Origin: Flammeovirgaceae bacterium UBA4465 | GTDB taxonomy: Bacteria; Bacteroidota; Bacteroidia; Cytophagales; Cyclobacteriaceae | Reading direction: 5' to 3' | Assembly (NCBI GenBank): GCA_905182655.1 | Contig: CAJJCN010000022.1 | Coordinates: forward strand, 26,107-90,106 | Length of the DNA stretch: 64,000 bases | Shown: piece by piece, positions 1-64,000 of the stretch | How positions within the stretch are numbered: the stretch's first letter is position 1 | Layout of the letters: the number at the start of each line of letters is the position of its first letter | Program-made: the position numbers and the translations under genes | The notes under the pieces: model-generated | What the model saw: only the letters and a program-made list of their open reading frames with translations | Told to the model about the DNA's origin: nothing | Database searches by the model: none

Positions 1-1094
1 TCTCCATAGCTGGCTACATCTGACTGCATCAAATCAAAATCTGATTGAATGCCCAATAATTGAAATCTATACGGTGCTAAGCGTATTTCAACCGTGCCCG
101 TTACATTCTTTTGGGATGAGATTAAAAAGGCCTCTATGTTTCTCATGACAGGGTCTAGGTATTGACCTTCGTGCATTAGACTTCCATAAAAAGCAGCCAT
201 TTGATCCTTAATAAACAATTGCTGCTTTGATAAAGTATGTTTCTCGAGTAAGTGATGCCCTTTGATGAGCATTAATGGCCCGGCTGCTTCGAATCCTACG
301 CGTCCTTTGATACCTATGATCGTATCTCCTACATGCACATCCCGCCCAATTGCATACTTACCGCCCAATTCATTTAAACGCTTAATTACGTCAATAGGAG
401 TCATAATCGAGCCGTTCAGACCAACGGGTTCACCCTTTTCAAACCTTATCTCAACTACTTCAGAAGCAATCTCTTGAAGTTGATTTGGAAATGCTTCTTC
501 AGGTAACACCCCATTTGAGGTAAGGGTCTCCTTACCACCGATAGAAGTTCCCCACAACCCTTGATTAATTGAATACAGTGCTTTTTCCCAAAGACCCTCT
601 ACGCCATGCTGCTGCAAATAAGAAATTTCTTCTTCGCGAGACAATGCCAGATCTCTGATAGGTGTAATGATCTCAATTTGAGGGCAAATCGTTTGAAAAA
701 TAAGGTCAAATCTAATCTGATCATTTCCAGCACCTGTACTGCCATGCGCGATGGCATCTACCTCCATTTCTATAGCCAAATAAGCCAGTGCCATAGCTTG
801 AAATACGCGCTCTGCACTCACTGAAAGAGGATAAGTATTGTTTTTTAATACATTTCCAAAGATTAAATACTTTATTCCTTGTTGATAAAAATTCTCCGTC
901 TGGTCAAGGAATTTATAGTCAGTCACACCTAGTTTCAAGGCCTTTGTCTTTAACTGATCTGCAGCTGCCTCATCAAACCCTCCGGTATTAATCGTGGCCG
1001 CAACTACCTCAAAGCCCCTGTCTTTTACCAAATGCACCGCACAATAAGAGGTGTCTAAGCCCCCGCTGAAGGCTAGTAGTACTTTTTTCTTCAT
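1..1094 (-). CDS. argG: argininosuccinate synthase (3' part runs off window start)
   Basis: Minus-strand translation from 1094 starts MKKKVLLAFSGGLDTSYCAVHLVKDRGFEVVAATINTGGFDE, with AHGSTGAGNDQIRFD further on; argininosuccinate synthase motifs. Absent from the ORF track, probably because it is truncated by the window edge. Confidence 0.93.
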   Translation of the reverse strand, partial: MKKKVLLAFSGGLDTSYCAVHLVKDRGFEVVAATINTGGFDEAAADQLKTKALKLGVTDYKFLDQTENFYQQGIKYLIFGNVLKNNTYPLSVSAERVFQAMALAYLAIEMEVDAIAHGSTGAGNDQIRFDLIFQTICPQIEIITPIRDLALSREEEISYLQQHGVEGLWEKALYSINQGLWGTSIGGKETLTSNGVLPEEAFPNQLQEIASEVVEIRFEKGEPVGLNGSIMTPIDVIKRLNELGGKYAIGRDVHVGDTIIGIKGRVGFEAAGPLMLIKGHHLLEKHTLSKQQLFIKDQMAAFYGSLMHEGQYLDPVMRNIEAFLISSQKNVTGTVEIRLAPYRFQLLGIQSDFDLMQSDVASYG

Positions 1095-1723
1095 ATTGAT
1101 ATTTTATTATCGCCCATCTTATTCTTAATATTGATCCATCTACTGACCCATTTAGACTTATTCCAGAAATGTTTTTTCTTTATCTTGTTAACCACTGGAT
1201 CATATAACATTCCTGTGCAGAGACAGTTACTCCGTTTCTTTTTTTGTAAAATCTCATAGTTAACACAACTCTGACAGCCTTTCCAAAACGCATCATCATC
1301 AGTCAATTCACTAAAGGTTACTGGCTCATAACCCAATTCTGAATTTATTTTCATTACCGGCAACGATGTGGTCAACCCAAAGAGTTTAGCTTCAGGAAAC
1401 ATTTTTATGGAATGCTGAAAAGCGAGCTTTTTGATCTTTTTAGCCACTCCTTGGTTTCTAAATTTATGATGGATGACGAGTCCGGAATTGGCTACGTATT
1501 TGGTGTTCCCCCAACTTTCTATATAGCAAAATCCGACGAGCTCTCCCACACGTGAGACCGCAATAATGGCCTTGTGCTCGTTTATTTTTTGTGTGATGTA
1601 ACTAGGCGAACGTCTGGCAATGCCCGTTCCCCTTTTTTTGGCACTCTCTTCTATCAAGGCAGATATATCATTGGCATATCCCACATGATGGAATGAAGCG
1701 ATTTGAATTACAATTGAATCCAT
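1091..1723 (-). CDS. GNAT-family N-acetyltransferase (possibly an N-acetylglutamate synthase-like protein)
   Basis: 210-aa ORF with GNAT-like core (SGLVIHHKFRNQGVAKKIKKLAF); overlaps the argG start (ATGA), implying an operon. Confidence 0.8.
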   Translation of the reverse strand: MDSIVIQIASFHHVGYANDISALIEESAKKRGTGIARRSPSYITQKINEHKAIIAVSRVGELVGFCYIESWGNTKYVANSGLVIHHKFRNQGVAKKIKKLAFQHSIKMFPEAKLFGLTTSLPVMKINSELGYEPVTFSELTDDDAFWKGCQSCVNYEILQKKKRSNCLCTGMLYDPVVNKIKKKHFWNKSKWVSRWINIKNKMGDNKISI

Positions 1724-1806
1724 TGCTTGATTTAATAAATAAAAGAATAATAAAAAGATGTATGAGGGTCGACCGTTCCGCGTGGGAGGTCATGTTGATA
1801 TATAGG

Positions 1807-1872
1807 CTAACGCCTAGCCGGGAATATCGGCCTTAAGAGAAAATTGGGTGCTATGTAAAGAATTGAAAGCAT
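1807..1872 (-). other. candidate 21-aa leader ORF MLSILYIAPNFLLRPIFPARR*
   Basis: Minus-strand ORF 5' of the GNAT-argG operon ending AGG CGT TAG; the GGCTA-GGCGT-TAGCC hairpin (1805-1819) covers the two Arg codons and the stop. Confidence 0.2.
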
Positions 1873-2001
1873 GTTTTACAACGCAAGAATAATATTAATT
1901 ATTAATTTTATCTAATTTATCTAGTAAAAAATAGGGTAAAACTATCTAAACCACTTAAAAAAGAGAAATAACCCGTTTTGGAGGCTCATGTACTTAATGA
2001 T

Positions 2002-2151
2002 TTACTCCCGTTCACCAGATGACTCTGCTGAATTGACTATCTCGTAATGAATCCTTTTTCCACTTTGTGGCCTTTGCAGGAAATTCTTGATAAATGTATA
2101 AAATCCGCTTGGATAAAGTTCCGACCACTCAAATAATAATGGCACATTCAT
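2002..2151 (-). CDS. small hypothetical protein (49 aa), not in the supplied ORF track
   Basis: Minus-strand ORF MNVPLLFEWSELYPSGFYTFIKNFLQRPQSGKRIHYEIVNSAESSGERE*; AGGA lies just upstream of the ATG. Confidence 0.4.
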   Translation of the reverse strand: MNVPLLFEWSELYPSGFYTFIKNFLQRPQSGKRIHYEIVNSAESSGERE

Positions 2152-2207
2152 AAGTTCCTAATCCCTAATTATATATAAATTATTGTAGAATTAATTGTAC
2201 TTATCAA

Positions 2208-5200
2208 ATGAAACTCGAAGGAATAATTATAATAATTGGCTTGCTTTTTTTCAACGCTCAAGTTTTTTCGCAAGAAACAGTAACGCCAAACGATGTTCAC
2301 GACGAACGCGTCCATGCCTATGCATTTATAAATGCTCACCTGTTTGTTGATTATCAAACCCAAATTGAACATGCGACTTTACTGATAAAAGAGGGTAAAG
2401 TCATTCAAATAGGGACCAACCTTACTGCTCCTTTGGGTTATATCGTGGTTGATCTCAAGGGTAAGTATATCTACCCCTCTTTAATTGACCTACATACACA
2501 TTATGGACTTCCAAAAGTAGCGCTTGCCACGTCCCGGGGATTTAGCGGTGCAGAGCAAATGCTCACCAAGACGCCCGGCGCTTATAATGCCAATGAAGCC
2601 ATCAAATCAGATTTTAATGCGAGTGAAGTATTTAATAATAATGATAAAACGGCTACGAACTTCCGTAAAATAGGCTTTGGATCTGTCCTTTCCTTTAGGG
2701 CAGATGGTATTGCACGAGGTACCTCAACTTTTACAACCCTTGGGGATAATCCAAATAAAAACATCCTTATCCAAAATGCTGCCGCCCATTACTCTCTTAA
2801 TAAGGGAACCTCTAAACAATATTATCCAGGCTCTACCATGGGCTATATTTCCTTATTACGTCAAACTTATTTAGATGCTGCATGGTACGGGCAGTTCAAC
2901 CCTCGCCCCTTTTTAGATCAATCACTTGAGGCCTGGATCGCTGAGCAAAATTTACCCCAATTTTTTGATGCCGGAGGATGGATTAATGTACTCAGAGCTG
3001 ATAAAGTTGGCGATGAATTTGGCGTTCAATATGTGATAAAAAGTGGTGGTGATGCCTACAAAAGAATTGAGGAAATTAAAGCGACTGGAGCCACGCTCAT
3101 CGTACCTGTAAATTTCCCAGAAACCTACGATGTTGATGATCCTATTGATGCCTTTTCGGTCTCGTTGGCTGACATGAAACATTGGGAACTGGCTCCCTCA
3201 AATTTAGCTAAACTCGAAGCAGCTGGTATCAGTTTTGCCATTACAAGTGATGGGCTTACTAAAAAATCAAAGTTTCTGACTCATATCCGTAAGGCCATAG
3301 ATCATGGCCTTTCTGAGTCAATGGCACTCAAAGCCCTGACACTTACACCCGCAGAACTGATCCAAATAAATCATCAAGTTGGATCCTTGAGACCCAATAT
3401 GCTGGCCAACTTCATTATTACCTCCGGTAAATTATTCGATAAAAAAACCATCATCCATGAAAATTGGGTACAAGGAAGACCTTACCGTTTCCAGTCATTG
3501 AGTACCGAGAATTATGAAGGGAAGTATACCCTAACCTTAGACAATAAAGATTACGAGATGAAGATCACCGGAGCCGCTGGGTCAGAAAAAGCCAAACTTA
3601 TCCTCAATGACTCCGTTACACATGACATAAAATCAACATTAACGACTACACTAGTCACATTTAGCTTTCCTCTAAATAAAAAAACCATTAGACTCTCGGG
3701 CTGGCGAACCGCTTCAGGTTGGAAAGGAACCGGTCAATTAGCCGATGGCAAATGGGTCCAATGGAAGTCCACACGCATAAGTGATTTAGACTCAAAACAA
3801 GAAAAAAAGAAATTGACTACGCCTCCAAAGGATCCTCTAGGACCGGTAATTTTTCCATTTATCGCATATGGTAATGAGACGCATCCGCAACAACAAACCC
3901 TACTTATAAAAAACACCACTGTATGGACCAATGAAGCCATGGGTGTGTTAGAAGATACAGATGTGTTATTAAAAGAAGGAAAAATTTCAAAGGTGGGTAA
4001 AAACCTCCAAGATCCTTCAGCCCTGGTCATCGATGGTAGTGGGAAACACTTGACCAGTGGCATTATTGATGAACATACCCATATCGGAGGTGGGGGTAAT
4101 GATCGAGCTACTAACTCATCCATGGTCCGGATAGGAGATCAGCTGAATTCCGAAGACATTAATATTTACCGGGCCCTCGCCGGCGGCGTTACAGCAGTTC
4201 AGGTACTTCATGGTTCAGCCAACCCAGTCGGTGGTCAATCCGCCTTGATCAAGTTGCGTTGGGGAGTAGCTCCAGATGAATTGAAAATCAAAAATGCAGA
4301 TGGCTATATCAAATTTGCCTTAGGTGAAAACGTAAAAAGATCTCGAAATTCCAGTTCTACCCGTTTTCCCCAAACTAGAATGGGTGTCGAACAAGTTTAT
4401 ATGGATGGGTTCACCCAAGCCCTCGCTTACGGTAAAGAGTGGTCTGTCTACGACGGGCTTCCAAAAAAATCAAAAATTAGGATGCCTCAACCTAGGCGCA
4501 ATTTGGTAGACGAAACCATGTTGGAAATTATTAATAAGGAGCGCTTTATTACTTGCCACTCTTATGTTCAATCTGAGATCAATATGCTGATGAAGGTCGC
4601 AGAGCAATTCAATTTTAACATCAATACCTTCACGCACATCTTGGAAGGATACAAAGTTGCTGACAAAATGAAAGCCCATGGCGCAGGTGCTTCAACCTTT
4701 TCTGATTGGTGGAATTACAAATGGGAAGTGCGTTATGCCATTCCATATAATGCAGCTATCATGTATACTGAAGGGGTTGTTACAGCTATCAATTCAGATG
4801 ATTCCAACAGCGGGAGAAGACTGAATCAAGAAGCGGCAAAATCCGTAAAATATGGAGGACTGTCCGAAGAAAATGTATGGAAAATGGTTACACTCAATCC
4901 CGCCAAATTACTTCATTTGGATGACCGAATGGGAAGTGTCAAGGTAGGTAAAGATGCCGATATCGTACTCTGGACAGATCATCCCCTTTCTGTATATGCT
5001 AAAGTAGAAAAAACCATTGTTGATGGTATTGTCTATTTCGATGTGGAAAAGGACAAAGCCTCCAGAGCTATGATCCAGTCAGAGCGGGCCAGACTTATTC
5101 AAAAGATGAAAAACGCAAAGAAAAGTGGTGCTCCCACGGAGCGCCGAAGCTCGAAAATATTTATTGAATTTGACTGCGATGATGACCACTTGGCTACCTC

Positions 5201-5225
5201 ATTTGATCTGGATACAAAAGAATAA
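2208..5225 (+). CDS. secreted amidohydrolase family protein with two amidohydrolase domains
   Basis: N-terminal signal peptide; domain 1 has YPSLIDLHTHYGLP; domain 2 has GIIDEHTHIGGGG, FITCHSY, FTHILEGYK and INSDDSN (metal-ligand pattern). Confidence 0.88.
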   Translation: MKLEGIIIIIGLLFFNAQVFSQETVTPNDVHDERVHAYAFINAHLFVDYQTQIEHATLLIKEGKVIQIGTNLTAPLGYIVVDLKGKYIYPSLIDLHTHYGLPKVALATSRGFSGAEQMLTKTPGAYNANEAIKSDFNASEVFNNNDKTATNFRKIGFGSVLSFRADGIARGTSTFTTLGDNPNKNILIQNAAAHYSLNKGTSKQYYPGSTMGYISLLRQTYLDAAWYGQFNPRPFLDQSLEAWIAEQNLPQFFDAGGWINVLRADKVGDEFGVQYVIKSGGDAYKRIEEIKATGATLIVPVNFPETYDVDDPIDAFSVSLADMKHWELAPSNLAKLEAAGISFAITSDGLTKKSKFLTHIRKAIDHGLSESMALKALTLTPAELIQINHQVGSLRPNMLANFIITSGKLFDKKTIIHENWVQGRPYRFQSLSTENYEGKYTLTLDNKDYEMKITGAAGSEKAKLILNDSVTHDIKSTLTTTLVTFSFPLNKKTIRLSGWRTASGWKGTGQLADGKWVQWKSTRISDLDSKQEKKKLTTPPKDPLGPVIFPFIAYGNETHPQQQTLLIKNTTVWTNEAMGVLEDTDVLLKEGKISKVGKNLQDPSALVIDGSGKHLTSGIIDEHTHIGGGGNDRATNSSMVRIGDQLNSEDINIYRALAGGVTAVQVLHGSANPVGGQSALIKLRWGVAPDELKIKNADGYIKFALGENVKRSRNSSSTRFPQTRMGVEQVYMDGFTQALAYGKEWSVYDGLPKKSKIRMPQPRRNLVDETMLEIINKERFITCHSYVQSEINMLMKVAEQFNFNINTFTHILEGYKVADKMKAHGAGASTFSDWWNYKWEVRYAIPYNAAIMYTEGVVTAINSDDSNSGRRLNQEAAKSVKYGGLSEENVWKMVTLNPAKLLHLDDRMGSVKVGKDADIVLWTDHPLSVYAKVEKTIVDGIVYFDVEKDKASRAMIQSERARLIQKMKNAKKSGAPTERRSSKIFIEFDCDDDHLATSFDLDTKE

Positions 5226-5264
5226 ATAAAAGATCTCAGATCAATTACATCTAACATATTAAAC

Positions 5265-6566
5265 ATGAAGAAAATTATTAATCTCTCCCTCGGAATATGG
5301 ATGACCCTTTCGGTCAACGCTCAAGTGCCCGTACCCGCACCATCCCAAGATCAACCCATCCTTCTTGTAGGGGGGTTGGCTCATATAGGCAATGGAGAAG
5401 TGATTCAAAATTCACTTATAGGATTTGATAACGGGAAAATAATTCTGGTTGCCGAATCATCAGATAATGTTACTGATTCCTCTGGCTACAAAGTCATTAA
5501 TATTACGGGAAAACATGTTTATCCAGGATTCATACTCCCCAACTCACAGATAGGATTGCAAGAAGTAAGTGCGATAAGAGCCATGAGCGATATGGACGAA
5601 CGAGGAGAGATGAATCCCAATGTAAGATCTGTCATATCCTACAACACCGATTCTGAATTTATTCCAACCTTTCGGTTCAATGGAATTTTAAGTGCAGAAA
5701 CGACTCCCGTAGGTGGCCGGATTTCTGGAACGTCTTCGGTCATGGAAATGGAAGGTTGGAATTGGGAAGATGCGGCACATACCGTGGACATGGGTATCCA
5801 CATGAATTGGCCTTCAAAGATGAATCGAAAATATGATTACAGCACTTATACGGCAAAAATGGAACCTAACATAAAATATAATGAGTCCATTGCCACATTG
5901 AAAGGACTTTTTGAGGATGCCCTCGCTTATGGAGCTACGCAAGACCCATCCATCAACTTAAAATTAGCTGCGCTACAAGGGCTTTTCAATGGAAATTTAA
6001 TTCTATTTATTCATGCTGGAACTTCCAAGGAAATTATAGAAAGTGTCCTTTTCGCTAAAGATATTGGCATACAGAAAATGGTGATCATTGCTGGTAGTCA
6101 CCTCTTGAATGTAGCTGGATTCTTAAAGGAACATAATATTGGTGTGATTATACCCCCCACACACAGTATGCCCAGTCGGGTAGATGAAGACGTCTATGGT
6201 CCATATAAACTCCCCGCTCAATTGTTTGAAGCAGGGCTTACCGTCTCCCTTTCACATCGCGGTATGCTCGCCCATGGAAGGAACCTGCCTTTCTTTGCGG
6301 GTACAGCAGCTGCTTACGGTTTAGATAAAGAAGAAGCCTTAAAAATGATTACTTCTAACACGGCCAAGCTCCTGGGTATAGATGATCGCTTAGGCTCGTT
6401 GACTGTGGGAAAAGATGCTACGTTATTTGTCTCTGAAGGGGATGCCTTAGATTTTAGAACCAATATTTTGTCCCATGCCTTCATTAGTGGAAAACAAGTG
6501 ACCCTGGACAATAAACAACAGGAATTGTATCAAAGATTTTCTAAAAAATATGGCCATATAGACTGA
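5265..6566 (+). CDS. amidohydrolase-like protein (HxH motif not conserved)
   Basis: Signal peptide; amidohydrolase-like fold motifs HVYPGFILPNSQIGL and LGIDDRLGSLTVGKDATLFV; follows the two-domain amidohydrolase by 39 bp. Confidence 0.82.
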   Translation: MKKIINLSLGIWMTLSVNAQVPVPAPSQDQPILLVGGLAHIGNGEVIQNSLIGFDNGKIILVAESSDNVTDSSGYKVINITGKHVYPGFILPNSQIGLQEVSAIRAMSDMDERGEMNPNVRSVISYNTDSEFIPTFRFNGILSAETTPVGGRISGTSSVMEMEGWNWEDAAHTVDMGIHMNWPSKMNRKYDYSTYTAKMEPNIKYNESIATLKGLFEDALAYGATQDPSINLKLAALQGLFNGNLILFIHAGTSKEIIESVLFAKDIGIQKMVIIAGSHLLNVAGFLKEHNIGVIIPPTHSMPSRVDEDVYGPYKLPAQLFEAGLTVSLSHRGMLAHGRNLPFFAGTAAAYGLDKEEALKMITSNTAKLLGIDDRLGSLTVGKDATLFVSEGDALDFRTNILSHAFISGKQVTLDNKQQELYQRFSKKYGHID

Positions 6567-6788
6567 TCTACGAGGCGGTTATGATATCTATAAAGCACGG
6601 GATTCCGAATATCTATTGAGGTCTGTCATCAACTATGCGCTTCTATGTAACTATTGGGCTGACGCCATGCGATGCATCTTTTTATAATCGCTACTCACAC
6701 ATCACAAATACGATGGACAATTAGGTTTTATCCGAACAGGACTCAGGTGTTGTAACATACACAAAGGACTGAAAACACTTCCTTAAGC

Positions 6789-7400
6789 TTAAAGAGCAAT
6801 ACCAATAAAAGACTTGAAGGCCAAGCCCATAAGACCTGTGATCAGCATCGTGATACCCAAACCTTTGAGGCCTGAGGGAACCTTCGAATATTTTAATTTT
6901 TCTCGGATCGCAGCCAAGGCTATGATGGCCAAGAAAAATCCAAAACCAGACCCAAAACCATATGAAGTAGCCTCAATGATGTTATAGTCCTTCTGGACCA
7001 TAAACAATGAAGAGCCTAGAATAGCACAATTAACTGCGATTAAGGGTAAAAAGATACCCAATGAACCATAAAGAGCCGGAGAAAGTTTCTCAATAATCAT
7101 CTCCACCAATTGAACCATTGAAGCAATTACAGCAATGAACATAATGAATTGAAGAAAAGTCAAGTCAATAGACTCAAAGCTTCCATCTATCCACGTCAAG
7201 GCCCCTTCTTTCAGAACATATTCTTGAAGTAACCAATTAACAGGGACCGTTAAAGTGAGTACAAAAACTACCGCTAAACCAAGACCAAAAGCGGTTTCTA
7301 CTTTTTTAGATACCGCCAAAAATGAACACATGCCTAAATAATAGGCAAAAATCATGTTGTCTATAAAAATCCCCCTGAGTGCTATATTAAAAACTTCCAT
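6789..7400 (-). CDS. nqrE: Na+-translocating NADH:quinone reductase subunit E
   Basis: [41 protein letters not shown]; the listed ORF begins at 7454 but the likely start is Met at 7400. Confidence 0.94.
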
Positions 7401-7414
7401 TGTGCTCTGTTCTT

Positions 7415-8095
7415 TTAATTTTCTACGTATCCTGACTTTGATCTTTGAATCCAAATGAGAATGCCTAATACGACAAACGCACCTATTGAGTCTACCATCA
7501 GGCCATTGGTAGGAAAAGTGGTCCAGCCTATGGCTTCAAAAATTTTGAAATCAAAAATTGAACCTGACCCCAATAATTCTCTAAAAAAGGCAACGGTTAA
7601 GATGATCCATGCATAGCCAAATCCAGAGCCTAAACCATCCAATATGGAATCGTAGGGTTTGTTGGCCATGGCAAAAGCTTCAAGCCGACCCATTACAATA
7701 CAATTGGTGATGATCAGTCCAACATAAGCACCTAAAACCTTGTACATATCGTAACTGTAGGCTTTTAAAAATTCACTTACCAGCGTTACCAAAGTAGCTA
7801 CTACGGCCAATTGAACAATGATCCTGATCCGACCAGGAATCAAGTTTCGCATCAATGAAATAATTAAATTAGCAAAGACGATGACAAAAACTACTGCGAT
7901 TGACATCACTAAAGTAGGCTCTAACTTCACAGTAACCGCCAAAGCAGAGCAAATACCCAATACTTGGATCGTAATAGGATTGTCATCCGACAACGGATCA
8001 GTAACAATGTTCTTTCTCCTTTTTGATAAAAATGGTTCAGCAGGTTTTTTTTCTACCTTTAGTTCTTTTTCTACTACAGTCGCTTCAGCACTCAT
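7415..8095 (-). CDS. nqrD: Na+-translocating NADH:quinone reductase subunit D
   Basis: [43 protein letters not shown]; in nqr gene order. Confidence 0.94.
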
Positions 8096-8116
8096 ATTAA
8101 TCTCGTTAGTCGTTTT

Positions 8117-8878
8117 CTAGTTAATTGCAATTTCATTTTGACCCTTCGTATTCTTGATAAAACTTTGATAACAACCCAAATATTCTTTCAACATTTTATT
8201 GACCCCTTTGGCAGTTATGGTCGCCCCAGAAAGGCCGTCGACCTCGTGCGTACTCAGCCCCATTTTACCCTCTCCTTTGACCATGGTAATGGATTCTAAG
8301 TCACCTGCCTCATTAAATATTTTTTTGTTTTCCTTATAACGATTTCTCACCTTTTCTTCTGTAATTCTAGCGCCTAGCCCAGGAGTTTCTCCTTTATGAT
8401 CAAAGGCAACTCCCTTTACCGTATTGAGGTCCGATTCTAAAGCAATATAGCCAGAGATCCAATCCCAAAGCCCCAATCCAAACATAGGAAAAACATAGGC
8501 CTCAACGACGTTGGGATCCGATTCATTTAATATCATATAAATGGGATACAATCGATCCTCTCTAGCTATTTTATGATTTTTTTGCGCATTTACCTTTTCA
8601 GCAATCAACGGATTACCTTTCGCATCTGTAGAAATGATTTCACCTTCAATATCTACCACGACAGATTTAACGCGGGCTTTATATAGATTCAGAATCTCTT
8701 CTGGTGTATTGAAAGTTGAAATATCCATTACAGCGCCCAAAATTTTCTTTTTAGTGTCTAACTCGACTTGTTTGTCTTGAGCAGGTTTTAATAAAACCGA
8801 AGTCAGAGACATGGCTCCACCGATCAAAACCGTCATGATTGCGGAAAAAACTAGGATGTAAATATTAGATCGTTGCAC
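8117..8878 (-). CDS. nqrC: Na+-translocating NADH:quinone reductase subunit C
   Basis: FMN-attachment motif DGLSGATITAKGV; GLGLWDWISGYIAL; position in nqr cluster. Confidence 0.94.
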   Translation of the reverse strand: MQRSNIYILVFSAIMTVLIGGAMSLTSVLLKPAQDKQVELDTKKKILGAVMDISTFNTPEEILNLYKARVKSVVVDIEGEIISTDAKGNPLIAEKVNAQKNHKIAREDRLYPIYMILNESDPNVVEAYVFPMFGLGLWDWISGYIALESDLNTVKGVAFDHKGETPGLGARITEEKVRNRYKENKKIFNEAGDLESITMVKGEGKMGLSTHEVDGLSGATITAKGVNKMLKEYLGCYQSFIKNTKGQNEIAIN

Positions 8879-10061
8879 GTTTTAATCTTCTTTTTTTGTG
8901 AGCTTCTACTACGTAATAATCAATTAAGGGGGCGAATACATTCATAAAGAGTACCGCTAACATAATGCCTTCAGGATAAGCCGGGTTAGAAATTCTAATG
9001 ATTACCGTAAGCACACCAATCATGAACCCATAGATCCACTTACCTGTTTCCGTTTGCGCAGCGGATACGGGATCTGTAGCCATAAATACCGCTCCAAAAG
9101 CCAATCCTCCAACCACAAGATGGTAATGTGCCGGCAGCAACATAAAACTATTGGTACCCGCTAGATTGTATACCATTCCCATCACCCAGGCACCTCCAAA
9201 TACAGATAATATAATTTTCCAACTACCTACCCCCGTAATGACTAAAATGGCTGCACCGATTAAGCACATAAGCACTGAGGTTTCACCAATACTTCCGGGT
9301 ATGACCCCCAAGAATAAATTCCAAAAATCAAACATTCCTGCATACCAATGCCCGCCTAGGCCCGCCATCACCTCTGTCCCATTCGCTGCTGCTGCTGCTC
9401 CATAGGATAACAAGGTAGCTCCTGAAAAACCATCAACAGCCACTTGATCCCCTAAATAAGTCCAGACCATATCTCCTGATATTTGAGAGGGGTACGCAAA
9501 ATAAAGGAATGCGCGAGAGGTTAAAGCAACATTGAGTATATTCATCCCCGTGCCTCCAAACACCTCTTTGGCGATGATAACACCAAACACAGTTGCCATA
9601 GCTACTTGCCACAGAGGAATGGTTGCGGGCATGACCAACGGAATTAAAATTCCCGTCACCAAAAAACCTTCTTCAATCGGATGATTCCTAATGACGCAAA
9701 AGGCGAACTCTACTCCCAAGCCTACTCCATAAGAAACGATTAAAATGGGTATCACTTGTCCCGCTCCCAATAAAAATTTACTTAGAAAAGTCGCATCGAC
9801 CACCCCTGTAGCTAAAAAATGTTGATGGCCTACATTCCACATGCCAAACAGCAAACAAGGAATTAAGGCAACTATGACGGTAAACATCACTCGTTTTAGA
9901 TCCGCAGCATCTTTGACCTGAACACCTGTTGATCCTGTAGTCAGACTCGGCTTAAAAAAAATCGTCCTATGGCCTTCATATAAGGTATGTAATTTTTCAT
10001 ATTTAGCACCCTTCTCAACATGAGGTTTGATGCTATCAAATAAATTTTGTAATAATTTCAT
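8865..10061 (-). CDS. nqrB: Na+-translocating NADH:quinone reductase subunit B
   Basis: Membrane protein with FMN site DGFSGATLLS; overlaps the nqrC start. Confidence 0.95.
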   Translation of the reverse strand: MKLLQNLFDSIKPHVEKGAKYEKLHTLYEGHRTIFFKPSLTTGSTGVQVKDAADLKRVMFTVIVALIPCLLFGMWNVGHQHFLATGVVDATFLSKFLLGAGQVIPILIVSYGVGLGVEFAFCVIRNHPIEEGFLVTGILIPLVMPATIPLWQVAMATVFGVIIAKEVFGGTGMNILNVALTSRAFLYFAYPSQISGDMVWTYLGDQVAVDGFSGATLLSYGAAAAANGTEVMAGLGGHWYAGMFDFWNLFLGVIPGSIGETSVLMCLIGAAILVITGVGSWKIILSVFGGAWVMGMVYNLAGTNSFMLLPAHYHLVVGGLAFGAVFMATDPVSAAQTETGKWIYGFMIGVLTVIIRISNPAYPEGIMLAVLFMNVFAPLIDYYVVEAHKKRRLKRATI

Positions 10062-10064
10062 TAA

Positions 10065-11426
10065 TTAGCTATTTCGAATGAGTTCAATTCCTTCCCGTAT
10101 AATGGCTTGAATATCGTTTTTAGAGACATCTATATATTCACACAAGGCCACATCTTCTTCAATGACCTCATAAATACCCAATGCTTCCATTTCATCGTAA
10201 TCGTTTGAAATGATCGACTTAAACAAATAAGTTGGCAAAATATCCATGGGTAAAATTTTCTCAAAAGCGCCAGAGATCGTGAAATTTCTTTGTTCACCGT
10301 TGGTGTTGGTATCTAAAACCTTCTCTTTTTTTGGACTTAAAAAAGATAACAAACCAAAAGCTTTGTGAAAGCTTAACTTCTCGAAGCTTGGTAACAACCA
10401 ACCCAGAAACTCCTCTTGGTCTCCTTCTGGGATAACGGATATCTGATTATGGAAATGACCCAAATACCCCCGATCACCTACATGCTCGCCTGTCAGCACA
10501 TTTCCCGCGATAAATCTAACATGTGTTCCTTTGATGTTTTCAGCCACTAGTTTATCCAAACACGCCCCAGAATAAGTCTTGACATAATGTGGATTAATTA
10601 CTTCGGAACCGGTAATAGCAATCAACTTGGAAGCATCGTAAATGCCTTCTGAAAATAAAGTTCCAATTCGAGCAACCGACAGCGGATCGATGGTCCAAAC
10701 CTTATCTTTTTTACCGATAGGCTTTATGTGGTGTATCTGTACCCCTACATTCCCTGCTGGATGAGGCCCTGAAAATTTGTTAATGTTCGCATGATCAGTA
10801 CCACTGAAAACACTCGGTATTTCAGAAGCATCTAGGTTCAGATGTATATTTCCCTTGGCTAACTTGTTTAGAACATCAACTCCTAGCTGAAAAGCCCCTT
10901 CTCTCCCGCGCATGATGTAAGCCATATCTGGGGCACACGGGTTTGAATCAAATGCCGAAATGTAAATAGCAGAAGGCACGTCTGATGGATTGGCTAGCAC
11001 TCCATAAGGTCGTTGGATAAACGAGGGCCAAATACCGCTAACCGTTAACGTTGCTATCGCTTCCGCTCTCGTCAGATTAATGATGTCTGTTTTTGTGTGT
11101 TTTTTGAAGGTTTTGTACTCAATTTCTTTATCCGCTAAAATACGGATTTCAATAACTTTTCTTCTTTCACCCCTTATAATCTCACTGATTTCCCCGCTCA
11201 CGGGTGCAACGAATAGCACCTCCTCACTTCCTTTGTCAAAAAATAGTGGGCTCCCTGACTTCACATTTTCACCAACGGATACCAATAGTTTTGGCTGTAC
11301 TAAGCCTTTGAAATCACTAGGTTTAATGGCAAAAGAATCAGGCTGATTGATCTTGTGCTCTTCCAGAAGAGCACGGCCGGCCAAAGGAATGTTAAACCCT
11401 TTATTTAAATGAAATGTTTGAGGCAT
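10065..11426 (-). CDS. nqrA: Na+-translocating NADH:quinone reductase subunit A
   Basis: MPQTFHLNKGFNIPLAGRA; HPAGNVGVQIHHIKPI; first gene of the nqr cluster. Confidence 0.94.
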   Translation of the reverse strand: MPQTFHLNKGFNIPLAGRALLEEHKINQPDSFAIKPSDFKGLVQPKLLVSVGENVKSGSPLFFDKGSEEVLFVAPVSGEISEIIRGERRKVIEIRILADKEIEYKTFKKHTKTDIINLTRAEAIATLTVSGIWPSFIQRPYGVLANPSDVPSAIYISAFDSNPCAPDMAYIMRGREGAFQLGVDVLNKLAKGNIHLNLDASEIPSVFSGTDHANINKFSGPHPAGNVGVQIHHIKPIGKKDKVWTIDPLSVARIGTLFSEGIYDASKLIAITGSEVINPHYVKTYSGACLDKLVAENIKGTHVRFIAGNVLTGEHVGDRGYLGHFHNQISVIPEGDQEEFLGWLLPSFEKLSFHKAFGLLSFLSPKKEKVLDTNTNGEQRNFTISGAFEKILPMDILPTYLFKSIISNDYDEMEALGIYEVIEEDVALCEYIDVSKNDIQAIIREGIELIRNS

Positions 11427-11540
11427 GAATTTAGCTTTATGATCTTCTTCAAGATTTCATCAAAATTAATAATAAATCTTTAAAAAAATAAGGTAACAAG
11501 TCAACTAAATGCTTTTTGTAGCTTAATAAAATTTACTGAG

Positions 11541-11559
11541 TGCCTTGGTGCTCAAGGCA
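11541..11559 (-). terminator. hairpin at the 3' end of ispH (possible terminator)
   Basis: TGCCTTG-GTGCT-CAAGGCA, 7-bp perfect stem over the ispH stop codon; no strong U-run follows. Confidence 0.35.
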
Positions 11560-12424
11560 ATAAATGATTGGATACTTGTTCCATCAACCAGTTCGGAGTA
11601 GAAGTCGCTCCGCAAATACCTACGTGATCGGTATTCTTAAGCCATTCTGCCTTGATTTCATGCTCATTTTCAATAAAATAACTTCGCGGATTTTGTTTAA
11701 GGCAGACCTGATAAAGTGCCTTTCCATTCGAACTTTTTTTACCAGAAACAAAAAGAATTACATCGTGTTGTTTAGAGAATTTTTCTAATTGGGGCTCTCG
11801 ATTAGATACTTGTCGACAAATGCTATCATTTGCCTTAAATTCACCTTCAATGAGTTGCCCATTTTCTTGTGTTATACGACCCTCAATGAGCGACTTCATA
11901 TTATAGAAGCCCTTAGTGCTTTTTGTGGTTTGACTGTACAGGATAATGGGCCTAGACCAATCGATGGCCTCTAGATCTTTTTCCTCCATCACCACAATCG
12001 CCTCATCATTGGTTTGACCAATCAGACCGATCACTTCAGCATGTCCTGGTTTACCGTAAATGACGACTTGCCCATTTTTTTCTTTGACTTGATCAAAAGA
12101 ATTTTTCACTCTGTTTTGAAGCTTGAGTACTACAGGACAAGAAGCGTCAATCAACTCAATGTTATTGGACAAAGCTAACTTATACGTCTCAGGAGGCTCG
12201 CCATGTGCCCGAATCAATACTTTAGCATCATAGATTTTCTTTAAGTCTTCATGGTTAATTATTTTTAGGCCTTTCGCCTCCAGACGCGCCACTTCCATAC
12301 TGTTGTGCACAATATCTCCCAAGCAATATAAAGTCCCTCCATTATCCATTTCATCCTCGGCCATCTGAATGGCAAACTCAACACCGAAACAATAACCTGA
12401 ATTAATGTCTATTTCAACCTTCAT
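11552..12424 (-). CDS. ispH: 4-hydroxy-3-methylbut-2-enyl diphosphate reductase
   Basis: MKVEIDINSGYCFGVEFAI, LGDIVHNSMEVARLEAKGL, VGICGATSTPNWLMEQV. Confidence 0.95.
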   Translation of the reverse strand: MKVEIDINSGYCFGVEFAIQMAEDEMDNGGTLYCLGDIVHNSMEVARLEAKGLKIINHEDLKKIYDAKVLIRAHGEPPETYKLALSNNIELIDASCPVVLKLQNRVKNSFDQVKEKNGQVVIYGKPGHAEVIGLIGQTNDEAIVVMEEKDLEAIDWSRPIILYSQTTKSTKGFYNMKSLIEGRITQENGQLIEGEFKANDSICRQVSNREPQLEKFSKQHDVILFVSGKKSSNGKALYQVCLKQNPRSYFIENEHEIKAEWLKNTDHVGICGATSTPNWLMEQVSNHLLP

Positions 12425-13097
12425 AAATAATTTTATTGGCTAAGTCTATGATTTCTTTCACTTGACCATCAAAGGTAAGGTAGCTACTATCCAATGCAAT
12501 CGCATCCGCTGCCTTTATCAATGGACTATCTATTCTCGTAGTATCTAAACGATCTCTTGAAGCAAGGTTTTTTTTAATCTCTTCTGAAGTAACCTGAATT
12601 CCTTGCCCCTCAAGCTCCTCATGTCGACGTTTTGTTCTGATATCCAAATCGGCGGTCATAAATATTTTAAGGGCGGCATCAGGGAACACCACCGTACCTA
12701 TGTCTCTCCCATCCATTACCATACTTTTATGCAGCCCCAGAGCTTGTTGCCTATTGACTAATTTTTTTCTAATCAAGGGCTGGGCCGCAATTTGACTCAC
12801 AATTTCATTAATTTCTGGAAGCCTGATTTGATGATCCATGATTTGACCATTTAACAAAATTTCTGAAGCATTCAGCGCCTTATTGAAACGGAAAGAGATT
12901 AAAATCTCATCTAACGCCACAATCACTTCTTCTTCCTCTTCAAAATCAATTTGATGATCTATGAAATAGCGAGCAACACAACGGTACATCGCACCTGAAT
13001 CAATATAAGTATAACCTAAAGCACTGGCTACTTTTTTGGCAGTTGAACTTTTTCCAGTGCCCGAAAAACCATCGATCGCTATGACAATATCCCCCAT
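12414..13097 (-). CDS. cmk: (d)CMP kinase
   Basis: IAIDGFSGTGKSSTAKKVASALGYTYIDSGAMYR; MDGRDIGTVVFPDA. The start at 13097 (MGDIV) overlaps the upstream stop codon; the listed ORF starts at 13103. Confidence 0.95.
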   Translation of the reverse strand: MGDIVIAIDGFSGTGKSSTAKKVASALGYTYIDSGAMYRCVARYFIDHQIDFEEEEEVIVALDEILISFRFNKALNASEILLNGQIMDHQIRLPEINEIVSQIAAQPLIRKKLVNRQQALGLHKSMVMDGRDIGTVVFPDAALKIFMTADLDIRTKRRHEELEGQGIQVTSEEIKKNLASRDRLDTTRIDSPLIKAADAIALDSSYLTFDGQVKEIIDLANKIIYEG

Positions 13098-13258
13098 CAG
13101 CAATCCTTGACAGGGCAGTTAGATTTTCCTGGCTTCATTTTACCTTTGTAGCGCTGTTGACCAGGGTTGTTTTTACAACTTTCCAAAGGAGATACAATCA
13201 ATATTAACAACAAAAGGGTCGCAAGATAGAAAAAATATTTTTTTATAGAATATCTCAT
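13097..13258 (-). CDS. small putative lipoprotein (53 aa), not in the supplied ORF track
   Basis: MRYSIKKYFFYLATLLLLILIVSPLESCKNNPGQQRYKGKMKPGKSNCPVKDC*; signal peptide with possible lipobox Cys; TAATG overlap with fabD stop and TGATG overlap with cmk start. Confidence 0.8.
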   Translation of the reverse strand: MRYSIKKYFFYLATLLLLILIVSPLESCKNNPGQQRYKGKMKPGKSNCPVKDC

Positions 13259-14130
13259 TAAAAACTATTTACCTGCATTTCTCGATTTACTTTTTTAATC
13301 AGCCCTTGTAAAACATTGCCAGGACCTGACTCATAAAAAGACGTCGCTCCATCTTTAATCATCTGTTCTACACATTGGGTCCATTTTACCGGAGAGGTCA
13401 ATTGCGCCATGAGGTTAGACTTGATCTCTAAAACATCTGTGTTGCCTCTCGCATCTACGTTTTGATAAATAGGGCATCTTGGAGCCTTAAATTCAGTAGC
13501 TGCGATGGCTTCGGCTAACTCGGTACGAGCCGGCTCCATCAAAGGCGAATGAAATGCTCCACTGACGGGAAGAAGTAATGCCCGCTTTGCACCTGCCGCT
13601 TTCATACCTTCACAAGCCAAATTAACGGCTGCGATTTGACCCGAGATCACCAATTGACCCGGGCAATTGTAATTAGCCGCTACCACAACCCCTTCGGTTT
13701 CAGCACAAATCTCTTCGACCCGCTCGTCGGCAAGTCCTATAATAGCGGCCATCGTTGAGGGTTCTTGTTCACAGGCTTTTTGCATGGCCATTGACCGCTG
13801 CGCGACCAATCTCAATCCATCCTCGAAATCAAGCACCCCATTGGCAACCAAGGCTGAAAATTCTCCTAAAGAATGACCTGCTGTCATTTCTGGTGAAAAA
13901 TCATCCTTACTTAAAGCATTGATGATGCTATGTAAAAATACGGCTGGCTGGGTTACTTTGGTTTGTTTTAAATCTTCTGGAGTTCCCTCAAACATTATTT
14001 GGGTAATCTCAAACTCCAGTATTTCATTGGCTCGTAGAAAATATTTTTTTGCTACGGGATTTGATGCAAATAATTCTTTGCCCATTCCAGGATACTGTGC
14101 CCCTTGTCCGGGAAATACAAATGCACGCAT
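13258..14130 (-). CDS. fabD: malonyl-CoA:ACP transacylase
   Basis: VFPGQGAQYPGMGKEL; TAGHSLGEFSALVANG; VSGAFHSPLM. Confidence 0.96.
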   Translation of the reverse strand: MRAFVFPGQGAQYPGMGKELFASNPVAKKYFLRANEILEFEITQIMFEGTPEDLKQTKVTQPAVFLHSIINALSKDDFSPEMTAGHSLGEFSALVANGVLDFEDGLRLVAQRSMAMQKACEQEPSTMAAIIGLADERVEEICAETEGVVVAANYNCPGQLVISGQIAAVNLACEGMKAAGAKRALLLPVSGAFHSPLMEPARTELAEAIAATEFKAPRCPIYQNVDARGNTDVLEIKSNLMAQLTSPVKWTQCVEQMIKDGATSFYESGPGNVLQGLIKKVNREMQVNSF

Positions 14131-14177
14131 AGGTTATCTTTAAACTTTAATTCGAGCACAAATCTAGCAAGGATGGA

Positions 14178-14600
14178 TCAATCCAAAAACCTTTGTGCCA
14201 GTTCTGGCGTCGGTATTTTACATTTTTCTTGTCGTCCAAACCATAAATACCTGTTTTTGGCAATCAAATCATAAAAGTAATCGGTAATTCCAGAAGGTAA
14301 AAAACCAAAAACATAGATCCATCTCCACTTCCATGAAAAGGACTCAGCAACTTTAAATACTGCGGCACTCTTTTGAAACACTTGATGATCCGCAAACAAG
14401 TAAAATGTATTCATCTCCAAGCTAGCCGCTGGTAAATTATTTTTTAACAATATCTTTTGAGCAAACTGTGACTGTAAGGAGGCAAATTTATACTGCTGTA
14501 ATACCTCTTGATCGATGATAAAGTTCACGGATCCAATGCAAAGATTACAAACTCCGTCGAATAAAAGGACCGGCTGATCTATTTGAGTAGTTGAATCCAT
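14178..14600 (-). CDS. DCC-family thiol-disulfide oxidoreductase (DUF393)
   Basis: VLLFDGVCNLCIGSVNFIIDQ (DGxCxxC), RYLWFGRQEKC. Confidence 0.88.
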   Translation of the reverse strand: MDSTTQIDQPVLLFDGVCNLCIGSVNFIIDQEVLQQYKFASLQSQFAQKILLKNNLPAASLEMNTFYLFADHQVFQKSAAVFKVAESFSWKWRWIYVFGFLPSGITDYFYDLIAKNRYLWFGRQEKCKIPTPELAQRFLD

Positions 14601-17449
14601 CCCTTATAAGTTTTTGTCGGTTGGGCACTTGGCAACACGTCAAATATTACTTCTGAGACATAAAAATAGATGCCTGCAGCCAGTGGCGACCCCGCATTAT
14701 TTTTTCCATCCCAATGGATCAATGTCGATGATTCTTTTTCAAATTGAAAGTCAAAAACTTCTTTACCTGCACGATCAAAAACCTTGAAGGATACCTCTAA
14801 TATAAAGCGAGGACAATTGGAGTTATCAAAGCCTAAAACCGATTCTCCTTTGTTGTAAAGCGGCGTAAAGGTATCATTGATCCCATCGCCATTAGGTGAA
14901 AAAGCATTGGGTAATATAAACTGAGGACAATTATCTATGCAATCCGTATTTGAAAAATCGCTTTCATTCAATGACCGATCCACAGCAGTGATGCGATAGC
15001 AGCCTTTAAAGGAATTTAATATCGGATGCTGATAGCTGGTTGCTACGGTACTATCCAGCAGATAAAAATCTTGATCCAAGCCCGTGGGACTGAAGTAAAC
15101 TCGGAAATAGATCACATCATCATCACATTGTGTGCTCTCATTCTCATTCCATGAAATCACGTTTTCATAGGTCACCTCCAAACAATCAGCGGTATCATCT
15201 CCAGATTCACAATCATAGGGATTGGAGACCGCGACGCCCAAGGGAGTACAAGGAGCTATGTTGTCATTGGGCTGTGCACAAACTACTTGTGAGTTATTGA
15301 CCAAGGGAGCGGGTAATATCGGATTGTCATACCCCCCGTACGTAGTGAGAGCATAGCAATAAATCAATTCGTCATCCAGTACCGTATTATTAAAGTGGCC
15401 GTCATCCAAGTACATAAATCCATTTTCTGAAATTTTTACTGAGTCGATCAGGATCATTAGATCTGGATCACTCATATTCACACGATCTCGATAGACATAA
15501 TGATAAGGATAAGTCAATATGTTATTTGACCATGGCACATTCGCTTGCCATGAAATCTCGACAGCACTCAAGAGAGGTTTTGCGCTTAGTTTAACAGAGG
15601 AGGCCACCGCAGAAGAATCTACAAATGAATTATTGGCATCAAATAAGGCAATCCGATAGGCATAGGCATAGTCTACGGTATTGAGATCAAACTGATCGGT
15701 ATACAAAGTGTCCGATATTTTTTCAGCAACCAATACTTCGTTATTTAAGTAGAATCCTGAAGATCTGTAAAGCGAATACGCATACGGGGGTGGGAAGGAT
15801 GACGCATCGATCTCGTAAGGTGGTGTCCAACCTATTTTAATCCGTCCATCATCTGAAGTTTCCAGTACATCGACATGGGTAATCACCGGTGCGTCGGTCT
15901 CTAGTATCAAACATACTTCTTCAGAAATATAGCTGGTCCCACGACCGGGATTTGGAAATTGTGCTACGATTCGATAACAATAATTAGCCCCCGGAGCCAA
16001 CCTTTCATCAATGAATACCGTCTCTGAAGCAGGTATTTTTGCAATTAAACTATATCCAGAATAGGCGGGCATGCCTACTTCACAATCATCCACACTAAGA
16101 TCAAAGTCCCCCACACGCCTCCAAATTTCCATTATACTGGCATTACTACAGACATAATCATCCCAGGAAAGTTCGATAGACCTTCCTGATTTGGGTACGG
16201 TAGTCAACCCCTCTGGAGCAGGGGCCACTACGGTTATTTCCCAGGTACCAAACTCGGTCAATGTCGGACCTACTTTGATGTTATTCTCAATAGGGTTATC
16301 TGCCACTTTGAACTGTACCTCATAAGCCCTTTCCCTTACGTGACCACAAAAGGTATTCCATTCAAAATTTAATTTTCCCGGGGTAGCTTGGAGGGTAGCT
16401 GGGAAAGAATTGGGACTTTTATAGGTAGCGGGTGAATTAATTTCAAACGGCCCTCCAAAAGCTTCTATTTTTACTTGGTGACCATCTGGATCCGTACCCA
16501 CTATAGCTTGTAGCACCTGATCTCCCGCCGTCACGCAAATCGGATCTGGAATTTCTAATTCGGGTTTTTCATTGTCGCCCTCATAAATGATGATCTGCAT
16601 ATCTCGTGTTACATAACCCAAGCGATACCATTGTCCCCCTATTTGTCTCCACTCCTCAATCCTAAAAGCAACATTATATTCTGCGCAATCAGAAACCCCA
16701 CCTGGGCAATCTGTCCTGCCTAAATTGAAGATATCTCCTGGAGCATCCCAGATAAGATCCCCATAGGCCTCATCCAAATTAAGGACAGGGGGCGTTAAGT
16801 TTTCACTTCCTTGACCAAAATTGGTATAGAAATCAGGGTGATTCAGTGATTTATAAAGGACTACCTCTGTCCTTTTTCCACTTTTTGGGGTGACTAAATA
16901 ATAGGCGAGACTGTCTCCATCAATATCAAAAGCACCTGCATTGTGTATAAATCGAGCACCGGGAATCCCTTCATCAATGGGGGGAACCGTCAATACAGGC
17001 GTATTATTCACCCCAAAAAAAGGATCTATAATAATGAGGGTTTCAGTATAAAATGGCGTGTTTAAAGAATTTTCCATATTGGCAATGCCATCATTTCTGT
17101 TCTCCTCGGAATAGCTCACAATATAGCTATTGGGCGCTTGATACGTATGGACCAAAGTAAACTCTGCGCGCACAATATTTGCAGTTAATTGAGTCTCTAG
17201 CACATTAAAATCTCCAGAGATCACCGTACCATCTCCAAAATCAAAGTCACCCCCGCCAAACTCAATACCCGTATCAGTATCCCTGTATCCAATAAACGTA
17301 AATTCGTATTCAAAGGTCAAATTACTGGTTCTGCGTGCAATCACTTCACCCGCTCTAATGTGCGAGGCATTGACCGCTTCAAAGCAAAGCAGTTGTATTA
17401 AAAAGAGTGCTCCTAAAAATTTAGCAAAATTCATATTTAATGAAGTCAA
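14579..17449 (-). CDS. large secreted protein with fibronectin-like regions and a T9SS type-B (gliding motility-associated) C-terminal domain
   Basis: Signal peptide; C-terminus FILPNAFSPNGDGINDTFTPL...FDRAGKEVF...WDGKNNAGSPLAAGIYFYVSEV. Confidence 0.92.
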   Translation of the reverse strand: MTSLNMNFAKFLGALFLIQLLCFEAVNASHIRAGEVIARRTSNLTFEYEFTFIGYRDTDTGIEFGGGDFDFGDGTVISGDFNVLETQLTANIVRAEFTLVHTYQAPNSYIVSYSEENRNDGIANMENSLNTPFYTETLIIIDPFFGVNNTPVLTVPPIDEGIPGARFIHNAGAFDIDGDSLAYYLVTPKSGKRTEVVLYKSLNHPDFYTNFGQGSENLTPPVLNLDEAYGDLIWDAPGDIFNLGRTDCPGGVSDCAEYNVAFRIEEWRQIGGQWYRLGYVTRDMQIIIYEGDNEKPELEIPDPICVTAGDQVLQAIVGTDPDGHQVKIEAFGGPFEINSPATYKSPNSFPATLQATPGKLNFEWNTFCGHVRERAYEVQFKVADNPIENNIKVGPTLTEFGTWEITVVAPAPEGLTTVPKSGRSIELSWDDYVCSNASIMEIWRRVGDFDLSVDDCEVGMPAYSGYSLIAKIPASETVFIDERLAPGANYCYRIVAQFPNPGRGTSYISEEVCLILETDAPVITHVDVLETSDDGRIKIGWTPPYEIDASSFPPPYAYSLYRSSGFYLNNEVLVAEKISDTLYTDQFDLNTVDYAYAYRIALFDANNSFVDSSAVASSVKLSAKPLLSAVEISWQANVPWSNNILTYPYHYVYRDRVNMSDPDLMILIDSVKISENGFMYLDDGHFNNTVLDDELIYCYALTTYGGYDNPILPAPLVNNSQVVCAQPNDNIAPCTPLGVAVSNPYDCESGDDTADCLEVTYENVISWNENESTQCDDDVIYFRVYFSPTGLDQDFYLLDSTVATSYQHPILNSFKGCYRITAVDRSLNESDFSNTDCIDNCPQFILPNAFSPNGDGINDTFTPLYNKGESVLGFDNSNCPRFILEVSFKVFDRAGKEVFDFQFEKESSTLIHWDGKNNAGSPLAAGIYFYVSEVIFDVLPSAQPTKTYKGWIQLLK

Positions 17450-17663
17450 GGCTCATAATCGACTATAAAATAAACGTCGTTAACCCTTTAAAATTATATT
17501 AAATCCAACCTTAACCATAGGGCTCTCACGATGAAAATGTTTTGTCGAATAAACTTAAGTGCAAGAATAAGGCCAAAAACGATAGAAATAAGTTGTCAAA
17601 AGACGAAACTATCATTTTTATCTACAATTAAGCGCTAAACCGAAATCAAATTAGCCTGGATCA

Positions 17664-17694
17664 TTGGAAGATAACCAATCTAAATATAACTTTG
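17664..17694 (+). promoter_or_regulatory. candidate Bacteroidota sigma-A promoter for sdhCAB
   Basis: TTG (17664-17666), N20, TAACTTTG (17687-17694), matching TTG-N19-21-TAnnTTTG; 37 nt upstream of the sdhC ATG. Confidence 0.6.
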
Positions 17695-17731
17695 GTTTCA
17701 ACCTGATGAAATCTAAAATTAAATTAGCACA

Positions 17732-18388
17732 ATGAGTTTTATATCGAGTTCAATCGGAAAAAAAGTAGCCATGTCGCTCTCTGCCTTTTTCCTTATCTCT
17801 TTTCTGCTTCTACACGTGGCGATTAATTTATTATCAGTGGTCAGTGCGGAAATGTATAACGAAGCCTCACATTTTATGGGCACCAATCCCGTGGTACAAT
17901 TTATTATGCAGCCAATTCTTATTTTAGGGGTCTTATTCCATTTTATAATGGGGTTTGTACTGGAATTTCAAAATAAGAGTGCGAGACCCGTCAAATATGA
18001 AATGAAAAATAATCAAGGAAATTCTAGTTGGCTTTCTAGAAACATGATTTATTCAGGACTGGTCATTTTGGCTTTTTTAGGACTGCATTTCTATGATTTT
18101 TGGATCCCTGAAATACAATATAAATATATTGCTTTCGAAGCCCCTGACGAACACAGATACTTTGCTGAACTGGTACACAAATTTGAAAACCCGCTCCGGG
18201 TTGGGTTTTATGCCGTCTCTTTCATCTTATTGATGATGCATTTATTACACGGTTTTCAGTCAGCATTTCAATCTTTGGGAGTCAACAATAAGTTTACACC
18301 TGGTATTAAAAAGACGGCTTGGGCCTTTTCAGTAGTCGTCCCATTGGCATTTGTATTTATTGCACTGTTTCATCATTTCAATCACTAA
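17732..18388 (+). CDS. sdhC: succinate dehydrogenase cytochrome b subunit
   Basis: SIGKKVAMSLSAFFLISFLLLHVAINL; single membrane-anchor subunit preceding sdhA/B. Confidence 0.94.
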   Translation: MSFISSSIGKKVAMSLSAFFLISFLLLHVAINLLSVVSAEMYNEASHFMGTNPVVQFIMQPILILGVLFHFIMGFVLEFQNKSARPVKYEMKNNQGNSSWLSRNMIYSGLVILAFLGLHFYDFWIPEIQYKYIAFEAPDEHRYFAELVHKFENPLRVGFYAVSFILLMMHLLHGFQSAFQSLGVNNKFTPGIKKTAWAFSVVVPLAFVFIALFHHFNH

Positions 18389-18454
18389 ATCCAAATGCTC
18401 AACAATCATATATGATGCTGATTTTTGAACTAAAACACATTAAGTAATACTGAC

Positions 18455-20464
18455 ATGAAAATAGGAGCAAATTTTCCTGCGAAAACCCCAGAAGGTCCTA
18501 TTGAGGACAAATGGACTTCTTACAAAAATAAAATTGATCTGGTCAACCCAGCCAATAAACGACTCATAGATGTTATTGTCGTCGGCACAGGATTGGCAGG
18601 GGGCTCGGCAGCGGCCTCTTTGGCAGAATTGGGATACAATGTCAAAGCTTTTTGTTTTCAAGATTCTCCGCGAAGAGCACATTCTATCGCCGCACAAGGG
18701 GGCATCAATGCCTCGAAAAATTACATGGGAGATGGTGACTCAGATTATCGCCTCTTCTACGATACCGTAAAAGGGGGTGATTACAGGGCACGGGAAGAAA
18801 ATGTCTATAGGTTGGCAGAAGTATCAGGCAACATCATTGATCAGTGCGTTGCCCAGGGTGTACCTTTTGCTAGAGATTATGGGGGTTTGTTGGATAATCG
18901 CTCTTTTGGTGGCGTTTTGGTCTCTCGAACTTTTTATGCCAAAGGTCAAACCGGTCAGCAATTGCTATTAGGTGCCTACTCGGCGATGAATAGACAAATA
19001 GCGAGGGGTAAAATAAAGATGTACAACCGTCATGAGATGATGGATTTGGTGATCGTAGATGGTAAAGCAAGGGGAATCATTGCCAAAAACTTAATTACGG
19101 GTGAACTTGAAAGACACTCGGCTCATGCCGTAGTGATCGCTTCTGGAGGCTATGGTAATGTCTTTTATTTGTCAACCAATGCCATGGGCAGTAATGTTTC
19201 GGCAGCATGGAAAATTCATAAAAAAGGAGCTTGGTTTGCGAATCCTTGCTTCACTCAAATACACCCTACTTGTATCCCAGTATCTGGAGATCATCAATCA
19301 AAGTTGACTTTGATGTCTGAATCCTTAAGAAATGATGGTCGAATTTGGGTACCTGCCAAGGAAGAAGATGTAAAAGCCATCCGATCAGGAGCACTGAAGC
19401 CAACGGCTATCGCAGAGGCAGATAGAGATTACTTTTTGGAACGTCGCTATCCAGCCTTTGGTAATCTCGTACCTAGAGATGTGGCTTCAAGGGCTGCAAA
19501 AGAAAGATGTGATGCTGGCTTTGGTGTAAATGCTACCGGCGAAGCGGTCTATTTAGATTTTGCGGCGGCCGTGATAAGATACGGAAAAGAAAAAGCCCTG
19601 GTCACGCACCAAGATGCAAATAACGAAGCCTTAGTTCTTGAGTTGGGGAGGGAAATTATTGCCACCAAATATGGCAATCTGTTCCAAATGTATGAAAAAA
19701 TAGTTGACGAAAATCCTTATGAAACTCCCATGATGATTTACCCTGCGGTGCATTATACCATGGGTGGTGTATGGGTTGATTATGATTTGATGACTACTGT
19801 TCCTGGTTGCTATGCCATTGGAGAAGCAAACTTTTCCGAACATGGCGCCAATCGCCTCGGTGCCTCAGCATTGATGCAAGGTTTAGCTGATGGGTATTTT
19901 GTCCTTCCCTATACCATTGGCAATTACCTAGCAAAAGATATTCGTACCGGAGCAATCCCTGTAGATACTCCTGAATTTGCTGCTGCAGAAAAAGGTGTTC
20001 AAGAGCAACTTGAACGCTTCATCAACAACAAAGGCTCGAAACCCGTTGATTATTTTCATAAAAAATTGGGGAAAATCATGTGGGATAAAGTAGGTATGTC
20101 AAGAAATGGAAAAGACCTCAAAGATGCCGTCGAAGAAATCCAAGCCATCAGAGACGAATTTTACAAGGAAGTAAAGGTACCCGGAGACCTAGAGGGTTTT
20201 AATGAGGAATTAGCCAAAGCGGGCAGGGTTGCAGACTTCTTGGAATTAGGAGAGCTTTTTGCAAAAGATGCGCTCAATAGAGAAGAATCCTGTGGAGGTC
20301 ATTTCAGAGAAGAACACCAAACACCAGAAGGTGAAGCCAAAAGAGACAAAGCCTTTCAGTATGTAGCTGCTTGGGAGCATGATGGAGCCCCAAAAGACGC
20401 AAAGCTTCACAAAGAAATGCTTGATTATAAATACATTGAGGTAAAAGAAAGAAGTTACAAATAA
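18455..20464 (+). CDS. sdhA: succinate dehydrogenase flavoprotein subunit
   Basis: [74 protein letters not shown]. Confidence 0.97.
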
Positions 20465-20486
20465 GAGCTAGTAAAATTCATAAGAG

Positions 20487-21233
20487 ATGGACTTAAAACT
20501 TAAAATTTGGCGACAGAAAAATGCCGCCACCAAAGGTAAGATTGTTGATTACGATATCAGTGAGGTTTCCTCCGATATGTCATTCTTAGAAATGCTTGAT
20601 GTATTGAATAGAGAACTTACCGAGAAAGGTGATGAGCCTGTAAGTTTTGATCACGACTGCAGAGAGGGTATCTGTGGATCTTGTTCCTTGCAGATCAATG
20701 GCCGCCCGCATGGTCCTGATGGAGGCACCACTACCTGTCAACTTCACATGCGAAAATTCAAAGATGGTGACAGCATCGTCATTGAACCCTTTCGTGCCAA
20801 AGCGTTTCCGATCGTTAAAGATTTAATCATCGATCGATCAGCCTTTGACCGAGTACAACATGCCGGCGCTTTTATCTCTGTAAATACTTCCGGAAATACG
20901 CAAGATGCCAATGCGACACCCATCAACAAAGGTGATGCAGATCACGCTTTTGACGCCGCCTCTTGTATTGGCTGCGGGGCCTGCGTGGCTGCATGTAAAA
21001 ATGCCTCAGCCATGCTTTTTGTCTCAGCAAAAGTTTCACAATATGCCTTATTGCCTCAAGGTCAGGTGGAACGTGAAATGCGGGTAACAGACATGGTTTC
21101 TCAAATGGATGAAGAGGGATTTGGGGCTTGCACAAATACAGGAGCTTGTGAAGCTGAATGTCCCAAAGGCATCAGTCTCACCAATATTGCTCGGATGAAT
21201 AGAGAATTCATTGGATCCAATTTAAAATCTTAA
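20487..21233 (+). CDS. sdhB: succinate dehydrogenase iron-sulfur subunit
   Basis: [53 protein letters not shown]. Confidence 0.97.
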
Positions 21234-21253
21234 AAGAAAGTAGGGTACTCAAT

Positions 21254-21284
21254 AAAACCTTGACGTAGACGCGAGGTTTTTTTT
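21254..21284 (+). terminator. rho-independent terminator downstream of sdhB
   Basis: AAAACCTTG...CGAGGTTTT (9-bp stem with one G-U pair) followed by a run of 8 T. Confidence 0.75.
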
Positions 21285-21337
21285 GTTTTCTGCTCTTTGA
21301 TGGGTTTTAACTTTTAATTGAAAATTTTACGCGTCAG

Positions 21338-24031
21338 GTGGCTATGAAAAAAAGCTTAGTTATCTTCTTTGGATCCTTATTATTCTTCATCTCAGGTTAC
21401 TTTATTTACGCTGTTTGGGATCATAAAAGTTCTGCTGACTTATGGGATTTTGTCCCAGAAAATTCCGGTCTTGTATACGAAAGTAATGACCTAGGTGCGA
21501 CACTTCTCAGATTACAAGACCTCGAATCATTTCAATCACTTATCAATATCCCTAGCTTAGGGAAGCTCCATGGTCACATCGAAAAAATAGAGCGCTTGAC
21601 GGGATTGAACTCATTCTACTCTTTTATCAATAAAACTTCTGGATTGATAAGCCTTCACAATACAGGGAAAAATGAATTTGACTTTCTTTACTTAGTTGCC
21701 ATCAATGATCTGACCACTCTAGGTGGGGTATCAAAATTAATAACCCCTCTTGTTTCTAAGGCATTAGAGAAGAAACCTCGAACCTATTTAGGCTTTGAGC
21801 TCAATGAAGTTTCCTTATCATTTACTGAGAGTCGTTTGACTTATCTTATTTATGATAATTATTTCATTGCCAGCTTTACCCCCTATCTAGTTGAGGATGC
21901 GATAAGAGCCTTCGGAGATGATAATTATCCGTCCTTCAGAGAGGTATTTGCTGAGCATCAGCAAATAACAAAAATTAAACAGGATGAAGGTAATCTCTAC
22001 CTTAATTACGAGGGTTTCATTAAGGTCAGTCAGGCTTTTGCTACCAATGATCTCGATAAAAACTTTTTAACCTCTGCTTTTTTAGATCTTAATATCGAAA
22101 ATAGCCACATCAGTTTAAGTGGCTTTTCATTTGCTGACAGTAGTAAAGCCTTACAAATGATCAAAGGCGTCATCGGTGCTCCACTAGATATGTCAGACGT
22201 CATTAGTAACCGTACTTCAATGCTTCACCATTTTAGTTTTCAAGATCCTTATTTATGGCGAAATCAACAGAAAAACACGGACCACCTTAATCAAAAAACA
22301 TTCCGTTCCGAACGATCTATAAATCCCCAAGATGCAATGAAATTTTTAGATCAAGAAATGGGTCGTGCCATCCAATTCAGGGATGGACAAAAAGTTCCCA
22401 TCCTTATTGTAGCCTGTAAAAATAGTGAGGGCCTCATTCACTATATAGATGCGATAGCAAAACAAATACCAAATCAACGATCAGATCACTTTTTTGTTGA
22501 GCAGTACAATCAACATGACATCCGTCGACTTCCTAAAAAAAATCTGCCTGCTTTATTATTTGGTGAGATCGCAAAAGATCTTCCTGAAGGCTATTACAGT
22601 TCATTCGAAAACTATGTTTTTATAAGTCCAAACCTCCCTGTATTAAAAGAATTTTTATCTGATATTTTAAATGAAAACACATGGGGGAAATCATTAAGTA
22701 AGAAAAAGTTCCTGAAAAAAATTAACAAAGCTTCTCCCTATACCCTCATTGTCAATGGTGCCGAATCTTGGGACCATTTGTTTCACACAATGCCGCCACA
22801 ATGGCAAAATGATTTTATAATGTCAGAGATGATTTTCAAAAGCTTTGGACATCTTGCCATCCAATTTTCCAGTATTGATGATAAATATTTTACCAGTATT
22901 TTCATTGAAAAGAATAGCCCATCTTCCGAAAGAAACAGCCATCTAATAAAAACAAATACCCTTGAATTTGACCATTCCTTAATTTCCAAGCCTTATTTAG
23001 TAACAAACCATAGAAATGGGAGCAATGAAATCATTGTTCAAGACCGCAACAAAGAAATCTATCTGGTCGATACGGATTTTCAAATAAGCTGGCAACGACC
23101 CCTCTTCCTACCTATAGTAGGCACCATACATCAAATAGATTTTTATAAAAACAAAAAGCTTCAATATGCCTTCATAACCAGTGATTCTCTCTATGTGATA
23201 GATAGAACAGGTCAAAATGTAGCGAACTTTCCGAAATACTTAGCACCCCATCTCAAAAGTTTGGAAATTGTAGATTACGATCAACAAAGAAACTACCGAT
23301 TTTCAATTACCACACATGGGGGAGATGCCTTCATCACGGATAAGGATGGAACTCCTCTGGAAGGATGGAATCCTTATCATTTTGAGAAGGATATCATTGG
23401 ATCCATGCGCCATTTCAGGATCGGCGGTACCGATGTATATACGGTTGTATTGGCCAATGGTGAAATCATTTTACTTAGCAGACGGGCTAAGATTTATAGT
23501 GGATTCCCACTCAAATTAAATCTCAATATAGCAAGCGATTACCACCTGCGCATGGGAAGTAATTTCAAATCATCTCATTGGAACCTACTTACTGAAAATG
23601 GCACCCTCATTCAGGTGAATCTTAAAGGTGAAATACTACACAAAAAACAATTATATAAGCCAGCAACTGACACCCAATTCACCCTACTTAATGACTCAAA
23701 AAATAATAAATATGTAATCTCTAAAGCGACCCATAATAAAATCACTTTAGTCAATGATCAAGATGAAATCTACTTCGAAAAAAATCACTCACTTGACAAA
23801 AAAGTACGCGTTCAATTTTTCAGTAATGGCAATCAGGGTGACTATATTGTTTTAAACCCTATTAAAGACGGATATATGAGCCTCTTTGACCTAAAAGGGA
23901 ACTTGCTCACCAGCCCATCGCTCCCTAGCTCACATCCCATCGAGATGTATAATCGAGGTAAATCTAAGCAGCAAGAAATCTATTTGATCGATGAGACAAC
24001 ACTCCTCACTTACTCACAAAGCCCTAAATGA
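21338..24031 (+). CDS. hypothetical membrane-anchored protein with a beta-propeller-like C-terminal half
   Basis: 897-aa ORF; N-terminal TM helix; C-terminal half has repeated short strands such as LYVIDRTGQNVANFP and AFITDKDGTPLEGW. Confidence 0.75.
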   Translation: MAMKKSLVIFFGSLLFFISGYFIYAVWDHKSSADLWDFVPENSGLVYESNDLGATLLRLQDLESFQSLINIPSLGKLHGHIEKIERLTGLNSFYSFINKTSGLISLHNTGKNEFDFLYLVAINDLTTLGGVSKLITPLVSKALEKKPRTYLGFELNEVSLSFTESRLTYLIYDNYFIASFTPYLVEDAIRAFGDDNYPSFREVFAEHQQITKIKQDEGNLYLNYEGFIKVSQAFATNDLDKNFLTSAFLDLNIENSHISLSGFSFADSSKALQMIKGVIGAPLDMSDVISNRTSMLHHFSFQDPYLWRNQQKNTDHLNQKTFRSERSINPQDAMKFLDQEMGRAIQFRDGQKVPILIVACKNSEGLIHYIDAIAKQIPNQRSDHFFVEQYNQHDIRRLPKKNLPALLFGEIAKDLPEGYYSSFENYVFISPNLPVLKEFLSDILNENTWGKSLSKKKFLKKINKASPYTLIVNGAESWDHLFHTMPPQWQNDFIMSEMIFKSFGHLAIQFSSIDDKYFTSIFIEKNSPSSERNSHLIKTNTLEFDHSLISKPYLVTNHRNGSNEIIVQDRNKEIYLVDTDFQISWQRPLFLPIVGTIHQIDFYKNKKLQYAFITSDSLYVIDRTGQNVANFPKYLAPHLKSLEIVDYDQQRNYRFSITTHGGDAFITDKDGTPLEGWNPYHFEKDIIGSMRHFRIGGTDVYTVVLANGEIILLSRRAKIYSGFPLKLNLNIASDYHLRMGSNFKSSHWNLLTENGTLIQVNLKGEILHKKQLYKPATDTQFTLLNDSKNNKYVISKATHNKITLVNDQDEIYFEKNHSLDKKVRVQFFSNGNQGDYIVLNPIKDGYMSLFDLKGNLLTSPSLPSSHPIEMYNRGKSKQQEIYLIDETTLLTYSQSPK

Positions 24032-24117
24032 TTTCATGGGGTATGAAAGGTATAAGCAGGCTCGTAAATCACCCACAAGATAGGATCGCCGACCTAGCCT
24101 TCAATAATATGAGCCCT

Positions 24118-26172
24118 TCATTTTGAATCAGACACCAGCAGGCCCGCCCGCCTCAAAAGCGCGTCTACCGTGGGTTCCGCTCCCCTAAATTTCTCATATA
24201 GCTCCATCGGGCGTTGCGTTCCCCCTTGGCTCAAAATACAATCTTTGAAAGACTTAGCCGTCTTGAAGTCGAAAATACCCTTTTCCTTAAAGCACTCGAA
24301 AGCATCAGCATCTAGTACCTCTGCCCATTTATAGCTATAATAGCCTGAAGCATAACCCCCAGCAAAAATATGAGAAAATTGAACGCTCATATTGGTATTG
24401 GGAATATCAGGAAAAAGATTGGTCGGTGCTAAAATTTCTTTTTCTAACTCATCAATGGGGTCCATCTTCTGAGCAGCAGTGTAGGTTTGGTTGTGAAGAG
24501 ATAAATCTAAAATCGCAAAGCTCAACTGTCTCATCGTTGCATACGCCTCATGAAAAGTGGCGGCAGATTTAATCCGTTCAATATACTTTGACGGAATGAT
24601 CTCCTCCGTTTCATAATGATGGGCAAAAAGACGCAAACATTCCGGTTCGTAACACCAATTTTCAAGAATTTGAGAAGGCAGCTCTACAAAATCCCATGGC
24701 ACACTGGTTCCAGATAAACTTTCATACTTAGTATCTGCGAGCATCCCATGCAACGCATGCCCAAACTCATGAAATAAAGTTTTAACTTCATCAAACTTTA
24801 AAAGTGAAGGACGGTTCTTGGTAGAGGGTGTAAAATTACATACGATACTGACCTGTGGAATAATTCTTTGGTCGTTCACTATTTTCTGACCTCGATAGGA
24901 AGTCATCCATGCACCTGGACGCTTTCCCAACCTTGGAAAATAATCTGCGAGGAAAATGGCCTTTAATTCTTGACCTTCCCAAACTTCATAAGCCTTGACC
25001 TCTTCATGATAAATAGGAATTTGATCATTGAGCTTAAAAGTCAAGCCAAATAATTTCTCAGCCGTTTTAAATACTCCATTGATGACCTTTTCAAGCTTAA
25101 AGTAAGGCTTGAGTAACTCATCATCAAAATCGAATTTCTTTTTCCTCAACTTCTCTGCATAATAAGCCCAATCCCATCGCTCCAGTTCATAGTCGATACC
25201 TAGGGTTCTCATGAATACCTTTACTTCATCGACTTCTTGAACCGCCTTTACTTTTGACTTTAGCAATAAATCATCAAGAAAATCCTGTACTCTAGTAGGA
25301 GTTTCTGCCATTCGCTCTTCCAGAACATAACTCGCGTAACTGTCGTATCCTAAAAGTTCCGCCATCTCCGCTCTAAGCTTTACAATGTTCAAAACCAAAT
25401 TTCGATTATCATTGGCGCCTTCTTTAAATGCTTTTTGCATGTAGGCGATAAACAATTGCTTACGTAAACCTCGATGATCCGCATTTTCCATAAAAGGGAT
25501 GAACGAAGGTGCCTGCAAGGTGAATATCCACTTATCTGGCCATTGCTTTCCAACGGCCAGTGACTTGGCCCGGTCAATCAAATCTTGAGGTAAACCCGCT
25601 AGATCTTCTTTCTTGTTGAGAACCAATTCATAATTATTAGTTTCTGCCAATACATTCTCACCAAATTTCAGGGCCAGACTCGACAGCGCTACGGTAATCT
25701 CTTTATACCTGTTTTGACTCTTTGAATCAAGTCCTGCCCCATTTCGAGCAAAGGATTTGTACGTTTTTTCCAAAAGCATACCTTCCTCATCAGAGAGCAC
25801 ATCATTCAAGTCATAAACAAATTTTACCCGTTCAAAAAGTTTTTTATTTAGCTTTATCTCATTGTTAAAAGAAGTGAGCAAAGGAGATACCTCCTGTGTG
25901 ATCTTTTGTATTTCATCGGAAGTTTCTGCAGAATTCAAATTGAACAGTACCTGGGAAACCCTATCTAAAAGTACTCCAGAAGCTTCAAGTGCCTCAATAG
26001 TGTTTTCAAAAGTGGGTGGATCCAGATGCTCAGTAATTTCAGTAATTTCAGTTCTCGCTTCAATAATACCTCGCTGAATGGCAGGTAAATAATGGGCGTT
26101 CTTTATTAAATTAAAGGGTGCCATTTGAAAAGATGTTTCAAATGGACGAAAAAAAGGATTCTGCTGAGTCAT
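24118..26172 (-). CDS. M3 family oligopeptidase
   Basis: Zinc motif LFHEFGHALHGML; FSHIFAGGYASGYYSYKWAEVLDADAFECF. Confidence 0.94.
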   Translation of the reverse strand: MTQQNPFFRPFETSFQMAPFNLIKNAHYLPAIQRGIIEARTEITEITEHLDPPTFENTIEALEASGVLLDRVSQVLFNLNSAETSDEIQKITQEVSPLLTSFNNEIKLNKKLFERVKFVYDLNDVLSDEEGMLLEKTYKSFARNGAGLDSKSQNRYKEITVALSSLALKFGENVLAETNNYELVLNKKEDLAGLPQDLIDRAKSLAVGKQWPDKWIFTLQAPSFIPFMENADHRGLRKQLFIAYMQKAFKEGANDNRNLVLNIVKLRAEMAELLGYDSYASYVLEERMAETPTRVQDFLDDLLLKSKVKAVQEVDEVKVFMRTLGIDYELERWDWAYYAEKLRKKKFDFDDELLKPYFKLEKVINGVFKTAEKLFGLTFKLNDQIPIYHEEVKAYEVWEGQELKAIFLADYFPRLGKRPGAWMTSYRGQKIVNDQRIIPQVSIVCNFTPSTKNRPSLLKFDEVKTLFHEFGHALHGMLADTKYESLSGTSVPWDFVELPSQILENWCYEPECLRLFAHHYETEEIIPSKYIERIKSAATFHEAYATMRQLSFAILDLSLHNQTYTAAQKMDPIDELEKEILAPTNLFPDIPNTNMSVQFSHIFAGGYASGYYSYKWAEVLDADAFECFKEKGIFDFKTAKSFKDCILSQGGTQRPMELYEKFRGAEPTVDALLRRAGLLVSDSK

Positions 26173-26239
26173 TTTTGCTAAGTTTGTAAAGCAAATTTAA
26201 AAAGGTAAAAGCACAGGTGTTGGCTTAAATCATAATTAG

Positions 26240-27856
26240 ATGAAAAAAATATTTTTGGCTTTATTTTTTAGCTTTTTAATCATTGGAGTTGGTCAATCAC
26301 AATCCTTGACAGAAGACACCGTAATGTTTGATTTAAGTACGCCTTATCAAACCATTAAATCTTTTAATTTTTATTCTCAATCAGCACATTTTAACCCTTC
26401 GTTACTCAAAAAATGTGCTGAATTAATAAGTAACGATTCCACAGATTTTCCTAAAAAATTAATCCAACTGATCAAAGGTGAAGGTATCTCGATCAAGCTG
26501 GAAGAAATTTCAAAAAACCCCGATTACATAGACAGCACCTCCCAACTTCACATTTATAAACTCAATGAAAATTATCCTTTATTATACCTAAAAAGAATCA
26601 ATGGTATTTGGATCTTTCCAAAAGAGAGTGTTACAAATGTATTGCAGCTCCATGATAACCTTTTCTCCTTTGGGGGCAATACACTGCTTGATATTATGGA
26701 TTCATCACATGCTAATCAATATTTTGGATTGACCGTGAATCAATATTTAGCCGGCCTTTTTTTCATATTCACAGCCTTTGTCATTCATAAATTATTAAGT
26801 AAGCTTATTGGGAAGTTTGCTCAAAAAATCATAAACCAATTAAAGGTCACTACCATTTCAGCAGAAGAGATGACTTCTCTTATAAAACCTTTAAGCTTTC
26901 TCATCATCATCTTACTTCTGTCCTTCTTTTTTCCCATACTTCAACTACCTGCTACGCTCTCCTTCTATTTGGCTACATCAATAAGGGCGGCCATTCCCTT
27001 ACTCTTCACCATTACAGCCTTTCGGTTAATTAAATTCATTGGACTCTATCTAGAAATGAAAGCTGCTCAGACCAAAAATACGATGGATGATCAGTTAGTT
27101 CCTATTATAAGAAAATCCTTGCGCGTTTTTGTAGTGGCTTTTGGAACATTGGCGATTCTCCAAAGCTTGAATATTTCTATTTTACCCTTATTGACAGGTT
27201 TATCGATCGGTGGTTTGGCCTTTGCTTTGGCGGCACAGGATACCATCAAAAACTTCTTCGGTTCTGTGATGATTTTTATAGACAAGCCTTTTCTAATTGG
27301 TCATTGGATTACTACCGATGGGGTTGATGGTACCGTAGAAGAAGTGGGACTTAGGTCCACAAGAATTAGAACTTTTTCAAATTCTCTAGTCACCGTACCC
27401 AATGGAAAATTAGCAGATGCCACCATTAATAATCATGGCCTTCGAGTCTATCGAAGGTTTTACACCACGTTAAGCATTAATTATGACACCCCACCTGCAT
27501 TGATTGAGGTTTTTATAGACGGGTTAAAAGAAATTGTCAATCGACATCCAGATACCAATCGCGATCACAATAATATTTTTTTCAATGATATGGGAGCGCA
27601 TTCACTCAATATTATGTTTTACATATTTTTTGAAGTCCCCGATTGGTCCCAAGAATTGAAAGCAAGGCATGAAATTTTATTGGAAATTTTGAAGTTAGGA
27701 AATGCTTTAAAAGTCAATTTCGCCTTCCCAACGCAAACCTTACATATTCCAGAAATCCCCACAACGCCATCCTCTGATACGAAATATCCAGATGACCTTC
27801 AAGCCAAAGAAAATCTCACCCAATTTCTTTCTGTCAAAAAACTTAAAGACCAATAA
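26240..27856 (+). CDS. MscS-family mechanosensitive ion channel protein
   Basis: LTGLSIGGLAFALAAQDTIKNFFGSVMIFIDKPFLIGHWI; VGLRSTRIRTFSNSLVTVPNGKLADATI. Confidence 0.93.
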   Translation: MKKIFLALFFSFLIIGVGQSQSLTEDTVMFDLSTPYQTIKSFNFYSQSAHFNPSLLKKCAELISNDSTDFPKKLIQLIKGEGISIKLEEISKNPDYIDSTSQLHIYKLNENYPLLYLKRINGIWIFPKESVTNVLQLHDNLFSFGGNTLLDIMDSSHANQYFGLTVNQYLAGLFFIFTAFVIHKLLSKLIGKFAQKIINQLKVTTISAEEMTSLIKPLSFLIIILLLSFFFPILQLPATLSFYLATSIRAAIPLLFTITAFRLIKFIGLYLEMKAAQTKNTMDDQLVPIIRKSLRVFVVAFGTLAILQSLNISILPLLTGLSIGGLAFALAAQDTIKNFFGSVMIFIDKPFLIGHWITTDGVDGTVEEVGLRSTRIRTFSNSLVTVPNGKLADATINNHGLRVYRRFYTTLSINYDTPPALIEVFIDGLKEIVNRHPDTNRDHNNIFFNDMGAHSLNIMFYIFFEVPDWSQELKARHEILLEILKLGNALKVNFAFPTQTLHIPEIPTTPSSDTKYPDDLQAKENLTQFLSVKKLKDQ

Positions 27857-27892
27857 TGATTACTAGGCATGATTATTGACTTATGATAATTA

Positions 27893-28474
27893 ATGTTTGA
27901 AATCAGAATCTATATTATACTGATCATCACTGCAATTTTTGCTTTTTCCTGTGGAGAAGCAACGGTTGACATCCCATTGGACGAAGGGGATGTCATCCAC
28001 TATGATGGGGCCAATATATCAGCCCCTCAAATTTCTGAGGGACTCCATGAATCCACCATCCGTTTTGAAAGTCGAGACCTGTTACCTTTCCAAGGCCGCA
28101 TCCTCGAATCTATCAAATTTCATATCACCTATGTCCCTGATGATTTGACCCTCAGAATTTATGAAAATGGTCGATTAAGTAATAAACCTCAAACCCTATT
28201 GTATGAAGAGCGTCTCACCGGTACCGTCGCAAATAGTTGGAATACATTTGATTTAACTGAGGGTTTAATGATCGCCGGTGCTGACCTTTGGATCAGTCTA
28301 AGGTACCAAATCAATGAAACACAAATGGTCATCGGCTGTGATGCTGGGCCCGCCTTTGTCAATGGAGATTGGGAGTACAGTGGCCTTGAGGACAATTGGA
28401 GTAGCTTGAGGTCCCGAACCAATAATCAAATAAGTATCAATTGGAACATTCGGGGTTTGCTCTCGGCTCTTTAA
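27893..28474 (+). CDS. hypothetical lipoprotein
   Basis: 193-aa ORF; signal peptide with lipobox-like FAFSCGEA. Confidence 0.65.
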   Translation: MFEIRIYIILIITAIFAFSCGEATVDIPLDEGDVIHYDGANISAPQISEGLHESTIRFESRDLLPFQGRILESIKFHITYVPDDLTLRIYENGRLSNKPQTLLYEERLTGTVANSWNTFDLTEGLMIAGADLWISLRYQINETQMVIGCDAGPAFVNGDWEYSGLEDNWSSLRSRTNNQISINWNIRGLLSAL

Positions 28475-28629
28475 TTCTTTGTTAAATCATCCAAAATAAT
28501 TAACTTTAGGATGCCTCAAAGCCATTACCTCAGATCCTTATCAGACTTTAATTGATGGTAGAAAGTGATTAATTTATCTCATATAACAAAGCATCAACCT
28601 CATTTTCCTGAATTAACTTAAAAAATAAC

Positions 28630-29772
28630 GTGCCAAAAAAATATCAAAATTTGAAATTTGAAACACGTGCCTTAAAAAGTACGAAAAATATCTTGAATGA
28701 AGTGCACGCCGTAAGTCCACCTATTTACTTGTCTTCTACTTTTGAACGAAATCTCGAAGGTCAGTATCAAGAGGGCTACAAATACAGTAGAAATGACAAC
28801 CCTAATAGAAGGGCCTTAGAAAAAAGCATTGCAACACTTGAAAATGGTATGGCTGGCTTTGCTTTCGGATCGGGCATGGCTGCCATCAGCGCCGTGTTCC
28901 AAAGTTTAAAAACAGGGGATCACGTCATATTACCAAATGATGTGTATTTTAACGTTAAGCTACTCATGAAGGAGGTGTTCTCCAGATGGGGTCTCTCTTA
29001 TAGTTTCGTCGATATGTCTGACATAGAGGTAGTTTCCCATTCCCTAACCGAGCATACCCGCCTCATTTGGATTGAATCTCCATCTAATCCTCAACTCAAA
29101 ATATCAGACATTCAAGGCTTAAGTAAACTGGCTCATGAACATCGAATATTACTTGCCGTCGACAATACTTGGCCCACCCCCGTCCTTCAAAACCCATTAG
29201 ACCTTGGCGCTGACATCGTTGTCCATTCAACTACTAAATATTTGGGAGGCCATAGTGATGCTTTGGGAGGCTGCATCATTCTCAAAGAGTCTGGAGCCCT
29301 AGCACATCGCATCCAATCTATTCAAATACAGATGGGAGCCATACCATCCCCCTTCGACTGTTGGCTCATTTCGAGAGGCATTCAAACATTGCACCTCAGG
29401 GTCACCAAACAAACGGAGAATGCCCAGAAAATGGCTGATTGGTTGGTCGAACATCCAAAAGTCCATCGCGTACTCTATCCAGGATTAAAAGACCACCCCA
29501 ATCATGAAATTGCAGCGCAACAAATGCTGGGTGGATTTGGAGGTATGCTCTCCTTACTAATCAATGGAAATGAAATTCAAACCCTTGCCATCGTCAACAA
29601 ACTGAACCATTTCAGGCAAGCCACCAGTTTAGGCGGAGTCGAAAGTCTGGTAGAGCATCGGAAATCAGTAGAAGGGGTCGAAAGTCAAACTCCTGACAAT
29701 CTAATCCGGCTGTCTTTAGGAATTGAGCATATTGAAGACCTCATCGATGACTGGAAACAAGCCTTGATGTAA
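28630..29772 (+). CDS. PLP-dependent trans-sulfuration enzyme (cystathionine gamma-synthase/lyase family), GTG start
   Basis: YKYSRNDNPNRRALEKSIATLENG; VDNTWPTPVLQNPLDLGADIVVHSTTKYLGGHSDALGG. Confidence 0.92.
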   Translation: MPKKYQNLKFETRALKSTKNILNEVHAVSPPIYLSSTFERNLEGQYQEGYKYSRNDNPNRRALEKSIATLENGMAGFAFGSGMAAISAVFQSLKTGDHVILPNDVYFNVKLLMKEVFSRWGLSYSFVDMSDIEVVSHSLTEHTRLIWIESPSNPQLKISDIQGLSKLAHEHRILLAVDNTWPTPVLQNPLDLGADIVVHSTTKYLGGHSDALGGCIILKESGALAHRIQSIQIQMGAIPSPFDCWLISRGIQTLHLRVTKQTENAQKMADWLVEHPKVHRVLYPGLKDHPNHEIAAQQMLGGFGGMLSLLINGNEIQTLAIVNKLNHFRQATSLGGVESLVEHRKSVEGVESQTPDNLIRLSLGIEHIEDLIDDWKQALM

Positions 29773-29852
29773 TCTCAAGAGAAAAAGAAGGGCACCTAGC
29801 AAAGAACATTCTAGGAAATACCCATTATTTTTTTGTGACTTGCTTAGAGATT

Positions 29853-31061
29853 TTATCCCGCTTTAAGGTTTAATTTCTTTACCCAAAAGAACAGTAGGGT
29901 AAACAATACTATTAATATCCCAGGAAGCACTACCATGGTTCCTAAAGTAGCTTGACCAGCCACCAATTCTAATTCATCTCCTGTGAATCCCAATGCAGCA
30001 GTAGCTGCCTTATCTTGATCAATCCAGCTTCCTATAATGGGCTGGAAAATTGAAGTAGAGAACATACCCACCGCGCCTACAATAGACATCCCAAGGGCGC
30101 CACTTTTTGGGATTTTATCTGCTATAAACCCTATCATGTTAGGCCAAAAATACGCCACGCCTAAAGCGAAAAATACCGCTGCAACATAGGCCATGGCTCC
30201 TGTTTGGGTACTGAAAAGATATACCCCAATGGTCGCTAAAACCGCAGAGCCTAAAAGCACACCCGTTTGGTCAAACCTATGGACAATCTCTCCTCCAAAA
30301 AATCGTGCAACTGCCATTAAGCCCGTCACTAGTGCTAAAATAATCATAGGTTGCGCCCCGCTTTTAGCTAGAATCAAGCCTACCCATTGTTGGGGACCAA
30401 ATTCTGTGATCGCTGTCAATGCCATACACACCATCATAAAAATAAACAAAGGACTAAGCATGGCACTGAAATTGCCAGATAGCGTTGCCGCCTCCTTGAC
30501 TTTCGCTTCCGGCCAGGACTGACCAAAGAAAAGATAGGCATAGATCAAAGTGGGAACCATTATCGCCCAAATCTGCATTTCCCAATTGAGCTCCAATCCA
30601 GTCATAAATTGTGATAAAAGACTCCCTATCACAATACCTCCAGGAAACCACATATGGAAACGATTCATCATTTTACTCATCAAGCGGCCTTCGTAAACAT
30701 CTGCAATCATAGGATTGCATGCGGCCTCAGTACATCCATTACCCAAACCTATCAAGAGGGTAGAAATCAGTAAACCCATATAGCTCCCTGAATAAATAGT
30801 TAATAAAATGCCCAAGCCATGGGAAAAAACTGCGAATTGCATAATTCTAGCACCGCCCACCTTATGGTAGATCAAGCCTCCAATCACCATAGATATAGGA
30901 AATCCTAAAAACCACATCGAATTAATATAACCTAATTCCTCCGCCGTTAAATTTAGTTCTTGTCCCAACTGGGGGAGGATTCCTGCTCGAATACTAAAGG
31001 AAAGTGCTGTTGTGATTAGGGCAAAACAACTCCCGTAGAATAATCTGTTTTTATCGTTCAT
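29853..31061 (-). CDS. MFS transporter
   Basis: 12-TM pattern, 402 aa; GGLIYHKVGGARIMQF, GLGNGCTEAACNPMIADVYEG. Confidence 0.88.
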   Translation of the reverse strand: MNDKNRLFYGSCFALITTALSFSIRAGILPQLGQELNLTAEELGYINSMWFLGFPISMVIGGLIYHKVGGARIMQFAVFSHGLGILLTIYSGSYMGLLISTLLIGLGNGCTEAACNPMIADVYEGRLMSKMMNRFHMWFPGGIVIGSLLSQFMTGLELNWEMQIWAIMVPTLIYAYLFFGQSWPEAKVKEAATLSGNFSAMLSPLFIFMMVCMALTAITEFGPQQWVGLILAKSGAQPMIILALVTGLMAVARFFGGEIVHRFDQTGVLLGSAVLATIGVYLFSTQTGAMAYVAAVFFALGVAYFWPNMIGFIADKIPKSGALGMSIVGAVGMFSTSIFQPIIGSWIDQDKAATAALGFTGDELELVAGQATLGTMVVLPGILIVLFTLLFFWVKKLNLKAG

Positions 31062-31190
31062 GTCAGTTTTATTGAATTTTTAATTAATTATAGCGATATT
31101 AATGGTAATTAGTTATGTTAATGAACAATTAATCGCAATAAAATATAAATATTTCTGCTAAACTATTTTTTTAAATATAACCATAACCTT

Positions 31191-33734
31191 GTGAAAACAA
31201 TCAGATTAATTTTTACTTTGATCATTTTCTATTCCTGCCAAGACCCATATACTAACCAAACCCATGTGGAAGTTCCCGAAGGATTCAAAATAGAAAAACT
31301 CCTTGCTCCTACTGCAGATAGCCTGGGTTCCTGGGTATCTCTGACGCACGTAAAAGAAAATTTATTTGTCTCCTCAGATCAATACGGTCAAATATATTGG
31401 CTGAAAATGCCAGAAATAGGTAGCAAAGACTCCATACAAGTGACCCCACTTGATTTCAATCATCTAGGTAAGGCCCAAGGATTACTTTGGTCTCACAACA
31501 GTCTCTACGTGATGATGAATGACCGTAACATTCAAAACAGTGGCTTGTATCGATTGTTTGATAGCAGCCAAGATGGCCAACTCGATTCGGCACTTTTTTT
31601 ACAGCAATTAGATGGCTGGGGTGAACATGGGCCACATGGAATACAGCTCGGTCCTGACCAGTTAATTTATGTGATTGCTGGCAACCATACCGATTTACCA
31701 AACAACTATACTTCTACAGCACACAGTCCATGGGCCGAGGATAGAATGCTGAAGTCTATGAAGGACCCCAACGGTCACGCTACAGATCGTCAAGCACCCG
31801 GTGGCTGGATTGCAAGAACAGATAGTTTAGGCAGCTTTTGGGAAATCTATTCCTCTGGTTATCGTAATGCCTATGACATCGCCTTCAATGAAGTGGGCGA
31901 ATTATTCACTTTTGACTCTGACATGGAGTGGGATCTAGGTCTGCCTTGGTACCGTCCCGTTCGAGTATGTCATGTGACTTCAGGTTCAGAATTTGGGTGG
32001 AGAACTGGCTCAGCAAAATGGCCAAAGTATTATCCAGATAATTTGCCAGGCATACTTGAAGTCGGGCAAGGAAGTCCAACAGGAGTAGTCTCTGCAGCAG
32101 CAAGTGATTTTCCTGCTCCATTCAATAAGGGTTTATTCGTTTGCGACTGGAGTTTCGGAACCATGTATCACATCGAATTACAATCATCAGGTGCCAGCTA
32201 TACAGCCACTTCATCAGAATTTCTTAATGGTGTTCCTCTACCTCTTACTGATTTAACTTTTGGTGCTGATGGCGCCATGTATTTTACCACAGGAGGACGA
32301 AGATTAGAATCTGGACTTTACCGAGTTTGGTCAGATAAAAAGGATCAAAAAAAACAAAAAGAAACACCAAGAAAAGAAGTTGAATTAAGAAGATTACTGG
32401 ATACCTATCACGATACCAGTTTGGTCGCTGATTATGATTTAGTTTGGGAAAACATTGGAAACAGTGACCGTTATATTGCCTACAGTGCCAGAATTGCCTT
32501 GGAGAATCATGGCGTGGAAATATGGGCATCACGCATACACTCGGATACTGAATTTAATAAGAAAGTTGAGTATGCCTTGGCAGTTGCGAGATCCAACAAC
32601 CACGTGCTACAGCAGCATCTTTTTGACCTGCTCAGTCAGGTCGAATCCACACCACTCACTCCCTCAGCGCAGCTGAGCATTCTCAGAGCAGAAGCGCTGT
32701 TAATCATCCGAAATAATAATCTCAATACAGACATTTTAGAAAATCAATGGCTACCCATTTTTCCATCAAAAGATCAATTCATCAATGAAGAATTAGCTGC
32801 CCTTTTCAGTAAAACACAACATTCAATTTGGGTAGAAAAAATAATGACCCTTTGGTCAGAAATAGATGAAGAGCATTTAAAAATACTTATTTCAGACAGT
32901 CTCGCAGAAAGAAGTGAAATGTACGGCCCCGCTGTCAAAGCCATGCGCAAAAGAAGACCAAGAAGTTATAAAATCGCACTCACTTCTGCACTGTCTCATT
33001 ACAAAGTTGGATGGAATACAACGTTGCGCAACGAATATTTCAATGGGTTCAATGAATTTTGGGATCGAGAGGGTGGCAACAGTTACCGTGGATATTTACT
33101 AAAAATACTCTCCAATGCGCTTGATCATGTACCGAAAGCTGAACGATCAAGGTTTGAAAAAATGTCAGGCTATCAGGTGGGCCAATATGGTCAAAATATT
33201 TTAGCTAACCTTCCTGTACCCAAAGGCCCCGGAAAAAATTGGGAGATAAAAGAAGTTGAAGATGTAATGGAAAATAAAAAACTCAGGCCAAATTATATCA
33301 ACGGACAGCATATGTTTGAGGCCGCATTATGTCAAGCTTGTCACCGCATTCAAAACAAGGGAAATAACATTGGCCCAGATCTGACCCAATTGGCCTCAAG
33401 ATTTACGGTCAAAGACATGGCACATGCCATTATCAATCCGAATGCGGAAATATCCGATCAATATATGATGAGTGAAATTTATCTAAATAACGGCGATCGT
33501 TGGGTAGGGAAAATAATAGATGAGACGATAGATTCTCTATTTATTATGTTAAACCCTTTGACCCCCGAAAAGTTGACCAAAATTCACCTCTCCACTATAA
33601 AAGAAAAAAAACTCACCCATCAGTCACAAATGTTTCCTGCGTTATTAAACCGACTCAATGAGCAAGAAGTTGTAGATTTGATGACCTACTTGTTGGCGGG
33701 AGGACAAAATGATATTTCCTTATATTCCCAATAA
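31191..33734 (+). CDS. lipoprotein with glucose/sorbosone dehydrogenase-like propeller and C-terminal c-type haem domain
   Basis: Lipobox-like FYSCQ; FEAALCQACHRIQNKGNNIGPDLTQLASRFT (CxxCH); propeller-like N-terminal region. Confidence 0.86.
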   Translation: MKTIRLIFTLIIFYSCQDPYTNQTHVEVPEGFKIEKLLAPTADSLGSWVSLTHVKENLFVSSDQYGQIYWLKMPEIGSKDSIQVTPLDFNHLGKAQGLLWSHNSLYVMMNDRNIQNSGLYRLFDSSQDGQLDSALFLQQLDGWGEHGPHGIQLGPDQLIYVIAGNHTDLPNNYTSTAHSPWAEDRMLKSMKDPNGHATDRQAPGGWIARTDSLGSFWEIYSSGYRNAYDIAFNEVGELFTFDSDMEWDLGLPWYRPVRVCHVTSGSEFGWRTGSAKWPKYYPDNLPGILEVGQGSPTGVVSAAASDFPAPFNKGLFVCDWSFGTMYHIELQSSGASYTATSSEFLNGVPLPLTDLTFGADGAMYFTTGGRRLESGLYRVWSDKKDQKKQKETPRKEVELRRLLDTYHDTSLVADYDLVWENIGNSDRYIAYSARIALENHGVEIWASRIHSDTEFNKKVEYALAVARSNNHVLQQHLFDLLSQVESTPLTPSAQLSILRAEALLIIRNNNLNTDILENQWLPIFPSKDQFINEELAALFSKTQHSIWVEKIMTLWSEIDEEHLKILISDSLAERSEMYGPAVKAMRKRRPRSYKIALTSALSHYKVGWNTTLRNEYFNGFNEFWDREGGNSYRGYLLKILSNALDHVPKAERSRFEKMSGYQVGQYGQNILANLPVPKGPGKNWEIKEVEDVMENKKLRPNYINGQHMFEAALCQACHRIQNKGNNIGPDLTQLASRFTVKDMAHAIINPNAEISDQYMMSEIYLNNGDRWVGKIIDETIDSLFIMLNPLTPEKLTKIHLSTIKEKKLTHQSQMFPALLNRLNEQEVVDLMTYLLAGGQNDISLYSQ

Positions 33735-33800
33735 GCCATGTATGAAATAAAACTACCCGTTACGCAAATTTTGTTGTAAATACCATACCCTTTTAATCTT

Positions 33801-35336
33801 ATGAAAATTTCATTCTTACTCCTCATTTTGTTACTAATTTCACCTTTACTTCAATGTAATTCTGTTGAAGAAAATACGCCCAGTCCAAATATTATCTACA
33901 TTTTAGCCGACGATTTAGGATATGGAGAGCTGGGCATATATGGCCAAAAAATTATCCAGACACCCCATATCGATGCACTTGCGCGTGAAGGCATGAGGTT
34001 TACTCAACATTACAGTGGCTCACCTGTTTGTGCGCCCAGTAGATACATGCTGCTCACCGGGCTGCATTCAGGACATGCTTACATTAGAGGAAACGATGAG
34101 TGGGCTGAACGGGGAGATGTTTGGAATTATGCCGCAGCCGTTGCTGATGCCTCATTGGAGGGCCAAAGACCTATTCCAGATACTACTTTTACTTTAGCGA
34201 AAATGTTGCAAGAAAGTGGATACACCACAGGCTTGGTGGGCAAATGGGGCCTGGGTGCTCCGGGTACCGGTGGGGCCCCAAACAAGCAGGGGTTTGACTA
34301 TTTTTATGGATATAATTGCCAAAGACAAGCGCACAATTTATATCCCAAACATTTATGGGAAAATGAACAAAAAATAGAGCTTAATAACGAAATAATCTCT
34401 CCAGGAAAGGGCTTAGATTCTTTAGCTGATCCCAATGATTCCAAATCGTATAGCGCTTTTGAGCAAGAGCAATATGCACCTTCCTTGATGCATGAACAGG
34501 CCCTTAATTTCATTGAGAAAAATAAAGAAAATCAATTTTTCCTCTATTATGCATCGCCCCTACCACACTTGCCGTTACAAATACCTAAAAAATACCAAAC
34601 CAGATATCATGAGATAATAGGCGCCGAATTACCCTATACAGGAGGCAAGAGCTACTTTCCCAATCAATATCCAAGAGCGACCTACGCTGCCATGATTAGT
34701 TATCTCGACCAACAAGTGGGTGAGCTCGTCGATCAACTTAAAGCCCTCGGATTATATAACAATACCTTAATTATTTTCACAAGTGACAATGGACCCACGT
34801 ATGACGTCGGTGGCGTAGATCCACATCATTTCAATAGTGCTGGCCCTTTTAATACGGGAAGAGGTTGGGGAAAAGGATTTACACATGAAGGCGGCATTCG
34901 CGTACCCATGATTGCCACTTGGCCCAATCAAATTCGGGCCAATACGATAACTACACATGTGTCTGCCTTTTGGGATGTCTTTCCCACATTGGCGGAAGTA
35001 GTGGGATATAGCGATGCTGAACAGCGCGATGGGATTAGTTTTCTACCCACACTTCATGGCAAAAAGCAATCAGAACATGACTATCTCTATTGGGAGTTTC
35101 CAGCCTACGGTGGGCAACAAGCGGTACGTAAAAAACAGTGGAAGGCCATTCGAAAAGATCTGCACAAAGGTAATGTAACCACAGCCCTCTATGATTTAAG
35201 TAAAGACCCGCGTGAAGAAACCGACATAAGTGATCAACATCCCAATCAGGTAGCCGAGATGGAAGCGATCATGCGTGAAGCTCACCATGATCCCACTATC
35301 GATAAATTTGATTTAAATATTCTGGGCGATAAGTAA
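33801..35336 (+). CDS. type I sulfatase, lipoprotein
   Basis: NIIYILADDLGYGELG; GSPVCAPSRYMLLTGLHSGH (CxPSR formylglycine motif); GYTTGLVGKWGLG; lipobox-like LLQCNS. Confidence 0.95.
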   Translation: MKISFLLLILLLISPLLQCNSVEENTPSPNIIYILADDLGYGELGIYGQKIIQTPHIDALAREGMRFTQHYSGSPVCAPSRYMLLTGLHSGHAYIRGNDEWAERGDVWNYAAAVADASLEGQRPIPDTTFTLAKMLQESGYTTGLVGKWGLGAPGTGGAPNKQGFDYFYGYNCQRQAHNLYPKHLWENEQKIELNNEIISPGKGLDSLADPNDSKSYSAFEQEQYAPSLMHEQALNFIEKNKENQFFLYYASPLPHLPLQIPKKYQTRYHEIIGAELPYTGGKSYFPNQYPRATYAAMISYLDQQVGELVDQLKALGLYNNTLIIFTSDNGPTYDVGGVDPHHFNSAGPFNTGRGWGKGFTHEGGIRVPMIATWPNQIRANTITTHVSAFWDVFPTLAEVVGYSDAEQRDGISFLPTLHGKKQSEHDYLYWEFPAYGGQQAVRKKQWKAIRKDLHKGNVTTALYDLSKDPREETDISDQHPNQVAEMEAIMREAHHDPTIDKFDLNILGDK

Positions 35337-35474
35337 ATATATCAGTGGGTTTTTATCCTATATTTGAAATTGTTTTAAATAAAGTAAAGAATTTGTCTAA
35401 TCCTGGGAGTGACATTCTTAGAACCACAATCAACTACCCGACGTCATTTTATCTAAATTAATTCAAATAAACAA

Positions 35475-38318
35475 ATGAGGAATTTCTTATTAACAACAGT
35501 ATTTCAAATAATTGTGATTTCGGTAGGCTACGGGCAGACCAAACTTATTGAGAAAATCAATAAAAGCGACAAGGACATTATCATCCCTTATGAGAAGTAT
35601 GAATTGTCCAATGGTTTGACCTTAATCCTCCATGAGGATCATTCCGATCCCTTGATACATATTGACGTCACTTATCATGTGGGTTCAGCCAGAGAAGAAA
35701 TTAAAAAATCAGGATTTGCCCATTTTTTCGAACATATGATGTTTCAAGGATCCGATAATGTCGCCGACGATGCCCATTTTAAAATTGTGACAGAATCTGG
35801 GGGTACTTTAAACGGTTCAACTAACAGAGATCGTACCAATTATTATCAAACGGTTCCGAGTAATCAACTGGAGTCTATGCTTTGGTTGGAAGCTGATCGC
35901 ATGGGGTTTTTCCTAGATGCAGTCACCCAAGAAAAATTTGAAATCCAACGTGCAACTGTTAAAAACGAAAAAGGACAAAATTATTTAAACCGTCCTTATG
36001 GTCTGTGGAATGAAAAAACCATTGCCGCCCTTTATCCGTACGGGCACCCCTACTCTTGGAGTACCATTGGGTACCTTGAAGACCTTGACAGGGCCTCTTT
36101 AAGTGATTTAAAGAATTTTTTTCTACGTTGGTATGGGCCTAATAATGCCTCAATTACCATAGGAGGTGACATCAATCCTCAAGAGGTACTTGCCATGGTA
36201 GAAAAATATTTTGGCCCCATTCCCGCCGGGCCAAAGGTGGAAAATATGAAATTGGCCACTGCTCAAATCAAATCGGATAGATACATCTCACACATAGATA
36301 ATAATATTCGTTTCCCAGCAATCATGATGACTTACCCTACGGTGCCAAGAATGCATCCTGATGAGGCTGCACTAGATTGTCTTGCTGACATACTAGGTAT
36401 CGGTCAAAGCTCTTTCTTATTCAAAAAATTTGTAGAAACCGAAAAAGCGATTCAAGCTTCTGCTTCACACCCCGCAGCTGAGCATGCCGGAGAATTCTCT
36501 CTGATCGTTCTTCCTTATCCTGGACAAACATTAGCTGAATTTGAAGTCGAAATACGGAATACACTTGACGAATTTGAAGCAGTAGGAGTGAATGAAATCG
36601 ATTTAATCAAATTCAAAGCAGGTCGTGAATCGGATGTCATCAATGGTTTGGCAAGCGTAAGTGGAAAAGTATCCCAATTAGCCAATTATCAATTCATGTT
36701 TGGGAAACCAAATTTGATCCATCAAGACTTACAAAGATATCTAGACGTTACCGCAGAAGACGTCATGCGGGTATTTAATAAATACATCAAGGAAAAATCT
36801 GGTGTAATCATGAGTTACTTGCCAAGTGAAGAAGTACTACCGGCCAAGGCCGATAATTTCTTCAACGGCTTGGATACCATAAATAGCTTCGAAGAGATTG
36901 ATTATGGCAACTTAACCTATCAAAAAGCCAAAGACCTTTTTGATCGCAGTATTCAACCTACTGCTGGTCCTCGACCTATATTGAAGGTACCGGAATACTG
37001 GGAAGCCTCATTCGAAAATGGTTTAAAAATCATTGGTACTGCAAATAATGAGATTCCCACAACCTCTTTATTATTAACCCTCAACGGAGGTCACAGACTA
37101 GACGCGTATGATCCCTCAAAAAGCGGATTGGCATCACTTACAGCTGGAATGTTGAATGAGTCCACTGAAAAATATTCTTCTGAGGATATTCAAGAAGAGT
37201 TGCGCAAATTAGGAAGTAGCATTTATGTTAGCTCAGACGATGACGGTACTTATATAAGTATCAACACCCTCAATAAAAACATTGATGAAACCCTACAATT
37301 GGCGGAAGAAATATTACTCCATCCCGCGTTTAAACAAAAAGATTTTGATCGCATTTACAAACAACAACTAGAGAGCATCAAAGCAGGTCAGGAGGATCCT
37401 TCGAGTATTGCAGATGATATTTATTATCAGTTGATCTATGGGGAAAATCATATCTATTCTATTTCTTCCAATGGATCTGAGGAAACTATAGCTAATATAA
37501 AATTAGATGATGTCATTAATTTTTACAATAATTATTACTCTCCTAACCTCTCAGATTTAGTGATTGTAGGTGCTCTAAATAATCAAAATTTAATAGATTT
37601 AGTGGATAAACTCGGCTTTCTTCACGATTGGGAAAATAAAAATGTTGAAATTCCAAAACTACCTAAAACCTCGACTCCAGAGAAATTGAAAATTTATTTT
37701 GTAGATAAACCAGAAGCTCCCCAATCTGAAATTAGAGCCGGTTATGTTACAGATCTCACCTATACTCCAACGGGAGATTATTTCAAGTCATACTTAATGA
37801 ATTACACCTTAGGTGGAGCGTTCAATAGTAGAATCAATCTTAATCTAAGAGAAGACAAAGGATGGACCTATGGTGCAAGAAGTTATTTTTCGGCCTCTGA
37901 TGAACCTGGATCATTTTCTGTCTATTCAGGTGTTTTGGCTGCTGCAACGGATAGTGCCATTTATGAAATCATTCAAGAAATTGAAGGTTATCGCGAAAAA
38001 GGCATCACAGATGATGAGCTTCAATTTATGAAAAATTCAATCGGACAAAGAGAAGTTCTGGATTATGAAACGCCTTGGCAAAAATCATCTTTTTTAAGGC
38101 GTATCATTCATTACGACCTTGACAAATCTTTTATTGATGATCAAAGTAAATTAATTGCCCGTATAACTAAAGAAGAGCTCAACGCACTGGCCAAAAAATA
38201 CCTGAACCTTAATCAATTTTATATAGTCATCGTAGGTGATGGTGTCGGAAATTTGAAACGTCTAAAAAAATTAGGTTATGAATTGATTGAATTGGACGCT
38301 GAAGGAAAGCTAAAATAA
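35475..38318 (+). CDS. M16 family zinc metallopeptidase (two-half fusion)
   Basis: GFAHFFEHMMFQGS (HxxEH); second half LNLREDKGWTYGARSYFSA; signal peptide. Confidence 0.95.
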   Translation: MRNFLLTTVFQIIVISVGYGQTKLIEKINKSDKDIIIPYEKYELSNGLTLILHEDHSDPLIHIDVTYHVGSAREEIKKSGFAHFFEHMMFQGSDNVADDAHFKIVTESGGTLNGSTNRDRTNYYQTVPSNQLESMLWLEADRMGFFLDAVTQEKFEIQRATVKNEKGQNYLNRPYGLWNEKTIAALYPYGHPYSWSTIGYLEDLDRASLSDLKNFFLRWYGPNNASITIGGDINPQEVLAMVEKYFGPIPAGPKVENMKLATAQIKSDRYISHIDNNIRFPAIMMTYPTVPRMHPDEAALDCLADILGIGQSSFLFKKFVETEKAIQASASHPAAEHAGEFSLIVLPYPGQTLAEFEVEIRNTLDEFEAVGVNEIDLIKFKAGRESDVINGLASVSGKVSQLANYQFMFGKPNLIHQDLQRYLDVTAEDVMRVFNKYIKEKSGVIMSYLPSEEVLPAKADNFFNGLDTINSFEEIDYGNLTYQKAKDLFDRSIQPTAGPRPILKVPEYWEASFENGLKIIGTANNEIPTTSLLLTLNGGHRLDAYDPSKSGLASLTAGMLNESTEKYSSEDIQEELRKLGSSIYVSSDDDGTYISINTLNKNIDETLQLAEEILLHPAFKQKDFDRIYKQQLESIKAGQEDPSSIADDIYYQLIYGENHIYSISSNGSEETIANIKLDDVINFYNNYYSPNLSDLVIVGALNNQNLIDLVDKLGFLHDWENKNVEIPKLPKTSTPEKLKIYFVDKPEAPQSEIRAGYVTDLTYTPTGDYFKSYLMNYTLGGAFNSRINLNLREDKGWTYGARSYFSASDEPGSFSVYSGVLAAATDSAIYEIIQEIEGYREKGITDDELQFMKNSIGQREVLDYETPWQKSSFLRRIIHYDLDKSFIDDQSKLIARITKEELNALAKKYLNLNQFYIVIVGDGVGNLKRLKKLGYELIELDAEGKLK

Positions 38319-38381
38319 TAGGGTCTCAAATAAAATGGATTCTTCTCAAGTATAAAGCCATTTAAAATGAGCTTATCCATC

Positions 38382-39266
38382 TTAAGATTGGTTTTTTTTA
38401 TCAAGTTTAGTATTAAAAAATATTTCTACTAAGGTTACCAATAAAATGACAGATCCACCTATATAAATATCTTTATTTGGCATCTCACTCAAAAAAATCA
38501 TCCCCCATCCAATCCCTAATACCGGGGTTAAATTACTCATAATACTTACCGTAGTTACCGAAAAATATTTAAAACTTCTCACAAACAATGTATGGCCAAC
38601 TGCAGTGGTAACGAAACCTAAAATGAATAGCTCACCCGTATTTTCAAGAAAATATTGATTTTGTTCAAGAGGATAAAAGAATAATAGAGGACCGAGAACT
38701 ATGCTTAAGCCCAAAAGCTGATAGGCCATAGACAATGAACCACTAATGACTTCAATATGCTTACGTATCAATATGTTTCTGATGGCATAAGAAAGGGCTG
38801 CTAATAAGCCAAATAAAACACCTACGGTAAGGTCATCATTCATATCAAAATTAGGCATCAAGAAATAGATACCTACCAAAGTAATCAAGGTTAAAGGTAA
38901 ATGTCGCTTAACCATTGAGTCTTTTAATAAAACCGGTTCAAGAATTGAGGTCATCAAAGGATAGGTGAAAAGTGTAAGCATGCCAATGGCCACATTAGAT
39001 AATTTGAGTGCATAAAAGTAAGCAAGCCAATGAACACCCATCAACAAGGTGGGAAGTATCATTTTAGTACGATCTGACCTCGATATATGACATGAATTAT
39101 TGAAGATAAGACGTATCAAAAAAAGGGCAATTGCACCTAAAAGGCAACGAGACCAAATGATCAAAACCACAGGTAGGTCAATCTGTTTCCCCAGTACACC
39201 TGAAGTACTCATAACCAAAATAGCAATGCCTAATTCGACTATATTAAGGGTTGATGTAGCTTTCAT
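38382..39266 (-). CDS. EamA/DMT family transporter
   Basis: 10-TM ORF; LFTYPLMTSILEPVLLKDSM, LTPVLGIGWGMIFLSEMP. Confidence 0.88.
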   Translation of the reverse strand: MKATSTLNIVELGIAILVMSTSGVLGKQIDLPVVLIIWSRCLLGAIALFLIRLIFNNSCHISRSDRTKMILPTLLMGVHWLAYFYALKLSNVAIGMLTLFTYPLMTSILEPVLLKDSMVKRHLPLTLITLVGIYFLMPNFDMNDDLTVGVLFGLLAALSYAIRNILIRKHIEVISGSLSMAYQLLGLSIVLGPLLFFYPLEQNQYFLENTGELFILGFVTTAVGHTLFVRSFKYFSVTTVSIMSNLTPVLGIGWGMIFLSEMPNKDIYIGGSVILLVTLVEIFFNTKLDKKNQS

Positions 39267-39279
39267 AGTTACATGAAAA

Positions 39280-40323
39280 TTATTTCAAATCCTTTAACTG
39301 ATGAATGATCTCTTGAGATAATTTAAATTGATTTTTGCATCGATCCAAGTTATGATTTGGATGATCAATTTTATAATACGTATTGCCCCCCATATAATCA
39401 GTCAAAAATCTTAATCCCATAATGAACGCCATGTAAGCTCCACTCAAGGGCAGAAACTGTATTTCAGTAGCATCTAATTCATCTTTGGCACCCTCTAAAT
39501 AACCTTCTTTGAAAGCCGAAAATCGATCACGATCTAAGGTTACCCATTGCAAATCTGGCTCATCTTCGGCAGCAGTAGATGCCGTTGTCCGAATGCCATC
39601 ACCGAAGTCATAATGAACAATACCGGGCATGACGGTATCCAAATCAATCACGCAACAACCTTTATTCAGCTGATTAAGCAACACGTTATTGAATTTGGTA
39701 TCATTATGGGTCACTCGTTTCCGTACTAAAGATAGCGCATCTAAATTCCAAATAGGTAGCAGTTGATGGGAAAGCAAAGTCACCCTAGCTATTTGATCGG
39801 CTGCAGGATGACTTTTTACATTTTTAATTTTCGCCTTGGCCTCCTTGAAATTACGTATTCTATAGTCCAAATTATGAAAATCCGCCAGGGTCACCGACAA
39901 ATCGGAAGGACTAAAATCATATAAGGCCCTAAGAAAAAAACCATAGGACTTGGCACCTTCAAAAATTTGCTCATCCGACTCAGGCACATCAAGCGACTTC
40001 AAATGAGATTTAAAATCAAACATTCTAAAATAGCCCTCTTCATGATGAACGAAATTTTCTGAGCGATGGGTCTGAATAAGTCGCAAAGTTTCTTGTGAGG
40101 TAATTCCTAATCGATCATAAGCTAAAGGTAGATACTCCGTAATTCTCTGAATGTTCTCCATCATGCCGGAAACATCCTTAAATATTTTATGATTGATTTT
40201 TTGGAACAAATATTCCTCATCGGTGGTGACTACCTTGAAAGTATCATTGATATGACCTCTTTCCAATCTTTCATAGCTTTTTATGGCACCTTGGATGCTA
40301 AATTGATTGATGATTTCAAGCAT
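39280..40323 (-). CDS. APH-fold kinase, N-acetylhexosamine 1-kinase (NahK)-like
   Basis: RVTHNDTKFNNVLLNQLNKGCCVIDLDTVMPGIVHYDFGDGIRT; shares one base with the nucleotidyltransferase upstream. Confidence 0.85.
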   Translation of the reverse strand: MLEIINQFSIQGAIKSYERLERGHINDTFKVVTTDEEYLFQKINHKIFKDVSGMMENIQRITEYLPLAYDRLGITSQETLRLIQTHRSENFVHHEEGYFRMFDFKSHLKSLDVPESDEQIFEGAKSYGFFLRALYDFSPSDLSVTLADFHNLDYRIRNFKEAKAKIKNVKSHPAADQIARVTLLSHQLLPIWNLDALSLVRKRVTHNDTKFNNVLLNQLNKGCCVIDLDTVMPGIVHYDFGDGIRTTASTAAEDEPDLQWVTLDRDRFSAFKEGYLEGAKDELDATEIQFLPLSGAYMAFIMGLRFLTDYMGGNTYYKIDHPNHNLDRCKNQFKLSQEIIHQLKDLK

Positions 40324-41225
40324 TATTTGAAGAGGTCATCTGGATAAATTCTATCTGCAACCAATTGCTTGATTTGCGATTTGACCCATGCTTTGTCCTC
40401 ACTGTAGGTGACACCAAACCAGTGATCATCGGTCCTAAGAACGGGAATTTTAATTCCTTGTTCAATCAAGCTGCTTAAGACTAAAGGGATGTAATACTCT
40501 GCTTTAAGATTGGTTTTGCTGGCCTGATAGGTGGCATCAAAACCAGCTGCTATCTCTTTAAATATGGAAGAAGTAAAACCCATCAAATTCATTGAGACAG
40601 TAGACTGTCTATTCAGCTGAACACGCTTTCCCTCTTCTTCATAATATATATTTCCGTCAGCGGCACGCCCTATAGCTGTTCTTTCGGTAATTACCTTTAA
40701 ATATTGTTGCGCATCTATTTCACAGACGCCCCTAGAAACGGTACCATTGTCTGTTATCGTTTTCTCTAATTCATAACCCACCATACAACCGCTAAGCTCA
40801 TAATCATCAAGACCTTCTAAATGGGTTGCCAATGATTTTAACGATTCCTTACCATAAAAATCATCCGCATTTACAATCCCAAAGGGCTCGTTAACGACGG
40901 ATGCAGCCATCCAAACAGCATGCGCTGTGCCCCAAGGCTTCACCCTACCTTCAGGAACTGTATATGGTTTTGGAATCGCATCTAAGGTTTGATAAACCAC
41001 CTCAAAATCACCTTTATCCTGCCATTTATCAAGTATGGCCGCTCTAAATTCAGTATCTATTTCTTTTCGTATGACAAATATTATTTTACCAAAACCAGCT
41101 TCAAGTGCATCATGTACTGTATAATCTATAATTCTTTCACCCTTAGGTCCAAATCCATCTAACTGCTTGATGCCTCCATATCGACTCCCTAGGCCCGCAG
41201 CCAATATTACTAAACTTGGTTTCAT
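40323..41225 (-). CDS. sugar-phosphate nucleotidyltransferase-like protein
   Basis: LVILAAGLGSRYGGIKQLDGFGPKGERIIDYT; NADDFYGKESL. Confidence 0.85.
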   Translation of the reverse strand: MKPSLVILAAGLGSRYGGIKQLDGFGPKGERIIDYTVHDALEAGFGKIIFVIRKEIDTEFRAAILDKWQDKGDFEVVYQTLDAIPKPYTVPEGRVKPWGTAHAVWMAASVVNEPFGIVNADDFYGKESLKSLATHLEGLDDYELSGCMVGYELEKTITDNGTVSRGVCEIDAQQYLKVITERTAIGRAADGNIYYEEEGKRVQLNRQSTVSMNLMGFTSSIFKEIAAGFDATYQASKTNLKAEYYIPLVLSSLIEQGIKIPVLRTDDHWFGVTYSEDKAWVKSQIKQLVADRIYPDDLFK

Positions 41226-41348
41226 AATTATTAATTAAAATGATTAAAACACAAATATATCAAGACCTTGGTGACTAAGCAGTAGGTGATAACAATTGTA
41301 ATAAAAAATATTCCCGCTTTGAAGAAATTAAGACCGCATCAAAATCAT

Positions 41349-41678
41349 TCAAAGCTGACTATTCTTAAGTAATCGCTTATAAAATTCCATTCGAATTAAG
41401 ATCGTTTGATCTAATAGAGTTCTTCCCTCAACTGTTAATTTGACAAGCCGTTTACTTCTCCCACCTCTGTCTTTTGAAATTCCACCTAATTCAGAATCAA
41501 TAAGCCCTTTGATCTCCAATCGACGCAATACCGCATGAATGGCTGTGATATCAATTTTTCGTTTCGCATGAGAAAGCATTTCATCTTGAATAGACTGGGC
41601 ATATACAGAGGATTGAATCGCACCAACGGCCAATAAAATCAATTCCTCAAGTTCCCCAATTGATTTTTTCTTCATCAT
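41349..41678 (-). CDS. PadR-family transcriptional regulator
   Basis: KKSIGELEELILLAVGAIQSSVYAQSIQDEM...ITAIHAVLRRLEIKGLIDSELGG. Listed ORF starts at 41750 within the inverted repeat; Met at 41678/41675 is the likely start. Confidence 0.88.
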   Translation of the reverse strand: MMKKKSIGELEELILLAVGAIQSSVYAQSIQDEMLSHAKRKIDITAIHAVLRRLEIKGLIDSELGGISKDRGGRSKRLVKLTVEGRTLLDQTILIRMEFYKRLLKNSQL

Positions 41679-41686
41679 CTCATCTT

Positions 41687-41742
41687 TATTTATTGTACAA
41701 ATATACATATAATTGATTAAATGTATATTTGTACAATAAATA
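41687..41742. promoter_or_regulatory. perfect 22-bp inverted repeat upstream of padR (candidate operator over the promoter)
   Basis: TATTTATTGTACAAATATACAT (41687-41708), 12-nt spacer, ATGTATATTTGTACAATAAATA (41721-41742); each arm contains a TATATTTG octamer, one on each strand. Confidence 0.8.
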
Positions 41743-41785
41743 TACAACAAAAAAGGCCCTTATAGGCCTTAAATGCGTTTCAACA

Positions 41786-43600
41786 TTAATCAAGATTGAG
41801 TTTTGACATGATTCGGAACAATAAGTAAGCACAGATAGACGACAATAACAATAAGCCCATACCCAAGATAGTATTGCCATAAACGAGACCTCCTATTCCG
41901 AACAGCGAGGTGTATATCGTAATACACCCAATGAATACCAGAAGTATTTGCTTGGGCATCTGCCAAGTGACGCCATGACCTTCGTCACATGGATCCCCAT
42001 CTGCGATGGCCGCATCTACTACTTTCTTCCAACCAGGACCTCCAGGAATAGTGAGCTTATAAAAAGCCCTCAGCACCTCTTTCTTCTCAGGCTTAGTGAT
42101 CAAGGTCGTTACGATCCAAGAAACTGTAACAATACCTACAGTGATTAAAAGCTTAACGGTAAATCCATCCAAAATGGTGGTAGCCACCTGTTGATCGTCT
42201 ACCAATAAAACCAAAATTAAGGCAACGAAGGTAGCCACGACCATCGTAACGATTTCAGTAATCGCATTGATCCTCCACCAAAACCATCGCATGATGTAAA
42301 CCGCACCTGAACCCGCACCCGTTAATAATAATATATTAAAAGCCTCAGTAGCATTATCTAAAACGGTTAGAGACAAGGTCCCTGCAAATACCATAAGTAG
42401 TACCGTGGTGATTCTACCCATTCTGACCATTTGATGCTCAGAAGCATCGGGCTTGACAAATCTTTTATAAAAGTCATTAACAATATAAGAGGATCCCCAA
42501 TTTAAGTGGGTTCCTATCGTCGACATGTAGGCTGCAATGATTGAGGCGACTACTAAACCTAACCAACCAGGTCCTAACTTGGTCAACATTGCTGGATAGG
42601 CGATGTCATCTTTTAGATACTTTGGGTCAATTCCAGGGAACTCAGCCTGAATATCGGAAAGTTCTGGATAGATAATTAATGAAGCCAACGCGACAATGAT
42701 CCAAGGCCACGGGCGTAATGCATAATGTGCAAAATTAAAAAATAACGTCGCCCCCACCGCATTTTTTTCATTTTTGGCAGATAACATTCTTTGGGCTATG
42801 TAGCCCCCACCCCCAGGTTCTGCGCCAGGATACCAAACCGCCCACCACTGCACAGCCAATGGAATAAGTAACAAAGGGACCCAGACGGTCGGATCAGAAA
42901 AATCTGGAAAAAAACTAATCTTATCTGCAATTCTAGGATCATTGATCAATCCACTCAACCCTCCTATTTCTACTATTTCAGGTTGACTTACGGCTACGTA
43001 TGCCGCATAAACGGCTCCAAACATGGCTATGCCATATTGGAAGAAATCAGCCCAAACTACCCCTTTAATACCTCCTAAGGCCGCATACATCACCACCACT
43101 ACAGAAGCGCCAATGACCACTACCCACGGCTCCAATCCCAGCATTACACCTCCGATTTTGATGGCTGCTAAGGTAACCGAACCCATGATGAGACAGTTGA
43201 AGAAAATGCCTAAATAAAGTGCCCTAAATCCTCTTAAAAAAGAAGCTAATTTACCTCCATATCTAATTTCATAAAACTCTAAATCGGTATTGATATTGGA
43301 TTTACGCCACAACCGAGCATAGATAAATACCGTCACCATACCGGTTATGAGGAAAGCCCACCACGCCCAGTTCTTCGCCACGCCATTCTCTCTTACAAAC
43401 CCGGTAACCAAATTAGGAGTATCTGCCGAAAAGGTGCAGGCAACCATAGAAACACCCAATAACCACCATGGCATATCTCTACCCCCTAAAAAAAACTCTT
43501 CTGTACTATCTCCTGCCGTGCGCGAGGCCCACCAGCCAATCCCTAAAACAATGATGAAAAATATACTTATTATTATCCAATCAACGGTCGCTAAAATCAT
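41786..43600 (-). CDS. sodium:solute symporter family protein
   Basis: Multi-TM ORF; GIGWWASRTAGDSTEEFFLGGRDMPWWLLGVSMVACTFSADTPNLVTGFVRE. Likely start is Met at 43600 (listed 43693). Confidence 0.92.
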   Translation of the reverse strand: MILATVDWIIISIFFIIVLGIGWWASRTAGDSTEEFFLGGRDMPWWLLGVSMVACTFSADTPNLVTGFVRENGVAKNWAWWAFLITGMVTVFIYARLWRKSNINTDLEFYEIRYGGKLASFLRGFRALYLGIFFNCLIMGSVTLAAIKIGGVMLGLEPWVVVIGASVVVVMYAALGGIKGVVWADFFQYGIAMFGAVYAAYVAVSQPEIVEIGGLSGLINDPRIADKISFFPDFSDPTVWVPLLLIPLAVQWWAVWYPGAEPGGGGYIAQRMLSAKNEKNAVGATLFFNFAHYALRPWPWIIVALASLIIYPELSDIQAEFPGIDPKYLKDDIAYPAMLTKLGPGWLGLVVASIIAAYMSTIGTHLNWGSSYIVNDFYKRFVKPDASEHQMVRMGRITTVLLMVFAGTLSLTVLDNATEAFNILLLTGAGSGAVYIMRWFWWRINAITEIVTMVVATFVALILVLLVDDQQVATTILDGFTVKLLITVGIVTVSWIVTTLITKPEKKEVLRAFYKLTIPGGPGWKKVVDAAIADGDPCDEGHGVTWQMPKQILLVFIGCITIYTSLFGIGGLVYGNTILGMGLLLLSSICAYLLFRIMSKLNLD

Positions 43601-43756
43601 AAAAAAATAAATTAAATGTGGCTCAATATAAGAAAAAAAACTATTACTATTCGACCCAAACTCACCATTTCTCGTCAAGTATGAATCAATCACCGCTTAC
43701 CTACTCCAAAAAATTGAAATAGGTATTACTGCGCACCATACTTACCTAGACCCTGA

Positions 43757-44794
43757 TTATCTCAACATAAAACCACCAGATAGAGGATCATTGGGATCGA
43801 TCCAAAATTCATTTTTCCCAGTATAAAAGGCCTGCCCTTGGACTATAGGAATTACCGCATCATAATTTGAAAATTTTACTGATTCCTTTATTTGACATTT
43901 AAATTGCGTGCCCAAAATACTTTCAATGGTCATCCAATGATTCAACGCCAATTCTTTGCGCGCATGATGAATCGCCAGCCTTGCAGAAACACCAGAACCG
44001 GTGGGACTACGATCCAATTGCCCATTTGCAAACACGCATACATTACGACTATCCACCTGAGAAGTTTTAGATGATTCTATAAAAATCGTTCCATAAAGAA
44101 AACTCAAATCCTCTTCATAAGGATGGGCTGCAGCCTCGCCATTCAAAGATATCGCCTGCTTGATGGCCATGCCTACGCAAATTAACTTTTGATAGTGGGG
44201 GGGATCACATTTCAAGCCTAGATCAACTGCATTAACAAAAGCATAAAAGGCACCGCCATAGGCCAGGTCATACTGCACCGTTCCTAGCTCGGGAATCTTA
44301 ATGATTTGATCTAATGCGACGACAAAAGAGGGTACGTTCTCAAAGCTTACCGAAACCACTTCTTGGTCAATAACTTCTGCATAAGCCGTCAATATACCGC
44401 AAGGTGCTTCTATTAACACCTTAGTTTGGGGCTCAACCTTTTCAACCCAACCTGAATCTACTGCCAGCTTAGTGATAGCAATCGTGGCATGACCGCACAT
44501 CGTACTGTAACCGTCATTATGCATAAATACTACTCCGAAATCGGCCCTTTGACTAGGGACCACTACGACACCATACATATCTGAATGTCCCCTAGGCTCA
44601 AACATTAATGATTGGCGAAGATGATCATGATTTTCTTTTAAAAACTTTCTGTTTTCAAGCACACTCGCATGCCTCAGTAATGGATATCCCTCCAATATGA
44701 CACGCAAAGGTTCTCCACCTGTATGCATATCAATGGTCTTTATTTTAACCCAATCAATATTGGGTTCGATCCCTCTTAATTTCGCCATATCCAT
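43757..44794 (-). CDS. proline racemase-superfamily protein, trans-3-hydroxy-L-proline dehydratase type
   Basis: TMCGHATIAITKLAVDSGW and DRSPTGSGVSARLAIHHAR (second catalytic Cys replaced by Thr). Confidence 0.85.
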   Translation of the reverse strand: MDMAKLRGIEPNIDWVKIKTIDMHTGGEPLRVILEGYPLLRHASVLENRKFLKENHDHLRQSLMFEPRGHSDMYGVVVVPSQRADFGVVFMHNDGYSTMCGHATIAITKLAVDSGWVEKVEPQTKVLIEAPCGILTAYAEVIDQEVVSVSFENVPSFVVALDQIIKIPELGTVQYDLAYGGAFYAFVNAVDLGLKCDPPHYQKLICVGMAIKQAISLNGEAAAHPYEEDLSFLYGTIFIESSKTSQVDSRNVCVFANGQLDRSPTGSGVSARLAIHHARKELALNHWMTIESILGTQFKCQIKESVKFSNYDAVIPIVQGQAFYTGKNEFWIDPNDPLSGGFMLR

Positions 44795-44921
44795 GGTTTA
44801 AGTTATGAAATAAATTTCAGCTTTCGAAACAATGCATACGATCAAAAAATTAAGACCAAAAGAACCTAGAAAAAATAAGCTTCTCTCATTTTCATACAAA
44901 AAGACTTCCTAAATTTGTTCA

Positions 44922-45326
44922 ATGATTTTGAATATATCTTATCAAAGCAAAAGTCAAGAACGCGATATTAATGATCACGTCGGTCTCTCTTATACGTTCT
45001 GGGAAAGCTTAAAAATGGGGGGATCAGGATCCCAAAAGTTAATTATTAATGACTGTCATGAAATCTTTGACCCTTACCTCAAACAATTACATAGTACCAA
45101 ATATTGCAATATAGAATTACGTCCCAAAGGCATTGGACTCAGATTTAGATATAAATTGGAAGCCATTGGATGGTTTATCCCTTATACAGATCTTAGTTAT
45201 AATCATGGAGCCCATAATTTAAAGGTTCAAGATCAACTTACAGGATATTTTATGAATTTAAAAGCTTCTCACCGCAACCAGATCAACCTGAAATTCATGG
45301 AAAAGATGAAGTTATTAGCTGGCTGA
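44922..45326 (+). CDS. hypothetical protein (134 aa)
   Basis: Uninterrupted coding-like ORF, converges with the DUF5606 gene with a 12-nt overlap. Confidence 0.65.
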   Translation: MILNISYQSKSQERDINDHVGLSYTFWESLKMGGSGSQKLIINDCHEIFDPYLKQLHSTKYCNIELRPKGIGLRFRYKLEAIGWFIPYTDLSYNHGAHNLKVQDQLTGYFMNLKASHRNQINLKFMEKMKLLAG

Positions 45327-45854
45327 ATCTTGGCTTTTCTTTACAGGTTTTGTTGAATTAGGTTTTTTCTTGCTCTTTTTCTTTGCTTGGTCCATTTCAG
45401 GGACATCATTGACTTCCGGACCCGTATCTTCCTTTGTTGATGCCTCAGGGGTGTCATCTTCCATGAGGTGACCTAGCTCCAAGATTAATAGACTTTGATA
45501 CCAAGTAATCACTTTTTTGATGTCTGAAACATATACTTTATCCACATCATAATTAGGTAAAATACTTTTAAAAAATGATTTGAGCTCTTCAGGATCTGCT
45601 TTTTTGTCCAATCCTATTTCCCCATCATAGGTTTTGTGAATGGTCTTAAAAACTTCCAACAAAGGAACTGATTCTGCTTCATCCAAAACATAAATCGAAA
45701 TTTCTGAAAGTACAGAGACCTTGGCACTTGCCCCCGCAATCATTCGCTTTTTCGATGCATCAAGTGACTCCAAAATAACCCCTGTTCTGGTTGGATTAAT
45801 CACTTTGAACAAACCCCCTTTGCCTGATAAAGCCGCAATTTCAGTAAACTTCAT
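45315..45854 (-). CDS. DUF5606 family protein
   Basis: MKFTEIAALSGKGGLFKVINPTRTGVILESLDASKKR; Lys-rich C-terminal tail. Confidence 0.85.
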   Translation of the reverse strand: MKFTEIAALSGKGGLFKVINPTRTGVILESLDASKKRMIAGASAKVSVLSEISIYVLDEAESVPLLEVFKTIHKTYDGEIGLDKKADPEELKSFFKSILPNYDVDKVYVSDIKKVITWYQSLLILELGHLMEDDTPEASTKEDTGPEVNDVPEMDQAKKKSKKKPNSTKPVKKSQDSAS

Positions 45855-45872
45855 ATTCTCCTATTTTTTTTG

Positions 45873-45903
45873 CAAAAGTAAATAAAGTAATCCGCGCACC
45901 CAA
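45873..45903 (-). promoter_or_regulatory. candidate Bacteroidota sigma-A promoter for the DUF5606 gene
   Basis: On the minus strand TTG (45903-45901), N20, TACTTTTG (45880-45873); 19 nt upstream of the ATG. Confidence 0.55.
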
Positions 45904-45909
45904 TTAAAA

Positions 45910-46506
45910 TCACCCTCGATTAATTTGCCTAACATAATCAAGGATTTGATCTTTTCCTTCTCCGGAAATAGATGAAGTTTGAAACTGAACCGGCAACTCA
46001 TCCCATTCCGATTTCAAAACCTTTAGATAATGATCTAAGCTTTTTTGAAGATTTACCTTACCCAACTTATCCGTCTTGGTAAAAACAATGGCAAAGGGGA
46101 TTTCGTTTTCGCCAAGCCACCTCATAAATTCGAGATCAATCGCTTGGGGCTCATGCCTGGAATCGATAAGTAAAAAAACACAATGCAAATTTTCACGCAT
46201 CTGTAAATATTCATTGATCATTAATTTCCATTTGGCCTTTTCAGTTTTGGATACTTTAGCCCACCCATAACCTGGCAGATCGACTAAATACCAACTGCTA
46301 TCTATCAAAAAATGATTAATCAGTTGGGTTTTCCCTGGCTTCACAGAAACTTTGGCTAGTTTTTTTCTGTTAGTGAGACAGTTAATTAGAGAGGACTTCC
46401 CTACATTAGAGCGGCCAATAAACGCATATTCAGGTAGTTTAGGTTCCGGACATTCGGAAAGCGCTGGGCTACTCTTAACAAAACTGGCAGATTTGATAGA
46501 ATTCAT
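45910..46506 (-). CDS. engB: ribosome biogenesis GTP-binding protein YihA/YsxC
   Basis: YAFIGRSNVGKSSLINCLTNRKKLAKVSVKPGKTQLINHFLI; DLPGYGWAKV; TKTDK. Start Met at 46506 is more likely than the listed 46596. Confidence 0.94.
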   Translation of the reverse strand: MNSIKSASFVKSSPALSECPEPKLPEYAFIGRSNVGKSSLINCLTNRKKLAKVSVKPGKTQLINHFLIDSSWYLVDLPGYGWAKVSKTEKAKWKLMINEYLQMRENLHCVFLLIDSRHEPQAIDLEFMRWLGENEIPFAIVFTKTDKLGKVNLQKSLDHYLKVLKSEWDELPVQFQTSSISGEGKDQILDYVRQINRG

Positions 46507-46562
46507 TAAAAAAAAAGTTTGAAATAAGAAAACAAGTTGAGCATCAGTTAATATTGCAATAA

Positions 46563-47285
46563 ATGAACGTACTCCCCTACAAAGATAAGAACACAAGTAA
46601 GAAAGAACAGATTGCGGCCATGTTTAACAGCATAAGTGGTAAATATGATTTTCTAAACCATTTTCTCAGCCTTGGAATAGACATTCTTTGGAGAAAACGG
46701 GCCGTCAGATTGCTTACAAAGTACCAACCTCAATTAATTCTAGATATTGCCACGGGAACTGGTGACTTTGCCATCGAAGCCCTTTCCCTCAAGCCTAAAA
46801 AAATCATCGGAGTGGACATCAGTGAGGGTATGCTTTCGGTTGGCAGAGAAAAGCTTATTAAAAAAAATCTCACCGATAAAATCGAACTTATTAGTGGAGA
46901 TTCCGAAGTTTTACCTTTTGAAGACAATTTTTTTGATGCCGTAATCGTTTCTTTTGGTGTAAGAAACTTTGAAAACTTAGAAAAGGGATTGTCAGATATG
47001 CTTAGAGTACTAAAACCTGGTGGAAAGGTGGTCATCTTGGAATTCTCTAAACCCAAATCGTTCCCATTTAAACAACTTTACAAGTTTTATTTTCAGTGGA
47101 TTTTACCCAAAATAGGAAAATTAATTTCAAAGAATCACGCAGCCTATACTTATTTGCCCGATTCTGTCCAAGCCTTTCCTGATGGTGATGATTTTTTAAA
47201 CATTTTAGATAAAATAGGATTCCAGAAAAACCAATGCACACCACTGACACTCGGTATAAGCTCTATTTACTTCGGCTCCAAATAG
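46563..47285 (+). CDS. ubiE: demethylmenaquinone methyltransferase
   Basis: [68 protein letters not shown]. Confidence 0.95.
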
Positions 47286-48004
47286 TTGTAATTTTAAGCC
47301 TTTGTAGTTTAGTTGAACTCCAAGGACAAAATTTAAATTATGACAACCTTTGGGATTATGATGAGCAAAATATCCATTATGGGTTTTTAATTGGGGTTCA
47401 CAGTTCGAATTATCGCATCAAATACAATGATGCTTTTGTAAGTCCCGGTATGGATAGTTTACACTCTATAGCCCCTAGTAAACATTTTGGATTTAAACTA
47501 GGCTTTGTTGTTGATCTGTATCTTTTTCAATATCTAAGTTTCAGAATCACCCCTACGGTAGCTTTTTATGAATATGACCTTACCTACAGATATGTAGACG
47601 GTCAAGATGACCTCCTCGAATTTAAAGATGCTACGATGCTTGAAATACCTCTCCTTTTCAAATATAAATCAGCAAGGCGGGGTAATTTAAATATGTATTT
47701 AATCGCAGGACCCAATTTTCAATTTGAAGCTGCTGGTCGCGGAGATGGCGTCAGAACGAGGCAAAAATTAGAGCTTAAAAACTTCAATACTACATTCGAT
47801 GTAGGTATGGGATTTGATATCTTTTATGAACTATTCAAATTCACCCCTGAAATTCGTTATTCTTTTGGCTTCCGAAATTTATTGCCCGATACTTCCAACG
47901 ATTTTGATTCGGCTTTAAGTAAATTAACTACCCACAATGTCACCGCTTTCATCACTTTTGAAGGAGGGCCAACTTATCTTAAAAGAAGAAAAGGCAAATA
48001 TTAG
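47234..48004 (+). CDS. porT: PorT-family outer-membrane beta-barrel protein (T9SS/gliding)
   Basis: Signal peptide; [21 protein letters not shown]...[23 protein letters not shown]; lies directly after ubiE with a 52-nt overlap. Confidence 0.82.
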
Positions 48005-48048
48005 TTATCATTGGTAAATTTGGTAATTTGCCAATGATAACTAATATT
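47997..48048. repeat. 24-bp inverted repeat/hairpin with 4-nt loop spanning the porT stop codon
   Basis: AATATTAGTTATCATTGGTAAATT (47997-48020), TGGT, AATTTGCCAATGATAACTAATATT (48025-48048); 23 Watson-Crick pairs plus one T-G. Confidence 0.95.
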
Positions 48049-48056
48049 CAAAAAAC

Positions 48057-48812
48057 ATGAAACCGATAGCCCTCATTACGGGAGCCTCAAGTGGCATTGG
48101 AAAAGCGACTGCTGAACAAATTGCAGACCATTACGACCTCATTCTTTGTGGTCGACGTACGCCTCGCTTAGAAGCACTGTCCAAAGTATTAAGTAATAAA
48201 ACCCAAGTTTTCATTGGTTCTTTCGATGTAAGAGATCAGTCAGCAGTATCTCATTTCATTGATTCGTTGCCTGATGAATGGCAAAAAATATCAGTATTAA
48301 TCAATAACGCCGGCAATGCACATGGCTTGAGCTTTATCCATGAAGGGGATACCCAAGATTGGGACGCCATGATTGACATCAATGTGAAAGGCTTGCTCTA
48401 TGTTTCGCGTGCCGTCATCCCTAAAATGATCAAAGAACAAGCGGGACATATCATTAACTTAGGCTCCATCGCAGGTACCGACGTATATCCCCGTGGAAAT
48501 GTATACAATGCTTCAAAATTTGCCGTAGATGCTTTGACCAAAGGGATGCGGATGGATTTAAACACATATGGCATCAAAGTCTCCGAAATCAAACCTGGTT
48601 TAGTCGAAACAGAATTTTCAGAGGTTCGCTTTAAAGGAGATCTTGAAAAAGCCAAGCAAGCATATGCCGGCTATGATCCTCTTCAGGCTCAGGACATCGC
48701 CGAGTGCATTGCTTTCATGCTCAGTCGACCTAAACATGTTAATATCGGAGATATGGTAGTTTTACCTTTAGCGCAAGCCTCTTCGACCCTAGTGAATAAA
48801 CAACAAAAATAA
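48057..48812 (+). CDS. SDR-family NAD(P)-dependent oxidoreductase
   Basis: LITGASSGIGKATAEQIA; INNAGNAHG; GSIAGTDVYPRGNVYNASKFAV. Confidence 0.94.
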   Translation: MKPIALITGASSGIGKATAEQIADHYDLILCGRRTPRLEALSKVLSNKTQVFIGSFDVRDQSAVSHFIDSLPDEWQKISVLINNAGNAHGLSFIHEGDTQDWDAMIDINVKGLLYVSRAVIPKMIKEQAGHIINLGSIAGTDVYPRGNVYNASKFAVDALTKGMRMDLNTYGIKVSEIKPGLVETEFSEVRFKGDLEKAKQAYAGYDPLQAQDIAECIAFMLSRPKHVNIGDMVVLPLAQASSTLVNKQQK

Positions 48813-48832
48813 ACCCCAAAATTCCCCACTAA

Positions 48833-50167
48833 ATGAAAAATATTTTCGTGTTAGGAGCCGGACGATCCTCGACCGCATTAATTGAGTATTTACTCAAGGA
48901 AAAAGCGTCTTTTAACGTCATCATAGCAGAAAAAGAACCCCAAATTGCGAAACAAAAATTCCCTTTAGCAAAAATCATCCCTTTTGATATCCTAGATACT
49001 TCAGCAGCTAGAAATCAGTTAAAAATCGCTGATTTGGTCATCAGTATGCTTCCCGCAACCTTGCATTTACCTGTTGCGGTGATTTGTGCTGATTTGGGTA
49101 TATCTATGCTCACGGCTTCCTATGTTTCAGATGAAATTCAAAAACTTTCCCCATTATTTGAATCCAAAGGAGCTTGCTGTATTATGGAAATGGGACTCGA
49201 TCCAGGCATTGACCATATGTCCGCACTGCGGGTTTTAGATAGAATAAAATCAGCAGGCCATAAATTAACCGCTTTTGAAACTTTTACAGGGGGACTTTTG
49301 GCAGATGACCAAAAAGTAGACAATCCATGGCAATACAAATTCACCTGGAATCCCCGAAATGTCGTTCTTGCCGGCAGTGGGATTGTTAAATTTATTCAAG
49401 AAGGTAGGTTGAAATACATCCCTTACCATAAGCTATTTCAAAGAACGGAAGTCATCCATATTCCTGAATATGGTTATTTTGAAGGGTATGCCAATCGCGA
49501 CTCACTAAAATATCTGGATGTATACAAACTAAGAGGCATCAAGACCCTATACAGAGGAACGCTCAGGCGTCCGGGCTTTTGTAAAGCATGGGATACTTTT
49601 GTCCAAATAGGTGCTACTGATGACAGTTACACATTGTTTGGATTGGAAAACATGACTCACAGACAGTTCATCAATACTTTTTTGCAATATAATCCCAATG
49701 ATTCCATAGAACTTAAACTGGCGCATTACCTTAATATGGGCATGGAATCTGAAGAAATGTATAAGCTCAAGTGGATTGGTATTTTTGATGATCAATTGAT
49801 CGGTCTTCAAGAAGGAACTCCGGCGCAAATACTCGAGCATATTTTGAAAAAGAAATGGACCTTAGATGACTCGGAAAGAGACCTGATCGTCATGTGGCAT
49901 AAGTTTGATTACATCGAAAACAATAAAGTCAAGCAAATTCAATCGCATTTAGTCGTCGAAGGTCAAGATCAGCTACATACGGCCATGAGCAAAACGGTAG
50001 GATTGCCCTTGGGGGTTACGGCAAAATTATTGATGGAAAATAATATCAAAGTCACGGGGGTACACGTCCCCACCATCAAAAAAATATATGAGCCAGTACT
50101 TGATGAATTGTCTCGTCACGGCTTACAGTTTTTTGAAAGAGATACCTCTGTGCAAGAATCCGCTTGA
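48833..50167 (+). CDS. saccharopine dehydrogenase-family protein
   Basis: FVLGAGRSSTALIEYLL; MGLDPGIDHMSALRVLD; FTGGLLADDQKVDNPWQYKFTWNPRNVVLAG. Confidence 0.9.
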   Translation: MKNIFVLGAGRSSTALIEYLLKEKASFNVIIAEKEPQIAKQKFPLAKIIPFDILDTSAARNQLKIADLVISMLPATLHLPVAVICADLGISMLTASYVSDEIQKLSPLFESKGACCIMEMGLDPGIDHMSALRVLDRIKSAGHKLTAFETFTGGLLADDQKVDNPWQYKFTWNPRNVVLAGSGIVKFIQEGRLKYIPYHKLFQRTEVIHIPEYGYFEGYANRDSLKYLDVYKLRGIKTLYRGTLRRPGFCKAWDTFVQIGATDDSYTLFGLENMTHRQFINTFLQYNPNDSIELKLAHYLNMGMESEEMYKLKWIGIFDDQLIGLQEGTPAQILEHILKKKWTLDDSERDLIVMWHKFDYIENNKVKQIQSHLVVEGQDQLHTAMSKTVGLPLGVTAKLLMENNIKVTGVHVPTIKKIYEPVLDELSRHGLQFFERDTSVQESA

Positions 50168-50192
50168 ACCTTTTAAAAAACAAGTATTGTAG

Positions 50193-50906
50193 TTATAAAT
50201 AGAGATAATAAGGCTTTAGAAATGCAATAAAATCTTGACTATACGCTCCTTTAGTATTCCTTATATTGATTTCTTTTTTGAGACACATTTCTGATTTTTT
50301 ACCGAAACAAGAAATCTGCCTAAATATGTTCTTCTGCCCCTCCTTGTTGTATATATTGATATAACTCCTCCGATATACGCCCAGCTCTTCTGCATAAGAC
50401 TGAAAGACTTGACTTTCGTGGAAGGGATAAATCACCCAAAACGTACCTGATGGAGACAAGGCGACTTTGACCGCTTTGACCAATATTTTATAGGTCAATG
50501 AAGACTGATGCAGGGCTTGTTGGCGTTGAGGATGCTCCGCCGGAAGATGACTTTGGTAAAAAGGTGGATTGGAAATAATGGTATCGTACACCCTAGGCCT
50601 TCGAACTAGAAAATCTTGAATGTCTTCATGATACCCATTGATCCTGTGGGACCAAGGACTCTGTTTGATGTTTTGCCACATATCTAACGAAGCGGATGGT
50701 TCGATTTCAACACAGGTAACCTGCGCAGTCGATCTTTGAGCAAGCATCAACCCTAGAAGACCTGTACCCGACCCAATGTCTAACACCCTTTGACTTTTAG
50801 ACCCTTCAATCAGCGCTCCAAATAGACATGCTTCGGTCGTCACCTTCATGCCACTTCTGGCTTGATTTATCTTGAATTGTTTAAATTGAAAATAATCATT
50901 GGGCAT
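50193..50906 (-). CDS. tRNA1(Val) (adenine37-N6)-methyltransferase-like
   Basis: FQFKQFKINQARSGMKVTTEACLFGAL; LDIGSGTGLLGLMLAQR; ISNPPFYQSHL. Start Met at 50906 favoured over 50933. Confidence 0.88.
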   Translation of the reverse strand: MPNDYFQFKQFKINQARSGMKVTTEACLFGALIEGSKSQRVLDIGSGTGLLGLMLAQRSTAQVTCVEIEPSASLDMWQNIKQSPWSHRINGYHEDIQDFLVRRPRVYDTIISNPPFYQSHLPAEHPQRQQALHQSSLTYKILVKAVKVALSPSGTFWVIYPFHESQVFQSYAEELGVYRRSYINIYNKEGQKNIFRQISCFGKKSEMCLKKEINIRNTKGAYSQDFIAFLKPYYLYL

Positions 50907-51357
50907 TTCTTGTTTCTTCAAATGCGTGATCAATTAACAAATGATCTCCTTCAGCTGCCGTTACCGCTAGGTAATCACAGCGCTCATTTTCAAGATGTCC
51001 AGCATGACCTTTGATCCATTTAAATCTGACCTTATGCGTTTTAGCCGCATCTAGGTAGCGTTTCCATAAATCAATATTCTTTTTACCCTTAAATGCCTTT
51101 TTTACCCAGTTTTTCAGCCAGCCTTTTTCAACTGCATCTACCACATATTTTGAATCAGAAATGACTTCAACTTGCCAGCCAGGCTTTTTAATAGCTTCCA
51201 ATCCTACGATCACAGCCAATAGTTCCATTCTGTTGTTGGTAGTCATACGAAATCCTTGAGCCAACTCTTTGCGCTGCCCTTGATAATCCAAAATCGCACC
51301 ATAACCCCCATTTCCGGGATTTCCTTTTGCGGCACCATCTGTGTAAATACGAATCAT
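50896..51357 (-). CDS. rnhA: ribonuclease HI
   Basis: IRIYTDGAAKGNPGNGGYGAIL; NRMELLAVIVGLEAIK; VISDSKYVVDAV; KGHAGHLENERCDYLA. Confidence 0.96.
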   Translation of the reverse strand: MIRIYTDGAAKGNPGNGGYGAILDYQGQRKELAQGFRMTTNNRMELLAVIVGLEAIKKPGWQVEVISDSKYVVDAVEKGWLKNWVKKAFKGKKNIDLWKRYLDAAKTHKVRFKWIKGHAGHLENERCDYLAVTAAEGDHLLIDHAFEETRNAQ

Positions 51358-51425
51358 AATTAAAAGACTAATTTAATAATAGATTGGAAACATGATTTTC
51401 TTACCCTTAGACAGCGCATACCCAC

Positions 51426-52478
51426 TTATAAATTGGACATCCACTCCATCAATATCCGGAACTGAATATCTCCCATAGCAGGGAAATTGGCTATTCTCAC
51501 CGTAGTCTCCATCCACGCTCCGTAACCGTTACCCAAGATCATCTTTTGCGCTAATGCTCTTTCCTTTAATGCCATCGGATCTGCAGTTTTTAAAGTGATC
51601 ACCGTAGGAGATCTCAAAGAAGAATTGGGAACCAACCAATCCAATGCTCCATTGGACTGAATCATTTGATTCAATCCAACCATCCGATCTCGTAATCGTC
51701 TATCAGTAGCTGCTATATAGGGTCCTGCGGCCAGCGTTCTCCAAAGTAAATAAATATTCAATACGTTGGGTGTATAATGCGTTTGCTCCTTGCGGGCATG
51801 CTCAACTAGGTTTAAAAAGCTATTGTAATGTGACCGTTCTCCCAATAGACGCCCGCGCTCGATGGCTGCAGGCGAAACAATCAATAAGCCCAATCCTGCA
51901 GGCAATCCCAAGCATTTTTGGCAAGAGGCAAACCAATAATCTGCTAATTGAAAATTCAAAATGACCCCTCCTAATGCAGATGTAGCATCTACCGCAATTA
52001 ACTGATGAGGCAAACGCTGTGAAGACAGTTCCTGCAAAACATTCTGATCTACCATAGTTCCATTAGAAGTCTCACAAACTGTGATACAGAGCCATTCGGC
52101 CAAGGAATTGATTTGATCGGTGGGCAAAGATGCATTAATATCAAAAGAGGATTTTACAACTTCAACACCCAAATTTTCGGTCATATGGGCCCATTTTAAT
52201 CCAAATGCACCATTAAAAAAATGTTGACTGGTCTTACTTGTAAGGGATTGGGGTAATATTTCCCAGGCCTCGGTAGCGGAGGAAATAAAAATAATATCAT
52301 AGTCATCTGGCACGTTCAACTGGGATCTCAGTTGTGATTTGGCAGCAAATGACAATTCCATAAAATCAGGACTCCTGTGATTGGCAGACAATATGCCTAT
52401 CTCGTAAGCGTCCTTTACCAAACTCGGAATACTCGGATGAATCGTGGCAGGTCCTGGATAAAATGAAGTCACCTTCAT
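51426..52478 (-). CDS. class V aminotransferase (phosphoserine aminotransferase-like)
   Basis: FYPGPATIHPSIP; VDATSALGGVILNFQLADYWFASCQKCLGLPAGLGLLIVSP. Confidence 0.85.
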   Translation of the reverse strand: MKVTSFYPGPATIHPSIPSLVKDAYEIGILSANHRSPDFMELSFAAKSQLRSQLNVPDDYDIIFISSATEAWEILPQSLTSKTSQHFFNGAFGLKWAHMTENLGVEVVKSSFDINASLPTDQINSLAEWLCITVCETSNGTMVDQNVLQELSSQRLPHQLIAVDATSALGGVILNFQLADYWFASCQKCLGLPAGLGLLIVSPAAIERGRLLGERSHYNSFLNLVEHARKEQTHYTPNVLNIYLLWRTLAAGPYIAATDRRLRDRMVGLNQMIQSNGALDWLVPNSSLRSPTVITLKTADPMALKERALAQKMILGNGYGAWMETTVRIANFPAMGDIQFRILMEWMSNL

Positions 52479-52894
52479 TGATGGCAGAAGTATTCCAGTG
52501 CCAACATATATCCTTTGAGTCCTAAGCCACTGATGACCCCAACCGCGACGGCGCTGACATGACTATGATTTCTGAATGCTTCACGGGAGTAAATATTAGA
52601 TATGTGTACTTCCATTACGGGTGCTTTGATAGACGATATCGCATCTCGTATGGCAATAGAGGTATGAGAATAGGCCGCAGGATTTAATATGATCCCATCC
52701 ACCTCAAATCCTAGTTCTTGAATTTTAGAAACAATTTCCCCCTCCGCATTTGACTGATAATAGCTCAAATCCAACTGATCATATTTAGATTCTAAATGAG
52801 CGAAGAAAGTATCAAAATCTTTATTACCATAAATATCCGTTTCTCTTTTACCTAGTAAATTTAAATTTGGTCCGTTAATGATAGCTATTTGCAT
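52475..52894 (-). CDS. aroQ: type II 3-dehydroquinate dehydratase
   Basis: IAIINGPNLNLLGKRETDIYG; SNAEGEIVSKIQE; ILNPAAYSHTSIAIRDAI; EVHISNIYSREAFRNHS. Confidence 0.96.
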   Translation of the reverse strand: MQIAIINGPNLNLLGKRETDIYGNKDFDTFFAHLESKYDQLDLSYYQSNAEGEIVSKIQELGFEVDGIILNPAAYSHTSIAIRDAISSIKAPVMEVHISNIYSREAFRNHSHVSAVAVGVISGLGLKGYMLALEYFCHQ

Positions 52895-52917
52895 GTCCTG
52901 ATTACTTTTGCTTTATA

Positions 52918-53817
52918 ATGAGTTGGAATCTCTATATCACACAGTTCAAGAATTACCTAAAGCTAGAAAGAGCTTTAGCAACAAATTCTATTGATGCCTA
53001 TACGAGAGACGTTACAAAATTAATGGAGTTTTTGGATATGAGTAAAAAAATTCAAGATCCATTGCAAGTCAAGCCCATTGATTTATTGGATTTTATTAAA
53101 TTCATCCATGAATTAGGGCTTTCTCCCTACTCACAAGCAAGAATAGTTTCAGGCATCAAAGGATTTTACAAATACCTTTCTTATGAAAACTTTATATCAG
53201 TCGATCCTTCAGAACTACTCGAACTTCCAAGATTAGGCAGAAAACTTCCAGATACCTTAAGTATTCATGAGATTGATCAATTATTTGAGGCCATTGATAT
53301 GAGTAAAGCCAGCGGACCCAGAGATCGCGCCATGGCTGAAACCCTTTACAGTGCTGGATTGCGGGTTTCCGAATTAGTCACCTTAAAAATTAGTAATATT
53401 TATGAAGACGTTGGGTTTCTTCGTATTTTAGGGAAGGGGAACAAAGAGCGTTTAACTCCTATAGGAAAAAGTGCTCTGAAGTTTATTAAACTGTATCATC
53501 ATGAGATTCGCAATCATGTGCAAATAAAACCTGGCCATGAGGATTACTTGTTTTTAAATAGATTGGGTAGTAGAATATCAAGAGTGAGTGTTTTTACCCT
53601 TATTAAAAATTTAGCAATGCGTGCAGGGATTCGCAAAAAAATCAGTCCACACACCTTTCGCCATTCCTTTGCCACACATCTCATAGAGGGTGGTGCAGAC
53701 CTAAGAGCGGTTCAAGAAATGTTAGGGCATGAATCTATTACGACCACCGAAATTTACACGCACCTGGATCGTGATTATTTAAAACAAATTATAAAGGAAT
53801 TTCATCCAAGAAGTTAA
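52918..53817 (+). CDS. xerD: tyrosine recombinase XerD
   Basis: YSAGLRVSELVTLKISN; SPHTFRHSFATHLIEGGADLRAVQEMLGHESITTTEIYTHLD. Confidence 0.93.
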   Translation: MSWNLYITQFKNYLKLERALATNSIDAYTRDVTKLMEFLDMSKKIQDPLQVKPIDLLDFIKFIHELGLSPYSQARIVSGIKGFYKYLSYENFISVDPSELLELPRLGRKLPDTLSIHEIDQLFEAIDMSKASGPRDRAMAETLYSAGLRVSELVTLKISNIYEDVGFLRILGKGNKERLTPIGKSALKFIKLYHHEIRNHVQIKPGHEDYLFLNRLGSRISRVSVFTLIKNLAMRAGIRKKISPHTFRHSFATHLIEGGADLRAVQEMLGHESITTTEIYTHLDRDYLKQIIKEFHPRS

Positions 53818-54854
53818 TGTACGCACTCCTCAAAAAAACTTTATTTCTTCTTTCTGCCGAAAATGCACATTCATTAACGATGAACTTGCTTCAAATAGGC
53901 TTCAAGATTCCTGGTATCAAAAATATGATAAAACGCCTCTTCAGGGTAAGCTCAAAGAAAATTGAGCAAGAATTATGGGGAATAACATTTCCGAATCCAG
54001 TAGGATTGGCCGCAGGGTTTGATAAAAACGCTGAATATTTACATGAATTATCTTGTTTTGGGTTTGGCTTCATTGAAATTGGAACCGTAACGCCTCGACC
54101 TCAAGCAGGAAATCCAAAGCCACGATTATTTAGACTCATTACTGATCAGGCCATCATCAATCGAATGGGATTTAATAATAAAGGCGTAACGTCGGTCGTT
54201 GAACAATTAAAAAATCGTCCAAAAAATTTGATTGTAGGAGGTAATATTGGTAAAAACAAAGACACGCCTAACGAAAAAGCCTCGGTGGATTACATCGCCT
54301 GCTTTGAAGCCTTATTTGAACATGTCGATTATTTTGTCATCAATGTCAGCTCCCCCAACACCCCTAATTTGCGTGAATTACAAGACAAAAAACCATTAAC
54401 TGCACTGATAAAATCTGTGCAAGAAAGAAATAAATTAAAGAAACCCCCTAAACCACTGCTCCTTAAAATAGCACCTGATTTAAGTAATGATCAGCTAGTA
54501 GACATTTTGACCATTTGTGAAGAAACCCAATTGGATGGCCTTATTGCTACCAATACCACCCTGTCAAGAGATCCTTTGAAGGAACACCCGGAAGCGGTCA
54601 AAAAAATGGGAGCTGGTGGATTAAGTGGCTTGCCCTTAGCTGACCGATCCACTGAAGTAATCAAATTCCTACGATCAAAAAATAAAAAAATACCAATTAT
54701 AGGGGTAGGAGGTGTAGGAGATGTGAGCAAGGCATTAGAAAAGATAGATGCGGGAGCAAATCTGATTCAAATTTATTCTGGTTTTATATTTGAAGGTCCC
54801 ACCTTGATTAAAAAAATAAATGAAGCACTAACCACAATAGGGCATAACAACTAA
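53817..54854 (+). CDS. pyrD: dihydroorotate dehydrogenase (quinone, class 2)
   Basis: FPNPVGLAAGFDKNAE; GFIEIGTVTPRPQAGNPKPRLFRL; NVSSPNTPNLRELQ; GVGGVGDVSKALEKIDAGANLIQIYSGF. Confidence 0.96.
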   Translation: MYALLKKTLFLLSAENAHSLTMNLLQIGFKIPGIKNMIKRLFRVSSKKIEQELWGITFPNPVGLAAGFDKNAEYLHELSCFGFGFIEIGTVTPRPQAGNPKPRLFRLITDQAIINRMGFNNKGVTSVVEQLKNRPKNLIVGGNIGKNKDTPNEKASVDYIACFEALFEHVDYFVINVSSPNTPNLRELQDKKPLTALIKSVQERNKLKKPPKPLLLKIAPDLSNDQLVDILTICEETQLDGLIATNTTLSRDPLKEHPEAVKKMGAGGLSGLPLADRSTEVIKFLRSKNKKIPIIGVGGVGDVSKALEKIDAGANLIQIYSGFIFEGPTLIKKINEALTTIGHNN

Positions 54855-54883
54855 ATGCCTTATTTTTGTTTCTGAATTGATCT

Positions 54884-57376
54884 ATGCGTAGCAACAGCTT
54901 TAAGTCTAAACCCAAAGAGAAGAAACCCTTCAAACTGAAAACTTCATTTTTTTCAGATAAGAAGGCTAAAATTATTTTGGGCATTACCCTCTTGTTTAGT
55001 GGGCTATTTTTGTTGTTGGCCTTCTTTTCTTACCTCAGGCATGGCCCCGCTGATCAAAGTGTGGTAACCTCTTTTTTAGACACCAAAATAAAAGACTCCG
55101 GTGCTGACGTAGCCAATTTATTCGGAGTAATGGGCGCGTTGGCAGCTCATTATTTTATTTTCAACTGGTTTGGTTTAGGGGCATTTCTGATTCCCTTTTT
55201 TCTACTCAATTTAAGCGTAACCGTTTTGGGGTACCATGAAATATTCAAAGTTCAAAAATCCTTCATTTTTACCATCTTCTATTTAATCTGGCTGACCCTT
55301 CTATCCGGTTACATCGTTTTGAATCTAAGCGATCCTGGGATATTGGGCTTCCTTTGTGGTGGGATTGGCTACGAATTGGCATGGCTCATGAACAGTCTAC
55401 TAGGTTGGGGCTCTGGGTTCCTGATTTTATTGTTATTAGTGATTTTTAATGTCTATTTTTTCAATATTACCCATCTTCATGCGTTATCAAGGTGGAGCGA
55501 TGGAGCGCGCACATTATGGCTGTTGTTTACAGATACATTGAAAAATCAGGAAAATACGGAAATACAAACTGATGAGGATATGAAATCCGTTATCGCTAAA
55601 GTGAAAGAAGAAGTAGCCCTTGAAGATGAATTAGATGCAGCAAATGGCCCTGAAGGGAAAGTAGAAGCAATTGAAAATACACTTCCTAATGCAACCAATG
55701 AAATAGAATTAAGTGTTGACGATCAACCAAAAAAAGAACCCCTCAATGCGACTGCGCTTGATCTTATCGTTGAACCAGAAAAAACTGAAATTGAAGCTGT
55801 CAAACCAGAATCTTTAGCACTAGAGGTGAACACAGCTCTCAAAGAGGAGAAAGTAGCTGATCAATCTGAAAACTATGACCCTACCTTAGATTTACCCAGA
55901 TATCAATATCCTACGGTTGATTTATTGACAGAATATCCAGCAAAAGATGTAAAGGTCAGCAAGGAAGAATTAGAGTCTAATAAAGACAATATTCTCAGCA
56001 CGCTCATTAATTTTAAAATAGCTATTTCCAGTATCAAAGCGACCATAGGACCTACCGTAACCCTCTATGAAATTGTTCCAGAGGCAGGCGTCAAAATCTC
56101 TAAAATAAAAAACCTAGAAGACGATATTGCACTCAGTCTTTCCGCTTTAGGCATACGTATTATCGCACCGATTCCAGGAAAAGGAACCATTGGTATTGAA
56201 GTACCCAATAAAAACCGCGAAATGGTCAGTGCCAAATCAGTTATCACTACAGAAAAATTCTTAAAGTCTGATTATGAATTGCCCATTGTCTTGGGTAAAA
56301 CCATCTCAAATGAGGTCTTTGTCACGGACCTCTCCAAAATGCCCCACTTACTAATGGCTGGCGCAACAGGGCAAGGAAAATCAGTGGGTTTAAATATCAT
56401 ATTGGCCTCGCTCATTTACAAAAAGCACCCTTCTCAACTGAAGTTTGTCCTGGTGGATCCTAAAAAAGTAGAATTGACCTTATTTAATAAAATTGAAAGA
56501 CATTTTTTAGCAAAATTACCAGAAACGGATGAAGCCATTATCACCGATACAACCAAGGTAGTCAATACCCTCAATTCTTTATGTATCGAAATGGACGCTC
56601 GGTATGATTTACTTAAAGATGCGGGATGTCGAAATCTTAAGGAGTACAATAAAAAGTTTGTCAATCGCCGACTTAATCCCAAAAAAGGACATAAATATTT
56701 GCCCTACATCGTTTTGGTCATCGATGAGCTTGCGGACCTTATGATGACCGCAGGAAAAGAAGTAGAAATGCCGATTGCCAGACTGGCTCAGTTGGCCAGA
56801 GCCATTGGTATTCACCTCATTGTGGCTACCCAGAGACCCTCTGTAAATGTGATTACAGGAATCATTAAAGCCAACTTTCCCGCAAGACTTTCATTCAGGG
56901 TTACTTCAAAAATTGATTCTAGGACCATATTAGATGCGGGTGGTGCAGAACAACTTGTAGGTATGGGTGATATGCTGCTCTCTTTGGGATCAGACATGAT
57001 TCGTTTACAATGTGCCTTCTTAGATACGCCCGAAGTTGAAAACATATGTGACTTTATAGGTGAACAACATGGATATAGCTCAGCCTATATGCTCCCTGAA
57101 TATCTAGGAGAAGAAACTAGCTCAAGTATCACTACTGATCTTTCAGATAAAGATGCCATGTTTGATGACGCCGCAAGACTTATTGTATCACATCAGCAAG
57201 GAAGTACCTCACTGATTCAGAGAAAAATGAGGTTAGGATATAACCGAGCAGGACGGATTATTGATCAATTAGAAGCGGCCGGAATTGTGGGACCTTTTGA
57301 AGGGAGCAAAGCTCGAGAAGTATTGATCAGCGATGAATATACTTTAGAGCAAAAATTGACTGAGTTAAATAAATAA
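54884..57376 (+). CDS. ftsK: DNA translocase FtsK/SpoIIIE
   Basis: 4-TM N-terminus, acidic linker, MPHLLMAGATGQGKSVGLNIIL; VLVIDELADLMMTAGKEVE; C-terminal gamma domain SLIQRKMRLGYNRAGRIIDQLEAAGIVGP. Confidence 0.96.
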   Translation: MRSNSFKSKPKEKKPFKLKTSFFSDKKAKIILGITLLFSGLFLLLAFFSYLRHGPADQSVVTSFLDTKIKDSGADVANLFGVMGALAAHYFIFNWFGLGAFLIPFFLLNLSVTVLGYHEIFKVQKSFIFTIFYLIWLTLLSGYIVLNLSDPGILGFLCGGIGYELAWLMNSLLGWGSGFLILLLLVIFNVYFFNITHLHALSRWSDGARTLWLLFTDTLKNQENTEIQTDEDMKSVIAKVKEEVALEDELDAANGPEGKVEAIENTLPNATNEIELSVDDQPKKEPLNATALDLIVEPEKTEIEAVKPESLALEVNTALKEEKVADQSENYDPTLDLPRYQYPTVDLLTEYPAKDVKVSKEELESNKDNILSTLINFKIAISSIKATIGPTVTLYEIVPEAGVKISKIKNLEDDIALSLSALGIRIIAPIPGKGTIGIEVPNKNREMVSAKSVITTEKFLKSDYELPIVLGKTISNEVFVTDLSKMPHLLMAGATGQGKSVGLNIILASLIYKKHPSQLKFVLVDPKKVELTLFNKIERHFLAKLPETDEAIITDTTKVVNTLNSLCIEMDARYDLLKDAGCRNLKEYNKKFVNRRLNPKKGHKYLPYIVLVIDELADLMMTAGKEVEMPIARLAQLARAIGIHLIVATQRPSVNVITGIIKANFPARLSFRVTSKIDSRTILDAGGAEQLVGMGDMLLSLGSDMIRLQCAFLDTPEVENICDFIGEQHGYSSAYMLPEYLGEETSSSITTDLSDKDAMFDDAARLIVSHQQGSTSLIQRKMRLGYNRAGRIIDQLEAAGIVGPFEGSKAREVLISDEYTLEQKLTELNK

Positions 57377-57408
57377 TAAATTTATAAGCAAGACTAAGTA
57401 CTGAGAAT

Positions 57409-58041
57409 ATGAAAAAACTAAGTTTAGGATTGATTGTTTTTATGGTGACATTCAATAGCTCTGCCCAATTTGATCCCGAGGCAGAATTAATACTTGAAAG
57501 CATGAGTAAGAAATATAAATCCAAATCAGCCTTCATGTCCACTTTTCAGCAAAACCTCATCAATGAAGTATCCACCATCGATGAATCCATTTCAGGTACC
57601 GTTTATGTCAAGGGAGATAAGTATAAACTTGAAATTGCTGGGCAAATAATTTTCAATGATGGCCAAGACCTTTGGTCTTACAGCGAAGAAATCATGGAAG
57701 TGACCGTCAGTACATACGATAAAGAAGAACAAGAGATCTCCTTGACCAACATCTGGGATCTCTATAGGGAAGGATATAAATACGGATTGAACGTCCCAGA
57801 TCCTCAAGGCAACTGGGTGATTGACTTAGAACCCATTGAAAGAGGGGTAGAAGCTTTTTATAAAATTCGTATGGTTATTTCTAATGAATATGACTTAAAG
57901 AGTTTTAGAATTTTTGAAGAATCCGGAAATCAGTACAATTATATCATCACCAAACTCATAGATCGGTCCGACCTTACGGATGGTTTTTTCACTTTTGATC
58001 TTGCACAATATCCAGAGGTAGAGCTCATAGATTTTAGATAA
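57409..58041 (+). CDS. lolA: LolA-like outer-membrane lipoprotein carrier protein
   Basis: Signal peptide; STFQQNLINEVSTIDESISGTVYVKGDKYKLEIAGQIIFNDGQDLWSYSEE. Confidence 0.85.
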   Translation: MKKLSLGLIVFMVTFNSSAQFDPEAELILESMSKKYKSKSAFMSTFQQNLINEVSTIDESISGTVYVKGDKYKLEIAGQIIFNDGQDLWSYSEEIMEVTVSTYDKEEQEISLTNIWDLYREGYKYGLNVPDPQGNWVIDLEPIERGVEAFYKIRMVISNEYDLKSFRIFEESGNQYNYIITKLIDRSDLTDGFFTFDLAQYPEVELIDFR

Positions 58042-58058
58042 TTTTAACTATTAGGTCT

Positions 58059-58886
58059 ATGAAAAAGAGACAACTATTTGACCACATTAAAAGCAAAAAA
58101 TCTTTCCTTTGTGTAGGTTTAGATCCTGATTTAGAAAAAATTCCCAAACATCTTCTAGAAACCGAAGACCCCATTTTTGAATTCAATAAAGCTATTATTG
58201 ATGCTACCCTACCTTATGCCATTGCCTATAAGCCCAACATTGCCTTTTATGAATCTTTGGGCATTTATGGTTGGCAAGCCTTAAAAAAAACGATAGAATA
58301 TCTGCCCAAAGAAGTATTTACCATTGCCGATGCCAAACGCGGTGATATCGGTAATACCTCCAATAAATATGCAGAAGCATTTTTCAAAAAAATGTCATTT
58401 GATGCCATTACCCTATCTCCCTATATGGGTCAAGATTCGGTAACCCCCTTTTTAAATCACAAGGATAAATGGGCCATCCTATTGGCTTCAACCTCAAATG
58501 TCGGTGCGCTGGATTTTCAAGAATTAATGATCGAAAATAGTGACGGACAAAAAGTTTATGAGAAAGTAATTGAAATCAGCTCCCAATGGGGTTCTGATCA
58601 AAACTTAATGTACGTCGTGGGAGCCACCAGAGTGGACACCTTAACCCACATAAGGAAGTTGGTTCCAGATCATTTTTTATTAATACCCGGTGTGGGTGCG
58701 CAAGGAGGTGACTTGGACTTGGTTTGCAAATATGCCATGAACGCTTCTGGGGGCCTGCTTATTAATTCGGCCAGAAGTATTATTTATGCCAATAGTACGA
58801 CTGATTTTGCGCATCATGCGGCTTTAGCTGCTGCTGATTTGCAAGAACAAATGGCCGCAGCCATGCTAAAATATAAAAAATGGTAG
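58059..58886 (+). CDS. pyrF: orotidine-5'-phosphate decarboxylase
   Basis: CVGLDPDLEKIP; AYKPNIAFYESLG; DAKRGDIGNTSNKYAEAFF; LIPGVGAQGGD. Confidence 0.96.
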   Translation: MKKRQLFDHIKSKKSFLCVGLDPDLEKIPKHLLETEDPIFEFNKAIIDATLPYAIAYKPNIAFYESLGIYGWQALKKTIEYLPKEVFTIADAKRGDIGNTSNKYAEAFFKKMSFDAITLSPYMGQDSVTPFLNHKDKWAILLASTSNVGALDFQELMIENSDGQKVYEKVIEISSQWGSDQNLMYVVGATRVDTLTHIRKLVPDHFLLIPGVGAQGGDLDLVCKYAMNASGGLLINSARSIIYANSTTDFAHHAALAAADLQEQMAAAMLKYKKW

Positions 58887-59057
58887 CCAAAGTTTTAGAT
58901 GGCAAGTAACCCTGATAGATAATCATTTGGTCTAATCAAAAGATGATCTCAAAGGAAGCACTTTATTTTTTTTTAAACCCCCTCTATAACCCTCAAATAT
59001 TTTATCGCTTTCATTAGAGTCAAGGAGTCATTAGCTTTGTGTAAATAAATTAAAAAA

Positions 59058-59696
59058 ATGGAAAAACCTGTCATCATATTTGGAGCCAAGGGCATTGCAA
59101 AAAGTGCGCTTGAAATATTTCAAAGTAATGAGGTAACGGTCTATGGGTTTTTAGATGATGATAAATCTACCCATGAACAAACCATCAACGACATTCCAGT
59201 ATTAGGGCTGACCAATGATCACGGATTCACTAAATTGATTGGTCAAAAATGCGAGGCTTTCATTGCTTCTGATGACTACAAAATACGTACCAGTTTGACT
59301 GAAATGCTTATTGAGTCGAGAAAAGTGATGCCTGTAAATGCCATTCACAACAAAGCTCTTGTGGCTAAATCAGCCGATATGGGCCATGGAAATTTCATCA
59401 ATGCTGGTAGTATCATTGGATCTGGAAGTGTCATTGGTCTACACTGTGTCATCCATTCAGGAGTGATTATCGAGCAAGATGTAGTCATGGGTGACTTTGT
59501 CCAAATAGGTGCAGGATCTATCATCAATGCGGGAGTCATTATTGAGAAAAAAGCTTTTATTGGTGCAGGAGTCGTGATCGTCGCAGGGGTCAAAATAGGT
59601 GCTGGAGCTAGGATAGGTGCTGGATCTGTAGTCATCGCAGATGTGACGAAAAAAGAAACCGTTTTTGGTAATCCTGCTGCCAAAATAAAAAAATAA
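59058..59696 (+). CDS. NeuD-like sugar O-acyltransferase (left-handed beta-helix)
   Basis: N-terminal PVIIFGAKGIAKSALEIF; hexapeptide repeats INAGSIIGSGSVIGLHCVIHSGVIIEQDVVMGDFVQIGAG. Confidence 0.9.
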   Translation: MEKPVIIFGAKGIAKSALEIFQSNEVTVYGFLDDDKSTHEQTINDIPVLGLTNDHGFTKLIGQKCEAFIASDDYKIRTSLTEMLIESRKVMPVNAIHNKALVAKSADMGHGNFINAGSIIGSGSVIGLHCVIHSGVIIEQDVVMGDFVQIGAGSIINAGVIIEKKAFIGAGVVIVAGVKIGAGARIGAGSVVIADVTKKETVFGNPAAKIKK

Positions 59697-59774
59697 AGAA
59701 TTCCCTCTTGAAAGGACATCGCTAGAGAATCTTCTTTCACCAGGCTAAAAGGTACCGAGCCTACACCTTAAATA

Positions 59775-59807
59775 TTTGCTATGAGTACTTTAAAATAAAT
59801 ACCTTTG
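59775..59807 (+). promoter_or_regulatory. candidate Bacteroidota sigma-A promoter for the BamA-like gene
   Basis: TTTG (59775-59778), N21, TACCTTTG (59800-59807). Confidence 0.5.
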
Positions 59808-59857
59808 AATGTCGAACTCAAAGAAAATCGCCATACAATGATTTCGTTTTCAAAATA

Positions 59858-60940
59858 ATGCATCTCCCTTTCATTTGGTTTTTGTTGCTGTTCCCAATGA
59901 TCATTTGGGGACAAGACATAGATTCACTCCAAGACAATATGGACATGGGCATTTATCCAGCCATCGCTTATACCCCTGAAACAGGTCTATCATTCGGTGC
60001 CTTCGCACTCATGGTCTTGAAAAATAAAAGTAATCCTGCACATTACACCCCTAATTTAATCAGTCCTAAAATTGTTTATACCTTAAATAATCAATTGATT
60101 TTAGGCCTTGACGCTACCTTTTTCACACAAAAAGATGGGCGGATCGATGCCGAAATCAAGTATTCTGATTATCCTGATTATTTTTATGGGATAGGCAATG
60201 CAAATGACCCCAAGATCAGGGAGTTGTACAATCGCCAATTTATTAGCACCAAAGGTTTTGTGATGAAAGGAATTACTTCCACCCTCTTTGCTGGCGCTCT
60301 ATTTGATTTTGATTACAGTGTTTTAAAAGATGTAGTGCCCAACGGATTGCTTACCAGAGAGGATCCCCAAGGCATAAAGGGGGGGCGTTCCGTAGGAGCT
60401 GGTATTGGGTTGACCTATGATAATAGAGACCATCTCCTTTATCCCCGTAAGGGTAAATTCATACAAACAGGTGCCCGTTGGTATGGATCAATGATTGGGA
60501 GTGATTATCAGTACCAGCATTTTTTCTTCGATTACCGTCAATATCAAACTTTTTTTAGTGATCGACGTATTCTGGCCTTTCAACTGTCGGCACAATTTAA
60601 CCAGGGTAACCTCCCTTTTTATAAATTGTCTAAATTGGGTGGTAAGGACTATTTGCGAGGTATTGATAATGGCAATTTATATACGGCTCAACATTCTTTT
60701 TATGGCCAAATTGAAGGTCGTCAACATTTATTTTGGCGATTAGGAGGCGTACTATTTGCTGGAATGGGGGAGGTTTTTGAACATCTGAAAGCACTAGATA
60801 TGGGAAATTTGAAGATCAATTATGGGATTGGTGGGCGATTTCAGGCCCTGAAGGAGCAATCCTTAAATATCCGCCTTGATTTGGGCTTTACCAACAATGG
60901 ACAATCAGCCATTTATTTTTCTATAAAAGAAGCCTTCTAA
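59858..60940 (+). CDS. BamA/TamA-family surface antigen beta-barrel protein
   Basis: GLTYDNRDHLLYPRKGKFIQTGARWYG; KLSKLGGKDYLRGIDNG; GIGGRFQALKEQSLNIRLDLGFTNNGQSAIYFSIKEAF. Confidence 0.88.
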   Translation: MHLPFIWFLLLFPMIIWGQDIDSLQDNMDMGIYPAIAYTPETGLSFGAFALMVLKNKSNPAHYTPNLISPKIVYTLNNQLILGLDATFFTQKDGRIDAEIKYSDYPDYFYGIGNANDPKIRELYNRQFISTKGFVMKGITSTLFAGALFDFDYSVLKDVVPNGLLTREDPQGIKGGRSVGAGIGLTYDNRDHLLYPRKGKFIQTGARWYGSMIGSDYQYQHFFFDYRQYQTFFSDRRILAFQLSAQFNQGNLPFYKLSKLGGKDYLRGIDNGNLYTAQHSFYGQIEGRQHLFWRLGGVLFAGMGEVFEHLKALDMGNLKINYGIGGRFQALKEQSLNIRLDLGFTNNGQSAIYFSIKEAF

Positions 60941-61218
60941 TCCTTCCCTTTTTTATTTAAAATAGCCTCAACTGCCTTTTTAAGTTCATCAATCGCATTA
61001 TCAAAATGATGCTTGGTCGTTTGCCACTTTTCTTGACCCGTATACGTATTGAATTCTTCTTCTAGCTTTTCTTTCCGGATTCTCAGTAATTCGATCGTTT
61101 TTTCCAATTCACTGCGCACCTCCTTGGAAGATGAGGTGGTTTCATTGATCAATACATCTATTTTATGGCCGAGTTCCCTGAGAATCTCCTCCACCTTACC
61201 TCTTGACTTATCTTCCAT
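60937..61218 (-). CDS. small coiled-coil protein (93 aa)
   Basis: Charged heptad-like sequence MEDKSRGKVEEILRELGHKIDVLINETTSSSKEVRSELEKTIELLRIRKEKLEEEF. Confidence 0.7.
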   Translation of the reverse strand: MEDKSRGKVEEILRELGHKIDVLINETTSSSKEVRSELEKTIELLRIRKEKLEEEFNTYTGQEKWQTTKHHFDNAIDELKKAVEAILNKKGKD

Positions 61219-61299
61219 GTTTTTATATAAAATTAATTTTATTTATTGGTAAATATTTATAACTCACTAATCTAATCCATCAAATGAACATTTAGCCCT

Positions 61300-62307
61300 T
61301 CAATCCTTATAATTTCTTTGAATAATTTGAAGTGCTGGCTTGCCTTGTGGCGTAAAATTAGGGTCATGAATACCACCCATGTTCTTCTTAAAATGCCATT
61401 TCCATAAGAATCCTCCTGCAAACCACGGTTCATGCCAAAAGGCATCAAATAGGGCCTGATAAGCAATCGATTGACTGCTCATACTTATATTTTCCTGATT
61501 CAACTCCCAATGCCTGCCCGCACTACCCAAAACACTTTGATAACCATATTCGGTAAAAAGAATAGGTAGATCGTAATTCAAAGACATATTCTTCAAGTCT
61601 AAAGAGATCGGTTTCCATGCATTCAGTAATTGGTCAATACTCGGATTGGCCTCCTCTAATAAGGGGAAATAAGCATCAATACCAATAAAATCTAAATCCT
61701 CCCAAAAATCAATATTATGATAATTATCCCAGTTGGCAGCATAGGTGATAGGACCCGTATAAACAGACCTTACTTTTGCGATGAGCTGCTTCCAAAAATT
61801 GTTTCTCTTTTGAACAGCCATACGATATTCTGTCCCGATACAGAAAAGATCAACTTGAAGAGAGTCTGCAACCTGTGCATAAGTCATAATATAGTTTTCA
61901 TAAGACTGCTCCCAAGCACGCCATTCGGATTCAGTTTGCAAATCAAAACTACCCGCCCAGCCTTGTCCCTGGACCCAGACATGTGGTTTAATCATGACCT
62001 TCATCCCTTTAGTTTGCGCTCGATGGATCATGGCGATCACCCCTTTCTTCGTTTCGCCCCACCACTGATTAGTTACATTTGAAATAACTATATTTTGAAC
62101 GCGAGGGGTAAAACCATAAGGAATGATGGCTACCCAATTACCCCCTGATGAATCTAACGCATCAAACATTAACAGATCAGTTGCTCTAGGGGGAGCAACC
62201 AAGCTAATACCATTAATTCTATCAATTTTTTTTGGATTCCAAAGTCTCCTTTGGGCAAAAAATATTAGGGAACATAATAGGATACCTAGGATGCCCCAAC
62301 GCATCAT
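61300..62307 (-). CDS. glycoside hydrolase, GH113-like, membrane-anchored
   Basis: N-terminal TM; MIKPHVWVQGQGWAGSF; LFCIGTEYR; FIGIDAYFPL; ILFTEYGYQS; ATGA overlap with the murA stop. Confidence 0.8.
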   Translation of the reverse strand: MMRWGILGILLCSLIFFAQRRLWNPKKIDRINGISLVAPPRATDLLMFDALDSSGGNWVAIIPYGFTPRVQNIVISNVTNQWWGETKKGVIAMIHRAQTKGMKVMIKPHVWVQGQGWAGSFDLQTESEWRAWEQSYENYIMTYAQVADSLQVDLFCIGTEYRMAVQKRNNFWKQLIAKVRSVYTGPITYAANWDNYHNIDFWEDLDFIGIDAYFPLLEEANPSIDQLLNAWKPISLDLKNMSLNYDLPILFTEYGYQSVLGSAGRHWELNQENISMSSQSIAYQALFDAFWHEPWFAGGFLWKWHFKKNMGGIHDPNFTPQGKPALQIIQRNYKD

Positions 62308-63611
62308 TCTTTCCTGATGATCTTCGCTCCGAGTTGATTGAGTCGCTGATCTATGTGTTGGTAACCTCTATCTATTTGTTCTATATTATGAATCTCGCTG
62401 GTCCCTTGGGCCGATAATGCCGCGATGAGTAATGAAACCCCCGCTCTAATATCGGGCGAAGTCATCGCAATAGATTTTAAAGCAACCTTTCGGTCAAGAC
62501 CAATTACTGTCGCCCTATGTGGATCACATAAAATGATTTGGGCACCCATATCAATGAGTTTGTCTACAAAAAACAATCGGCTTTCAAACATCTTTTGATG
62601 TATCAGTACCGTTCCTTTGGCTTGCGTGGCCGTAACCAAGGCAATACTCAATAAATCTGGTGTGAATCCTGGCCAAACGGCATCGGAAACGGTTAATATA
62701 GACCCATCGATATAGGACTCAATTTCATAATGATCTTGGGCTGGGATATAAATATCATCTCCTTTAAAAATCAACTCAATACCCAACTTTCTGAAAGTAT
62801 CAGGAATCAATCCAAGTTGATCTATTCTAGCATTTTTAATGGTTATTTCAGATTGGGTCATGGCCGCCAGGCCAATAAAACTTCCTATTTCAATCATATC
62901 TGGAAGTAAGGTGTGATCGGTCCCCTTCAATGCATTGACTCCTTGAATTTTAAGTAAATTAGAGCCTACTCCTTCAATGATCGCACCCATTCTAACCAGC
63001 ATATTACATAACTGCTGTAAATAAGGCTCACAAGCAGCATTGTAAATCACGGTCTCTCCTTTTGCCATGACTGCAGCCATGACTAAATTCGCCGTCCCCG
63101 TTACAGAAGCCTCATCAAGATGCATATAGGTCCCTTTGAGCTGCCTACCATCTACCGTATAAAATCCTGCATTTCCGTCATAATGAAAGGTGGCTCCTAA
63201 CTTTTGGAACCCTACAAAATGAGTATCTACTCTCCGCCTACCAATTTTATCTCCCCCAGGCTTCGGCATTTTTCCTGTCCCAAACCGAGCTAAAAGTGGC
63301 CCTAATAACATAATCGATCCTCTCAAGGTAGCCGCTTTCTTGAGAAATTCATCCGTTTCTAAATAATCTAAATCAATATTTCTAGCGGTAAATTTATAAG
63401 CATTGACATTCGTCTTTTCCACTTCAACGCCAAAGTCAATCAATAACTCAATCAGACTTTTTACATCCCTGATATCAGGAACATTATGGATATAAACCGT
63501 CTCATCCGTTAATAATACTGCGGAAATTACTTGGAGCGCTTCGTTTTTCGCCCCTTGTGGAGTGATCTCTCCTGACAAACGGGTGCCGCCTTCTACTAGA
63601 AAAGATGCCAT
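62304..63611 (-). CDS. murA: UDP-N-acetylglucosamine 1-carboxyvinyltransferase
   Basis: GGTRLSGEITPQGAKNEALQVISAVLLTDE; KAATLRGSIMLLGPLLARFG; MPKPGGDKIGRRRVDTHFVGFQKLGA; DIRAGVSLLIAALSAQG. Confidence 0.96.
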   Translation of the reverse strand: MASFLVEGGTRLSGEITPQGAKNEALQVISAVLLTDETVYIHNVPDIRDVKSLIELLIDFGVEVEKTNVNAYKFTARNIDLDYLETDEFLKKAATLRGSIMLLGPLLARFGTGKMPKPGGDKIGRRRVDTHFVGFQKLGATFHYDGNAGFYTVDGRQLKGTYMHLDEASVTGTANLVMAAVMAKGETVIYNAACEPYLQQLCNMLVRMGAIIEGVGSNLLKIQGVNALKGTDHTLLPDMIEIGSFIGLAAMTQSEITIKNARIDQLGLIPDTFRKLGIELIFKGDDIYIPAQDHYEIESYIDGSILTVSDAVWPGFTPDLLSIALVTATQAKGTVLIHQKMFESRLFFVDKLIDMGAQIILCDPHRATVIGLDRKVALKSIAMTSPDIRAGVSLLIAALSAQGTSEIHNIEQIDRGYQHIDQRLNQLGAKIIRKE

Positions 63612-63613
63612 TA

Positions 63614-64000
63614 CTAGCGTCTACGTTTGATCTGATTGGTATTCGGCCTTCTGTTCTGATTCTTATTCTGATTCTGATGAAAGGGTCTAGGCCTGTTTCG
63701 ATTGAAATTTTCTTTTCTTGAAGAATCAAATAATTTAAACTCTGTGACTTCATCAAGATCCATTTTTAAATGATCATCAGATAGCCTTTCGATCGTTTTC
63801 ATAATGAGTTGATCACTTATCTCTTCCTTATTCCAAGTCTGATAAAATGATTTCATAAGACGTCCGATAGAAATCACGGCACCTTTCACCTCTTGCTCAT
63901 CGGTAAGCTTCATGGCGTTTTCGATGAGTATTTCTAAGCTACGCCCATAATGCTTGAATTTTATTTTATTGTATGTATAGATCACTCTGTCGGGCTTTTT
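63614..64000 (-). CDS. DUF4290 family protein (5' end truncated by window end)
   Basis: KHYGRSLEILIENAMKLTDEQEVKGAVISIGRLMKSFYQTW; frame stays open through KKPDR to the edge, so the listed GTG start at 63985 is probably internal; N/Q/R-rich C-terminal tail. Confidence 0.8.
   Translation of the reverse strand, partial: KKPDRVIYTYNKIKFKHYGRSLEILIENAMKLTDEQEVKGAVISIGRLMKSFYQTWNKEEISDQLIMKTIERLSDDHLKMDLDEVTEFKLFDSSRKENFNRNRPRPFHQNQNKNQNRRPNTNQIKRRR

Follow-up and report, generated by a model that had tools for sequence, protein, structure and literature searches.

The closest described systems are LmrR of Lactococcus lactis (PMC4534193, PMC5428041) and cdPadR1 of Clostridioides difficile (PDB 5dym; PMC5050560), together with the padR/ADOP permease systems defined by the NCBIfam families TIGR03433 and TIGR03434. 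LmrR and cdPadR1 both bind their own promoters (PMC4534193, PMC5050560). LmrR does so as multiple dimers (PMC4534193). cdPadR1 occupies two sites in its promoter, one of them over the -35/-10 elements, and its helices are ~34 Å apart (PMC5050560).

The window, that is, the whole 64,000-nt stretch of DNA analysed here, contains a padR-like gene next to a long inverted repeat. Like LmrR, its product is of the PadR-s2 type by its predicted fold, with a ~110-aa wHTH and a C-terminal helix, and the two share a site of the ATGT-N-ACAT type as well as own-promoter binding and contact with a promoter element (both predicted for the window protein). However, LmrR binds its own promoter weakly via an incomplete motif and has the lmrCD transporter as its main target, whereas the window locus has two near-ideal mirror-image sites and no such transporter gene adjacent to it. 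cdPadR1 is the closest profile match, and its own promoter likewise holds two inverted-repeat sites, but its motif, TACT-N11-12-AGTA, differs in letters and spacing, and many sites are predicted for it in the C. difficile genome. For autoregulation by two dimers, cdPadR1 is the closest precedent. The padR/ADOP systems are similar in that the closest relatives of the window protein precede ADOP-related permeases. For TIGR03433, however, whose cut-off is 101.8 bits, the window protein reaches 21, the permeases of its relatives fall under the TIGR03434 cut-off, and the genus of the window is without a full-length permease of this kind. The repeat very probably serves the PadR-type protein as a double operator for repressing its own transcription, with one dimer predicted on each 16-bp arm.

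The PadR-like protein and its gene neighbourhood

The window protein scored 16.3 bits against Pfam PF03551, for which the cut-off is 27. PF03551 matches were obtained for all 15 homologues at E <=0.1, the best at 2e-10, and a profile built from the homologues retrieved PadR structures in the PDB, with cdPadR1 (5dym) as the best hit. The AlphaFold model from 61 sequences (pLDDT 86.9) showed a wHTH and a C-terminal helix in the order H-H-H-E-E-H, and its best Foldseek matches in the PDB were PadR-s2 proteins (PadR/LmrR/cdPadR1). The protein is thus modelled with a PadR-s2 fold, a ~110-aa wHTH followed by a C-terminal dimerisation helix.

Two signature tyrosines are described for PadR proteins, Y28 of LftR or Y20 of BsPadR, and Y48 of LftR or Y42 of BsPadR (PMC6457526). 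The first is present as Y26, which is invariant in the 61 homologues. The second, in the recognition helix, is missing; the equally invariant H48 aligns with the tyrosine of cdPadR1. Because of this substitution, we describe the protein as PadR-like, from a divergent subgroup. The sequence-only reading had called it a PadR, and this identity stood after comparison with relatives, as a divergent PadR under the Pfam cut-off. The histidine is invariant in the whole Cytophagales subgroup at the position where the PadR recognition-helix signature has tyrosine.

The minus-strand genes are arranged in the order proline-racemase-family gene, SSS symporter, padR-like gene, nucleotidyltransferase and APH-type kinase. 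The SSS-family symporter gene (PF00474) lies upstream of the repeat and ends at 41786, and its terminator sets its transcript apart from that of padR. With the proline-racemase-family gene it covers 41786-44794 on the minus strand, resembling a pair for proline/hydroxyproline uptake and epimerisation, and it adjoins padR in the examined loci of the genus. The downstream nucleotidyltransferase gene is preceded by its own -7 box TATATTTG, which is kept in relatives and points to a separate promoter, so padR is probably monocistronic.

Table 1. Positions of the features at the padR locus, numbered from the first letter of the window
Feature	Position	Strand	Remark
TATATTTG before the downstream nucleotidyltransferase gene	41252..41259	-	window sequence; kept in relatives
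padR-like gene, PadR-s2 type wHTH protein, 109 aa	41349..41675	-	ATG 41675; alternative in-frame ATG 41678
Codon of H48 in the padR-like gene	41532-41534	-	invariant His column in the homologue alignment
padR-proximal arm of the inverted repeat	41687..41708		22/22 complementary to 41721-41742
Putative proximal 16-bp operator TTGTACAAATATACAT (TTGTA-N6-TACAT)	41693..41708		site type recurs at promoters of homologous padR genes
-7 box TATATTTG within the proximal operator	41698..41705	-	TAnnTTTG match
padR-distal arm of the inverted repeat	41721..41742		22/22 complementary to 41687-41708
Putative distal 16-bp operator, inverted (ATGTATATTTGTACAA on +)	41721..41736		28-nt gap between TTGTACAA octamers
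Intrinsic terminator of the upstream SSS symporter gene	41753..41770	-	1 found, 0.2 expected

The inverted repeat and the padR promoter

The repeat sits in a 108-nt AT-rich intergenic gap, where it lies between the symporter gene terminator and the minus-strand padR-like gene, and its arms are separated by a 12-nt spacer (Table 1). When one mismatch was allowed, the symmetry grew inwards to arms of 27 nt. No longer perfect inverted repeat (spacer <=60) occurs within the 64-kb window, and the runner-up, at 47997-48048, has arms of 18 nt. The maximum was <=13 nt in Markov simulations of the window (n=4) and <=14 nt in simulations of the 108-nt intergenic region (n=3000); the length of the repeat is far above chance. 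The runner-up (spacer 16) takes in the end of an outer-membrane-type gene as well as the gap ahead of the SDR-family gene at 48057, and either a terminator or an operator is conceivable there.

Both arms contain TTGTACAAATATACAT, a 7/8 match to ATGT-N8-ACAT. The sequence-only reading had described the two complementary arms with their spacer and this match in each of them, and our recomputation bore out the coordinates as well as the letters. The operator unit is better written TTGTA-N6-TACAW than in that reading. The 16-mer TTGTACAAATATACAT has exactly two copies in the 1.77-Mb assembly, both at the repeat of the padR-like gene. Long perfect inverted repeats in AT-rich intergenic DNA can also be mobile-element remnants (IS or MITE ends) or chance palindromes. 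The simulations exclude chance, however, and we rejected a mobile-element remnant on the single copy in the genome and the one conserved position at orthologous loci, which leaves a negligible probability for this origin.

The repeat overlaps a Bacteroidota -7 box, as had also been claimed from the sequence alone: the minus strand reads TATATTTG in the proximal arm. TAnnTTTG was established in F. psychrophilum as the sigma-A -7 box, located at -12 to -5 (PMC9723704), and this placement would put the padR start site near 41693. At homologous padR promoters, TAnnTTTG with <=1 mismatch was found in 51/56 proximal arms vs 40/56 distal arms, and the exact motif in 30/56 vs 11/56. We saw no convincing -33 box.

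Directly past the symporter terminator, the strand can form a strong hairpin (z -8.4), and the repeat might act in RNA, as a 22-bp AU-rich hairpin located at the end of the symporter transcript (a second terminator or 3' end protection) or in the padR leader. However, the symporter already has a normal terminator, and a transcript from ~41693 includes only ~6 nt of the proximal arm. The letters (TTGTACAA and the -7 box) are also kept in relatives beyond what complementarity needs, with unrelated genes upstream. We rejected the RNA hairpin on these grounds; the letters moreover follow the DNA-reading helix of the protein, as described below, and a role in RNA seems very unlikely.

Regarded as a double operator, the repeat would work as follows. 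The padR start codon lies 12-18 nt downstream, and PadR would act on its own promoter with one dimer per 16-bp arm (TTGTA-N6-TACAT). The dimer on the proximal operator would cover the -7 box and the start site, and that on the distal operator would sit just upstream. The bound dimers would exclude RNA polymerase until the DNA is released, probably when a small ligand binds.

The operator pair and the recognition helix in related bacteria

Those close relatives that carry a name are MAGs of the Cytophagales (Flammeovirgaceae/Cyclobacteriaceae, e.g. UBA4465). One such padR per genome was present in 9/10 genomes of the genus, that of the window and 8 others. The examined genus loci had an unchanged gene context and usually kept the pair, and the repeat is conserved at one position across the orthologous loci. 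Both arms had changed in parallel to TTATACAA in two of them (L070 and L139) and to AAAAATACAT in two others (L014 and L071). Deviating members include L072, with a weakened distal arm, and L017, with an altered pair.

Across the bacterial family, padR homologues were found in 102/198 genomes, often many per genome, and an inverted octamer pair (NNNNACAA ... TTGTNNNN) lay upstream of 56/73 homologous padR genes. A second set of further non-identical padR genes showed an inverted pair in 23/41. The gap was 28 nt in 52/78 pairs of both sets combined, with an overall range of 20-33, and the distance from the proximal arm end to the start codon was 11-20 nt in most homologous padR genes. Three close homologues without a directly upstream pair (L021, L023 and L028) had one further upstream. 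Exact TTGTACAA pairs occurred at 38 places in the 198 genomes vs 3 for the reversed control, a roughly ten-fold excess; 17/38 were at padR loci, as were 12/15 of those with an exact 28-nt gap. The operator type of the homologues was TTGT-N8-ACAA. In some other operator classes, palindromy within single arms was weak, at only 3-4 of 8 positions. One genome had distant paralogues with other or unrecognised sites, the operator detector failing on most of them. The open literature yielded nothing on TTGTACAA with PadR. As a separate observation, two divergent padR paralogues of one genome (L240 and L244, genome G142) share one intergenic inverted pair of the TAGAACAA type, which suggests joint control of both genes.

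After this comparison with relatives, the two PadR-type sites and the autoregulation proposed in the sequence-only reading still stand as the model, with binding and repression predicted. Another regulator might be the main binder and padR a bystander, considering that padR is an orphan here and that its binding is itself a prediction. However, the element accompanies padR genes whose neighbourhoods differ, and there is a correlation between its letters and the predicted recognition helix of padR itself, which makes a bystander role very improbable.

The correlation was observed at several positions. A G at half-site position 3 was found only with Arg51, counted from the second Met (35/35), and the other 36 had no G (Fisher 2e-15, without correction for relatedness). 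Among 78 padR/operator pairs, the inner ACA occurred only with a D-x-T helix (D42/T44; 30/30), and this was repeated in the second set (7/7 and 15/15). Furthermore, 5/10 of the positions most informative on operator class fell within residues 42-52 (p 0.0008). The helix DxTAxHxVLRRLE was paired with TTGTA-N6-TACAW, NxSAxHxVLKRLE mainly with TTATACAA...TGAAW, NxSAxHVALKRM/L with CTTAACAA, NxSAxHAVLNRLE with ATYTACAA...TAGAW, and NxSAxHAVLTRLE mostly with (C/T)TCTACAA. On the tree, whose branches are weakly supported, a single change is seen at residue 42 and about ten at residue 51, and independent-pair tests had too few pairs for significance. Since independent changes are few and the proteins are related, the correlation is not proof; it is suggestive of a protein that reads the arms directly.

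Both half-sites change together in the Asn51 class (ATTTA-N6-TAGAT), as expected of one dimer per arm. The 44-bp element could instead form a single large operator, in which a dimer or tetramer uses TTGTACAA of each arm as a half-site; the symmetry between the arms is perfect and exceeds that within the arms in several paralogue classes. However, the octamers are 36 bp apart vs ~34 Å (~10 bp) for the helices of a PadR-s2 dimer (PMC5050560), gaps of 20-33 nt are tolerated, and the half-sites of one arm change jointly in the Asn51 class. We consider a single large operator unlikely.

Beyond the double operator itself, we tentatively propose that the Cytophagales padR/permease family has a readable code in which the half-site letters depend on a few recognition-helix residues, 42/44 and 49/51. 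Here Arg51 would call for TTGTA, Lys51 mainly for TTATA (with Ala49, for CTTAA), Asn51 for ATYTA, and Thr51 mostly for TTCTA or CTCTA. Such a code may insulate dozens of paralogous PadR circuits per cell, and the gene of the window would be one of these, cut down to an orphan that regulates itself. We see this as a real possibility, somewhat short of probable. Insulation within a cell stays a proposal because the detector failed on most of the distant paralogues of one genome.

A probable permease loss and the orphan repressor

The examined padR homologues of the family were mostly followed by a full-length duplicated MacB_PCD/FtsX permease related to ADOP, and the ADOP-type permease matches of the relatives were roughly 240-590 bits. 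The next gene after the padR of the window is the nucleotidyltransferase, not a permease. A full-length ADOP-type permease was not found in the 10 genomes of the genus, where the best match was partial with 120 bits; the window padR is therefore an orphan. Its position among permease-linked padR genes suggests that the partner was lost in the genus. The circuit would control padR and the duplicated MacB/FtsX-type permease in related bacteria, whereas the genus lacks the permease and keeps padR as an orphan with its operators. We found nothing on padR/orphan permease pairs in the open literature.

A genome scan for the regulon, as the sequence-only reading had suggested, gave no further sites above background in the assembly (81.5% complete). 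TTGTACAAATATACAT with <=3 mismatches matched 36 sites vs 28 in the reversed control. The 44-bp pair as a whole, likewise with <=3 mismatches, gave 28 matches vs 22 in the control, with nothing under 2 mismatches elsewhere. A degenerate pattern scan over the genus returned nothing convincing. At that completeness, the scans support no second target in this genome. Two candidates are not claimed as targets. The site with 2 mismatches on contig C5 sits where a reading frame ends. TTGTACAAAGACAAAT, located between truA and a divergent DUF4293-like gene (1501-1516 of locus L121, and matching places in several genus genomes), is conserved there but corresponds to one arm only, lacks the inner ACA and belongs to a promoter that is conserved as a whole; a second PadR target there, rather than merely a conserved promoter, is possible but unsupported.

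At the window locus itself, the circuit is of a known type, ordinary autoregulation. What is added is a family-wide paired operator whose letters are linked to the recognition helix, and the orphan state in the genus. PadR operator specificity has been worked out for few proteins only, and the dozens of natural paralogous repressor/operator pairs, mostly in a fixed layout, would make a recognition rule readable and testable by swaps of 2-3 residues. The orphan of this genus also offers a clean setting for the question of why evolution retains a self-regulating repressor once the adjacent target gene is gone.
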